This document shows positions 1 through 64,000 of a DNA stretch of 64,000 nucleotides, one piece after another. The notes under the pieces were generated by a model. The model was not told the DNA's origin. It ran no database searches and saw only the letters and a list, made by a program, of their open reading frames with translations. This DNA comes from Hydra vulgaris. Its lineage: Eukaryota; Cnidaria; Hydrozoa; Anthoathecata; Hydridae. Location of the stretch: the NCBI RefSeq assembly GCF_038396675.1, contig NC_088920.1:29459501-29523500 (forward strand), in the 5' to 3' direction. The stretch's first letter is position 1; every line of letters starts with the position of its first letter. The translations under genes and the position numbers were made by a program.

Positions 1-1341
1 ATAAATGTTTTATTTTATCTAAATCAAGTATAAAAAATGTTTAAGTAACCCCTCTGTCATCCGCAACCATTTGGGCGAATGAAAATTAGGTACCAAAAGT
101 GTGTCTATTATAAATCTTAAATGTTTTAATATGCATTTTTTACTAGTTTTAAGCTTAATCAAAGCCTTAGTATAATTGTTTAAAAGTAAGAATAAAACTC
201 TGGTGGTTGAACATTTCTGGTAAAGACTGCATTAAAGGCATTGTTTATAACCTTTTCAAAGCATTCAGTATTAGTGAACCATTAGCAGTTTATTTTTTTG
301 CTATCACATCTTTCAGTATGATTAGCAATTTCTAGTATGCCGCAAAATCAAAAGTGCAAAACTTACTGCCTTTTCTTGGTTTAGATTTTCTCAATAAATT
401 GTGTTAAATTTTACATTGGCAGAAAATTGGATTTAAATCAGTAGTGTTATTACTCTGTTGCTTTTAGTAGTTTTTTAGTGCTACATTACTCTACATTATT
501 CTACATTACTATTTTACTATTACATACCAAGCAAGAAGGATTTAATATATTCGCCAAGCAAGCTCGGTCCAAGTAAATTGATTTTAAGAAAATGAGGAAA
601 AACTGATCTACTCATGGTTGCAGATGAACAGAAATTGATATTTTCTTTCTCTATTTTTAGAACATAAATCTTTCAATTAGTCTAATATTTAATTAAATAA
701 TAGATTTCAGTATATAGAATGTGGATATGGAAATTCAAAATTTGTATGAGACTTAATTCTTTTTTGCAAATTTTTTTGAAGCATTGTTAAAAGTAACAAA
801 TGGTATATGTATATATATGTGCGCATGTGTATATATACCAAATTTTAATGATAAGTTTTGATATTTTAAAAAACAAAAACAACAACATGTGATATGCAAA
901 AAAAAGTCAATGATCAGATGTATATTATACTAATGATCTGTGGTATTAGTCAAAATATAATATTATTGAAATATAAAATAAACCTGTTATTAGTATAATG
1001 TATATCTATTAAACTTGATTAGTTAAAAATGCATTGAATTATAAAAATTAGCATTAAAAAGTGTAGATGATGGCTTCTTGTTTGAGCAAGTTGTAATTGT
1101 GAAATAAAATAATTTTTTTTCTGGTCGGCTAGTTGATATTTTGTTCTGGTTGATTTACTACACTTAAATATTATCTAGATGTCAAATAATACAAATTTAA
1201 ATAAATGTATATAAAAAAGTTATATTTTGTTCAGGTTGATCAGGGTGAATATTACTAGGCTGTTAATATAAAGGGTGTTGCTAGATATTTGATATTATAT
1301 ATTGCTAATTATCTTAAAAAGTTAGTGATGCTACTAAGTTT
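1..1341. other. AT-rich non-coding stretch upstream of the RPS25 exon
   Basis: No convincing exon or RNA gene was seen on either strand. A lysine-rich N-terminal RPS25 exon would be expected upstream of the exon at 1811, but nothing matching it is visible here, so this is most likely intron sequence. A short alternating stretch (TATATGTATATATATGTGCGC and similar) lies near 800-835. Confidence 0.4.
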
Positions 1342-1593
1342 CAGAGTTGTTTGGCCTTAATCTTGCCTATATGCCAAAAATTGAGGCCTTGGCCTTAAAA
1401 ACATTTTCTTATTGACTTCATTTAATTCTTCACATAACCTTGCTACTTATAGTTTTGTTAATAATTGGCCTTAACTTAAGGCAAAAATTAAAGTCTTTTA
1501 TCTTTGTTTGTGTATGTTTTGGTCTTAACTCTTAATCTTGACCTTGAAATTTTCTTGGTCTAGACTTTGTAAGGTGTGGCCTTGTTAACAACT
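1342..1593. mobile_element. Short hAT-like MITE in the putative RPS25 intron
   Basis: The 252-bp segment begins CAGAGTTGTTTGGCC and ends with the inverse AACAACT. It is flanked by a perfect 8-bp direct repeat, CTAAGTTT, at 1334-1341 and 1594-1601. An 8-bp target duplication with a CAG-type start is the hAT signature. The interior is rich in GGCCTTAA motifs in both orientations, including the near-palindrome GCCTTAACTTAAGGC. There is no coding capacity, so this is a non-autonomous element. The family assignment is inferred from the ends only. Confidence 0.55.
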
Positions 1594-1810
1594 CTAAGTT
1601 TAAAAATCACAACTTAGTGCTGCAAAAAGGTGTTGTAAAGTTTATTATGTGCTATTTATTGACTTATGTGTTTCCATTTTATGTGTTATTTTGTTTTGAC
1701 TATTTTATGTGGTTTTATAGGGATTTAAATATTTTTTTTGTTTTGTTATTACTGTTTTGTTTTAAATAAATTTTGAAAGGTTTTAATGTTGTTTTTTTGT
1801 GTGTTTTTAG

Positions 1811-2071
1811 AAATGGTCCAAAGGTAAAGTTCGTGACAAATTGAACAACATGGTTCTTTTTGATAAAGCAACTTATGAAAAGTTATATAAAGAGGTTCCT
1901 CAATATAAACTAATTACGCCATCAGTTGTTTCAGAGCGTCTAAAGATTCGTTTGTCGTTGGCACGTGCTGCTCTTGTTGAAATGAAAAACAATGGAAAAA
2001 TAAGAGAAGTTTCTGTTCACCATGCGCAAAAAATATATACCAGAGCTACCAATGAGTCTACCGCAGCCTAA
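1811..2071 (+). CDS. rps25: Ribosomal protein S25 (eS25), terminal coding exon
   Basis: The exon opens right after a TTTTTAG splice acceptor and reads [17 protein letters not shown], then [20 protein letters not shown], which is the conserved core of eukaryotic eS25. The protein is a small-subunit ribosomal protein and binds near the tRNA exit and IRES-contact region of the 40S subunit. The exon codes for 86 residues and ends in TAA at 2069-2071. The usual lysine-rich N-terminal extension of about 30-40 residues must come from upstream exons not seen here. The C-terminus (RATNESTAA) is short. One substitution from the common animal sequence is L where most species have G in KIRGSLA. The reading frame is open from the acceptor, so the ATG inside the exon is not the start. 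The gene is presumably functional. Confidence 0.93.
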
Positions 2072-2082
2072 AAAAAAACTGA

Positions 2083-2088
2083 AATAAA
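2083..2088 (+). promoter_or_regulatory. Candidate poly(A) signal of rps25
   Basis: AATAAA lies 12 bp after the RPS25 stop codon. Very short 3' untranslated regions are usual for ribosomal protein genes, so this is a plausible cleavage signal. Confidence 0.55.
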
Positions 2089-2644
2089 TCAACGTTATTT
2101 ATTTGCTTCTCTTTTCTCTCTCAGCTTAAGATGTAAGAAGGCGTAGAAAATTTTAAAATTGAATGGTTTAAATTAATTTAAATTAAATGGTATATTATTA
2201 CCTGAAACAATTTTTGAATAATTGTGCCGAACATTAAAACCCGTCAAGTCTACCACAGATATTGAATCATGATCAGAATAAGTGAAGGTCTAGGGGGAGG
2301 GTAACCTAAAGCGGGCCCCTTTTCAAAAAATGATAGAATGAACTTGCTGTAACCCTCCAAAAATTGTAAAAAAGTCTTTTCAGGGCATTCAATTTATGCT
2401 CTACAATTTAATATCAGAAAATTAAGTGTAACTATGCCTTACGTTAAGAAGTAACCGCTGAACAAAGAAATGCTAGGTGCCCATTTTTCATGGAAGTAGC
2501 CTAACATGGGCCCCTTGCTTTAAATTTTGAATAAAGCCTTATTAATCAAAAATTGATTATGCTGATTTTTAGGTGATAATCTCTTCATTCACATTAAAAA
2601 CTCTGACACTGAGTAAAGAAAAATTCACTTAGATTTTAGTCAAA
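2089..2644. other. Intergenic sequence with a spaced direct repeat
   Basis: No gene was seen. The segments at 2300-2323 (GGTAACCTAAAGCGGGCCCC) and 2495-2516 (AGTAGCCTAACATGGGCCCC) are similar to each other, lie in the same orientation about 195 bp apart, and are much more GC-rich than their surroundings. They may be parts of an old repeat, but no terminal structure could be defined. Confidence 0.3.
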
Positions 2645-2648
2645 TTAA

Positions 2649-2956
2649 GGAGGAGGCTGAATAAGTGCGAATTTCATAACTGCGAATCTGCATAAGTGCG
2701 AAGCAGTTGCAAAGACTGGCATAAGTGCGCCGAAAGAATTTGCAAACATTGGCATAAGTGCGAACTTGCCAATTCGCAACTTATGCCAATGTTTGCAAAT
2801 TCTTTCGGCGCACTTATGCTAATTCGCGCTTGTGCCAGTTCGCACTTATGCCAGTTTTTGCAATTGGTTCGCACTTATGCCAATGTGAGCAAATTCTTTT
2901 GGCGTACTTATGCCAGTTCGCAGTTATGAAATTCGCACTTATTCAGTCGCCCCAAC
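2649..2956. mobile_element. Foldback element built of ATAAGTGCGAA repeats, flanked by TTAA
   Basis: The left end (GAATAAGTGCGAATTTCATA, from 2659) is repeated in inverse at the right end (ending near 2945). The inside is a chain of CATAAGTGCGAA-type units pointing inward from both sides, so nearly the whole 308 bp could fold on itself. TTAA stands immediately outside both ends, at 2645-2648 and 2957-2960. A TTAA target duplication is known for piggyBac-like and some other DNA transposons, but no transposase is present. The short reading frames inside are by-products of the repeat. Confidence 0.65.
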
Positions 2957-3231
2957 TTAAGCTAAAAATTTAGCTGAATAAAATTTTTAAAGTAGTAAAG
3001 GTGTTATGTGAAAGTAGAAAAACAACTAAAAAGAAGTACTCAATTTTTTATTTCGAATCAAGTAATAATTTTAATACAATAATATGAGAAGATCAAACAT
3101 TAAAAAAAAAATTATTATTCTTGCGGGAATCTAATACAATTTCGAGCTCTTGGTTTAGTGGTACCCATAAGCTTGCGCGCAGAATAAGAATCAAAACTAT
3201 TTGATGCTTATTTAAATGATATTTTTATATC

Positions 3232-3980
3232 TTAAATGTTTCTGCAAAGCTCTTGTTTTTTTCTTTTAATAATAGCCCAGTACTTTTCAATAACTCTCAA
3301 TTCTGGACAGTTAAGAGGATTTTCTGTTTTAGGCACAAATTTCACATTATTCTTTCTATACCATTCCATAGCTAGTTTACAATAATGAATTGAAGCTAAA
3401 TCAGGCCAGAACACAGGTCTGTTATTGTGTAATTTAATGAGAGGTAAAACGCGTTTTTGTAAACATTCTTTAACATATATTTGACCAGAAAGTGTGGACT
3501 GAGAAATATAAGGAGCTGATTTTTTGCCTCAACCGGAAATAGCTTGCCAAATCAAAGCTTTTTTTAGCGAACTTGTCATGTTTTGTGTATTTAAATTTCT
3601 TATCTGCTTTTCGTCTATATTTGGCAATATAATAAACAGCACCAGGAATTTGTTGATGATCGTACTTGATATAAGTTTCATCGTCTTCAATAATACAGAA
3701 GTTTTTTAAAATAAAATTGTCAAACAACTTTCTGCCGCGCGTTCTTGCACTTTTTTGTTGAGTTTCAGAACGGTTGGGCACTTTTTGTGCTTTGAAAGAA
3801 TGAAAACCATGGTTGTTTCTAACTTTTGCAACAAAACTATGAGAAAATCCATATATTTTTACGCGTTCCCTTAGTGAAAGGCTTGGGTTATTCTTAAAAC
3901 TGTAAACCAGTTTTCTAACTAGTTTTATATCTTTAAAACCTTCCTTTTTTCTATCACCAGATTTGCACCAAAAGATTTTA
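3232..3980 (-). pseudogene. Tc1/mariner-type transposase, inactivated
   Basis: Read on the minus strand, the frame starts near 3980 without a start codon. It gives a helix-turn-helix region (NPSLSLRERVKIYGFSHSFV) and then IEDDETYIKYD with the first catalytic aspartate. It shifts frame near 3540, meets a TGA inside the motif ISG-x-GKK, and continues to FWPDLASIHY with the second aspartate and NCPELRVIEKYW with the third acidic residue as glutamate. I count 32 residues between the second aspartate and that glutamate, slightly fewer than the 34 of classical Tc1. The family would cut and paste the element at TA sites. The frameshift, the stop and the lack of clear terminal repeats make this copy dead. 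Confidence 0.8.
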
Positions 3981-4032
3981 ATACAACCAATAAAAAAAAT
4001 GACGTACTAATTCTTTCACATTTATTTCGTGC

Positions 4033-4086
4033 AAAAGAATATTTGAAAGTAAAGCTTTTACACGCTTTACTTTCAAATATTCTTTT
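4033..4086. repeat. Perfect 23-bp hairpin
   Basis: AAAAGAATATTTGAAAGTAA and the next three bases are followed after an 8-bp loop (4056-4063) by their exact inverse. It lies just upstream of the Tc1/mariner remnant. It could be a relic of that element's end or an independent palindromic insertion. Confidence 0.8.
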
Positions 4087-4420
4087 TGCCGGAAACTTAC
4101 AATAAAAAAACTATATTTAGATGGCGTAGTGATTAAAACGTTAAAAAAAGAACTTCCAAAAATGTTTTATTACATAAGTTGTCGCTTTGACTGACGTCAA
4201 AAGCTAAATGCCGAAGTAAATAGGAAAATATTTTGATTTTTAACCCTTGATATATAACAGTTATAGCGTAAATAGGCATTGTATTGTTTCGCAGTTGAAT
4301 ATTCAGACGACATTCTGCAGTATTTTCAAGTCGATTAAACTTAAAAGGCTACATATACGGGGTATGCGTGTTTTCATTACCCGTGTACTTTTTCCTGACT
4401 GAAAAAAATTACCTGGGTAA

Positions 4421-4615
4421 GGGATCGTCCGTAAATTACCCAACGCTAGTTCACTAATAAACAAAATTAAAGAGATTAACTTTTAGTAATATAAAAAATC
4501 AAAGTAGCTCATTTAAGTTAAACAAAAATCACCGCGTAGAAGAGCTCCTTCGTAAAAGAACTCCTACTTTTATTTTTTTAAATAATTTAGCGTTGCGTAA
4601 TTTATGGACGATCCC
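4421..4615. mobile_element. 195-bp MITE with 28-bp TIRs and TAA target duplication
   Basis: GGGATCGTCCGTAAATTACC at the left end recurs as an imperfect inverse at the right end (4588-4615, ending GGACGATCCC). The two 28-bp arms differ at only a few positions. TAA flanks both sides (4418-4420 and 4616-4618). A 3-bp TWA duplication is characteristic of PIF/Harbinger elements, so a non-autonomous Harbinger-like origin is inferred. There is no coding sequence inside. Confidence 0.6.
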
Positions 4616-5099
4616 TAAAGAGTAATTTTAGGTATTACTCGGTGAATTTCATCAATTCCTTTTTCTCAATAATAGCAACTAAGATGAGGATATAAAACAA
4701 ATTATTAGTATTAAAAATGAAGAGAAATTCTCTCCCTCGTTTGATGTTTTTACTTTTGCCAATGTATGTGAAAAAATCAAAATACTTTTACTTGGTATCA
4801 TATTTGTACTTTGAAAACTTCCAGTAAGTCCATTTAAGCCTAAATAAGCATAATGTTGAAACATCCAATATGTTTTAAATCTTCACTTTACCAAACTCGT
4901 TAAAAAATATGCAGTATTTAATTTTTATATGAGAGTGGCTACGTTTATGATTATGACAAACCTTTTTTTTTTTTTGGTTTTTAAGAATGAAAAACCTTAT
5001 TAGCATATATTCTTTTGCTAGTTCTGCAACATGACTTCCAAGCAGCTTTAATGCCGCAAAGTAAATCTATTGTAACTCATGCGAAATTACTGCAGAACA

Positions 5100-5950
5100 T
5101 CTTAAATACTCCTATAACAACAACCTGCTTTCATGGCTTTCAAAGTTTTATAACAATATCTTCAATAATGGAGTGGTGCCGAAGTACCTATCAACATCCA
5201 TAATTGTTCCTATTGTAAAACCCTATAAAAAATCTCTTGATAATCCCAATAACTATCGCAGAATTAGTATCATGCCTATTTTGACCAAGCTCTTTGAATA
5301 TATTACTCTTATAAAATCTGGTATTTGTTTTTGTCAACCATTAACTATAGTATATTTGTTCAAATCTCTCGCTGTACCGAATCATACGGCTTAGAAATTT
5401 GTTGTTATAATAATTCACTTCTTAATAAATTGGACGCTATTGGAAGGTCAGCATTAGAATTCCCCATTAATATATCAAAGTACAGCAAAAACTACCTGCA
5501 CCCCTTCTTTAAAATTGATGACATATCTACCATTCTCATTCGAAACAAGTTAAATTTGTTTGTCAGACTACTGAGCAATCCGACTTCTTTTTCATTGATT
5601 TTGACGCAGATATCTGATGTTACTAAAGATAACCTATCTATCAACGAAGTAATAAAAATGTGCAATCAACTTGAGCTAAACTTCGCCCAGTGTTTGATCA
5701 AAGGGAAAAAAATAACGATTAAGCGTTGCTACGATAACGTCGGAGACAATATAGAGGCAATTTTAAACCAATTCTTTAAATTCTGGAATATAAGAGAACA
5801 AAGACTAATATTTACAAATTTGATGGAGGAAAATATTCCAAGAAGAATTTAAATTAGACTTTAGAATGAAAGTATGAACTATTAGTTCTATACACTTTCT
5901 TTGTTTTACCTGTAATTTGGGTGATAATAAGAATAAATAAATAAATAAAA
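5100..5950 (+). pseudogene. Internally deleted non-LTR retrotransposon (LINE) fragment
   Basis: The first part reads as the N-terminal fingers of a reverse transcriptase (LSTSIIVPIVKPYKKSLDNP, then NNYRRISIMPILTKLFE, about 5186-5310). At about 5312 it jumps directly to the region after the polymerase core (LEICCYNNSLLNKLDAIGRS and following, to the stop at 5850). The palm motifs, including the catalytic (F/Y)ADD box, are missing, and there is a frameshift near 5390. The copy ends in a run of TAAA units at about 5930-5950. The C-terminal part is clearly related to the copy at 8856-9611. It is a dead copy. Confidence 0.75.
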
Positions 5951-8130
5951 ATAAAGAATTAATATTATTTTAAAAGTTTTAAAAAAAAAATTTTTTTTTT
6001 TTTGGATTTTTGTTTTTGGATTTTGGATTAAAATATGAATTATTTTGAAAATATTAAAATTGAATTTATAATTGCTTCTTTTTTATATTTAGACTCATTT
6101 TCTAAAAACTTTAAATAATAAGAAAAAACTTATATGGTTATATTTTTTTAGAGTAAATATTTTGATTAAGTTTGAAGTCTTTTTATAATTTTTTTTTTTG
6201 TGATATATTTTTAATTTTGATAACTTTTGATAGGTTTCTAGCAATTTAGATAACACTTTGTTTTTAGTTAAAATTTTATATAGATCTTTTTTCACCAAGT
6301 ATAAATCTAGGTCTTGTTTCACCAAATGCTACTAGTATAAGGCTTTATGTTGTATAGCTTTTCTTTTTATAGAAATAAAGTAAATATGATGTTAATATGA
6401 ATTCTATATATTTAACACGAGTTTTTTTTAATGATTCTTAATTTATAGGGAACTTAGGTATTCTCAAAATGCATTTTTAACTTTCTTTTATATATATCTG
6501 GTTATAGCTTTTGCTTTTAATGTAAGTCGCGGATTAAATTTGTAAATAATAAAAGCGGCTTTAATTTTCAATCAATAAAACTTGGTAAGTTAGACATCTA
6601 ATATGTGTGTGTGTGCGTGTGTAAAAAAATTTGATGTGAGCCACATATGTCATTAAATGATAGCAAATTCGTTTTAAAAATGGCCCATTTGTGGCTATGG
6701 TATTTATATCACTTAGGTGGTAAACACATTTGGCTTACGTGTGGTTATAATACTTATACCACTTATATATTATGGTATAGTTAAATGTTATAATTGCCAT
6801 AAAACACATGGGCTATATCTATTTCATCCCATAAATCGAGTGTGGCTATCACATTTAGCGCATTTTGATTCTTTAAAAAAGTTAATTTTTTTTTTAACAC
6901 AATTTGTTTGAAATTTCATTTATGAGCATGAGTTCAGATGTTATTTGAAAAAAATATTAGAATTTATAATAATTATTCTTGTTTTTTTCTTTTGTAAATA
7001 CGACGTATGATTTTTACGAACGACAACATATTTTTACGTGTGAAAATATACTGTTTACATAATATTCGATATTTGGAAATAAGACAAAAATTTCTCGTTT
7101 TCAAGCCATGACCTTTTTTTATTATTTATAAGCACAAAAGTTGTGAATATTTTAAAACTGCAAAAATAAAAAAACGAAAAACGAAAAAAAATAACTAAAT
7201 AATATAAAATAATAAAATAATATTTTGTATTAGAGAAAAGGTAATAATGTTATTGAGACATATACAGGGGTTGCAGGTGTGTTTGTGTTGTGCAGCTGAG
7301 AGAATGAAGCACTTGATTGGAAGCTGAGTGTTATCCCACTAATCTAATTCTGAATAGGTCTACTTTTTTTCATTTTAGTTTTTAAGGTGCATCAAGAAGA
7401 TCAATCAATCCTTTTACAGAACACCGCTAAAGAGCATTTAACTTAGAAGTTTTCGCTTCCTTACCGATATTACTTATCTGGCCAGACCTGAAATCAAACC
7501 TCGGAACCTTTCTTACCCATATTACTTATCTGGCCAGACCCAAAATTAAACCTCTTGGCTCTGAGTGACAGCCCTAATTACCTTTCCACAGCTGCTCAAA
7601 GTCTCGAAGTTGGTCTACTGGTATGGTCTAATAGGAGTCGAGTAGGTGTAATCTCACAAAAGTTAACCAGAAGTATGGTTTTCATTTTGTTCGCATTTTA
7701 CGAATATTTGGTTAATCGTTTACCAGAACGTGGTTAATCACAAGTAGTTTGTCGTCTTTTAAAAAGATAGGTTGTTAGTTTTATTCATACAAAGTTTAAG
7801 CCGATAGAAATGATGTTAGCCGGCCAGATAATATACTGAACAAAATATACTTTCAGCTATAACTTTTAGCTGAAAAAAAAATTGTAGACAAATATGGCAT
7901 TCTGCGTTACCTGAAACACACTTGACCTCAAAATAATACTCAACCTTTATGCCTTATTCTTGACGTCAAAATAAAATCGAGTTGAGACAATTAGCGTTAG
8001 AACGCGAAAAACTATATATAGCAAATTAAAAATATATCAGAAACAAAATATTTAAGAAACAAGGATGATGTGTCAGGAAAATATCTAAGATAAAAATAAG
8101 CTTTAAGAAACTGACATGTTCTTATAACAA
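5951..8130. other. AT-rich intergenic DNA, no gene seen
   Basis: Long T and A runs, a short TG run at 6605-6620 and several weak inverted repeats built on GTGGCTAT and ACACAT near 6640-6860 are the only structure. The predicted reading frames here are low-complexity and unconvincing. Confidence 0.4.
7461..7556. repeat. Tandem duplication, 52-bp unit, two copies
   Basis: The segments starting TTACCGATATTACTTATCTG (7461) and TTACCCATATTACTTATCTG (7513) are about 90 percent alike over roughly 45 bp. Both continue into GGCCAGACC. This is a simple local duplication of unknown role. Confidence 0.7.
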
Positions 8131-8139
8131 AGAGTAATA

Positions 8140-8275
8140 AAAAAAGCAATTATTTTACTCAGCGTTTTTAAAGTACTTGCTCAGCTTTACGTGAATAAAA
8201 ATTTTAGCAATTTTGCTGAAATTTTTATTCTTGTAAAGCTGAGCAATTACAATTGAGTAAAAGCAATTTCTTTTT
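8140..8275. repeat. Long imperfect palindrome (hairpin MITE-like)
   Basis: Two arms of about 65 bp face each other around 8210. The inner parts read GAATAAAAATTTTAGCAA and TTGCTGAAATTTTTATTC. Further out, TTGCTCAGCTTTAC pairs with GTAAAGCTGAGCAA and TTTTACTC pairs with GAGTAAAA. There is no coding capacity and no clear target duplication was found. Confidence 0.7.
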
Positions 8276-8331
8276 TTTATTTATCCGGCCTTATGTAATA
8301 CCACAGTTTTTGTTAATATTGTTCTTAAGGT

Positions 8332-8361
8332 TATAGTATACTATACTCCTACTAGTAGGAG
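8332..8361. repeat. Two adjacent perfect palindromes
   Basis: TATAGTATACTATA (8332-8345) is directly followed by CTCCTACTAGTAGGAG (8346-8361). Each is a perfect inverted repeat without a loop. The function is unknown. Confidence 0.85.
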
Positions 8362-8845
8362 TGTAATTTGGAAAACGCTAGAATTTTCCATGACGTCACG
8401 TGGTTTATGATTTAAATTTTAGTCAATAATTTTTGTTAACATGTTTGAGCGGTCTTTTTTTATAACAACTTTTCAGAGTTTTTATTGCATATAAATTTTT
8501 GTTAAAACTTGTAAACATTGGAGTTATATTTATTGAAAATAAAAACCTTGATTCATTGTTGTTTTGATACCTTGGTTGTGTTTGCTACTAGAAAGCTACG
8601 GCTGTGTTTATTTAAAACCTGTATATTGTGTGCGAAACTAAAAGCTTGGGTAAAGTTTTAAAGGTGGATGCTAGTCACCACTAAATTAACACTTCGTAAT
8701 TTATTAACACTAGTCAGATCTGGTGTTCACACTTGTTGTTTCATCACATTACTCATATTTGGTTTTCTACATTGCTGCATTTTTTCATCTATGGTTTGGT
8801 ATAAATTTATTTATTTATTTAAAAGTCTTTTTTAAGTCTTGAAAT

Positions 8846-9690
8846 TTCTTTAAATTTGAACAAATACTTGAATTCAGGTAAATTCTTGATTTCAGGTAAA
8901 GCACAAATACAAACCAATACGATAACGATATCTAGTAATAAAATAAATCTTCAGAATAAACTTAGACATCTGGGATTCACATGGGATACTAAACATTCAA
9001 CTTTTGCTTCACTCAATAATACAAATGTTGATGAAAAAATTTCAAACTATAGAGCTGTTGTTCAAACTCTTATTCAATCTGGAATCCGGTTTGCCCACCC
9101 AAGTTCTATTTCTTATATATATAAATTATTGGCAGTCCCTACCTTAACTTATGGTATGGAGACATGTGAAAATAATTCTGATTTGATGAAAAAGCTAGAT
9201 GTAATTGGAAGGAGTGCACTAAAATCACTTTTAAATGTTTCAAAACACAGTAAGAACAATACAAATTCGCTATTTAAGATCCAGGAAATTTCAAAAAGTA
9301 TTCAACAAAATAAATTAAACTTGTTTCTTCGTCTTCTTAATAATAAAACAACTTCAGAAATTATCTTTTCACAACTGAAACACCCCTTATTTAAACATTC
9401 GTTTGTTGGCGATATTCAGGACCTATGCCGTTTTCGGATGCTAAATTTTCAAAACTTAATTCAAAATAAAAAGAAGATAAAAATAGCACTTTCTAAAAGT
9501 GAAATTCCCTCCGAAGTTGAACAAACTTTGAAACATGCAATAGAGTGCTGGAATGCGAAAGAGCAAAGAGGAATTTTTAAACAAATTCTGGAAGAAAAAA
9601 TTCTTAAGTGAAAATCACGAGAAATAACTTTCTTATTTTTCTTTTTTACCTTGTAAATTACATTGGGTGTTAAATAAATGAAATAATAAT
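8846..9690 (+). pseudogene. 5'-truncated LINE: C-terminal part of the reverse transcriptase ORF
   Basis: The open frame at 8856-9611 (251 codons, opened by a TTG rather than a real start) covers the thumb region (LRHLGFTWDTKHSTFASLNN) and the C-terminal domain (YKLLAVPTLTYGMETC, LDVIGRSALKSLLNVSKHSK). It ends with CWNAKEQRGIFKQILEEKI. No polymerase palm motif or endonuclease is included, as expected from 5' truncation during target-primed reverse transcription. The 3' end runs into an AATAATAATAATAA tail near 9685. It is the same family as the fragment at 5325-5852 and better preserved, since its frame is intact. It is not a host gene. Confidence 0.8.
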
Positions 9691-9699
9691 AATAAAATA

Positions 9700-10741
9700 C
9701 ACTAAACATCAATAAAAAAATAAACAAATGAATGAAGTTAATAAACATTTATTTAAAACATTTAAAAACTATTTATAATTTTGTAGGTATAATTTTACAA
9801 TAACAAATATTACGACAGAATATACAAAATTTCGAAAAATTACATAAAAAATTTATGACAATGCTTGTAAATAACATTAAAATATTTATAGTCATACACA
9901 AATTACAATTAAGTGACGTCATAAATTATATTTAGAAATCTCGTCTCAAATAACGTCAATAAAGTATATTTAGAAATCCCATCTCAAATAAAAATCAATA
10001 AATTTAGAAATAAATAAATTTAGAAATCTCAAGTAATCATAACGAAAATAGGTAAAAAAAAGAAAATTTATACAAATTATTTTGTTTAAAAATGTTTGTT
10101 TAGGAAAATAATTTTATTATGAAGTACTAAAACAATATCTAAACTAACACCCAAGTACACAACACCCAACACCCAAGCACACAAAGCACTTAGCATTATT
10201 TTATAACATATAAATAAATTTTGGTGCTTATGGGCTTAAGGTGGCCAGATGTCCAACTTTTACGAAGGAGAACACAGTAAATCTTAATTCTTACAGGTTC
10301 GACAGTGCATTCTCCTACATAAAAGCCGGACTTCAAGCAACCCTATTATGGGCAAACAAAAATCTATTTAAGCTGATTACGAGTGTTCATTTCTAAATTT
10401 TTAAATGATCGATTCGATATCAATTTTCAATTGTTATAAAATTTTAATAAAAATGTAAATCTATGCAAGCCAAAAAATACTTTTACAAAACTTTTTCGAC
10501 AAAAATTATCTTAAAAAAATTACTGCGTTATTAATAAACTATTAAAAGCAACTAAAATCACAAGACAAAGTTAGCATTAATACTAAAATGTATTAAAACA
10601 AGTTAGTATTTACACTAAGTTTACTAAACCAAAACAATATACATTAAAACTGTTTCGAAAATGCAGTACATTAAAACAAATACAATTTTAACGAAAGTCT
10701 AACATGAAACATAAATCTAAATCAAAATTTAAACAGTTGAT
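9700..10741. other. AT-rich stretch, probably the 3' untranslated region and downstream flank of the homeobox gene
   Basis: No coding sequence was seen. The part next to 10741 probably belongs to the 3' untranslated region of the minus-strand homeobox gene. A TAGAAATC-containing motif is repeated irregularly at about 9930-10025 (for example TATATTTAGAAATCTCGTCT and TATATTTAGAAATCCCATCT). Confidence 0.4.
10113..10118 (-). promoter_or_regulatory. Candidate poly(A) signal of the homeobox gene
   Basis: AATAAA on the minus strand, about 620 bp after the stop codon at 10742. In DNA this AT-rich the hexamer occurs often by chance. Confidence 0.25.
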
Positions 10742-11122
10742 TTAAACTGGTTGTCCGTGAACAGGCCACCACGACAGTGGTTGATCTTTATCTATTAAAC
10801 GATATCCATTATTAATGCTCCTGGAATCATAGTTATATATGTTGCGATGAATGTATCGAATATTATTTTCATACCAAGGTTCAAGCTTTGTACTCAGATT
10901 TCCATTAAACCTGTTAAATTTCTCAGTTTGAGAGGGATGGTTAAGAGATTTTAAAAAAAGTGAGTTCGATATACTATTATTAAAAGGTGTGGATGGTTGA
11001 GTGGGGGTATAGGGTTTAAGGTAATTGTTAAGTTGAGGAAGTGGGGGAGGTGACGTTGGACTAGACAAAGAAGTAGATTTGTTGCGTTTTCTCCATTTCG
11101 CACGGCGATTTTGGAACCACAC
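10742..11122 (-). CDS. PRD-class homeobox gene, coding exon 4 (end of homeodomain and C-terminus)
   Basis: The exon follows a TTATTAG acceptor and begins GTG TGG TTC, giving VWFQNRRAKWRKRN. This is homeodomain positions 47-60 with glutamine at position 50 and asparagine at 51, the DNA-contacting third helix. The intron between positions 46 and 47 is the classical site in paired-class homeobox genes. The remaining 112 residues are rich in serine, proline, asparagine and tyrosine (SPTSPPPLPQL near the start) and end WWPVHGQPV. I recognise no OAR (aristaless) motif at the C-terminus. Together with exons at 13736, 20340 and 20593 the inferred protein is 307 residues, with the homeodomain at 136-195. 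It is a nuclear sequence-specific transcription factor. Confidence 0.9.
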   Translation of the reverse strand: MWFQNRRAKWRKRNKSTSLSSPTSPPPLPQLNNYLKPYTPTQPSTPFNNSISNSLFLKSLNHPSQTEKFNRFNGNLSTKLEPWYENNIRYIHRNIYNYDSRSINNGYRLIDKDQPLSWWPVHGQPV

Positions 11123-12674
11123 CTAATAAAATATCAACTATTTTCTAAATAATTAATTTAAAACTTATACTTATGTAATTTAAATAACTGTACAACTAAC
11201 AGGCCAGACCAACCTGTTATTAAAATTGTTTTACATACTAAACAAAAAGTCTTTTTAAACTTTTAAAAATACTTTTAATTTTTTATGCATAAGAATGCAG
11301 TGATTTCCTATTTTATTAACCATTAACTGTTTTACGAACCCAATATTGGATTTTTACGGCTTAACCAGCTACTGTCTGAGAAGTGTTCAATTGCTCAAGC
11401 AGTAAAAACCACAATTAGTTGACGCAATTTTAATCTAACGCACTTGCTATTTTTGTTCCAACGTAGTATTATAGTAGGTCGTAGGTTGGCCTTGCATTGG
11501 CATACCTTTGGCTGGCTATCAAGTTAACGTTGGCATTGTGCATGTCTCGTTTCATTATGTGATTGTATTAATTAACTACATAGCATTTTAAGTTTTATAT
11601 ACTAAATTGTGCTAAAACATTTCTTGTGGTTCTATACCTTTTTAAAAACAGTGCGTTTTCTACTTTTACATCTTTTTTTTTATAAATAGTACTTTAAGTA
11701 GTATATAGTATAGTGCTGTTTATAAACAAAATAAATTACAGATGAGTACAGATATACATTGTTGTCAAATAAAACGTTCTTTTCACGCCGGGACTCAAAG
11801 ATAAAATACCAATTTCAAATAAGGGTGATACATACGCAAAATGCAAATGGGCAAACCGCATTCTGCATTATTTGATACAACTTTATTAGTTACGGATTGC
11901 ATCCAACTACATCGAATTTGCATTTGTGTAAACTGAGTTAGTTGGCACAACTTAATTGATCATAGGAGTGACCGAAACGTATTTTACGTTAGATGGAACA
12001 TATGCATTGATTATGCAGTTGAGCCAACAGAAAATTATGTTTAATAGCTTCACAAACTAGTTGAGTGACAAATCCTTTTTTTTTTTAAACTAGTCATCTT
12101 GTAGGCTTTTAAAATTAAAATACTCTTTACCGAAATCTATTGTTCTATTGACTAGTTAGAGATTAATATGTCAATAGACTAATTAGTTAGAGAACTGCTT
12201 TTTTGGGTAAGTGAAGAATTCTATAAAGATTAAAATTTATTAAATGATATAATAGACCAAATAAGATCAATGCAACGTCTACCTTTTAAAATTCACACGT
12301 TGCCAACTTTAGAAAGACTGTAACAAAAATGTTGTCTTTACCACAAGCTGCAAAAAGGTTGAAGTGAGAAAAAACTTTAATGATAAAATACAAAGTCATT
12401 GAACTGTTTAACAATAAATATTTATGCAAAAAAATCAGCTAAACCCATGCGTTAGTTAACAAAATTTTTTATATTGAAACTTATTGTTTCAAAAGGGAAA
12501 AAAAACTGGTGTTTTGTTATTCCCAGACTACAATTGCTACATTTTTTTGCAAAGCAACTTCAGTTGAAAAAGTAAGAATGCGAAGAAATAAGTTTCATGT
12601 CTTAAAATTATTTCCCAAACAACAAAAAATGCTTTTGTGGCTCTTGTAAGTATCAATGAATTAAGTCAAGATGG

Positions 12675-12842
12675 TATGGCGTTAATAATTTTAGACAGAA
12701 AATATGGCGTTGATAATCGTAGACAGAAGATATGGCGTTAACACTTATAGACAGAAGATATGGCGTTGATAATCTTAGACAAAAGATATAGCATTGATAA
12801 TTTTAGACAGAAGGTATAGCGTTGATAATCTTAGACAGAAAA
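12675..12842. repeat. Minisatellite, 28-bp unit, about six copies, in homeobox intron 3
   Basis: Units of the form TATGGCGTTGATAATCTTAG plus ACAGAAGA follow one another with small differences between copies. The array is in the intron between the two exons that split the homeodomain. No function is implied by the sequence. Confidence 0.8.
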
Positions 12843-13479
12843 CAATGCAACTAGTTTGCTAACATTAACTTACACCATCATATTACATTAGCTCACGTAA
12901 TATTGTTCTAACCGTCAGCTTACTAAGTGACTTTTAACAAATCACCGTCTGTATACTAGTTAATATTCTTGCGAACTATTGTCTGAATTGCAGTTTGAGT
13001 TGTATTTGTAGTTATGTAAACCAAGAAAATTTATTCATCTTAATTAATTTGTGTTTTCTAAGCACCTAAAAACATAAACAAAAGTTCTTAAAAAAGGTGA
13101 CTGACCTAATATTAAAAAACATTGCCCATATCTGTCCATTCCACTTTTTTTTTAAATTCTTGAAAAATTATTTGCAGCAATATGTATTTTAATTATAACA
13201 AGCTGCCTTAAAAAATTCTCAAAATAAAATCTAATTTTATACCAAACAAAAAAAAGTTATACACGTTACATGTAATAGCCATACTCGATTTATGGGATGG
13301 CGTAAATTCTGACGACATGGTTTCAATGATCTACGTTCAAAAACCTCATAACATTATACATGTACTACAAGATATGTACTACAGCTTATAATAATAATCG
13401 AGCTCTATATATTTACAAATTAAAATTACAAAAAAGGTTTCCCTTTTTTTTGCAGTTGCAAATTGTATAAAAAATTTAC

Positions 13480-13736
13480 CTGTATCCTTGCTTCTGTTAA
13501 TCCCAATTTTACAGCCATTTCTTCTCTCAGGAATATATCTGGATAATGTGTCCTGTTGAACACTCTTTCGAGTTCATCAAGTTGATGCGTTGTAAAAGTT
13601 GTTCTATATCTTCTTTTTTTCGACGGCATGCTCAAAGCTTGCTGTCGATAAGTGTCGAGTACAGTCGGACTAACTTCGTCAGACGTCAGAGCTCCGTCAT
13701 GGTCTAATGTCGGGCTGTCTAGCGTCTCGCAATCGT
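13480..13736 (-). CDS. PRD-class homeobox gene, coding exon 3 (homeodomain positions 1-46)
   Basis: The exon opens after CCTTCTACAG at 13737. Joined in phase 1 with the previous exon, it reads [20 protein letters not shown], then [20 protein letters not shown], and ends at ARIQ before the donor CAG/GTAAAT. Homeodomain residues R5, L16 and F20 are present, as is the HYPD..RE.(M/L)A motif typical of paired-like proteins. The closest remembered classes are Alx/Arx/Prop-like or cnidarian prdl/manacle-type genes. I cannot assign an orthologue from sequence alone. The region before the homeodomain is acidic. Length is 257 bp and the phases are 1 and 0. Confidence 0.92.
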
Positions 13737-14506
13737 CTGTAGAAGGAAAAAAGGTTTGGTTAGTAAGTCCACGTGTTTATGTGTGTGAATGGGTATTTCA
13801 TGATTTGAATGAGAGAAATAAAAGATTCATTTTATTTGAACAAAAAAAATTTTAACAAAAATGTAAAAAATAGTTTTAAAAACAAAACGAAAAAAACAAA
13901 ACAAATAAAAAACAGCTTTTATGAAAACATAATATAATGACAAGCAGAATCATTGGCTATTCAAATTTCATCGAACTACATTTTTTGGTATAAAAAATAA
14001 ATTTCAATAGCTTTGATAGGTCAAAGGCTGTTAATCAAAATAAAAAGCAAGTCCATCATGAAATGCTAATGTGCAGTAAGTATAAAAAAACCTTATTTTG
14101 ATATTTGGTGTTCGTATTTGGTGTTAATTGTATTTTTGTGATGTAAGATACTTGTGTATTTCATTTGTGTCGGTTAAAAAAAGTTTTGATTAAATAATAA
14201 CATTATATCACTCTATTATCTTTAAATATTTGAAAGTTTCGATGCCGCTGTCATCTCTAAAATATATTATGTGAGAAACAAAATTTATCATAATGTCTTG
14301 AATATAATATTACAAGTTTTTTTTCCCTGTTACATTAGTAACAATTGACTTACCACAGTAGCAATTGCGTCATCAATAACTAAATTACCATATTATTATT
14401 TAGTTAACTGTCAAATTACTGCAATAAATAGAGTCACTAGCTGCAATAGTTAGGGCTGAAAATTGCTAAGGTTTACTTAACTCAAGTGTGTGAGTGTATA
14501 TAATAC

Positions 14507-14537
<31 letters not shown>

Positions 14538-14595
14538 TGTATGTATGTATGTATGTATGTATGTATGTATGTATGTATGTATGTATGTATGTATG

Positions 14596-14626
<31 letters not shown>

Positions 14627-14651
14627 GTACGTACGTAAGTATGTATGTATG

Positions 14652-14788
<137 letters not shown>

Positions 14789-16342
14789 TACGTATGTATG
14801 TACGTATGTATGTATGTATGTATGTATGTATGTATGTATGTATGTATGTATGTATGTATGTATGTATGTATGTATGTATGTATGTATGTACGTACGTAAG
14901 TATGTATGTATGTATGTATGTATGTATGTATGTATGTATGTATGTATGTATGTATGTATGTATGTACGTACGTACGTAAGTATGTATGTATGTATGTATG
15001 TATGTATGTATGTATGTATGTATGTATGTATGTATGTATGTATGTATGTATGTATGTATGTATGTATGTATGTACGTAAGTATGTATGTATGTATGTATG
15101 TATGTATGTATGTATGTATGTATGTATGTATGTATGTATGTATGTATGTATGTATGTATGTATGTATGTATGTATGTATGTATGTATGTATGTATGTATG
15201 TATGTATGTATGTATGTATGTATGTATGTATGTATGTATGTATGTATGTATGTATGTATGTATGTATGTATGTATGTATGTATGTAGGTATGTATGTAGG
15301 TATTTATGTATGTATGTATGTATAAATGTAATTATGTATTAATGTATGTATATATGTCTTTATGTGTGTATGTATGTATGTATTTATGTATGTATATATG
15401 TATGTATGTATGTATTTATGTACGTATGTATTTATGTATGTATGTATGTATTTATGTATGTACGTAAGTATGTATGTATTTATGTATGTATGTATGTATG
15501 TATGTATGTATGTATGTATGTATGTATGTATGTATGTATGTATGTATGTATGTATGTATGTATGTATGTATGTATGTATGTATGTATGTATGTATGTATG
15601 TATGTATAAATGTAAGTTTGATTTTACCTGTTTGTGTGTCAGTCTGCAATTTTTATGTATACGTGTATTTATGAAAGCAAGCGTTATTGTTTGTGTGTCT
15701 ATGTCTATTTTTTATGTATGTAAATATCTATATATGCATGAATGTGTGTATGAATGTAAGTTTGGCCTTTTATTTGTCTGTGGGTCTATCTACGTTCTAT
15801 CTGTGTGTGTATCTCTGTCTACATGTGTGTCTGTCTCTCTATCTCCCTGTCTGTATGTATGTATTTATGTATCTATACATATCTACGAAAGGAAGTTTTA
15901 TTTTTTGTTTTTCCATGTGATTGTCTGTTTTTTTTTCTGTATGTTTGTTTGTATGTGTGTATGTATGTATGTATGTATGTATGTATGTATGTATGTATGT
16001 ATGTATGTATGTATGTATGTATGTATGTATGTATGTATGTATGTATGTATGTATGTATGTATGTATGTATGTATGTATGTATGTATGTATGTATGTATGT
16101 ATGTATGTATGTATGTATGTATGTATGTATGTATGTATGTATGTATGTATGTATGTATGTATGTATGTATGTATGTATGTATGTATGCATATTAGGGTTA
16201 TGACTTTTTTTCAACCCCATACTCCTGTACTGTAGTTTGGTGAACTTTTACGTAAAAAGCACGGTATGAACTTTTATTTGCATATCTTTTGAAAAAAGTT
16301 TACCCCGCCGTTGAAAAGTCGATTTTTAACTACGCAAACCGG

Positions 16343-16498
16343 TTTTTATTGTCGTCATAATTGAAATTTATTTAAGTTCAGTTAAATATTTAACTGAATT
16401 TAAATAAAAACTGTCTCGAAGATTTTTTATTTAAAAAAATATATTTGTTAAAACATTTAACTGAATTTAAATAAATTTCAATGATGACGACAATAAAA

Positions 16499-16500
<2 letters not shown>
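16343..16500. mobile_element. 158-bp inverted-repeat element abutting an ATGT array
   Basis: TTTTTATTGTCGTCATAATTG and the following bases to 16387 recur inverted at 16455-16500, giving arms of about 45 bp that are nearly identical. A partial third copy of the inner arm (ATTTAACTGAATTTAAAT) lies at 16386-16403. The right arm ends in CAATAAAAAT and the next bases are already the ATGT array. There is no coding sequence, and no target duplication can be recognised because of the flanking repeats. MITE-like. Confidence 0.65.
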
Positions 16501-16531
<31 letters not shown>

Positions 16532-17406
16532 TGTATGTATGTATGTATGTATGTATGTATGTATGTATGTATGTATGTATGTATGTATGTATGTATGTAT
16601 GTATGTATGTATGTATGTATGTATGTATGTATGTATGTATGTATGTATTTGTTTGTTTGTTTGTCTGTTTGGTTGTTTGTTTGTTTGTATTTATGTATAT
16701 ATGCATGTTTGCATGTAGATACAAATGTAAGTTCAGCTGTTTGCCTATCTGTACGTAACTATGTGTGCTCTATGAACGTAAATTTTGTTATTTGTTTGTC
16801 TATGTGACCGTCTGTTGCTTTGTCTGTCAGTCTATCCGTTTCTCAGTATGTATGTTTTTATGTATGTATGTATGTATGTATGTATGTATGTATGTATGTA
16901 TGTATGTATGTATGTATGTATGTATGTATGTATGTATGTATGTATGTATGTATGTATGTATGTATGTATGTATGTATGTATGTATGTATGTATGTATGTA
17001 TGTATGTATGTATGTATGCATGTATGTAGGCTTGTATGTATGTATGTATGTATGTATGTATGTATGTATGTATGTATGTATGTATGTATGTATGTATGTA
17101 TGTATGTATGTATGTATGTATGTATGTATGTATGTATGTATGTATGTATGTATGTATGTATGTATGTATGTATGTATGTATGTATGTATGTATGTACGAA
17201 TGTATGTATGTAGGCTTGTATGTATGCATGTATGTATTTATGTATTTATGTATGTAAGTATGTATGTATGTATGTATGTATGTATGTATGTATGTATGTA
17301 TGTATGTATGTATGTATGTATGTATGTATGTATGTATGTATGTATGTATGTATGTATGTATGTATGTATGTATGTATGTATGTATGTATGTATGTATGTA
17401 TGTATG

Positions 17407-17437
<31 letters not shown>

Positions 17438-17499
17438 GTTTATTTATAGGTGTATGTATGAATGTATGCAAGATTTTTTTATCCATATGTTTTATATAA

Positions 17500-20095
17500 A
17501 ATAAAATGGCCGCAAACAATCAGTGTTTTCAGAACCATATTTGACTACGTTGCTACAATTAATTTGTAAATCATATTGGCCAAACCATTTTGTTAACTAT
17601 ATGGTTTCCAACGAATTTTTAAACAAAGTCATCAATATTTACCAATGACTTTGTAGCGCTGAAATTAAGACGGTGCTGATAAACTGAGTAAATAACAATA
17701 AATGAACTGAAACATTCAAGAGGGCAATATTTTTTGCCGTGGTCAGATTCATGACTACAAAATAGTTTATCTAATTATCCTTATATCTAAAGTCTGTTTT
17801 GTGTTAGAATAGTAAGGGCGTGTTTTTTTTAGTGTGTGTTATTAAATAGTATCACAAAATTATACCATTATAAAAAAAGAGACATTTTAAACTTTTTTGT
17901 TGTAGTTTTTAGTTTTTATTTATTAGCTTGTTTGTTCAGACTGTTTGTAAAAAGGCAAAATGCAATGGTAAGAAAAAAAAAACTTTTTTTTTTTATAGTA
18001 ACTAAAATACAACTTATTTTGCCGCTAAAACTGAGTAAACTTTTAAAAGACTGTTACTATTTAAATAAGTATTACTATTTAAAACCGTGTTACAATTTAA
18101 AATCGTTCAACAAATGCTAGTTTAAGTAGGATCTCTAGCAATAAAATTACCAACAAAAATAAATAAATAATATCAAATTTCTGTACTCACCAAAACCTTT
18201 TTTGAACAAGTTTTAGTTTAATTGTATCTTTCCATCACCTTTATTTTATACTTCAAAACTATCCCACCATCTTTTTTTTATAGATCATAACTATATTCTT
18301 CCTACCGTCTTTATTTTACGTCAAAACTATATTCTTCTCACTATCTTTATTTTATACATCAAAATTATATTCTTCTATTTTAGGGCAAAGCATTTTTTTT
18401 GGGCAAAAAATATATTTGATGAAAAATATAATGGAAAATCTACTTGTTTGAAAATAAAAAATTTAAAAAGTTTTACTTGTATTTGAATACGTAAAAATAA
18501 AAGATTCTAGATGAAATATATGATCATCCAATTTGAAATTTATTTTTGTCATAATTGTTCATAGTAACAAGTAACAATTTGTACTAGCTGCTTTAAACTT
18601 TTTTTTATTTAGTACCGTAATAATTGTATTATATGGCAGTGTTTCAGTGGCGTTGTTTAATAGTACTATATAGTTATGTTTCTGTGACGTTGTTTAATAG
18701 TACTATATGGTGGTGTTTCTGTGACGTTTTTTAAAAGTACTATATGGCGGTGTTACAGTGACTTTGTTTAATACTATATTAAAAATCTCGGTGACGCTTT
18801 TAATGTTTTACTAATAATTACAGTTACGCTATTTTGGGATCGTTAGTTTCAGTAGGTTGTTTAGTCATGTATCAATTACTTTAGGAACTTTGTTTAGTGA
18901 TCAATAGTTTTAATGACGTTATCAAGTAATCAATAGTGAATCAAGGCGCTACTAACAACACTTAAGTAAGTAATTGTTGCTTAGTGTTGTACAAACAGTT
19001 TTCTATGTTGTTATTATTAATGTTGTTATGCAGTCGTATCAATAGCTCTTTGAGCTAGAATTGTTTACTGTCGTTTAAAAGTGTTTTTATGTGCTGTATT
19101 AAATTTTCCTTATTGTGGGGACTTGTGAGTATTAAAAATGTCAATAGCAATATTTCTTAGTGTTGTATTAGTAGCACTAATGCAACGCTAAGAAACATTA
19201 GTGTTTTTTACAGTCGTCACTAGAAAAAACATTATTGTTTTTTACAGTAGTATCAGTAGTACAGTAGTGTCATTTGTTAGTATTGTTTAGTATTGTATAA
19301 ATTGTGCCCTTTGTTGATTAGGTCAGTATTAATAACACCATGGGCTAGTTTTTTTCCTTACGTATCATAAGCTTAATTTTTGTGTTTTTTCATTTGAAGT
19401 AAGTTTTATTGTAACATTGTTAGAATAGCTTCTTTTGGTTTTGTGTCAATAGTATCCTATGCCGCTGTTGCTTAGTTTTGTGTCAATAATGCTGACTGCT
19501 AACGCTAATAGTGTTCCATCAATGGCCATAATTGTTACCATAATTTAGCGTTGTTAGAAAAAATGATAGTATTGTTTAATGTCTTTAGTGTTAGTTTTAG
19601 TAAGATGCTTTTGTTTGTTAAAGTAGTACCAACGCTGAGTTTGTGAAGTGTAAACAAATTAGTTTGATAATAATTTTGTGTGACTGCAAAAAAATTTTGT
19701 GCATGTTTACTGTTCATTAACCCAAGTAACATTAACCAACTTAACGGTTTTATTGTTGAAGGTTCTTTTTTTATTCAACTTTAAAATTAAACCAACAATG
19801 TTATAGGGTAATATTGATTTTAGCACCCGTTTGTTATTTGCAGCCTTAACAATTCTCAACCCAAACCAAGCTTTTTTAAGTTTCTTAATAATAACTATAG
19901 TAACAGATGCTTATTAAATGACTCTGATAATCAGAGGCGATTCTAGGCAACTATAACTTGAAAATTGCTTTCTTTAAGAAAGAGTGGGGGGAGGGGGAGG
20001 CGAAGCAACCCCCACATACACCTGTAGAACCGCCTCTGCTAATAATACTGCTTTGTAATCATTATATTTGCTTTCATTTAACAAATTTATCTTAC
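17500..20095. other. Rest of homeobox intron 2: AT-rich with degenerate tandem repeats
   Basis: No exon was seen. At 18225-18375 a roughly 50-bp unit with AAAACTATATTCTTC and TCTTTATTTTA is repeated about three times. At 18630-18790 a roughly 45-bp unit with GTGACGTTGTTTAATAGTAC and TATATGG is repeated about four times. From there to 19540 short variants such as CAGTAGT, TTAGTGTT and GTTGTATTA recur loosely. Confidence 0.5.
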
Positions 20096-20340
20096 CTCCG
20101 GATATGCTTCCTCCAATATTTAACGATTGCACTCTTAAAGATGGTGATGTTGGTGATCTAGAAGATTCTGGAGAAGAAACAGAATCACTTTCAGGAAATT
20201 GAGGTGACCGAGTTGAAGGTATTGCGTCAACAAAGCTATTTCCTAAACTCGCTTCACCGTTTGATTTTATTCCCTCTTTAAGTCCAAGAATGTCTCTTAT
20301 ACTATACGATGTATGCTTTTTTCGATCAATATTCATGTTT
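20096..20340 (-). CDS. PRD-class homeobox gene, coding exon 2 (eh1/octapeptide-like motif)
   Basis: The exon starts after the acceptor TCTTTTTAG at 20341 and ends before the donor GGAG/GTAAGATAA. It encodes NMNIDRKKHTSYSIRDILGL and then a serine/proline-rich stretch (FPESDSVSSPESSRSPTSPS). YSIRDILGL (protein residues 26-34) matches the form of the octapeptide/eh1 motif, which in paired-like and related homeobox proteins recruits Groucho-type co-repressors; the function here is inferred. The phases are 2 at the start and 1 at the end and fit the neighbouring exons exactly. An alternative upstream ATG (MFKNILL, 20378) exists if the exon were unspliced. The splice-consistent model is preferred. 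Confidence 0.8.
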
Positions 20341-20552
20341 CTAAAAAGATTTTTATGCAATAAAATATTTTTAAACATTTTTATATTGCCACTCTCTGCA
20401 AGTAAATAAAAAATTATTCTAAGCTTCAAATGTCATTAAATTATAAAAATAAACAACAGGAAAAAAATCTGTTTTGAAAATGCTCATTTTGAACTTTTGC
20501 TTTTACTGCAAATTTTTTCTATTATAACTGCAACTTAAAAACTTTAACTTAC

Positions 20553-20593
20553 TGATCAAAAGCTGCATTGTCTTCTTGTTGAAGTTCAGGCAT
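20553..20593 (-). CDS. PRD-class homeobox gene, first coding exon
   Basis: ATG CCT GAA CTT starts a 13-codon frame (MPELQQEDNAAFD) that ends at a strong donor, CA/GTAAGTT. The two left-over bases combine with the first base after the acceptor at 20340 to give Q, and the frame then runs straight into NMNIDRKKHTSY. The reading frame agreement, a strong donor and the short 212-bp intron make this a good first exon. It is not confirmed by transcript data, and the gene could instead begin at the internal methionine (20336). Confidence 0.65.
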
Positions 20594-23587
20594 CTTTGAA
20601 TTATGGGACTGGTTGTAAACTATCATATGCGCAAACTTATCAGTAACTCTTAAACAATATTCGAACTTTCTTCACAAAGTCGTTCTTATGCATTACATAT
20701 CATTTGTGCAAATTAGCTCGGCTAGCTTTGTTCTTCCACGCTGAAGTGCACTTAACTTGTTGGAACACTTCAAAACAGAAGAACAGTTAGCTAACACATT
20801 ACTTCATTAATCATGCGAGCCATTGCCCACGCGAGCACAAATAATCTGCGCAACTACTTGACCCGCACAGAATGTCGATTAAACAGAGTTTAAGTTAATA
20901 AAACAAAATTGAAATTTAAGTATGAGACGGAGGTAAAAAATTTTTTCAGATAATGTAATTAACAAGTTTATGAACTATTTTTTATAGATTTTAGGTTGAC
21001 CAAGATTAATTTTATCTCTAGTAATAAAATAATCAGAACATCATATAATTAATTATCAGCAACATTAAATAATTATTTTACAAGTTTGCTTTTAAAACGC
21101 AAATTTTTCCCAACCATAAGTACAAACCCCCTGCATCAAATTAAAATTTTTCCTTTATTTGTTTATTAAGTTTAGGCTCTTTAAACGGCATTCGTTTACT
21201 CAATTTTCGTTTAACAAGCCCGTTTAATTCAGCTGAGCAAATTAACTGAGAAAGCGTATAAGCTAGCTGACATACAAACAGCATCAAGGGATTCTGGGAT
21301 GTTTAAGTTTTTTTATTTAATTTTAAAGATAAAAATATATATTCATAAAAAAAATAAAAAATAAAAAATAAAAAGTGTAAAAAAAAGTTTTTTTAATTGC
21401 CAAGCGATGTCTTAAATATGTTTTTTGTTATATATATTTAATTTTGGTTAACTCAATTTTTTAAAGTTAATCAACCGTAAAAATTCGCTTGCACACGGAT
21501 GGATTAACAGGGAGTTTGGTGTTTCATTAGGGCTGGCATGTAGTGGCATGGATAAACAAAGTTCACTCTGCTCAATATTAAATTGTATTAATTCTAAATA
21601 AAGGTCAATAACTAGATTGAAACCTAAACAAGCGGTTTATTTTAAAACTCATAAAGTATTAAACAAAAGATGAAGTGAACCATGCAAAAAAAGTATATAC
21701 AAATTGGAAATTATTAAAAGTAAATACAATGAATAAATCGTGAAAAAACGTTTTTAGAAGTTCTAAAATTACCATTAAAAATAATAAACCGTTTAATATT
21801 TTGTTTTGTGTTATTTAGTTGTATTTCTTGTTATTTATGGAGAAAACGTTACCGATTTTTTAAAAGCAATAAAAACTGGTGAGGCCACAAAAGCATGATT
21901 TCGAGTAAAATCATTTCGAGTAAAACTTCATGTTCCGGCGCCTAAGGTCAGGGTGAAAGAAGTTAGCATAACATCATATTGCAAAAGTTGTAAACAGATG
22001 ATTTTTTGAATTTAAGAACCATAATTTATTGGTTCAAAAAAAAAAAAAAAAAAAAAAATTTTTTTTTTTTGGTTGCAGAAAAAGCCAAGTGATTTAGTTT
22101 ATTTTAGAAAAAAAAAACTTTGCTAAAATTGCATGGCGAATGGTTTCACAGTACTATGTCAAGAGAATGTGTCAAGCTGCTTACAGAACATTTTGGCTTT
22201 TACAAACATAAAAACAAGCATTGATATTTGAAAAATATTTTTTTAATTATAAAAAAATGTCAAAATTTTTTTCTCCTTATTTTAGGGTAACAATTTTTAT
22301 GTATTATATTTTATAGTTACGAACAGCATTATTTAAAAAAAATAATAAAAAATCAAGCTATTAAAACGCTATCTTAGTTTGCATAACAACGTTTATTAAA
22401 ATCTTTTAAATAAAAGGAAGGCAACTTAATGTTAACTTAATCAAGTATTAGCTTAATTAGCATTTTAGGTGTTTCCACGAGGCCACTAAACGTACACTGG
22501 ATTTAACAAAATACTAAACAATGCAAAATTAAATAAAAATATTTAACTTGAAATTAGAATTTAAAAAAAAAAATTAAAAAGTCCTACTAAAGAAAGCTAT
22601 TTCCTTCAAATAGATGTTTTTTCTGATTAATAAGGTTTTAGCTTTAGTATAATTTATTGCGCTGTTCAAGATGCAACACACACATTTACAAGATGCAACA
22701 CACATTTATATAAATAATTGACTGGAAGATGAAGAAGATAGTAACCTTTTTTTAAAATGTCGACGACAAACTTATCTTTTTTTCATAAATTAGATATAAC
22801 TGAAAATAAAATCACCAAATCTTATTATAAATGAAACTAGTTGTTATAGGAAATATATTGGGTGAAAAGTTGGATAAAAATTTACGATGGAATTTTTAAA
22901 TGAAAAACATAAATCAAAAATATTAAAATGATTTATAAATCTAAACAATATTTTAATTTCAAATTACTAAAATGTTTGTATTTTGCTTTTTTTTCAAATT
23001 TACATTATCGTATTGTAGTATCTTGGGCAAGTACCGAAAAAAAGAAACACATTACACATTTTGCATATTTAAAAACATCTTAATCTTATATTTAGTGTAA
23101 TTTTAAATATTTTATAATTTTTGATTATTTTTAATCTTATTTTCAGAGAACAACATTGTTGTTTCAAAACATAATTTAAAATTCAGCTCAATTAAGCAAC
23201 GTGGCATTATCTATGGAAAATATTTTTAGATAAATTTTGATGTAAACAAAAGCACCAAAATCAGGAAAAAAAAATTAAATATTAAATTACGCGAGTGTTT
23301 ATATGTATGTATATATGTATATGTGAGTATGTATGCATTTATTCATATAGTACGTATATGCCTATGTGTACGTGTATATGTTTGTATATGTGTTTTTGTG
23401 AACATGTACATAAAAGTGTATTTGTATCCAGTGGCGTAGGAAAGTTTTTTAAACGTTTGAATTTTTACAAAGTTGAAAAACGAACGACAGAAAAAAGGAA
23501 CTTTTGTAATACACGAAGAAGTATTTATCAATTGATGAATTAAAAATTATAATAAAAATAATGAACTAAAAATGGCTGAAAGAAATA
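20594..23587. other. Upstream region of the homeobox gene; no further gene seen
   Basis: This should contain the 5' untranslated region and promoter of the minus-strand homeobox gene. I see no well-defined core promoter motif. Features noted are an A-run followed directly by a T-run at 22036-22070 (perfect A/T hairpin) and a short ATGT-like stretch near 23300-23410. The short predicted frames at 23295-23543 and 23588-23797 are not convincing. Confidence 0.4.
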
Positions 23588-23849
23588 TTGCACAGACTTC
23601 GAACTGATCTTTTAGTACAGCTTGGGCAGGCACTTTTAAATTGGAAAAAAAGGAAATTAAAAATGGCAAAAATTAAAATAACGCTATTTGAGGAGCCTAT
23701 TTATTTACGTGAAAATGCAATATCAAAAATGTTTAACCACAAAGTAGAACAACTTAATACCAAAATTTGTATTATACAGGAAGAAAATAAAAATTAAAAA
23801 CTGAAGTGTACCAACTGTAAAAATATGAAATCTGACGAAGATTTCATAA

Positions 23850-25370
23850 CTCTATTAAAAATCACTTAAAATTAAGTCCCCAGGAGTCGATTATATTTCT
23901 TGCAAAGTAGTCTCAGATGTTTTTGAGGAGATACGTAATCTAATTTACCAAATATTTAATTCATCAATTTCAACAGGTATTGTACCTGATAAACTAAAAA
24001 TCTCTAAAATTATACTAATTTATAAATCAGGAGAAACCAATTCTTTAAACAATTATAGACCAATCTCTATCCTTTCGGTATTCTCAAAACGCCTAGAACG
24101 AATAATCTATAATAAATTAAATGAATATTTAAAAACCAACAAAATTATCAATAAAGGTCAATATGGTTTTCAAAAGCTACACTCAACTGAGCATGCAATC
24201 CTTGACCTCTCAAATAGGATAAGTAGATCATTTAAAAAAAAAAATTCACATTAGGGATCTTTATTGATTTGTCAAAGACATTTGACACCGTCAACCATGA
24301 GATTTTACAAACAAAAATGAAAAACTATGGTATAAAAAATTAAGCTTTAAATTGGTTTAAAAACTACCTTGATAACAGACAACAGTGTGTTATTATAGAT
24401 AGAAAAAGCAACTCAAATTTACTAAAAACAAAATATGGTGTACCCCAAGGTTCCATTCTTGCTCCTCTTTTGTTTCTTATTCATATAAACGATCTTCGAA
24501 ACGCCCCTAATATCTTTAAAACTATAATGTCAAAGACAATCGAAGACCTCTATGAAAAAACAAATGCTGAACTAAAAAAAGTTAACATATGGTTTAAATC
24601 AAATAAACTGTCACTTAATATAGAAAAAAACTAAGTATATACTATTTCATTCTAATCAACAAATTAAAAAAATACCCCTGAACCTACCAACAATTAATAT
24701 TGAAAATATATCCATCAAAAGAGCTCTGAATACAAAGTTTTTAGGAGTTTTAATTGACGAACACATCTCCTGGAAACCCCACATAAACTACATAAACACA
24801 AAAATATCAAAGAACATAGGTTTACTTTACAAGGCAAGACCATTTTGTCACAAAAAAGTCTCAAACTTATCTACTTCTCATTCATACATAGTTATCTCAT
24901 GTATACCAATATAGCATGGGGCAGTACCCACAAATCTAAATTACAACCACTTTACTTACGTCAAAAACACGCTTCAAGACTAGTATACAACAAAAGCAAA
25001 TTTACTCATGCTCAACCCTTACTGGAACAAATGAACGCACTAAATATATTCCAAATAAATAATTTTCAAAATATACTTTTCATGTTTAAATATAAACTAA
25101 GTCTGGTTCCAGAGCATTTTACAGCACACTTTTTAAAAACAATATAAATAAATACAATACAAGAGCAACAGGCAACTTTAAGATACCTTTTGAAACAACA
25201 AGACTCTCAAAATTCTCAGTTACATATCGTGGTCCCTATTTATTTAACAAATTAGTCTCCAGAAACGAATCACTAATAAACTTAAACAACGAACACTCTC
25301 TGAAAAAAAAGCTAAAATCTACAATAATCAAATTAAACAACTGTAAGGAATTTTTTTAAATTTGAATAAA
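23850..25370 (+). pseudogene. CR1-type LINE, reverse transcriptase region, catalytic box deleted
   Basis: Successive fragments in changing frames read SPGVDYISCKVV, NNYRPISILSVFSKRLERII, GQYGFQKLHSTEHAI, FIDLSKTFDTVNHEIL, YGVPQGSILAPLLFLIHIND, then KFLGVLIDEHISWKPHINYI and the C-terminal region to about 25340. These are the consecutive motifs of a CR1/Jockey-like reverse transcriptase. Between FKTIM (about 24530) and SKTIEDLYEK the expected YADD box and about 15 following residues are missing without a frame change, so this copy could not polymerise. Stops and frameshifts are also present. The 3' end has AAATAAATAAATG at 25365-25380. The upstream endonuclease is absent. Confidence 0.85.
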
Positions 25371-25380
25371 TAAATAAATG

Positions 25381-26421
25381 TAACTTAACTTTTAATACAA
25401 ATCGATATAAAAATAATATTAATAACAAGGTATATATGTAACACGTATATATATACCACGTATGCAACTGATTTTTTATGTGTATTACACGTCTAAGAAA
25501 TAGGTACTCGATGACAAGACTTACTTAAGTCTTCTGCGAGCTTCCTCTGACTACAAATAAGTATTTCTTTTTATTAATCTTACACAAATTTTGTTTTTAT
25601 CATATTTATACACTAACATTATCTTGAAATGCGGTAAATTAACTTATAGTGAAACATCTAAACTCTCCTCCAAAAAATCAAAAAAAGAAAAAGAAGAAAA
25701 AATATTAATTTAGAAACTATGGACATAAACGTATATTCACTAGAATCAGCTTCTTATAACTTAATAAGAAAAACTCAATCATTAGATTATTACAAACACC
25801 CCTAATACAAGCACCCCAATACAAGCACCCCAATCACCATAAACAGCCAAAATAAGCTTAATATCAAAAAAGTTTCAAATCTGAGCGGTTCTCTGTGACA
25901 ATCGTCTTTTTTAAGTTTCCGTATTCTTAGTTTTTATTTTTTTATTGTTATACTTATTTGTATTTAATTTTCTTATTTATATATTGTATGAAGCTAAACA
26001 ATAAATGTAAAATAAAGAACAAAAAAAAATAGTAATAAAAAAAAAAACTATAGATGAATTCAAAAACAAATCTAAACTTAAATCTAAACGGTACTTTAAA
26101 CTTTTGATTCTAAAACAAATTATGTAAACTGAATAATAAAGCTATCTAATTCATCTAATGTCATCATATGAACTTGATAGCTTTAGAGAACAAGATTATT
26201 TTTGATTTGATTGCATAAAGGAGAGACTCTTGCATAGTAATGATTTTATTGTATACAACATAAATGATAATAATGATAATGTTTACATTCAGTCAAAAAA
26301 ACTTGTATGTGGTATTCCAAAGTTTTAAGTTATCATTAATAGGGGTTTAACTTTTATTTCGTTTCATTTTGGGTCATCTTGCAGTATTCTTATTCTACTA
26401 TCAAGAAAGACATCATCACAT
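25381..26421. other. AT-rich stretch between LINEs
   Basis: No gene was seen. TACAAGCACCCC is repeated at 25805-25835. The segment 25985-26045 has AATAAATGTAAAATAAAG followed by an A-rich run, which looks like the 3' end of a retroposed transcript on the plus strand. Confidence 0.35.
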
Positions 26422-26777
26422 CAGGGCCGTCCACAAGATATATGAACCTTTTTTTTTTTTTGTCTTTGTACACAATATTGTTTTCCATTATTCTGGAGGG
26501 TAAAATGTCAGAAACTATTTTATTTTTACTAATAATATACCAAGAGATCTGAATGGAGTGGGGGTGACGTAATTGTTTTTTGCCGACTAAGGCCTAGAAA
26601 AAATATTTTGCCTACTAAGATCTTAAAAAGAAGAAAAAAAAAGTCCTCATTGGCTAACATTTGCCGATTGTCAAAAACAGAGCTAATTTTGCCGACTTTA
26701 GCGTCAAAATAAATAACTAATTTTTGAATATAATTTTCGTTTACTTAATTTTCTCGGCCTCCCTCGGGACGGCCCTG
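26422..26777. mobile_element. 356-bp hAT-like MITE
   Basis: The element starts CAGGGCCGTCC and ends with the exact inverse GGACGGCCCTG. It is flanked by a 7-bp direct repeat ATCACAT at 26415-26421 and 26778-26784. The CAGGGCCG ends are typical of hAT elements, which normally make 8-bp duplications, so one base may have been lost. The interior repeats short motifs around GCCGAC/TAAGATC but has no transposase. It sits immediately upstream of the recognisable LINE sequence and probably inserted into it. Confidence 0.7.
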
Positions 26778-26784
26778 ATCACAT

Positions 26785-29700
26785 TGTATGTATTGGACAA
26801 TCTTTGATGAAATCATACTCTTCTTCAACATAATGTTATTCCAACGATAAATAAGCCAACCAGAATTACTAAAAGTATTTGTGTCATCACCAGATTTACT
26901 CTTCTACACTACTAAACAATATAATCACCAACAATTTTTATAAAAACCCTATTTATACTGGTATAATTAAGATAGACTTATCAGATCATTTTGCTACATT
27001 TCTAATTACTAAAAATATTACAATTAACAATAAGCCTTCGAAAACTATTATATACAAGAGGCAGATCAATGAAAACTCCATACAACAATTCCAAGACTTT
27101 TTAAAATATAAAATTGATTGGGACCTTATACAAAAATCAAGTGAGGCAAACAATGCCTACGAACTATTTCTTCATCATTTTTGTAATCAAAATGAAAATG
27201 CGTTTCCTGAGAAAAAAACTGTTATAAATACCAAGTCGCTCCTATGTCCTTGGATGTCTAAGGGCCTACTAAAATCCTCGAAGGAAAAAAAAAAGTTGTA
27301 TGAAAAGTTCTTAAAAAATAAAACATATAAAAATGGAACAAACTATAAACATTATAAAAATATATTTGAAAAAACTAAAAAAAATTCCAAAAAACTTTAT
27401 TACTCAAAGTTGTTAGAAATAACTAACGGAAAATTCAAATAAAAAAAAAAAATAAAAAAAAAAAGAAACACTAAAAAGATGTGGACGGTAATTAAAGAAA
27501 TTATTGGCAATTCAAAAAATTATGAAAAAAATAATCTGCCCAAAAAAATTTTAGTAGATGGTAAATTTATATACGATAAAGCTATAATTGCTGAAAATTT
27601 GTGCAGCTTCTTTCTTAATATTGGGCCTAACTTAGCTGAAAAAATTCCGTCAAGTTCTTCTTCATATGATTTATATTTAAAAACCTATGATAAAGTAATG
27701 GATGAATCTAAACTAGATGTTTATGAGTTGCGATCTGCTCTAGATAGTCTTAAAAACAACACTAGTGCAGGTTTTGATCAAATTAGCGTGCATGTTGTAA
27801 AATCAGTTTTTAATATTATAGAATCCTCTCTATATCATATTTTTGATCTTTCTATTAAATCAGGTACAGTTCCAGAAATTCTAAAAATTGCACGAGTATC
27901 ACCTATTTTTAAATCTGGTGATGACACAAATACTTCAAATTATAGACCAATATCGGTTCTACCATGCTTTTCTAAGTTACTCGAACGCATAATGTATAAT
28001 AGGTTTTATAGCTACTTAACGGTAAACAACATGTTGTTCAACAAGCAATTTGGTTTTTAAAAAAATCAGCAACCGATCACGCTTTGACCGAGCTAGTAAC
28101 CCATGTTACAAATGCCTTCAGTGATGATTTTTTGACATTTGGAGTTTTTATTGATCTGTCTAAAGCCTTTGACACCGTCAATCATGTCATTCTTCTTAAA
28201 AAACTTGAACATTATGGAATAAAAAAAAAATAACTTACTTTGATTTAAAGAATATTTATCAAGCAGAAAACAGTTTATACAATATGAAACAGGTAAAACG
28301 TCCGAAAATATATTGACATGCGGAGTTCCTCAAGGCTCGATTTTAGGACCGCTATTATTTTCACTTTATATAAATGATTTATCTTTTACATCAAACTTAT
28401 TAAATTTTATTTTATTTGCGGATGACTCCAACCTGTTTTATTCACATAGGGATATTAAAACGCTTTTTACAGTGCTTAATGAAGAGTTAAACAAAGTAAA
28501 CGAATGGTTTACATGTAATAAACTATCGCTTAACGTAACAAAAACTAAGTATTTAGTAAGTAATTAGTAAAAACTAACTATTCCATAAACAAAATAAAAC
28601 AGATAATCTTCCCTTAAAACTACCTAATCTGAAAATAAATTAAATATTACTAGACAAACATTTGTAAATTTCTTAGGTGTTATTTTTGATGAAAATTTAT
28701 CTTGGAAGACTCATATAAGCTCTCTGGAAAGAAAACTTTCAAGAAATATTGCAATAATGTATAAAGCAAAACCATTCTTAAACATTAGGTCATTAAAAAA
28801 TTTATACTTTTCTTTAATGCGTAGTTATTTAACTTACGGAAATATTGTATGGGTAAGCCCAAATTACACAAAGTTGAAAAAAAATTATTCAAAACAAAAA
28901 CATGCTTGCCGAATTGTATTTGGAGCAACAAGAAATGTGCCTTGCGAGCCACTTCTAAGTAAGCTTGGATCATTAAACGTGTACAAAATTAATATATATT
29001 TAGTCTTACAATTCATGTATAAAATAAAACACTAACTATCTCCAATAATATTTAATCAATATTTTAGTAAAATAAGCCATAAATACCCCACAAGATTTTC
29101 CGGAAACAATTTTGTAACTCAGTTTGTTCATGAAAAAAAACAGTTTGTTCATAATAAAAACAAACACTTCCGCAATTCAAAGCTAATTTAAAATATCATT
29201 TAGTAAATATGAATTTTAATAATCTAAATATTGCCAGTCTTTTTTAGAAGTTATCAAAATAAATTTATAATGATAAATTAACTAAAACAACTTTAACATG
29301 TTAACTACCAAAAAACTAAAAATAATTAGAAGATCAGCTATTATTATTAAGAATATCAATGTCTTTATCTCACTTCTTCAAAAATGTTTACTTTTGAATA
29401 TTTAGTCTTGAAGTTTAAAAGGTTTTATTTCTTGTTTAATTTAATCTAAACAAGCAGTACCTTTTTGTAAATTATCTTATATTTATTTTACTTTGACAAT
29501 TTTATATATTTTATGTTGTTGTGAATGGAATTTTATTCATTTTATTATAAAAACGACAATACGAGGCAACGTGTATATATATGTATGTGTGTATGTGTCA
29601 TATGCGAATGTATGTATGAATATACACATATATATTTATAGATTTTATATATTTCTTAACTAAGTTTACTTTTAATTTGTTAGCACTTTTTTGTTTCTTA

Positions 29701-29885
29701 ACTTCTTATACTTGACGTTTGTAAAGATTTTTTAATATTTTAAGAACTTGTAAAATACGATTGTAATGGGGCTCGGTGATAAGGCTAATTGATGCCTTCT
29801 TCTTGCTCCAGCCATTTCCTTTTGTTATATTTGTACGTTGTATATATTCTTAACGGCGAAAATAAATGAAACTACTACTACTTAA
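26785..29885 (+). pseudogene. CR1-type LINE with partial endonuclease, reverse transcriptase and 3' end
   Basis: The C-terminal endonuclease region is recognisable (PTINKPTRITK, IIKIDLSDHFATFLITKN at about 26850-27000). It is followed by a linker frame to 27442, disrupted by A-runs. The reverse transcriptase then covers TSAGFDQISVHVVKS, TSNYRPISVLPCFSKLLERI, a stop in QFGF-x-KNQQ at 28060, [33 protein letters not shown] and FADDSNLF, the catalytic box, which is intact at about 28420. The C-terminal part runs from FLGVIFDENLSWKTH to about 29200. The 3' untranslated part probably extends to the ACTACTACT tail at 29872-29885. Several stops and frameshifts make it inactive. Confidence 0.8.
29560..29645. 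repeat. Alternating TATG/TATA stretch in the LINE 3' region
   Basis: Short imperfect run of ATATGT and TGTATG units. Too short and degenerate to be compared with the array at 14.5 kb. Confidence 0.6.
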
Positions 29886-30013
29886 AAAATTAAAAATGTT
29901 TGCCATTAAAAAATTGTATTACTCGAACATATGTTCGAGGATATGGGGATATGACTCGACGATGATGAAGATATGTCTCAAAAGAAAGTTTGTGATTTTA
30001 CTTACCTCCTGAT

Positions 30014-30325
30014 ATAATTATTCGAACAATTGAAAATTTTGCTATATTCAGGACTCTGTACATTTCTAATGACTATAAGTTACCAAATATTAGAACTTTG
30101 ACAAGAATCACTTCAAAAGTTTGATCATAAGATAGTATGGAATTTTAAAAAAATTTAATAAAGAGTATTAAAAAAACACAACATAAATGTTTATTGCAGG
30201 CTGATGAAATTTAAATTAAATCCACATTAACTTATCAAGGTGGTGTATTATTTGGAAATTGTGCAGATCAAACTGGTGTCCTTGCTAAAACCATGGTTGG
30301 CTATAATGGTGAAATGTTTATTTGA
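30014..30325 (+). pseudogene. P-element/THAP9-like transposase, first fragment
   Basis: With stops and shifts it reads PPDIIIRTIENFAIFRTLYI, then CLLQADEI followed by STLTYQGGVLFGNCADQTGV and AKTMVGYNG. The ADEI position corresponds to the first acidic residue of the RNase H-like catalytic core in P-type transposases. The fragment is interrupted at 30326 by a minus-strand LINE and continues at 31634. The N-terminal THAP domain is not seen. Confidence 0.65.
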
Positions 30326-31633
30326 TTTTTTTTTTTTTTTTTTTTATTTATTTAACTTTTATTTCGCTGATTAAACAATATTACAATTTTTCATATAAAA
30401 TAAATAACATCGTAAACATAAAAAAACATTTATAAAAAACGTTTTTAATCTTTTTAATTTATAGTATATACTATTATAATCAGTCAGGGACTCAAAGAAG
30501 AATGATGCGTTTATCATCACAACCTTTTCATAGAGCCCCTTTAGTCACTATTGAAATAAAAATAAAAAAACACTTTAATTTTTAAAGAAAAATAAAAAAT
30601 TTAATAAAATTAAAACACAAGAAGAAAAAAAATAAAAATAAATAAGAAGAAAAAATACAAAAAAATCTGAAAACAAATACTGTAAACTATAATATATATG
30701 TCAGGAATTAAGGAGATGCATTTTAGTTTGTTGTTTAAACGATGAAATGCTTTTTAGGTCTTTAATATTTTTATTTTGGAAACGATTCCATATTGATGGA
30801 CCTCGGTTTGTAATTAGAAAACTTGACTGTTGTGATTTAATTTTTCTTAGTTGATAGTCGTTCCTGGTATTTGAACGCAGATTATATTTTTCAGAAAATG
30901 ATATAAGAAAGTTATCTGAAAAAACGCTTGGTAGAAGATTGTTTTTATATTTATACATAAAAATTATTATCTGTAATGTGTTAAGTTTCTCAATATCTAG
31001 AACCATCATGCTTTTCATCACTGGGGCCGGGTTTACTAACCTATTTAAATAATTAATTGCTTTGCATGCATGGTTTTGCAGACTTTGCAATTTTAGCAAT
31101 TTGGTTTTATGGGTGCTGGCCCATACAATATTTGCGTACAAAAGCTGACTATGTACAAGACTAAAGTAAAGCATATTACGTGATTTACTATCGAGAAAAA
31201 GTCTTGACTTATACAAAACACCTATTACAGAGGACACCTTTGTTTCAAGAAGACCAATATGGTTTCTCCATGACAAATTTTCATCAAAAAGTACTCCCAA
31301 AAATTGTGTGCATTTGTCACGTTTAATTTGATTTTTATTAATAAACAGTGTAGGCAGCTTTAACGGAAGATTAATTGATTGTTTTTTTTTATGAAATAGA
31401 GTAAAGCTAGTTTTTTTACAATTTTGGGATAATTTATTTGGTATGAACCAGAGGTTGAAATTTTCGAGTTCAATATTCATAGTTTCAAACAAAGTCTTTG
31501 CATCAGGATGATTAAAAAATAAATTTGTATCGTCAGCGTTCATAATAGTAGGTATTTTTTGGGAGGCTTTATGCATATCGTTAATATATATTAAAAACAA
31601 TAATGGACCTAGGATTGAACCCTGAGGAACTGA
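30326..31633 (-). mobile_element. 5'-truncated CR1-type LINE copy 1, minus strand
   Basis: The open frame at 30701-31600 gives the polymerase palm to C-terminus: FLIYINDMHKASQKIPTI, then NADDTNLFFNHPDAKTLFET, GVLFDENLSWRNHIGLLETK and so on to the stop at 30701. The catalytic box is NADD, a change from YADD that should abolish polymerase activity. About 370 bp of 3' untranslated sequence follow to a T-rich border at 30326 (poly-A/TAAA tail on the minus strand). The copy stops abruptly at 31633, inside GVPQGS, where the host P-like transposase resumes. It is nearly identical to the copy at 40571-42080. Confidence 0.88.
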
Positions 31634-32430
31634 TGAACCAGAGTTTCTAGTAAAAATGATTTCAGTTAATCACTAAGATTCTGCCTTTTTTTTAAACAAT
31701 ACAAACCAATTATTGAAATAATTAAGAATCAAACCAATCCAAAACTGTTAAAAATTATTACTGATGGAAATAATGTAAATCAAAACTTTTTTAAATGATA
31801 AATAAAATTGAAATCTTTATGAGTTAGAACCTGATAATTTTTTAAAACTAGCAATTTAAATGAAGTTTCCATCTCTCGAAAACTGATTGAGCGACAGAAA
31901 GCTGACAACTGTTTACGAGTTTTTTGCGATGAAACGAATGCTGCACTTAAAAATCATACATCCATTAAAAAAGATGAAGTTATTGAAACCAACAAATTTA
32001 TTTCTATATTTTAAAGTTTTTGGAAAATTTGTAATGTGAAAGGTGTTGGAGCAGGTATTCGTTATAAAGACGATTATCGTTCAGTTATAAGATCAAACGC
32101 AGATAAAAATCTGCTATTCTTTTTAGATGTGGCAGATATGGTTGAATAAATAAAAAAGTCAGACCCAAAACGTATTATGCAGCTTATAAAAAATACCTCT
32201 GAATGTATTTCTCTTGTGTGTAGGGAGTTAGTCAACATTGCAAGGTATCTTTTGGATTGTGGAAATGACTATATTATCCTGGTGTAGTTTATAACTGATC
32301 CATTAAAAAAAATTTTAGCCAGCTTCGCCAGGGTTCTGAAGGAACCTATTTTATTACTGCTCAATTTGTCATCGAAAAAGTTAAAATTCAACATCCAAAA
32401 CTTTCTCTGCAGTTAGAAATGAATAGTTGA
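31634..32430 (+). pseudogene. P-element/THAP9-like transposase, second fragment
   Basis: After the LINE the frame resumes with EPEFLVKMISVN and DSAF, then IITDGNNVNQNFF. A middle region follows (RVFCDETNAALKNHTSIKKD, VGAGIRYKDDYRSVIRSNAD, PKRIMQLIKNTSECISLVCR). It ends with TDPLKK and LRQGSEGTYFITAQFVIEKV near 32310-32400. The last motif (DPL...F..LRQGS.GTYFI) is typical of the C-terminal region of P-type transposases. There are several stop codons and shifts. With the fragment at 30014 this is one transposase split by a later LINE. Confidence 0.75.
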
Positions 32431-33660
32431 TTGTACCAATGGTCATCCCCCTAATAATTGTTTTCGAAGTTTAAATGAGCAATAGTGTGAAACTTTTGAT
32501 AACTTGAGTATAAAGCTCAAGCAGAATCGTTACTTTCAGTTCTCTACATCTCGTTATTTTCCTTGGAGCTCTTGTTATTTCCTTTGGCATATTTTGTTTG
32601 GTTTTGTTTGAACAGTTATTAGATACATTTTGTCGAACATTTTTGATGAAGCAATTTTTATCTGTATTGATACAATTTCAATTTGGTATTTATGACCGAC
32701 AGTGCCGCACTTTAGCAAATATATTTCCAAAAATTCTATATTTCCAAAAATTTATAATAAAATCTCCAAGACGCTCCAGGAAAAATGTTTTAAAACTGTC
32801 ATGACAATTAGTCTTTATTTAAATTTTATTATTTTATATAAGAAATATATTACAGTATGTCAACTTTATTGTAGTTTTACTTTTAAGACAGTTCTTATAT
32901 ACTGTTAATATTATAGTTATTCTGCTCTCCTTGTCCGCACCGCTTCACTCAGCCTCTAGTCATTAAAAAATTCGGCGCGTTATCAATATGACAACGTTCC
33001 ATTTTAATTAGTTTTAAACTAATCAACTTAGAACGGAAGTCTTTCTTTAGATGTTTTTATCTTTTTTAACAGAAGTTATACGTCATTTTGTCCCCGATTG
33101 AATTAAATTTTTGTGATTCGTTACCAGGTTTATAGTTAATAGTACTAGACCTGTGGTTGCACGAGTGTTGTAAGCGTATTTACTAGTTGACTTTTTCATG
33201 AACTAATATACTATACTACTAATATACTACTTCTATGTACTAATATACCAATATAATATTCAGAAACCTTTTTTTTGAGTAAAAGTATAATTTGTTTTCT
33301 GTGTAAAGTTTCGGGTAAAACTTTATCGTACTCTAGAATATTGAAATATTGAATAATATATATTGTAATATAATATAACAATATTGCATATTGTAATATA
33401 TAATATAATATATATAATACTGTAATATCTTGAATCTTGGCTGTAATACTTTTTTTGTAAAATCGTATCCATATATATTGCACTAGTGAAGTATTTGTCT
33501 ATCTGCGATTGATAAATTTATACTCGATTTCCGTAAAACTATCGCTCCAACATGTACTTTTCTTATATTAATTTAATATTGAAAGATAAAACAACAAAAT
33601 ACCTGATTTAGATCTTTGTAATAAGAAAGTTTTAAGACATTTTATAGACAGTATATATGC
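32431..33660. other. AT-rich intergenic stretch downstream of stathmin
   Basis: No gene was seen. The stretch 33230-33430 is built of ATATAATATTG-like units that can pair with themselves. The short predicted frames at 32598-32908 and 33211-33483 are low-complexity. Confidence 0.4.
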
Positions 33661-33665
33661 TACAA

Positions 33666-33671
33666 TTTATT
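33666..33671 (-). promoter_or_regulatory. Candidate poly(A) signal of the stathmin gene
   Basis: AATAAA on the minus strand, 67 bp after the stathmin stop codon. The distance is suitable, but the hexamer is common in this AT-rich DNA. Confidence 0.4.
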
Positions 33672-33737
33672 TTCAATATCCCCGTTTTATGTCAACAGTA
33701 TATAAACACATCTAAAAAACTATAAAAATTAGAAACT

Positions 33738-33935
33738 TTAAGTTTGTCGAGCACCTTCTTTGAGAGCAGCTCGTCGTTTTGCTTCATCAACGTGTTTACC
33801 GCACTTTTCTTTGATTTCTGTTAAATGACTCATTCGTTTTTCTTCCGCTTCTGTCAAACTTAACTTCACTCGCTCATCTAGTTCTTCAAGCTTTTCTTCA
33901 AGCTTTTTTTGATTTTCGGCTCGAAGCATTTCACC
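33738..33935 (-). CDS. stmn: Stathmin-domain protein, coding exon 5 (C-terminal)
   Basis: The exon begins after TATGCTTAG and encodes 65 residues (GEMLRAENQKKLEEKLEELD and on to KEGARQT), then TAA. The composition is the charged alpha-helix of the stathmin domain, with repeats of the type EEKRMSHLTEIKEKCGKHVD. Stathmins bind two tubulin dimers along one long helix and promote microtubule depolymerisation in the cytosol. Phase 0 at the acceptor agrees with the preceding exon. Confidence 0.85.
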   Translation of the reverse strand, partial: GEMLRAENQKKLEEKLEELDERVKLSLTEAEEKRMSHLTEIKEKCGKHVDEAKRRAALKEGARQT

Positions 33936-34416
33936 CTAAGCATAAGAATTTATATATTAAAAAGAAATAATACATAATTGGTGCACAATAATGCCTACAT
34001 ACTTTGTAAGCAGGAGTTGATTAAAATTTGTAATTGCAACTACATTTTATACTTTATTATAAAAAATAGTTTTTTAAAACGACTCATTGGCAATTTTATT
34101 GGCACGCGTTGTTCGGTAAACGATAAACGTTATTTGAACATTTTAAACAACAAATATTAATCCAATTTTTATGCTTGTTTTTCAAGTGCGAAATATTTTT
34201 ACTTTATATAGAGATAAATTATTTTGTAAGTAAAATTAATGCAAATTGCAACATTTAAAAAACTTTTAATTTATAAAAAATGCGTTTTTAAAACGTTTTC
34301 AGTTTTTGAAAACTTTAGACTTTTTTTTAAGTTTTTTACTTTACAAAACAAAGCAAATTAAACGTTAACAATTAAATTTTTTTTTATCAAAAAAGTAACG
34401 ATTAAAAGAGAATTAC

Positions 34417-34567
34417 TTTTATAAGGTCTTGCCGAGCTTTATCAACGATGATTTTCATAGCTGCTTCACGATTTTCTTCAGCTAGTTTTAATTGAGATAA
34501 TTTTAATTCGGCTTGATACCTTTTTAATTCAAGGTTCTCCTCATGTAACTTTTTCACCTCGATCGCT
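34417..34567 (-). CDS. stmn: Stathmin-domain protein, coding exon 4
   Basis: The exon follows the acceptor ATTCTAG and ends at AAAA/GTAATT. After joining the two bases left from exon 3 it reads RAIEVKKLHEENLELKRYQA and continues to KIIVDKARQDLIK. The sequence is uninterrupted charged helix. It is too fragmented by introns to give a long open frame by itself, but both splice signals and phases (2 in, 0 out) agree with the neighbours. Confidence 0.8.
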
Positions 34568-34741
34568 CTAGAATAACAATTATGTAAGTTAACGAAAAAA
34601 AAGCGTTTTTGTGGGTTGCGAAAAAAACAACAACTAAAAGCAACTTCTCAAACCCTAAAGGGTTATTTTAAGATTTAGATTATAACTCAACTTTTTGTAA
34701 TAAAGTTTAAGAGATGATTGCTTGTAAAAAAAAATATCTAC

Positions 34742-34938
34742 CTCATTTCTCTTATTTTTTGTTTCTCTTCCATTTCTTTTCTCTGTTGAGTGAGAAGTTC
34801 TTCAGCAGTGAGAAACTTTTTTTGCACTTTATCACTTGCTTGTTTTTGATGGTGTTCGTTGAATTCTAGGACCGTTCGTTTCATGTGTTGGAGTTTGTCA
34901 TGAGTAGTTTGCCGTTGTTTTTTTTCATCCAATATATG
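34742..34938 (-). CDS. stmn: Stathmin-domain protein, coding exon 3
   Basis: The exon starts after AATATTCAG and ends at ATGAG/GTAGAT. It encodes HILDEKKQRQTTHDKLQHMK and on to EEKQKIREM. This continues the helix that started in exon 2 (EILEKLRSAEERKK). In vertebrate stathmin the corresponding sequence is LEAAEERRKSHEAE and onward. The phase is 0 at the start and 2 at the end. Confidence 0.82.
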
Positions 34939-35328
34939 CTGAATATTAATTAAAACTTTATAAAACAAACGAAAAAAAACTTTTTGGAATGTAACGCGAT
35001 TTAAAAGCTGTGACAACGCCAAAAAAAAGTAGAGCTACTAACGAAACTAGAAAAATCCAAAATAAAAAAATTCTGAAATGTTTTGAACTCTTTTTTTAAA
35101 AAAAAATTTATGCTAAAACTTATGTTCGTGAACATCAAATAATGTAGAAAAAATTTGAATTTTAAAACTTTTTTTTATAAAATCGCAGTGTTAAGCGATG
35201 ATTAAGAATATAATTAAAATATTATTTAATTGCAAAAAAATGAAACGGAAAAAAAAAAATTGAATTATAAATTCAAATACAATAAATAAATTAAAAGCAT
35301 ATTACTGAAAAATGTATATCTTGTTTAC

Positions 35329-35471
35329 CTTTTTTCTTTCTTCGGCACTCCGTAATTTTTCTAAGATTTCAGGAGTAGACAATGGTGTTGGGGAATAAGC
35401 TGGCATAACTTTTGAAGAGACGGGTTCTTTTAACAATATATCAAAAGCCAATCCATTTGGCGATTCTTGAA
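35329..35471 (-). CDS. stmn: Stathmin-domain protein, coding exon 2 (start of the stathmin domain)
   Basis: After the acceptor TTATTTTTAG it reads QESPNGLAFDILLKEP, a good match to the GQAFELILSPRS cap motif that binds the end of an alpha-tubulin. A serine/proline linker with possible proline-directed phosphorylation sites follows (YSPTPLSTPEILEKL), then the start of the long helix (SAEERKK). The donor is AAAAAG/GTAAAC. This is the most diagnostic exon of the gene. Confidence 0.88.
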
Positions 35472-35617
35472 CTAAAAATAATTGACCGACTGTTGCACAC
35501 ACTTATTTCGTAACAACTATTTATTTATTTTATTTATCAAGAAAAACGTCAGCCATAGTTATCAACTAAAGAATTTACAGTTTTTTTTACTAATAATTAT
35601 CATTATAAACCAATAAC

Positions 35618-35666
35618 CGTGTGCAGTAGAGAGTTGCAGGGGAGTTACAGGAGCCATTGTCGCCAT
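35618..35666 (-). CDS. stmn: Stathmin-domain protein, probable first coding exon
   Basis: ATG GCG ACA ATG GCT starts MATMAPVTPLQLSTAH, followed by one base before a GT donor (G/GTTATT, a weak match to consensus). That one base plus TT of exon 2 gives V, so the frame runs into QESPNG without a shift. An acceptor-like CTTATTTTAG lies about 20 bp upstream of the ATG, so a separate 5' untranslated exon is likely. No membrane-anchoring cysteines of the SCG10/SCLIP type are present, so the product should be cytosolic. The full model is about 245 residues, longer than the 149 of mammalian stathmin. Confidence 0.65.
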
Positions 35667-36438
35667 AATTTAATTTTTTTGATGAACACCTAAAATAAGC
35701 AGTTTATAACAAAATCGAAAACAAAACAAAACAAAAGGAGGTTAAAAAAATGTTAGTTAGCTGCGTTATGTGCCTAAAATGTCGGAAAAGAAAAAAAACA
35801 TTTATTAAAATAATGGATAATAAATTCAAATCTAAATTTTTACTATATATTATTAAATATCAAAATTTCTTACAAAGAAAATTTTATAGATTCAACGAAT
35901 TGCGCCTTTCAAACTATTATTTCTTTTAAGATGTTTTTGCAAGCGACAATCTAGTTCTGAATTTTCCGAATTAAATAAAGTTACTCAAGCGTATCGTCAA
36001 CATTTATTCTTGAAAAGCTTTCAATTAAAACGATGAAAGAACATTCCAAAAAAAAAGAGAATTCGAATTTAATGAGATGTCATTAAAAAGCGTAACTTCT
36101 AAAAGATCTTCTCCTGTAAGGTTTTGTTATACTTATAATGATTTATTATAATAATTTGTCTCCAATAAATCTAAAGGATGGGGAAGTAAATGAATGAGGG
36201 TTTTTCTAATTCACGCGCTGAACTTTGCGCCGTCAACCAAAAATTACTTTTTTTGAGAAAAGAAAATGAGCAAAAAGTTTAATTTTTTAAATTTAAACTT
36301 TTTGTTTATTTTTTTGTTTGTTTGTTTTTAATTTTTAGTTGTAAATAAAGAAATATGTATAAATTCTTTTGAATTCATAGTAAATCAAGGTGCTCCAAAA
36401 GATGAAACGTAGTTTAATCTCAAAGTTGACATACTCAC

Positions 36439-36498
36439 ATACACACTGTAAGTATGTAACATTGGGGCCCTGTGCGCCCATCATTTGACGTAGAATAT
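36439..36498 (-). other. Possible 60-bp exon of unknown gene
   Basis: A segment clearly more GC-rich than its neighbourhood lies between a strong acceptor (TTTCTTTTTACAG) and a strong donor (TAT/GTGAGT) on the minus strand. One frame reads DILRQMMGAQGPNVTYLQCV. It lies about 770 bp upstream of the stathmin start. It could be a 5' exon of that gene, an exon of another gene or chance. I do not recognise the peptide. Confidence 0.3.
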
Positions 36499-36584
36499 CT
36501 GTAAAAAGAAAAAAAAACAACAAGGTTTTTAGCCCTTTTTTTTCTCCTTCTTTTGATTTTTTAAACATTAATGCCAAAAGATCC

Positions 36585-37110
36585 AAAGTCGAGAAAAAAC
36601 GGAGTCGAGAAAAAGTCGGAGTTTCGATAATACTTAGTTATAAATTAAAAAATTAAACTATCTTGTTGATAATTAAACATTGTTCTTGTATTTATTTTTT
36701 TTAATTTTATATATTTCGATTTATATTTCATAATAAATTTTTAAAGAAATTTATATTCTTATAATTCTTTGTACTCAAATATTTTTTTTATCACAATCTT
36801 TTAACGAACAAGTTTTATCTAATAAATGGCTTTCTAACCGGCATCGGTTAGGAAGAAGGCGTGAACTTTCAGTTAAATGCCCTTCCGCGGTGCTCTGTAA
36901 TAAAGACTTCTTGGGGTACCTATAGTAAAAACTAAAAAAAAATTAAAAAAAAAAGGTATTTATTCTAAAGATCTTTTAAAATAATATTTTATTAAAGATG
37001 AAAACATCTATCATTTCATCAGAAAGTGAACTACGAAACTTTGTGACAAATCTGGAAGGCGAGAAAACTCTTTCTGCTTCCGAGGAAGTTGCTTGAATTC
37101 TGTGGATGTC
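36585..37110. other. AT-rich stretch with GTCGAGAAAA motif and a GC-rich patch
   Basis: No gene was seen. GTCGAGAAAAAACGGAGTCG at 36588-36620 resembles in inverse the CTCCGAAACTCCG region near 39370-39420. The patch at 36835-36915 (TAACCGGCATCGGTTAGG palindrome, CTTCCGCGGTGCTCTGTAAT) has the look of a dispersed repeat, but no family can be named. Confidence 0.35.
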
Positions 37111-37114
37111 TTAG

Positions 37115-38453
37115 TTAAAATTTCAAAACTGCTTCTGATTTCACACCAGTTACTACATATTCTTTTAACTGATCGGTGAAGGTCTTGACTTTTTTTGGCG
37201 TTTGTTGAGTGATTTTGAAATAGAACTTCTTGAATTTCGACAAAAAAAGATGTCTATTGTGATGTCTATTGTGAACTGCAGATGATCTAGAAAGATGTCT
37301 ATTGTGAACTGCAGCGTCAGCAATGACTTCTAATAAGTCAGACAACGATTTAAAAAAATCCAAGTCAATTTTATCTGACATGTTTAAGCAGTTTAGTTCC
37401 TCGAATGTTTTTTTTTACAGCTTCTAAGCAATCCAAAAATCTTTTGATCATCTGAAAAACACTGTTCCATCTAGTGCGGTTGTCGAGCAACAGTCCTTTG
37501 TCATGCGAAGATCCGTAAATTTTGTGTTTTAATCTTTTAAGACCTTCATATCGAAACAATGAATATTTCAAAAACTTAATTAGTATTCAAAGTTTCTGTA
37601 AACTTTTTTCGATATTTTCTTCATATTCAATCTCATTCTCCGAAAAATCAATAAGAAACTCTCCTTCAGTCTCTCCATCAGTTTCCGTTTCTGTTTCAAT
37701 ATCCGATTCAGTTTCTTTGTTCACAATTTCGCGACAATCTTTTTTAGCGTATATCAAATCACAAACACTCAAATAAATTGAATGATTCTAGCAGATTTAA
37801 TGTGGAAACCTAAACATGGTACCCAATTTCACCATCCATCTACAGCCATCCGTAGTTTTACCTGCAACATCTTCATCATCTATACCGAATTGTTTTAGAT
37901 TTTGCATTATCAAAATGTTTAATGTTTCGGTAGACCTAAGAGATGGCAATCTCACCATTCCTAAACAATATGTTCGGTCATGATGAACATTTAAATTGTA
38001 GTATCTTCTACTTCTATTGCTACACCATTCGTCACCTGTTAGTCCAAATTTTTCTCCTTTTGCTTTCAATGTAGCCAATTCAGCGATCATTTAACATTTG
38101 ACTTCAGCGTGAAACATCTTTATTTTATCTGAAATTGTGGACGCTGACTTGGGCAAACTATGCCCATAATTTTCAAAAAGCATTCTTAGTGTTTCAGATT
38201 GAGTTATGGACCTAATCGAATATCCATCAAGAGCTGTCAACTTGGCAAGAAGATAGTTAAACGACATCTTAGTCAAAACTGGTCTAGAATTGGATGGTTT
38301 TAAATCTATTTTATCGCAACTTTTGACGTGACTAATTAGGCCGTTTGTGCTGCTTCTTGGACAAGCGATTCTTTTATGGCATTTTTTGCAATCTCCGTAT
38401 TTCTTATCATGTACCACAAATTTATCAAAGTAATTCCACGCTTCCGAAACCAT
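37115..38453 (-). pseudogene. BED-finger hAT-type transposase, inactivated
   Basis: The N-terminus at 38453 (MVSEAWNYFDKF) has a BED zinc finger, CKKCHKRIACP then ISHVKSCDK. It is followed by LDGYSIRSITQSETLRMLFE and SASTISDKIKMFH, then after a stop at 38091 by LTGDEWCSNRSRRYYNLNVH. Further parts are IDDEDVAGKTTDGCRWMVKL, CDLIYAKKDCREIV, LLLDNRTRWNSVFQMIKRFL and a C-terminal tail. The order and motifs match ZBED-like hAT transposases, whose catalytic triad is DDE. At least four frame breaks exist. A duplicated 50-bp block (AAAGATGTCTATTGTGAACT) disrupts the C-terminal part at 37245-37310. Confidence 0.8.
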
Positions 38454-38646
38454 TTTTTTCTATAAAAGAAAAATTATCAATTTGACTGTGACACAGGTAT
38501 TTGTTTTTAATTTTATTTTAATTGCGATAAGTTATCACATTTTAAGTTATTAATTAAGTTATTTATTCTAATAGGTAAGTATAATTAAACATCAATTATT
38601 ATTATTTGTTATCACTGATAACATTTTATTACACAATTTCGCCACA

Positions 38647-39191
38647 ATGCACAGTGGGCCGAATATTAGACTTATGGTGGACAAAATTATTTTGATCATA
38701 CGAAATACGACGTTACTGTAAAAAAAAAAGTATTATATGTTTAAAACTTACCTCCTTTTTTTAAGACCAGTTTTTGTATATATTATAAATAATGATCTTG
38801 ATCTTGACTAAATATTTTTTTTTTATTAAGGTAAACTATTAAATAGTTAAAATACATTAAATAATATCACACACGCATAATATTTTAAAAGTTACTGTTT
38901 ACAATACCTTTGCCTAAAAATTTAAAAATTCTTGCTTTTTTGACAAAAAAAGATATTTTGTTTCAATAAAATATCTTTTTTTAATGCTTAAAAGCATTAC
39001 ATTTTATTATACCGCAACTGATTTTTGTGGATTTAAAAAATACTACTATTAAAAAGATACTATTATACTCAAAAAAGTTTTTGAAATAGTACAATGGAAA
39101 AGTATAAGTATGTATTATTATATGGTTTTGAATAGAATAAGCTTTTTTTTTTGAGGTTTTTTCCACCATCACCATCTGGCCCACTGTGCAT
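38647..39191. mobile_element. 545-bp element with perfect 14-bp inverted ends
   Basis: ATGCACAGTGGGCC at the left and GGCCCACTGTGCAT at the right are exact inverses. If the element proper starts at CAGTGGGCC, a TGCA duplication flanks it, but that tetramer is part of the palindrome and is not decisive. The interior is AT-rich and has no transposase. It lies just upstream of the hAT remnant. Class unassigned; hAT-like by the CAG-type ends. Confidence 0.5.
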
Positions 39192-40570
39192 CACTAATTG
39201 CCTTGCGATGTAAATTAGTGTTGATATTGAACAAAGAAAACACTTATATTTTGAAAACAACAAGAACTATTGTAAAAGCAACGTAGAATTAAAGTAATAA
39301 TTTAATTATTTTACGAGTAAAAATTGATATTTTCTAAAAACCTCGTCGAAGTTTCTCGATTTCTTTCAAACTCCGAAACTCCGAAAAACAGAGAAAAATC
39401 CGACGAGACGGAGTTCCGAATGGATCCATTGATTAATGCTATAAAGCTACAAAATTTGTTATTAAAATTAATTTTACGTAAAAAAAAAGATTTTATATTT
39501 TCCGTTGTGCATTTACGAAATTCCATTGAAAACAAATGTAACTTATTATTATTATCTATTATATTTTATTATTATAATTTTAAGGAGAGGTGGAGAGGAT
39601 ATTTTTAAGAAAAAGGTTGTTTCTAACAGTTTTAATTGCTAACTTCAAAAATAAATGTGGTCCGCAGTAATAATGCACATAACAAGCTTCACGATTGTTT
39701 AAAGTTCGAAAGATTTTTTTCATTTCGAGTGCACAGTCAAGTTACACCAAAACAAGCTTGATACTTTTGCTGTTCTTGATTAAGATTCAAGTGACGTTGA
39801 AGAAAAACAACATTTATTTTGTCAATTTGCACATATTTTACAATGTTATTCTTAAATTCTAATAAATATATATATACTTACATTCTGACTGGGGCCAGTA
39901 AAAGACAAAATGTCTTACCATCAAGCCCCTTCGTGAAATAGAGAAAAATAAATTAAAATTTTCCAATTTCTTATATTATTCAAAAAAGTAAAGGTCTTGT
40001 AGAAAAAAAGTAAATGGCCAGTGCCCCCTGGCTCCTCCGGTGTCGTCGGCCCTGATATATATTCAATACAATATGTAATAAACATGTATATATATTTAAA
40101 TATTTAAAAGCGATTTAGAATTTAAGGAGATACGAAACATTTTGAAGATTTAAGTTCATCTATTTATATCTTTTATACAAAATAAAGTCGGACAAACAAA
40201 AACGACAAGAAAGAAATATCATAAAGTAAAATTAAAAAAAAAAAAATGAAGGAGTGCATGTATTGTTTAAATTTCATGTTTTTTATTGTTCTTTTAAAGA
40301 TATCGATAGACTTTTTTTTTAATATTTTTGTCAAAAACCGAGGGTGGTCGATATGTAATTAAGAAGTCTGATTTTTTTAGTGAAGTTAGTGGAATGTAGT
40401 AATTACTTACTGAGTGTATTGTTTCATATTTATGACTAACAAAGGAGAAATTTTAAAAAATGTTTTGGAATTATTTCATTTTGAAGTTTAAACATAAATA
40501 ACAAGTTATGGTAGATATTTAGCTCGTATACGTTTAGAGCATTTATTTCCGGCTCAACACTTTCGTACAT
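39192..40570. other. AT-rich stretch with a solitary hAT-type end
   Basis: No gene was seen. 39330-39420 carries repeated CTCCGAAA/CGACGAGACGGAG motifs. At 40039-40054 the minus strand reads CAGGGCCGACGACACC, which looks like a hAT terminal repeat. A matching partner was not found. Confidence 0.4.
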
Positions 40571-42080
40571 TTTTTTTTTTAATTTATTTATTTAACTTTT
40601 ATTTCGCTGATTAAACAATATTACAATTTTTCATATAAAATAAATAACATCGTAAACATAAAAAAACCTTTATAAAAAACGTTTTTAATCTTTTTAATTT
40701 ATAGTATATACTATTATAATCAGTCAGGGACTCAAAGAAGGTAAGGATGATGCGTTTATCATCACAACCTTTTCATAGAGCCCCTTTAGTCACTATTGAA
40801 ATAAAAATAAAAAAACACTTTAATTTTTAAAAAAAAATAAAAAATTTAATAAAATTAAAACACAAGAAGAAAAAAAATAAAAAATAAATAAGAAGAAAAA
40901 ATACAAAAAAATCTGAAAACAAATACTGTAAACTATAATATATATGTCAGGAATTAAGGAGATGCATTTTAGTTTGTTGTTTAAACGATGAAATGCTTTT
41001 TAGATCTTTAATATTTTTATTTTGGAAACGATTCCATATTGATGGACCTCGGTTTGTAATTAGAAAACTTGACTGTTGTGATTTAATTTTTCCTAGTTGA
41101 TAGTCGTTCCTGGTATTTGAACGCAGATTATATTTTTCAAAAAATGATATACGAAAGTTATCTGAAAAAACGCTTGGTAGAAGATTGTTTTTATATTTAA
41201 ACATAAAAATTATTATCTGTAATGTGTTAAGTTTCTCGATATCTAGAACCATCATGCTTTTCATCACTGGGGCCGGGTTTACTAACCTATTTAAATAATT
41301 AATTGCTTTGCATGCATGGTTTTGCAGACTTTGCAATTTTAGCAATTTGGTTTTATGGGTGCTGGCCCATACAATATTTGCGTACAAAAGCTGACTATGT
41401 ACAAGACTAAAGTAAAGCATATTACGTGATTTACTATTGAGAAAAGGTCTTGACTTATACAAAACATCTATTAAAGAGGACACCTTTGTTTCAAGAAGAC
41501 CAATATGGTTTCTCCATGACAAATTTTCATCAAAAAGTACTCCCAAAAATTTTGTGCATTTGTCACGTTTAATTTGATTTTTATTAATAAGCAGTGTAGG
41601 CAGCTTTAACGGAAGATTAATTGATTGTTTTTTTTATGAAATAGAGTAAAGCTAGTTTTTTTACAATTTAGGAATAATTTATTTGCTATGAACCAGAGGT
41701 TGAAATTTTCGAGTTCAATATTCATAGTTTTAAACAAAGTCTTTGCATCAGGATGATTAAAAAATAAATTTGTATCGTCGGCATACATAATAGTAGATAT
41801 TTTTTGGGAAGCTTTATGCATATCGTTAATATATATTAAAAACAATAATGGACCTAGGATTGAACCCTGAGGAACTCCACACGTAATATCAGGGGCTCCT
41901 GACTTTTCTTGTAGTACAAATTGCTTTCTGTAGACAAGTAGCTTTGAATCCGCTTAAATGTTGAGCCTATTATGCCGTAATATTTTAGCTTGGAAAGTAA
42001 AATACTGTGATCAACTGTATCAAAGGCCTTGGAAAGATCAATATGCCTTGGAAAGATCAATACATAACCGATCTAAAAGC
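40571..42080 (-). mobile_element. 5'-truncated CR1-type LINE copy 2, minus strand
   Basis: Same family as 30326-31633 and nearly identical over the shared 1.3 kb, including the long 3' untranslated region and its T-rich border. This copy goes about 200 bp further 5' and includes [20 protein letters not shown]. Its catalytic box is the normal YADD (IMYADDTNLFFNHPD, about 41790). It is broken by frameshifts at about 41640 and 41880 and by a short duplication (GCCTTGGAAAGATCAATA, twice at 42025-42062). It lacks the endonuclease. Confidence 0.88.
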
Positions 42081-42930
42081 TAATCGACCTGCTTGCTTTT
42101 TATTTGCATAACTATTTTTTAGAGAAGATTGTTTGCCCAGGCAATATTACAATAGTTAATATGAACAGTTACTTTGTGTAAATGAACAGCATAGATATTT
42201 CAAACATATTTTATTCAAAAGATATTTTATACATAATCCCTAGAGTCTTACTATTAAATTTATTCTTGACTAACTTTGTTTGACTTTTCCGTATTTATCA
42301 GCGGAGGGAAAAAAAAAACATCAGCTTAAGGATCGTCACCAAGAAAAACACAAAAAGAATTCCAGTCAGCAGTGTGTAGGGTAGTAGTATGTAGTATGAT
42401 GATAGGGCGAGTAAGAAGAAGAAGTACAAGATGAAAGATTTATAAATATTATTGCATGATCGGAACCATCAAAAACAAAAACAAAAACAAAAAGAAAGAT
42501 GATGGGATAAAGAGGTGCTTAGCGGAAGCACTTAAAAGAATGGCAATATATACATAGGCGTAGAACGCGCTGGGGTTCGGGGACTCGGAGCCCCATTCGG
42601 AAATTTGTTGCTGGGGCCTAGCCCCATCCGAGAAAATTCACCTAGCGTTCAAAAATATTAAAAAAATAAAAATCATAATATACTTAAACAATAATAAACA
42701 TAATAATTTAAAAACAATAGAAATACTTATGCAAATACTTATGGTCATTTTCAAAAGTTCAAGCTCGTTTCAAAGGTATTTTGTCGAATTTCAGAAACTC
42801 TACTTTTTTCAAGGGAGTTTGAGATCGGTAAAACGTTACAAAAAAAAACAAACGCAACTACAAAAACTAAAGAGCTGATAATTAAAAGTTCGTTTAGTTT
42901 GAAAAAAAATTCCATGATAATAATCATAAC
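42081..42930. other. Non-coding stretch with a GC-rich patch
   Basis: No gene was seen. At 42570-42630 a patch rich in GGGGCC/GGAGCCCC contrasts with its surroundings and resembles the inner part of a DNA-transposon end. A run of AAACAAAAACAAAAACAAAA lies near 42475. Confidence 0.35.
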
Positions 42931-43229
42931 CTTTTATCATTTGTTCAGTCAGATGATGCAACTGATTCAACTGCTATTGTTAAGTCACCATCTTTTATAG
43001 AGCAGCCTTGACCTTCTTGTTCAAGACAGTCATCATGTCCATCGAAAATAGAATGAAAAACATAAACGGGTTTTTCATGACTGCAAAAAAAAAAAGTTTT
43101 TGTTCCAACTGCATCAAAACTACCCAAATGAATCTTCTTCGTACGAAGATTTTATGTTAAACGGACTTTCTAATTAGAAGAAAGCGTTACAAATTTTTGC
43201 TTCTTACGAGCAATCTGAACTCCGTAGTA

Positions 43230-43352
43230 CGTCCGTTAGTATCGCCTCAGCAATACTGGTATTGATCGTTATCCAGCCTCAGCAATACTGGAATTGATCC
43301 TTAGAACGTCCGTTAGTATCGCCTCAGCAATACTGGAATTGATCGTTATCCA
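43230..43352. repeat. Local duplication, 77-bp unit
   Basis: CGTCCGTTAGTATCGCCTCA starts at 43230 and again at 43307. Inside, CCTCAGCAATACTGGAATTG occurs a third time at 43276. It lies within the region of a hAT remnant. Confidence 0.8.
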
Positions 43353-43599
43353 GCAGCTTAATCACCACCAAAAGAAATGATGGATAATTGCTCGGTTTTA
43401 TCTAAAATATTTACTACTCTTCTTTATTTGGTAATTCCTCAATTTCGCTTGAGAAAAATTTATATTAATTATCAATCGTTAAATTTGTGGATAACTAAAT
43501 TTTTCTTTTTAATATATTAGGAAGCGCATGGCTTTGCCATTTGTGGAAAGTTTGAAAATTAAAGAAATGGTTGAATCGTCCTGAAAAACAAAACTTCTC

Positions 43600-44740
43600 T
43601 CGCCTGAAATTGAAAACGAAGTCCTACAAGAATTCGCTCATGCAACGCTTTGTAAGCGATTTCTATGCAAAAGTAGAAGGGAACCACAATTCTATAGTTT
43701 GATGGCCAACGAAACAGCGGATATATCCGCGAAAGAACAAGTTTTGATCTGCATTCGGTGTGTTAATGAAAAATTTAGGACTGAGGAGCTTTTCATGAGA
43801 TTTAATCCAAACCGATAACATCAAAAGCGCAATTTTTTTAAACTGTGTAATCAACTTTTGCGTCAATTTAGTTTGACACATTTTTCAAATCGGAAATTTT
43901 GCGCATGATCTTCACGATAATTAAGGATGCTAATACAGCACTCCAAGATAACTATTTTTTTCTTTCTTTCATGGTGTCTTTTTTTCTAAATATATGATTT
44001 TAGGCAAATCATAATATTAAACTTTTATTGAAAAATATGTTAGGGATGCAGTTCTATTTTTATAAAGCAAAAAATACATCAATACGCTTAATGAGGTGTT
44101 AAGAAGCCCGGGCTGATATTTGCTTTAAAGTCCTAAGGAATGCAGTTGTCGTAGCAGCAGAATGTAGTTTCCTCGTCGAAGATGCCACTGAAACGTAAAA
44201 TTACATCACATCTTACCAGAAGTGGATTTCCATACTTTGCTACGACTCCATAGGACCACTACCACCAGCTTTACTATGCATATCTGAATTGTGTTATAAG
44301 GAGATCTGCAACCCATTTTGAACCAATTGAGACCACTGAGCATTTAGCACATGTAGAAAAGTTTATCATTGGGGAGTGCTTGGATGTAGAATTTGTCGAG
44401 GCTTTTTACAAAGATGACCTTTAAGATTAAAGAAGACTAAAACTGCATCGCGATGTATTAGTGGATCATAACAAATTCAAGAATATTCAATGAAATGATT
44501 TTGGATCAGTTTTGAGCTAGCTCGTAGACCATGATGCTGTCCTTTCTGAATTAATTCCAATGATGCCCAAGTTTGTAAAGCCTTATTTACGTTCTACAAT
44601 GTCTCAAGGCGATGGAATAATCATCTTTTAAATTGCCATCGCAATATTGCCTACACTCTTTCAATCTTGATCATTTGATCGATGAGTTTATAATGCATGC
44701 CATTTATGGTGGATCATCAATGAACGAAAAATTCTAGAAG
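43600..44740 (+). pseudogene. hAT-type transposase (ZMYM/DUF4371-like), inactivated, plus strand
   Basis: Fragments in three frames are readable. EFAHATLCKRF and LMANETADISAKEQVLICIR with CVNEKFRTEELFM at about 43630-43800 correspond to the start of the catalytic domain. RSATHFEPIETTEHLAHVE comes later, at about 44315. RLKLHRDVLVDHNKFKNIQ lies at about 44430 and YLRSTMSQ then RWNNHLLNCHRNIAYT at about 44590-44660. The last is the conserved C-terminal hAT dimerisation motif. Stops are frequent. An N-terminal part (DDATDSTAIVKSPSFIEQP) may lie at about 42950. Dead element. Confidence 0.75.
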
Positions 44741-44899
44741 TGTTTTATTATTCTTATTATTTTTATTTTGGTAGAGGTAGGGTGGGGGCATCCATAAAAT
44801 TTTTAATTATCTACCTAAACTTTTAATTACACTGGTCTGCAAAAAAATATTTTTAAATAGTTGTTTAAAATTTGATAACTGTTTTTTATGTATTTCTCA

Positions 44900-46213
44900 G
44901 CGCTGATTTTGATAATGCAATCCATTTTTTTCTATCACGTCAGGTTAGCCTCGGATAAACCAGGAAACTGCCCTCAAAGATATTTTAAAGTCTCCCCTTT
45001 TTATGGCAATGCCATAAATTGTTTCACCAGCCCCAACTTAATGTGAAGTGGTGGAAGTAACACCTTTTTGGGATCCACAAGGCTTTTTCTCTCAACATTT
45101 TTAACCCCTACTTCTATGGTCTTTCTCAAGAGCCAAACTTTTTTTATGTAGTGCTGCTTTCTGTCTCGACTGTCCCATTCACAGAGAAAGCAAGGGAACT
45201 TTGTATAGCCACTTTGTTGACCAAGCAGCATTGAAATAACTTTTAAATCCCCGCACAATGTCCATTTGTGGTCTGAGTAGCTGAGTTTGTTTAAAACCAG
45301 TTCAAAGTTTTTGTAACATTCTTTTAAGTGCACCGAGTGTCCAACTAGCATAGAAGCATACTTATTGCCAATGTGCAGAAGTACTGCTTTAAGACTTCTT
45401 TTTGATGAATCGATAAAAAGTCTCCACTCATCAGGAGCATATTCTATTTTAAAACATATCATAAGTCCAGGAACATCACTGCAAAGTACCAGGTCAACTT
45501 CTTGAGAGAAGAAAGATACAAATTCCTTTTCCCTTGATTGATACCAAGAAAAGGATGTACCCGGGGCCAACATATTTTATTTTTTAATCTAGATTCTAAA
45601 ACTTCTGCCGAATCTTTAGGAAGACTTGGATCTCTAACTAAATTGTTCAGTTCAGATTGTGAATGGAATGGGATTGGTTGTGCCAGGATCCTATCAACCA
45701 CTGTCTTCTTTACTACCACCTTGCTGAACCAATGTTTCGTGATCATCTAAAATATCATCCAAAGAATCTGGAGGAGAGGGTATTGGTACTCCAGGTCCAT
45801 GAGGAATAGGGCGAATGGCTGATTGAATGTTAGGGTAAGAAATATCCTTTTTGTTTTTCAAATTAAAACCTTGTACGTTGCAAGAACAAAAATAACAGTC
45901 ATCACTATGATTTTTGGGCTCCCTCCAAACCATTGGTATTCCATAAGGTAAGGACCGCTTTTTACTTTGAAACCATTGCCTCAGTTCTTCAACACATAAT
46001 GAACAAACTTTGTGTGGAGCCCAAGACTTATCTTGATTGCCTAACTTTATACCCAAATAGGCAAAATATACCTTTTCAACAATACTTTATACCACAATAG
46101 GCAAAATATACCTTTTCAAAATCGGAGATGTTTCTTTTTCGCTTTTTAATGGTATAGTTACCACAAATGGAGCAGCAGCAACCTGGTGAATTTATACATC
46201 CTCTGGTAGCCAT
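44900..46213 (-). pseudogene. Repeat-family protein with CxxC clusters, inactivated; function unknown
   Basis: The frame begins at ATG 46213 (MATRGCINSPGCCCSICGNY). A 37-bp tandem duplication at about 46045-46120 shifts it. It continues with LGIKLGNQDKSWAPHKVCSL, CVEELRQW, PMVWREPKNHSDDCYFCSC and SAIRPIPHGPGVPIPSPP. After another shift near 45690 it reads FPCFLCEWDSRDRKQHYIKK and PPLHIKLGLVKQFMALP to a stop at 45001. A relic of the C-terminus (QFPGLSEANL) follows. I recognise the pattern as one that recurs in many invertebrate genomes in multiple copies, which suggests a mobile element product, but I cannot name the family or its reaction. Cysteine pairs suggest zinc binding. Confidence 0.6.
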
Positions 46214-46792
46214 TGTCCATAAATCAACTTGTACTTTAGGCTAAATAACAGTTTGTGGAGATCTTAAAAACCAAAAATCAAACTTACTAGAGTACTGAAC
46301 TATTTATAATCTCGAAAAAGCTAAAACTAGACAAGCAGTATGCGAAATAACTGTACGTGATGGAATTTTTTCACTATTTTTCCCGAAATCAGCGTTAAAA
46401 ATACTTTAAAAATCACTTATTAAATATGAAACTATTTTTTTATGTCGCAGACTTGTGTTATTTATGTATGTATGTATGTATCTCCCCTTTCTATCCAGTT
46501 TTGTTTTCAATTCTTCACAACTAGTCCGTAACTCTTCTTTATCAACAGTCTTAATATTAAAAAGGAATTCAAATATTCCACAAAAATTGAAGAAGTTAAT
46601 CCGTAAATTTTTCATTGATGTAAACTGTGTTTGTTCAGCTGATTCGTAGATTTTTTTTTGGTCATTCGAGTTTGAAGCAGCTCAGTATCAATTTCACAGC
46701 TAGATGCAATTTTTGAGCTTCAAGTAACAAACTGTCAAAATTATTTCTAAGAGCATTGAGTGCTACTTTACAATTATTGATATATTGCATAC

Positions 46793-48253
46793 CTAATTGA
46801 AGGTCCATTTTTTTAGACTGTAAGTACTTGCTTGCGTATTAATCTGCAGCAGGAGTTCATACCAAATGACAGTTTTTATGACGAAGGCATATGATGACAA
46901 TTCGTTTGTCAAAGTTTTCAGTTCTTCAAAGGCAAAGGGATCACTTGTTGAGTCTTCTAATTTTTCTAGTGCCTTCAAAGTTTCAGGTAACTAAGGTTCC
47001 TAACAACTTTTACACTTTCCAATTGAGATTCGCGTGTCTCACTCTATTTCTTTATTGTTTCTCTAACACATTGTTTCATGATTGTTCATCTATGTAGTGA
47101 TGCTGAGAAAAATGCATACAACCGTTGAAGATATCTAAAAAACAACTTTGTGTATGCATTGCATTTGCCTGCATCAAAAAAATTAGATTTAATGAATGAG
47201 CATTACACGGAGAGAAGAAAGCCAAAGAGTTCTGTTCCAGAATTCTTGCTTGCACTCCTTTGATGCGCCCTTTTATGTTGCTTCCATTGTCATATCCTTT
47301 TCCTCTGTAGTCATCAATATTTTTGTCTTTTTTAGTCAAAAAGGTAGTAATCAATTTTGTAATTCCTTCACCTGTTTAATCTTCAGCTACCAGGAAGCCC
47401 AAAAAACATTTTTTAATTGTTGCAGAACTTTCTGAAGTTTCGACAAAACGTACCAATACAGTCATTTGCTCTTTATTGGCCAAGTCTGGAGTGCAATCCA
47501 ATATGAGGGCAAAGTATTTTGCCACCTTTAAACAATGAATAATTTTACTTTGCACTTTTCTTGACTTACGTATAATAAGCTCATTTTGAATTCTGTTACT
47601 TAAATAATGATTTGGCAACTGATTGTTCGTTACTCGACGAACATGCTCCTGCATGACACTATCAAACTTTGCAAATAGCTCCACTAGGCTAAGAAAGTTT
47701 CCATTTCCATGGCAAAAAGCTTTTCCTCACTGCCACGAAAAGCCAAATTGTTTTTTGCCAAATATTGAATAATTCCCTCAATTCTCTCAATTACTGATCG
47801 TCAGTATTGCTGTTCTAGCTGAAAGATACTCTGATTTTGTTGATCGATTGTACTGTTTGCTTCAAGCGACCAAGCATAACTCTTTACCTATATTGGTCCT
47901 GATAGAACTAATTGTTTTTGGAGATGAGACAAGTCATCAAGCCAGTCTGCAGGATCTGAAAAAATCTCGTGAAGCTCAACCTCAGGAGTTTTTGTTGGTG
48001 TCAGTTCCCTTGATGTTTTAATTGATGCAGGTTCTGCCGATGGGTTTGGGACAAAAATATTGTCCTCGCCATTTTCATTAATTGCTGCTGCATCATTAAC
48101 TGCTCAAGTTAGAGATTTTTGAATGGGCAAAACTTGATTTTCGTGTTGTGGTCGGGTAAAAAATGAACTAATTTTTGGCAAAAGTTCAATCTTTTTCTTC
48201 CCCTCTTGCTTTTTCTTTCGTTTGCTAAATCTACTTGCATAATTTCGACTCAT
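46793..48253 (-). pseudogene. hAT-type transposase (ZMYM/DUF4371-like), inactivated, minus strand
   Basis: The N-terminus at 48253 (MSRNYASRFSKRKKKQEGKK, then LLPKISSFF) is the usual basic start of this hAT group. Next come SDPADWLDDLSHLQKQLVLS, GIIQYLAKNNLAFRGSEEKL, ELFAKFDSVMQEHVRRVTNN and ALILDCTPDLANKEQMTVLV, the last with the first catalytic aspartate region. Then follow RGKGYDNGSNIKGRIKGVQA and FFSPCNAHSLNLIF. The C-terminal dimerisation region is only partly recognisable (ALEKLEDSTSDPFAFEELK). Several stops and shifts. Confidence 0.78.
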
Positions 48254-48555
48254 TCTCAAAGTCAACAGTTTTTAGCGCAAGTTATCACATTCACAATTTT
48301 TGACATGTTCTGCATCATTGACTGTATCACGGACGTACTGAGAGCAACAGACATTGTGCCAGTCTCTCCAATTTTGCCCAAGAGTGAACAGTATTGATGC
48401 ACAAATAAGAGCACAAGCACTGTACTATATTGACCTGTACTGTAATGGTTTCCGCTTCAAAGACATTTCCTGTAACATTGGACGTATATTTCGTAAATTA
48501 AATTTTAAATTTTAATGTTTTTTTTTTTACTTTAAAAGTTTGAAAAAATTTGAAG

Positions 48556-48629
48556 CCCCTTCGGGTCCCCTTGGACGTTGGGGGCCCCCAGGCAGCTGCC
48601 TGGTTTGCCTGTTAGTAGGCACGGCCCTG
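48556..48629 (-). repeat. hAT terminal end (GC-rich), right border of the element at 46.8-48.3 kb
   Basis: Read on the minus strand the border begins CAGGGCCGTGCCTACTAACA and continues GC-rich (GCAGCTGCCTGGGGGCCCCC). This end type regularly accompanies DUF4371-type hAT transposases. It lies 370 bp upstream of the transposase start. I did not find its partner at the other side. Confidence 0.6.
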
Positions 48630-49048
48630 TTTCTACTATATGATTTCGTTTTCTTATTTCTCATCGTAGCATATAATAATAAAAAACCATTTGACTGAAT
48701 TTGAAAACAAATTTGAGTAAAAAACTTCAGACCAAAAACTATTTATTTTTATATAAATATTTATATTCATATATAAATAAATATTATATATATTTATAAT
48801 TATATATTTTTTGTATATAATTTATATATAACTTTTTGCTTTGTTTTTTATCCATTAATTTTTTTTTTCAAGTTTTTGCGAATTAATTATAATTTAGTTA
48901 TAAGATTCACATAATTATGCATTATTTGTCATATTTTGATATGATTCACATAATTATGCATTAACTATGTGACTATTAATATGTTATTATGACCAGAGAT
49001 TATGCGACTGTTTTTGCATTAAATATGAATGTTTTATGTTATCATGAC
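48630..49048. other. AT-rich spacer with a duplicated ACCAGAGAT block
   Basis: No gene was seen. ATGTTATTATGACCAGAGAT (48980) and ATGTTATCATGACCAGAGAT (49033) are copies 53 bp apart. Runs of TATATAAATA lie at 48750-48830. Confidence 0.4.
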
Positions 49049-49130
49049 CAGAGATGAAAAAAGTAACAGAATTTTTTACTCAAATAAAAGTAATATTACT
49101 TAAGTGAAATTTTACTCAGGTTCAAGAAAA
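49049..49130 (+). repeat. Probable left end of the BED-type hAT element
   Basis: CAGAGATGAAAAAAGTAACA at 49049 followed by TTTTACTCAAATAAAAGTAA is a terminal pattern known from several hAT families (CAGAG start, subterminal AAGTAC/GTTACT motifs). Similar subterminal motifs (AAGTTACTCTTGAGTTACTT) occur at 51185. It probably belongs to the interrupted transposase that begins near 52075. The right end is not in recognisable form. Confidence 0.45.
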
Positions 49131-49869
49131 CGTTGCAAGTCAAAAAGTACTCAAGTAAAAAGTAGATCAATTGCCACACACTTTTTGACTTTAAATTAAG
49201 GTTGTTCACGGAAGCAAAAGTTGAATTTTCGATAAAAAAAAAAAAGGTTTTCGAAACTCTATTTTTGTTTCGGTAAGTTCGAAATAATTTCAAACTAATT
49301 AATTTTGCATCGAAACGATTTTTTCATTTCGAAATTGTAAAATTTGCTTCGAAATATTATTTTGATTTCGAAATTCTAAAAATATTACCGAAACAATTTT
49401 TCACTTTCTGGAATTCTAAAATTTGCTTTGAAATATTATTGCAAGGATTAGAACCCCAAAGGTTTTTTTGCAGGGATTAGAACCTCAGGATAAGATAGAG
49501 GGTTGAGCCATTTTATGGAAAAGTGAGGAGGGGGATCAGAAAAGTTTTTTGCGTGACATAATTTGCGAACAACCCCTTATATCTACTCGATGAAATGTTT
49601 TATATAAAATATTAGCCCTCTCAAAGTGAATAAAACCTGCCTACAGCAAAAGCTACTTAAGTGTTTTTGTTTACAATTGAAATTGTAAATTTTGAACGTA
49701 GAATTTTTCAATTTCTTACTTATTGACTAATTCAAATTTTTACTTATTAATTATTGAATGAATATGCTTAAAAGTATCTTTATTCACTATTGAATAAGAA
49801 AAATTTGAACTTCTAATTCAAAATTAAATTTGAAACTAAAATGTGGTTAAACTATAGTTTAAACTAGTG
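49131..49869. other. Non-coding, with TTTCGAAAT-rich repeats
   Basis: 49250-49440 is made of recurring GAAAT(T/A)(N)TTTCG motifs with two copies of AAAATTTGCTTCGAAATATT-like blocks (about 49338 and 49420). TTGCAAGGATTAGAACCCCA (49439) is repeated nearby at 49470 in altered form. No gene was seen. Confidence 0.4.
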
Positions 49870-51675
49870 TTGTTACGACAATTAAAAAGTTCGACTATCG
49901 ACTAAATCGAATAATATATTTTTAAAAGTCGACTCGACCAAAGTCGACTCGACCAAAGTCGACTCGACCAAAGTCGACTCGACCAAAGTCAACTCGACCA
50001 AAGTCGACTCGACCAAAGTCGACTCGACCAAAGTCGACTCGACCAAAGTCGACTCGACCAAAGTCGACTCGACCAAAGTCGACTCGACCAAAGTCGACTT
50101 TTGAACATATTAAAATTTTTGAAATTATATTTTGAACAAACACTTTTTTGAAATCGATTTAGTCGAAATGAGAGAGAGGTGGGGGTAGGGGTGGGGTGGG
50201 GGAGGCTATTAATAAAAGAAATCAAGTAATTTATGTTTGTTTTATATATTTTAAATTGTATAACTTAAATATTAATGAAACAAAACAATATGAACGCAGG
50301 ATAAACTTTGCTAGGTCCCAGTGATTTAATATTGTGAAAAAGTTCCTTTGATTTCTTGATAAATATAAAATAAATATAAGTCTAAAATAGCAAAATAAAA
50401 GTAAATATAAGTTGTAAAATTAGTATATTTTATTTAGATATTATTGTTTAGATTATACTATTTAGGTCTCACAATTTAATTATCCTTAGAGCCCTAGTTA
50501 AAGAACGCAACGGATTGGCACTTTATATTGGATCGGCATTGTATGCAAATATTTTTAATTATCACATGCGAAGACTGCAAAAAAAACAACAACAAAAAAA
50601 CAACGCATAACTATAAAGTTTTTGAAGTATTATTGTACTTCAAAAACAAAAACAATAAATATTATTATTGTCTTATTATATGAAGTTGTTTAATAATGCA
50701 GGGCCTTCAAAAAAAATCTTTAGACCATAAAAAGGCAGATGCCAAAAAGCATGGGAAAAAACCCTTTTTTGGCGAGCCCTCGTTAAATGATCAGTCGTAA
50801 ATTCAGAAATACAGAAGCTAACTAACATTTTTTTGGATTTAAATTAAGTGAGATATCGAAAAAAGAAATTTTTAATTTTGATTATTTATTATTTCTAACA
50901 ATACTAAAGAAATGAAAAGATATGTTAATATAATAAAAATAGAGAAAAAGTATACAAAAATAGTGTAAGATGAAAATAATATTATTTGTACAAACACACA
51001 CCCAATGAATCTTTCCCAACCTCTTTTCAGGCCTGGTTGTTTGTATATTATTTTTTAGATACTATCTTAGAACTACGATTCGGTTACTGTTAACATTACG
51101 AATTGTTAACTTAGGCGGAATTTAATTCTAGTTAAAATACATAATTACCGGAAGACGTTATAAAGCTACTTTCAGTATATTATAAGTTACTCTTGAGTTA
51201 CTTTTAATTGTTCTCAAGTTACCGCAGATACCGGTACCGGTAACTAAAAGTAATTTTTTTGGAAGTTGCTGAAATCCTTGAATCCCTAATATAACTTCAA
51301 GAGAGTAAACAAAAAACTTAGTGCCGGATTAGGAGAGAGATCGTTGGGATGGAGGGAGAAACTATATTTTAATTTTTAATTTAATATGAAAGGAAGGGAA
51401 GGGGGGAGGGGAGGAATATTTATTCCACCTTTAAAAAATCTACATCCTATTCGACAGTCATATTCGCTTTCGTTAACAAAATAAAATTAAAAAGATTTAT
51501 AATGTTCAATCAAATAAAAAGATAATAGAAATAAGTACTATTATTCGACTAAATTGACTTTTAGTCGATTAGTAGCAAATCCAAAGTCGATTAGATCAAC
51601 TATTAGATTTTTAAAAGTCGACTAATTTCGACCAGTCGACTTTTAGTCGATTTAGACACTTTTTAATTTTAAATT
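49870..51675. mobile_element. Candidate non-autonomous element with GTCGACT-rich inverted ends
   Basis: The left end (AATTAAAAAGTTCGACTATC, TTTTTAAAAGTCGACT) is mirrored at the right end (AGTCGACTTTTAGTCGATTT, ACTTTTTAATTT, about 51620-51675). The arms are imperfect, with shared subterminal AGTCGAC motifs. The 15-bp minisatellite at 49925-50099 is an expansion of this motif at the left end. The interior is non-coding, with a GGGGTGGGGTGGGGGA purine tract near 50180. Target duplication not found; borders approximate. Confidence 0.4.
49925..50099. repeat. 15-bp minisatellite, 11 complete units
   Basis: AAAGTCGACTCGACC is repeated eleven times from 49925 to 50089 with a partial twelfth. Only one unit deviates visibly (GTCAACTC near 49988), which indicates recent expansion or homogenisation. 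On the minus strand the length divisible by three makes fake LVEST, GRVDF and RLWSS repeat peptides. Confidence 0.95.
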
Positions 51676-52070
51676 TGCATAGCGTAAGTTTAAACTTTAG
51701 ATTTAGAATTTACATAAAAGTTCGTGCGTTATTCCTAAATGATATAATTATGATATTTAAAAATTATAATATGCAATTCCCTTAAGGCCTCTAACGCACG
51801 TATATGAAATCATTGTTGCAACGTAAACGGCTAATTACTCTCTAGTGGTTATTTAGATAAGATTTACAACGATTTCAAACATATTATATTTATACCTTAG
51901 CAATCTTTTTATAACATCTCCTTAATCGCTCGGTAACCTAAGTGAAGTAACATGTGTTACAAATTTACTAATAGGATAAGTTACTAATTTATTAATATTT
52001 GTTGTATGCTACGAGTAAAAAAAGTACTTGCTTTTTAGTTTGAATAAACACGATCAATCCGTTACTAAGA
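50100..52070. other. Non-coding region between the minisatellite and the hAT transposase
   Basis: No gene was seen on either strand. It includes the rest of the GTCGACT-ended candidate element to about 51675 and then AT-rich DNA with scattered GTTACT/AAGTAA motifs (51170-51250 and 51930-52040) that may be hAT subterminal repeats. A GGAAGGGAAGGGGGGAGGGG tract lies at about 51392. Confidence 0.4.
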
Positions 52071-52074
52071 AAGG

Positions 52075-52437
52075 AATAAGAAAACGAAGCTTCTTTTGGA
52101 CATATTTCGAAATAGACCAAAAGAATCAAACAAAATGAAGCATATGCTATAAGATTCTACCTTACAACAGATCGACCAGTTCAAAGCAAATCCATATATC
52201 AATTGATCATTGCATTAATTCATAAATATCTAAAAAATCAATAATTTTACTCAACGATGACGATATGTCCGATATTGAGAGCGGTAATTAGAATGTTTTT
52301 TGAGAGACTGGCCATAAAAAATTAAACAAGTTATTGGTGAATTTTATTGTTGGTACTGATCAGCCGATTTCGATACTACGTCATCCAGATTTTGTAAATT
52401 TAGTTAGTGAGTTAAACAAAAGCTAGAAAATGGCATG
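52075..52437 (+). pseudogene. BED-finger hAT transposase, part 1 of an interrupted gene
   Basis: RSFFWTYFEIDQKNQTK is the start of a BED zinc finger. After a degenerate stretch the frame reads DDDMSDIESGN and then KLLVNFIVGTDQPISILRHP, DFVNLVSELNKS, a stop, and KMACR. This is the region before the catalytic domain of ZBED-like hAT transposases. At about 52438 the frame is cut by the large inverted-repeat insertion. It resumes for 34 bp at 59582 and again at 62355. Stops within this fragment show that the gene was already dead or decayed afterwards. Confidence 0.7.
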
Positions 52438-53571
52438 CAGATAGGTTAAATCTATCGTTAAATAGTAGCCTTGTTTCCGTTAGGTATAAACTCAAAAAAC
52501 AAAAATAATCATATTTTAGAATTTTTTAAAATTATATAATTAAAATGCCAGTCTATAATTACACTGTTGAAGATGTTTAGCAGTCTCTGATAGAATAATA
52601 AGTTATTATAATAAAAAAGTGTCAACTTTGGGGTATGTGTATATATAGCCCACTATTTAAGTTAAACTTTTATATAATTTGTGATTAAGAGTTTATTATT
52701 ATTGTATATTTTATATTATTTTATGTTTCTGAAGTTAATTTTATACTATGTCTCAGCATCTCAAAACTCACAGTTGTTTTGGGACTTCCATTTTGTGCAT
52801 TGACTTATTTGTCGATTTTGCTCAGAACTATTAGTCAATTTTGTTATGTATTTAAGAGTTGCAATTAAGTATTACTAATAATACTTATTGAAAACAATCT
52901 AAGACCAAATTAACTGTAAATTTATTATGGATTTGAATCTAATTTTCAGAAAGTGACCCTAGGTACAGTTTAAAAAAAGCTTATTGTACCTAGGGCCACT
53001 AACTTTTAAACCCTTTTACTTGATGGAATTTTATTAGTATTAGTCAATTATTTATACTACTTTTATAATTATATTTTAATTTTTATAATTATAATTTAAT
53101 TTTTTATAATTACTTATACTAATACAAAGTAATTAGTATAGAGATGTGATCGTATCAGTTTTGCCTTTTTTAGACAAGTCTGGGGCCTTGAATTTGGGCA
53201 CCAAAAAAATCTGGCTATAGGTACACAAACTTCCCTTAGACCTTATTGGACCTCTTGCCTTAAAAACTTGAAAATAATATATTATTACAATTATTGATAA
53301 TTGAAGTAAATATATTGAAAAATTAACAATTTATACAACTACTTTATTTTATAGATTTTTGGTACTCTTCAAAAAACTCTAAAATTTTAGATTATTTGAT
53401 AAAGTCTGCTTATTTTCCTTAAACCAATCAATGGGAAAAAGGTTCAGAGTTTAAACTGGTAGCGGTAAAGGCTCGAAAAAAGTTATTTGTTAATGATAGT
53501 ATCGTTGTTAAAAGGGGCTGTCGAAGTTCAAATTTTTCTAAAGTTTTCTTCAAAGTTTGTCAATACAGTCT

Positions 53572-53860
53572 AAAGACGAGGCCTTAGATATTTTAAGAGA
53601 CTCACCTGGCTGGCTTAATGATACCTTGATTGATATAGCACAAAGTTTGTTTTTATATCAGTTTTCTAAAATATTTGGGTTTCCAAGTATAAAATATCTG
53701 GATTTTTTGCATTTTTAGTTGTTTTAATTCATGTGGTTTTTCGGAAAGTTACAGTTGTTTGCAATTGATTAATGCTAGAAAATCATGTTGGGTGTTTCTA
53801 AGTAATGTGTCCTGATGTTGTTTTATATTGGAAGTGTGTTTAGTTTTATGATTCACTCTT
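53572..53860 (+). pseudogene. Remnant resembling a Ulp1/C48-type cysteine protease (left arm)
   Basis: One frame reads KDEALDILRDSPGWLNDTLI and DIAQSLFLYQF before a stop at 53716. Another reads LQLINARKSCWVFLSNV (about 53755) and then PDVVLYWKCV and FYDSLFNSLS. The order W-L-N-D, then H-W-V (here C-W-V), then Y-D-S recalls the Trp, catalytic His and Asp of Ulp1-like (C48) proteases that often ride in DNA transposons. A later piece (KCIENGKLEMFSFVT, about 54020) lies where such proteins usually end. The catalytic His is replaced by Cys here and by Tyr in the other arm. The family assignment is an inference from pattern. Confidence 0.4.
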
Positions 53861-55216
53861 TAATAGTTTAAGTAAAGGTGATGCGCCATTGTTAGTGCAT
53901 AGAGCACATGAAAATGATTGTGATTTTTTCTTAAAAAGAAATGCGATGGTTTTGTGTAGCAGTATCAACCTAAGTTTAGTTATATAAAAAGATAATGACA
54001 TGCAGTAGCATTATCTGAAATGTATTGAGAATGGTAAATTAGAGATGTTTTCTTTTGTTACTGTGTCATACTGTCATAAACAGTGTGTCTTTAGTACTAT
54101 CAATGTTGTGAATATATCCTGTTATTTCTACTGTTTTTGTTTTTATGACATATTTGAATATTTAAATTCAATCAATATACAAAAATATGTTTTTTTTGTT
54201 TTTTATTGTTGGTTTGTTTATGTACCTTATGTTCTAGTTAATATTTAAAAAAATTCATTACTTATTTTATTTTTGTAAGTGTCTTTTAGATGTCTAAAGT
54301 TATACAATTGGCTAATTTAGGTCAACTATTGTTTCTTCTTTATTTTGTTATTGGCATGATGATTTGTTTTGCTCACTTTGTAGTTGTTTTTATCTTACTG
54401 TCATCAGTTATTCAACTAGGGTTATCGATATAAGATATAGTCAATAGGTACAGTTATTAAAGTCAGTTCTTTATTTACATACATTTTGTTGTAGTTGCAG
54501 TTGATTATAGCTACTATTACAACTACACCAAAAGTAGTATTTAAAAATATGGCTATGTAATTTTTAATTATAATGAGATATTTGATCAATTTTTTATAGA
54601 ATATTATGAAAGTATAAACTATTCTGGCATGTTGATATATGTCTGTTTTAACATTTTTTACATTTATTTGATTTAAAAATTCGAATCCTTCAATTAGAGT
54701 TCATTTTGTAAATCAATTTATTGACATATATTAATCAATGCATTTATTAAGTACTCTTCTGGCACAAAGGCATTTTTATAATTATTTTATTTATTCGTTG
54801 TGATTTTATGATACTACTTATATTATACTATATTTCTATTCTATGTAGGCTTGTAATTCCATGTGGAAAACTCGAATTTCGACCGAAAATGCCCAAGTTT
54901 TAACCAAGTTAAATTTTTTCAAAAGGACTTAAAAACCATGTTGTTTTATTTTGCTATTTATATTGTGTAAGGATGTTATTTTTCTCATTGATGTGTAAGG
55001 ATATTATTATATTGATTTTTTTTTCAAAATAAAGTTTTAGTGTAGCATGAAGTGTGTCGTTTCTTTATTATCGTTTTTATTTAAAACATTCTCATAGTAA
55101 GAAATAGTAAACTAAGTTTAGGTCACATTTTGTTATTATTGCGCTATGCATACATTAAGATCGCTAAAATCGTCGAATAATACCCGTCTAGGTTGTTATT
55201 CAACGGTAGTACAGTA

Positions 55217-55277
55217 GTGGTATAGTGGTAGAGCGCTCGCCTCATAATCAAAAAGTTCTGAGTTCGATCGCCACCAC
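55217..55277 (+). repeat. tRNA-like segment (SINE-like) in the left arm
   Basis: GTGGTATAGTGGTAGAGCGC has a box A-like core, CTCATAA sits at the anticodon loop position and GAGTTCGATCG is box B-like. The ends GTGGT and ACCAC can pair. The anticodon stem and T stem are poorly formed, so this is a tRNA-derived repeat and not a working tRNA gene. About 150 bp of downstream sequence to 55430 is equally conserved in the other arm and may be the SINE body. Confidence 0.55.
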
Positions 55278-55896
55278 GTCTCTGGCAGTACCGCGCTCAA
55301 CTTGTTTCTCCGTGTAGTGGTCTTGTTCGTCATGGTTTGTGTTTCGAAGTTATATTTAGAGAGGGTTGTAACAACAACTAAAGCAGCCTCTTCGACTGTA
55401 GTGTCTTTTTCGGCTTTGAGTAGATAAATTAACACACAAAAAAAAGGCTAGACACGAATTAATAAATTCTTTTCTTTTTTCTGGGATAACATCAGAATGC
55501 TGTCCTTACTATTTATCTGCGTAGAATCAAGTAACAGTTACAAATTTAACAATCGATAAGTTTAAGGGTGAAGGATAAATAATTTAACGTAAAACATTTT
55601 GCTAAAATGAACAGTTAAATTATTTAGGAATACAATAAACTTCCTTGTGAGATGACTATTTTATTTGATATCATTAATACAATGGCCTATCAAAAGCTTT
55701 TTCTTAAAAATATATTTCTTGTCATACTATACTATAAAGATATAAACTGCGATTAGAATATACATCGTGAGTTAAATATTATTATAAGTAGTAAATTATC
55801 ACTATAAAAATGCCCTAAAGTAATAACCATTCGCATGGCAAAGAAAATGCTTTTAGTTCGGTTAACGTATGTTTTTTTTTTAAGTTTGTTCGTCTG

Positions 55897-56037
55897 GTGT
55901 CACGTTAAATAAGTAGACAAAATGATATTCTGCGCATGCGTTAGTTTACGGATACTTATTTAACGTATTAAGTCACGTTAAATAAGTAGATCGTTAAATA
56001 TGTAGACAAACTGAACAATCGAGGCATTTTAACGAGT
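55897..56037. repeat. Spacer of the inverted repeat, holding two transposon ends
   Basis: The 141 bp contain GTCACGTTAAATAAGTAGAC (55899) and GTCACGTTAAATAAGTAGAT (55972) in direct orientation. The second one continues to GACAAACTGAACAATCGAGG and is the exact partner of the inverse sequence at 59524-59581. The spacer is thus the junction between two transposon termini. Confidence 0.75.
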
Positions 56038-56659
56038 CAGACGAACAAATTTAAAAAAAAACATATGTTAACCGAACTAAAAGCGTTTTCTTTGCCAAGC
56101 GAATTGTTATTACTTTAGAACATTTTTATAGTGATAATTTATTACTTATAATAATATTTAACTCACGACGTATATTCTAATCGCAATTTATATCATTATA
56201 GTATAGTATGACAAGAAATATATTTTTAAGAAAAAGCTTTTTGATACGCCATTGTATTAATGATATCAAATAAAATAGTCATCTCACAAGGAAGTTTATT
56301 GTATTCCTAAATAATTTAACTGTTCATTTTAGCAAAATGTTTTACGTTAAATTATTTATCCTTAACCCTTAAACTTAACGATTGTAAAATTTGTAATTGT
56401 TACTTGATTCTACGCAGATAAATAGTAAGGACAGCATTCTGATGTTATCCCAAAAAAAAGAAAAGAATTTATTAATTCGTGTCTAGCCTTTTTTTGTGTG
56501 TTAATTTACCTCCTCAAAGCCGAAAAAGACACTACAGTCAAGGAGGCTGCTTTAGTTGTTGTTACAACCCTCTCTCAACTCTATAACTTCGAAACACAAA
56601 CCATGACGATCAAGATCGCTACACGGAGAAACAAGTTGAGCGCGGTACTGCCAGAGACG

Positions 56660-56722
56660 TGGTGGCGATCGAACTCAGAACTTTTTGATTATGAGGCGAG
56701 CGCTCTACCACTACACCACTAC
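56660..56722 (-). repeat. tRNA-like segment (SINE-like) in the right arm
   Basis: Inverse counterpart of 55217-55277 with one visible difference (GTGTAGTGG for GTATAGTGG). It shows that the segment was already present before the two arms formed. Confidence 0.55.
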
Positions 56723-58059
56723 TGTACTACCGTTGAATAACAACCTAGACGGGTATTATTCGACGATTTTAGCGATCTTAATGTATGCATAGCGCAATTA
56801 TAATAAAAATGTGACCTAAACTTAGTTTACTATTTCTTACTATGAGAATGTTTTAAATAAAAACGATATTAAAGAAACGACACACTTCATGCTACACTAA
56901 AACTTTATTTTGAAAAAAAAATCAATATAATAATATCCTTACACATCAATGAGAAAAATAACATCCTTACACAATATAAATAGCAAAATAAAACAACATG
57001 GTTTTTAAGTCCTTTTGAAAAAATTTAACTTGGTTGAAACTTGGGCATTTTCGGAAGAAATTCGATTTTTCCACATGGAATTACAAGCCTACATAGAAAA
57101 GAAATATAGTATAATATAAATAAAATCACAACAAATAAATAAAATAATTATAAAAATGCTTTTGTGCCAGAAGAGTACTTAATAAATGCATTGATTAATA
57201 TATGTCAATAAATTGATTTACAAAATGAACTCTAATTGAAGGATTTGAATTTATAAATCAAATAAATAAAAAAAAATGTTAAAACAGCCATATACCAACA
57301 TGTCAGAAAAGTCTATACTTTCACAATATTCGATAAAAAATTGATCAAATATCTCATTATAATTAAAAATTGCATAGCCATATTTTTAAATACTACTTTT
57401 GGTGTAGTTGTAATAGTAGCTATAATCAACTGCAACTACAACAAAATGTATGTAAATAAAGAACTGACTTTAATAACTGTACCTATTGACTATATCTTAT
57501 ATCGATAACCCTAGTTGAATAACTGATGACAGTAAGATAAAAACAACTACAAAGTGAGCAAAACAAATCATCATGCCAATAACAAAATAAAGAAGAAACA
57601 ATAGTTGACCTAAATTAGCCAATTGTATAACTTTAGACATCTATAAGACACTTACAAAAATGAAGTAAGTAATGAATTTTTTAAATATTAACTAGAACAT
57701 AAACAAACTAACAATAAAAAACAAAAAAAACATATTTATGTATATTGATTGAACTTAAATATTCAAATATGTCATAAAAACAAAAACTGTAGAAATAACA
57801 GGATATATTCACAACATTGATAGTACTAAAGACACACTGTTTATGACAGTATGACACAGTAACAAAAGAAAACATCTCTAATTTACCATTCTCAATACAT
57901 TTCAGGTAATGCGACCACATGTCATTATCTTTTTATATAACTAAACTTAGGTTGATACTGCTACACAAAACCATTGCATCTCCTTTTAAGAAAAGATCAC
58001 AATCATTTTCATGTGCAACTCTAAACAATGCACAAACAATGGCGCATCACCTTTACTTA

Positions 58060-58360
58060 AACTATTAAAGAGTGAATCATAAAACTAAACACACTTCCAA
58101 TATAAAACAACATCAGGACACATTACTTAGAAACACCCAATATGATTTTCTAACATTAATCGTTTGCATACAACTGTAACCTTCTGAAAAACCACCTGAA
58201 TTAAAATAACTAAAAATGCAAAAAATCCAGATATTTTAAACTTGGAAACCCAAATATTTTAGAAAACTGATATAAAAACAAACTTTGTGCTATATCAATC
58301 AAAGTATCATCAAGGCAGCCAGGTGAGTCTCTTAAAATATCTAAGGCCTTGTCTTAAGAC
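58060..58360 (-). pseudogene. Remnant resembling a Ulp1/C48-type cysteine protease (right arm)
   Basis: Minus-strand mirror of 53572-53860. RDSPG is followed by WL and a single-base difference, and KSYWVF stands where the left arm has KSCWVF. Both can derive from an ancestral KSHW (CAT to TAT, CAT to TGT). It is disrupted by stops. Confidence 0.35.
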
Positions 58361-59581
58361 TGTATTGACAAACTTTAAAGAAAAATTTGAACTTCGACAG
58401 CCCCTTTTTACAACGGTACTATCATTAACAAAGAGCTTTTTTCAAACCTTTACCGCTACCAGTTTAAACTCTGAACCTTTTTCTCATCGATTGGTTTAAG
58501 GTAAATAAGCAGACTTTATCAAATAATCTAAAATTTTAGAGTTTTTTGAAGAGTACCAAAAATCTATAAATTAAAGTAGTTGCATAAATTGTTAATTTTT
58601 CAATATATTTACTTCAATTATCAATAATTGTAATAATATATTTTTTTCAAGTTTTATTAAGGCAAGAAGTCCAATAAGGTCTAAGGGAAGTTTGTGTACC
58701 TATAGCCAGATTTTTTTAATGCCCAAATTCAAGACCCCAGACTTGTCTAAAGAAGGCGAAACTGATACGATCACATCTCTATACTAATTACTTTGTATTA
58801 GTATAAGTATATTGACTTATACTAATAAAATTCCATCAAGTAAAAGGGTTTAAAAATCAGTGGCGCTAGGTACAATCAGCTTTTTTTAAACTGTACCTAG
58901 GGTCACTTTCTGAAAATTAGATTCAAATCCATAATAAATTTACAGTTAATTTGGTCTTAGATTGTTTTCAATAAGTATTTCTAGTAATACTTAATTGCAA
59001 CTTATAAATACATAACAAAATTGACTAATAGTTCTGAGCAAAATTGACAAATAAGTCAATGCATAAAATGGAAGTCCCAAAACAACTGTGAGTTTTGAGA
59101 TGCTGAAACATAGTATAAAATTAACTTCAGAAACATAAAATAATATAAAATATACAATAATAATAAACTCTTAATCATAAATTATATAAAAGCTTAACTT
59201 GAATAGTGGGCTATATATACACATACCACAAAGTTGACACTTTTTTATTATAATAACTTATTATTCTATCAGAGACTGCTAAACATCTTCAACAGAGTAA
59301 TTATAGACTGGCATTTTAATTATGTAATTTTAAAAATTTTAAAAATACGATTATTTTTGTTTTTTGAGTTTATACCTAACGGAAACAAGGCTACTTATTT
59401 AACGATAGATTTAACCTATCTAACGGAAGCTTTGCGCTGTATCTGCGCAGGCGTTACGCTTGCGCAGAACTGACTGTCTACTTATTTAACGATCTACTTA
59501 TTTAATGTGACACTGGGTTAGCATAATGCCTCGATTGTTCAGTTTGTCTACTTATTTAACGATCTACTTATTTAACGTGAC

Positions 59582-59615
59582 AACGGTGAGCGAGAAATTA
59601 ATTCCATCAACCGTG
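59582..59615 (+). pseudogene. BED-finger hAT transposase, part 2 (34-bp island)
   Basis: Between the end of the large insertion and the start of the P-like element, one frame reads TVSEKLIPSTV. It joins CR of part 1 and ADILKS of part 3 in sense. The island proves that two insertions hit the same gene a few codons apart. The last ten bases ATCAACCGTG are also the left target copy of the P-like element. Confidence 0.7.
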
Positions 59616-62354
59616 GCCTACTAAAAGTATATGGCCTAATATTCTGCATATTTGCCGAAAAAATAGAAGGCCAGTTTAGTATGCGGTTCTGAATAAAAGT
59701 GTAAAGAATCTACATAAATTTAAAATTAAAATATTGAAAATAAAGAATGGTTAACAAATGTTGTGTTGTTGGCTGTTTTTCTAATTATTCCAGACATGAT
59801 GTGGTGCCAGTGCTTTCATTTTCTGTAAATGAAGAATTAAGAACAACATGGATAAAATTTGTAAATAGACTAAACTGGATACCAACTAAGTCATCAGTTA
59901 TTTGTTCAAAACATTTTCAGGAAAAATATTTAAAACATGGAAAACAAGAAAAAAGATTTCGTTTAATAAAGAAGTTAAAACCAATACCAACTATACATAC
60001 ATACATGTTATACCAAAATCATCTATACCGGCAATAAATTTGGAAAGAAAATCTCCAACAAAACGTATTTACCAGAATGATCAAAGCAGCAAATTTTTTA
60101 AAAATGATTTCATAAAAAATTTAAATTGAATTGCTGATATTCCATGCTCAAGTGGCTACCAAATGCTAAAACATAATGATCATATTGTATTTTACAAAAT
60201 GTTGTTTAATGAGTTTTTTGTACCAGAAGTTGTTGAGTGTATACGAGTTGGCGAGAGTTTACATGTAAAACTATTTAAGGGTTGTTTAGTACCATTACCA
60301 AAGTGGTTTCGTAATGGTCATAATTGTACATTAACTCGTAAAAGTATATTTGAAAACTTTCCTGCCTATTAAGAAGTCAAGCAGAAAAAAATTTCTCAGT
60401 TTTCGAAGAACTTGAAAAAATAAAATATCTAAAAAAACCAATGTACTCTGGTAACCTAATTCGATATGCATTATTATTGTGCTATACATCTATGCAATCC
60501 TACAAAGTACTTTTAGAAGAATTTTGATTACCTTCACTTTCTTTATTAAATAAAATTTGTTCTGGTAACATTGATGCACTAAAAGCTGCAAAATTATTAC
60601 TTGAAGATGGCAAAATGTCACAAGATGTCTGCATAATATTTGATGAAATGTATTTACAAAAATGTGCCGAATACTCTAGTGGAACTATAACAGGCGTAAA
60701 CAATGTTAGTGAACTCTACAATATTGTGGTTTGTTTTATGATAAACAAATTTTAGGAAAACATCCCATACATTATAAAAGCAATTTCAGTTGTAAAAATT
60801 GATAGTGATTGGTTAAAAAATGAGATTCTTGAAACTTTGAATCTTTTGCTTAATAGTGGTTTTGTTGTGTAAACTATTGTGTGCGATAATCATGTAAGCA
60901 ATGTTTCTGCATTTAATAAATTGATATCAGAATACGAAAATGGCTTTGATAGCTTCTCAATTTTATATAACTGCAGAAAAGTTTATTTATTCTATGATGC
61001 AGTACATTTAATTAAAAATGTGAGACACAACTTGTTAAATTGAAAGAGGTTTTTGTTTCCCCCATTTGAGTTTATTGGGTTTATAGATGATATTACAGTT
61101 AAAGGTGGAGAAGTATCTTGGAAACTGTTTCATGACGTCCATTAAAAAGATCTTGCTTTAGATGCAGATTTACGTAAAGCTCCAAAACTAACAAATAAAG
61201 TGCTACACCCAGGAAAATAAAAACAAAATGTTCAAGTAGCTCTTGACTTGTTTAATGAAAATACAATAACTGGTTTGAAATCATACTTTCCTTTATGTGA
61301 GGATGCTGTTGGCTTTTTAGGATTGTTTAAATGGTGGATTATTGGTAATAGTAAAAACCAGTTTTGTTCCAATAACTATTTAGTAAATGCTGCTATCTTG
61401 CATGATAAAAAACCAGAGTTTTTACGAGTGATGGCATTATGGATTGATAATTAAGAAAAACAAAAAACCTTGAACTGTGAGAAATTTGTTATGTCTACTC
61501 AAACTAGTTCAGCATTTAAATAAACACTTATTATGCTTCTTTAATTGAAGATCTTTTGAACAATGGTTACAAATTTGTCATGACTGCAAGATTTCAAAGT
61601 GATCCAATAGAGAGAAGGTTTGGATAGTATAGACAGATGAGTGGTGGCAGGTTTTTGGTGAGCTTAAAAGATGTTTTGTGTTCAGAGCAAATTATCAAAT
61701 TTAAAAGTCTGCAATATTGATTTCAAAAAGACTAATGATCAAAAAATATTTAAAACAATGTTTTGGAAAAGCTTCAGTGCACTTTAAATAATTTGTCTTT
61801 GTCAGAAGATGGCAGAGAAGTTGCCTTTCATATTGCAGGTTATATTGCAAAGAAAATTTCAAAAAGATTTGGTAAATGCTGTAATGAACTAATACTTGTG
61901 ATGCTTTTGCCATTTTAGACTTTACTTTTGATGTAATGAACAACACCGATTTGCCATTAAGAACAACTGCTCAGTTTATTTTAAAAACATTTTTATTCAA
62001 AGAAAATATCCTTTGTTCTGATCACCAAAAACTTGGGATAAATCTCATAAACAAAGCAATCAGTAATATATTCTTCAATAATAAAAGAAAAATAAATACT
62101 GATGAAAATATTATAGACAAAATAGTTAGTTTTAAAAAAAGACAACGAAAAAAGCAAGATTAAACATAAATAAATAAAATTAACAAGTTTTTAATGAACG
62201 ATAATGCTTTTTTTTTTTCTAGAAAAATATAAGAAATTTAAAAAAATTTTTTTTATATTTCTTATATTTTTTTATAGCGCAGTAATTCTTTTTAAATGGC
62301 CTTCTATTTTTTCGGCAAATATGCGGAATATAAGGCCGTATACTTTAAGTAGGC
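59616..62354 (+). mobile_element. P-like transposon, 2739 bp, with 57-bp terminal inverted repeats
   Basis: The left end (59616-59672, starting GCCTACTAAAAGTATATGGC) and the inverse of the right end (62298-62354) agree in 53 of 57 positions by eye. The element is flanked by ATCAACCG(TG) on the left and ATCAACTG(CG) on the right, an imperfect 8-10 bp target duplication. P elements make 8-bp duplications. Inside is a THAP-type transposase gene on +. The element is inserted into a hAT transposase reading frame. Confidence 0.88.
59747..62163 (+). pseudogene. P-element (THAP-domain) transposase, inactivated
   Basis: It starts MVNKCCVVGCFSNYSRHDVV with a C2CH THAP finger: C5/C10, W35, then C53 and H56 in VICSKHF. 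After a frame break near 60000 come FYKMLFNEFFVPEVVE, DVCIIFDEMYLQKCAEYSSG (first catalytic aspartate, about 60630-60680), VCDNHVSNVSAFNKLISEYE and VYLFYDAVHLIKNVRHNLLN (second acidic site, about 60985). The downstream domain ends with ARFQSDPIERRFG, a stop, and YRQMSGGRFLVSLKDV (about 61590-61670), the conserved C-terminal P motif. About ten stops or shifts make it inactive. The THAP domain would bind the terminal regions. Cuts would be made by the RNase H-like core. Confidence 0.88.
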
Positions 62355-62790
62355 ATCAACTGCGGACATTCTAAAATCAATTTTAATGCTAGAATTGAAG
62401 GGATGTCATTTCATTACAATTACTTGTGATCGTTGGTCATCATTGAGTAAAAACAGCTACCTCGGTGTGACTTGTCATTTAATTGACAAAAATATGATTC
62501 TGGTTGACCGAAACCTGGATCTTAGGTCTGAAGTGAAAACAGCTGAATATTTATTTATACCGTTAAGCGAAATCTTCAGTGAATGGTCAGTCAGTAATAA
62601 AATTTTTGCACAAGTTACTGACTCAGGTGCAAACATTTTCTCTGCAGTAAATAAATTTGATGATAATGTTCTTAAAAATCCATGTGCTGGTCATCGTTTG
62701 AATCTTGTGGTTAGCGATTTTCTAAACACGAGAGATATAAAAATTAAAAAATGGGTCAAAGCGTTACGAAGTAAAAGATTACGACGGTAA
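62355..62790 (+). pseudogene. BED-finger hAT transposase, part 3 (catalytic domain)
   Basis: STADILKSILMLELKGCHFI runs into TITCDRWSSLSKNSYLGVTC (first catalytic aspartate in CDRW), VTDSGANIFSAVNKF (second) and NPCAGHRLNLVVSDFL, the CxxH motif of hAT proteins. The frame is open over 134 codons and then ends where a minus-strand LINE begins, at about 62790. The glutamate and dimerisation region are thus missing. Confidence 0.8.
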
Positions 62791-64000
62791 TGGAGGGGCA
62801 TCTGAAAGAAGATCATAATGATCTTATCATCACAACCTTTTACAGCTTTAGGCATTTTACAGCCGAACCAAAAATAAATAAAAAAATTTCAATAAACAGT
62901 GTAAATAAATCTGACGATGCTATATAAATAAAATAAAATTTCGTGTAAATAAATCTGACGTTACTATATATAAAATCGAAATCATTTATATATAAGATAA
63001 AAACAAAAATTAAAACGTTTCATTAAGCGTATTTTACAATAATATAATAAAAGTTCTAAAAAAAGATTAGAAGTACTTGACTACGTCATCAATAGATAAA
63101 ATAAAATTTTTCAGTTTACATAAGTGTGAAATATATCAAAATTTAAGTGTGAAATATATCAAAATTTGACAAAACAATCATATTCCAAAGATACGGTGCG
63201 CGATAAGCAATACAAAACTTATTAAACTTGGTTCGACAAAAAGGTTCATATATGAGAAAATTATTTCTAAGTGTATATTTATTTATTGGTTTTTCACAAA
63301 AGAGATCTTTAAAGACAGATAAGGATAAGGATAAGTCATTTTCCCACAAATACATAAAGCATAAAACATTGAACACATTAAGCTCATATATATTGAGAAT
63401 TTTCATTTCAATAAAAAAAGGTTTGGAATGAGTGTATCGATCCGCAAAACTAATTAAACGGATCGCATGCTTCTGACGGCGGTAAAGACATTGTAACTTA
63501 CTTTTTTATGTGCTTCCCCATACAATATTTGCATAATTTCAATAACTATGTATAAATGAGTAGTAAAGTTGGGTTAAATTTTTTTTACTTAAATATGTTC
63601 TGGATTTATATAAAATTCCAATGCTTTTGGAAATTTTTGTGCTAATATAGTCAATATGTGCTTTCCATGTGATGTTTTCATCAAGAAAAACACCCAAAAA
63701 CTTTGTGACATAGTGTCTTTTTATCTCAGTATCATCAATAATAATTTTGGGCAAATTTGGGGGTAAATAAGCTTTTTTTGAGACAGGATGGAACAGAATC
63801 CATTTTGTTTTGTTACTGTTTAGAGTTAGTTTATTGCATTTGAACCACTTGGATATATTTTTAAGTTGCTCGTTCATGCTAGAGAAGAGTTTGTAAATAT
63901 CATTATTGGAAAGAAATAAGTTGGTATCATCAGCAAATATGAAATTCACTAAATTTGAGGCTTTATTTAGGTCGTTTATATAAATCAAGAACAACAGTGG
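62791..64000 (-). mobile_element. CR1-type LINE, minus strand, running off the window
   Basis: The frame 63994-63539 gives FLIYINDLNKASNLVNFI, then FADDTNLFLSNNDIYKLFSS with an intact catalytic box, TKFLGVFLDENITWKAHI and LYKSRTYLSKKNLTQLYYSF. After a shift it continues with the C-terminal region (ELNVFNVLCFMYLWENDLSL, NKFCIAYRAPYLWNMIVLS) to 63143. The 3' end lies at about 62791 and shares AAAAGGTTGTGATGATAA with the copies at 30.5 and 40.75 kb. The 5' portion is outside the window. This is a different subfamily from those two. Confidence 0.85.

Follow-up and report, generated by a model that had tools for sequence, protein, structure and literature searches.

The window, a stretch of 64,000 nucleotides of Hydra vulgaris DNA (NC_088920.1, positions 29,459,501 to 29,523,500), contains a composite inverted repeat of about 7 kb that occupies 52440-59582 after correction of its borders. 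It interrupts a dead hAT-like gene, and a single set of flanks surrounds it. The following features make up the locus.

52160..52439, + strand: upstream flank in the hAT-like gene, ending in ATGCA, after which relatives continue with TAAATACG
52440..55897, - strand: main part of the outer (older) copy, placed by aligning it with the right-hand copy and with copies elsewhere in the genome, and by the printed borders
55894..55897, no strand: CTGG, the target duplication to the left of the inner copy and the last 4 bases of the outer main part
55898..59512, + strand: inner (younger) copy, 3615 bp, TGTCAC...GTGACA, with both ends complete
59513..59582, - strand: displaced L end of the outer copy, 70 bp, placed by read-through alignment with 18 genomic copies
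59513..59516, no strand: CTGG, the target duplication to the right of the inner copy and the first 4 bases of the displaced L end
59583..59586, no strand: ACGG in the hAT-like gene, the surviving target duplication of the outer copy, placed by the borders and the duplications of other copies
59583..59611 (right limit approximate), + strand: piece of the hAT-like gene between the composite and a P-type element
59616..62354 (outer limits approximate), + strand: P-type transposon (THAP domain) with a broken reading frame
62353..62790, + strand: hAT-like gene resumes, with a DUF659 match (E 3.3e-6) below the curated cut-off

The upstream flank has similar sequences at 39 other places in the genome (among 40 scored). 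All four relatives of the host gene that were fetched read ATGCATAAATACG and onward free of any insertion, and the target within them is ACGG in three and ACGA in one. The P-type transposon, whose inverted repeats lie at 59616-59678 and 62293-62354, is inserted in this same gene. The original prediction had placed the inverted repeat inside a hAT gene, and the sub-threshold DUF659 match makes that context probable; two short relatives gave no DUF659 or hAT match.

The inverse arms that had been predicted are present, as detected both by blastn and by a repeat search that listed 15 inverted pairs. When 51000-61000 is compared with the window by blastn, 53108-58813 matches its own inverse at 93.9% with gaps, and a second inverse match (96.0%) pairs 52439-53059 with 58799-59421. 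Self-alignment, which had been proposed as a measure of arm identity, gives 96.40% over 3361 ungapped columns, a divergence of 3.6%, and the arms resemble other genomic copies about as closely as they resemble each other. The terminal motif CGTTAAATAAGTAGA occurs nine times in the window with at most two mismatches, against a mean of 0.33 in shuffled sequence, and every one of these matches lies within 55903-59577. Terminal motifs are located at 55898, 55971, 59512 and 59582, as had been described for the centre and the right border. The first two of these, read earlier as transposon ends that meet in the centre, both belong to the inner copy, whose L end carries the motif twice. What was taken for a central spacer is no separate sequence and consists mostly of the right-hand copy's L end; the equivalent part of the left-hand copy now lies at 59513-59582.

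The insertion point of the inner copy lies 66-70 bp in from the L terminus of the outer copy. With the inner copy and one CTGG removed, the outer copy reads GAGGCATTATGCTAACCCAGACGAAC, which aligns without a break, apart from small variations, to the L end of 18 genomic copies, and at the corresponding place most of these copies read GAGGCATTTTGCTAACCCAG. The displaced L end was also found by a pattern search (C1:29519013-29519039). The CTGG of the inner copy departs from the usual NCGG/CCGT target, yet it differs from CCGG at a single base. The L-end variant is not the same in the two copies (long in the inner copy, short in the outer copy and also in L010 and L026), which indicates that their donors differed and that the inner copy is no direct copy of the outer one. 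In its own L end, the inner copy deviates from the other copies exactly at the site that corresponds to the insertion point. Compared with the right-hand copy, the element is 92 bp short at the left border, where its target duplication is absent too. The loss is put at about 101 bp, and the junction passes from hAT-like sequence to the interior of the outer copy with at most one shared base. This loss at the R-end border of the outer copy accounts for the 100 bp or so that had been reported missing there.

Both arms belong to a single family of non-autonomous, Ginger1-like DNA transposons about 3.6-3.9 kb long. The original prediction was right in seeing inverse copies of a DNA transposon of about 3.5 kb. 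A genome search for solo copies, which it also suggested, showed that in the 20 loci inspected the arm usually stands alone, each copy having ends and target duplications of its own. Both ends could be located by motif in 14 of the 20, and the 4-bp duplications are identical in 13 of these (8 CCGG, 4 CCGT/ACGG and 1 GCGG), the fourteenth being flanked by the non-identical GCGG/GCGC. The genomic copies and both window copies end in TGTCA or TGTCG, which fits the TGTNR pattern of Ginger1. The shared terminal repeat of about 38 bp is near-perfect, and matching stretches between the two ends measure 37-60 bp, close to the shortest lengths published for Ginger1. The composite has no frame of at least 150 aa with an ATG, GTG or TTG start, and its longest stop-to-stop frame is 103 aa. 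In agreement with the claim that the arms hold no recognisable transposase, neither of two family frames searched, window:56429-56740 and L025:4849-5202, matched an integrase; their sole match was a weak one to GPR128_GAIN_subdomA (about 0.01, below cut-off). The arms would thus behave like non-autonomous Ginger1 elements, a placement drawn from their ends and target only. A tRNA-like stretch noticed by eye near 55220-55279, with its mirror near 56660-56719, was considered as SINE-like and rejected: ARAGORN detected no tRNA in the window, and Rfam on 50000-62000 returned no tRNA and two sub-threshold microRNA matches.

Ginger1 DNA transposons of Hydra were described by Bao, Kapitonov and Jurka in 2010, with 12 published Hydra families (PMC2836005). 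The accessible portion of that paper gives target duplications of CCGG (75%) and CCGT/ACGG (24%), terminal inverted repeats of about 40-270 bp with TGTNR ends, and a transposase that is a Gypsy-type integrase; further features are an H2C2 zinc finger, YPYY and GPY/F motifs, and an OTU or Ulp1 domain. As far as this portion allows comparison, the present family shares with Ginger1 the 4-bp CCGG or CCGT/ACGG duplications, the TGTNR ends, the presence of terminal inverted repeats, and probably the host genus; it also has a relative whose transposase is of the integrase type. Unlike Ginger1, the arms encode no recognisable transposase, and their terminal repeat of about 38 bp occurs once more internally at the L end. 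The relative is L037, which measures 4.9 kb, shares the ends and encodes an integrase core (PF00665, rve; E 1.5e-10, above cut-off), and whose internal blocks are 73-77% identical to L025. Integrase_H2C2 matches L037 weakly in two frames (0.0017 and 0.035, both below cut-off), and none of the 5 frames searched, out of 14 listed, matched OTU or Ulp1. An integrase-type transposase acting in trans from elements such as L037 may have mobilised the arms.

The 7-kb structure is almost certainly a nested self-insertion of two copies of this family. A 3.6-kb non-autonomous Ginger1-like transposon first entered ACGG in the hAT-like gene. A second copy from another donor later entered CTGG, 66-70 bp from the L terminus of the first and in the opposite direction, duplicating CTGG and leaving a head-to-head inverted repeat whose apparent spacer is the L end of the second copy. 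The anatomy shows both the ACGG insertion and the CTGG insertion; in a tree of the copies, the branch to the outer copy (0.030) is longer than that to the inner copy (0.021), in keeping with this order. A small deletion at the left border, of about 101 bp, would be a third step, and its time is one that we infer. The nested insertions treated in the available parts of reports on Hydra (PMC12220107) and plants (PMC3903597, PMC6911290) likewise place one transposon inside another. Unlike those cases, guest and host here belong to the same family and lie in opposite directions, and the result is therefore a near-palindrome. Nested insertion is an ordinary type of event and creates no new structure, and no function of its own was seen for the composite. 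Once its target duplications have been located, a 7-kb near-palindrome in a transposon-rich genome can thus be explained by two insertions of an ordinary kind.

The original prediction favored aberrant transposition or template switching, and an origin from a single element by aberrant transposition, gap repair or template switching during replication would agree with the truncated left border. It is also compatible with the tree, in which the two arms are sisters with weak support (0.67). This sister placement might reflect gene conversion or a closer relation between the arms, and it counts against nested insertion, as do the unusual CTGG target and the deviation in the inner copy's L end. 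However, identical CTGG duplications flank the inner copy while the outer copy reads through unbroken, the L-end variants differ, and the arms differ from each other about as much as from other copies, so that we regard a single-element origin as very improbable. An assembly artefact or two joined haplotypes, which had been named as a danger, is exceedingly improbable: the arms are not near-identical and are no closer to each other than to other genomic copies, their ends differ, there is one flank set, and the target duplications of the inner and the outer copy accord with two insertions. Foldback transposons, like the composite, have two long inverted arms and a short centre, and they move as a unit. 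Galileo and Tetris are examples (PMC2775673 and PMC4079207). The composite gives no sign of moving as one, since its central junction between copies occurs once in 911.5 Mb (at most three mismatches). That it is a foldback-type transposon with 3.4-kb terminal inverted repeats moving as a 7-kb unit, for which the long arms, short centre and gene sequence on both sides would speak, is scarcely credible given also the single arm copies in the 20 loci and the inner copy's own CTGG duplication.

The ends of this group abut with only a target duplication between them more commonly than a rough chance estimate predicts. It is quite possible, if slightly short of an even bet, that the Ginger1-like group prefers to insert at the ends of its own kind, above all at the flanking CCGG duplication, and so gives rise to head-to-tail and head-to-head arrays and to inverted repeats such as the composite. 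Arrays and palindromes would then have a source in the integrase-type transposase, or in local hopping together with a rare 4-bp target. If this bias holds, it offers a simple route to such structures for a cut-and-paste transposon with a rare target, and these could be prone to breakage as fragile sites and might give rise to double-stranded RNA. Among the literature matches listed, no title or abstract start deals with Ginger self-insertion or end-to-end arrays, a weak negative; the words 'tandem' and 'nested' are absent from the accessible text of PMC2836005, as is 'ginger' from that of PMC12220107. Tandem insertions of transposable elements and inversions are the topic of PMC12368964, to judge from its available part. 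Five copies of the group stand in one array at C6:2776244-2795825.

Alignment of the region to its own inverse and a repeat search agree that the inverse arms of about 3.4 kb suggested for 52438-59581 in the original prediction are present. The 7-kb composite aligns to its inverse from 53108 to 58813 (93.9% with gaps), a second inverted block pairs 52439-53059 with 58799-59421 (96.0%), and the two copies are 96.40% identical over 3361 aligned gap-free columns. The terminal motif CGTTAAATAAGTAGA has nine matches in the window (0.33 expected by shuffling), all of them inside the composite region. It is found at 208 + 185 places genome-wide and at none in a reversed control, which is not a count of elements because many copies carry two motifs. 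The features of the locus are as follows.

52440-55897 and 59513-59582, minus strand: outer, older copy, with its R end truncated at the left border
55898-59512, plus strand: inner, younger copy
59616-62354: P-type transposon in the same hAT-like gene, with inverted repeats 59616-59678 and 62293-62354 and a THAP domain (E 2e-12)

The inner copy starts with TGTCAC at 55898, finishes with GTGACA at 59512, and has CTGG immediately on either side. If it is removed together with one CTGG, then the left-hand copy runs on into 59517-59582 in an unbroken alignment with the L end of 18 genomic copies. Positions 59513-59582 therefore belong to the left-hand copy as its displaced end, and in the composite one transposon sits within an inverted, older copy from the same family. 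The 18 copies vary among themselves by single bases at the read-through site, and the inner copy's own sequence deviates from the others at the corresponding site, which has no effect on the read-through test. The composite thus represents a nested insertion of an ordinary kind, in a genome rich in transposons, accompanied by a small border deletion.

A motif pair in the middle of the composite, at 55898 and 55971, had been read as two transposon ends meeting there. Both are instead the right-hand copy's own double L end. Sixteen of 18 aligned copies have two L-end motifs, at a spacing of about 89 bp (L010 and L026 carry the inner motif alone), and the central pair is spaced by 73 bp because one 16-bp unit is absent. 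Each arm also contains a tRNA-like box sequence, read by eye (55220-55279 and 56660-56719); these are possibly an old captured SINE, and no tool applied to them gave support.

The outer borders lie within a host gene. To the right of the composite is ACGG followed by a hAT-like reading frame, and to the left the same frame stops at ATGCA. In all four relatives of this gene that were fetched (39 other places were scored), the sequence is uninterrupted and continues ATGCATAAATACG; the target site reads ACGG in three and ACGA in one, so the outer copy inserted into ACGG. The left border, predicted to be short of its terminal 100 bp or so, has lost about 101 bp, made up of 5 bp from the hAT-like gene, ACGG, and 92 bp belonging to the R end, with at most one shared base at the break. 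The hAT label itself is based on a DUF659 match (E 3.3e-6) that is below the curated cut-off, and neither DUF659 nor hAT was matched by two short relatives of the gene. A stop codon, TAG, interrupts the window's gene copy where all four relatives read TAC, and the frame is open across the insertion site in three of the four. The reading frame of the neighboring P-type transposon is also broken.

A mobile 7-kb palindrome is disfavored, since the junction between the two copies occurs at a single place genome-wide (≤3 mismatches), which counts against a foldback element in the Hydra genome analyzed. Direct transposition of the inner copy from the older one is also contradicted, because the L end is short in the older copy and long in the inner copy. 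A tree of 19 sequences groups the two arms with weak support (0.67), with branch lengths of 0.030 (outer) and 0.021 (inner). The inner copy reaches 96.6% identity to L013, and 97.2% to the partial copy L016a, and the outer copy reaches 96.4% to L026; the arms are about as similar to other copies as they are to each other.

A 2-kb piece of the right arm, searched against 911.5 Mb (15 contigs) for single copies, gave 3946 candidates; scoring covered 40 places. When the 71 matched pieces were grouped by hand, two of these 40 places were the window's own arms; 20 of the remaining 38 were fetched, at 10 kb each. The usual form in these 20 loci is a lone element of about 3.6-3.9 kb. Both ends were found by motif in 14, and 13 of the 14 have matching 4-bp target duplications (eight CCGG, four CCGT/ACGG, one GCGG); the other has GCGG/GCGC. 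The L-end sequence occurs at 21 + 28 genomic places (≤3 mismatches), including the outer copy. In 12 of the 20 loci (L014, L017-L022, L024-L028) there is an insert, about 254 bp long, that has inverted ends and apparently an ATAT duplication; both window copies lack it, and L023 has a larger insert at that position. In another locus, an older and diverged relative seems by eye to have received a copy at an ACGG inside its end (L015:4281-4296).

L025 near 5703-5961: insert of about 254 bp; corresponding window position 57290-57293

A published description of Hydra Ginger1 (PMC2836005) gives TGTNR ends and target duplications of CCGG (75%) and CCGT/ACGG (24%), and the arm family agrees with it in its ends (TGTCA/TGTCG) and target duplications. 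No transposase was found in the arms, whose content had matched no nameable transposase class in the original prediction. A longer relative has the same ends.

C5:9264041-9268932 (L037:42-4933): 4.9-kb element

Across several internal blocks it shares 73-77% identity with the single copy L025, and its coding frames include an integrase core (PF00665, E 1.5e-10, above cut-off); Pfam found no OTU or Ulp1 domain in 5 tested frames of 14 listed, which makes it a candidate rather than an established full member of Ginger1. This element is a possible source of transposase. Another element, comparable in length and sequence, occupies C12:27421125 to about 27426014. The arms are best regarded as non-autonomous transposons behaving like Ginger1.

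Elsewhere in the genome, transposon ends of this group abut. A pattern for two ends 0-30 bp apart matches eight genomic places (control, none), with a gap of 4 bp (CCGG or ACGG/CCGT) in six and 6 bp (CCGGGG) in two, and no places at other distances. With a fixed 4-bp gap and ≤3 mismatches, there are 18 places (two in the reversed control); 14 have ≤1 mismatch, and CCGG or CCGT/ACGG separates the ends in 12 of these.

C2, C4, C5, C6, C8, C9, C10, C11, C12, C13, C14, C15: contigs with the 18 abutting places
C6:2776244-2795825 (L032-L035): five-copy array, copies 1-4 in one direction and copy 5 head to head with copy 4, gaps CCGG or CCGGGG

By hand, about 420,000 CCGG sites (extrapolated from 257 kb, a sample itself enriched in the elements) and roughly 200 elements, an assumed number, give about 0.1 end-to-end insertions by chance. 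Abutment is commoner than this estimate, which is rough, and the abutting places are mutually non-independent. Local hopping, given a rare target, could account for the excess. Copies 1-4 of the array may have arisen by tandem duplication, while its head-to-head junction is not produced by unequal crossing-over alone. In their L halves, copies 1-3 agree at 99.9-100%, and copies 4 and 5 agree at 99.87% with each other and at only about 98% with copies 1-3. R halves were compared for copies 2, 3, and 4 and do not differ, which counts against a simple reading of the array; copy 4 is therefore mosaic, and the array has undergone recombination or gene conversion.

Outside the composite, 14490-17499 contains long TATG-type repeat runs, with frames of MYVC and a strong GC skew (0.49-0.54).
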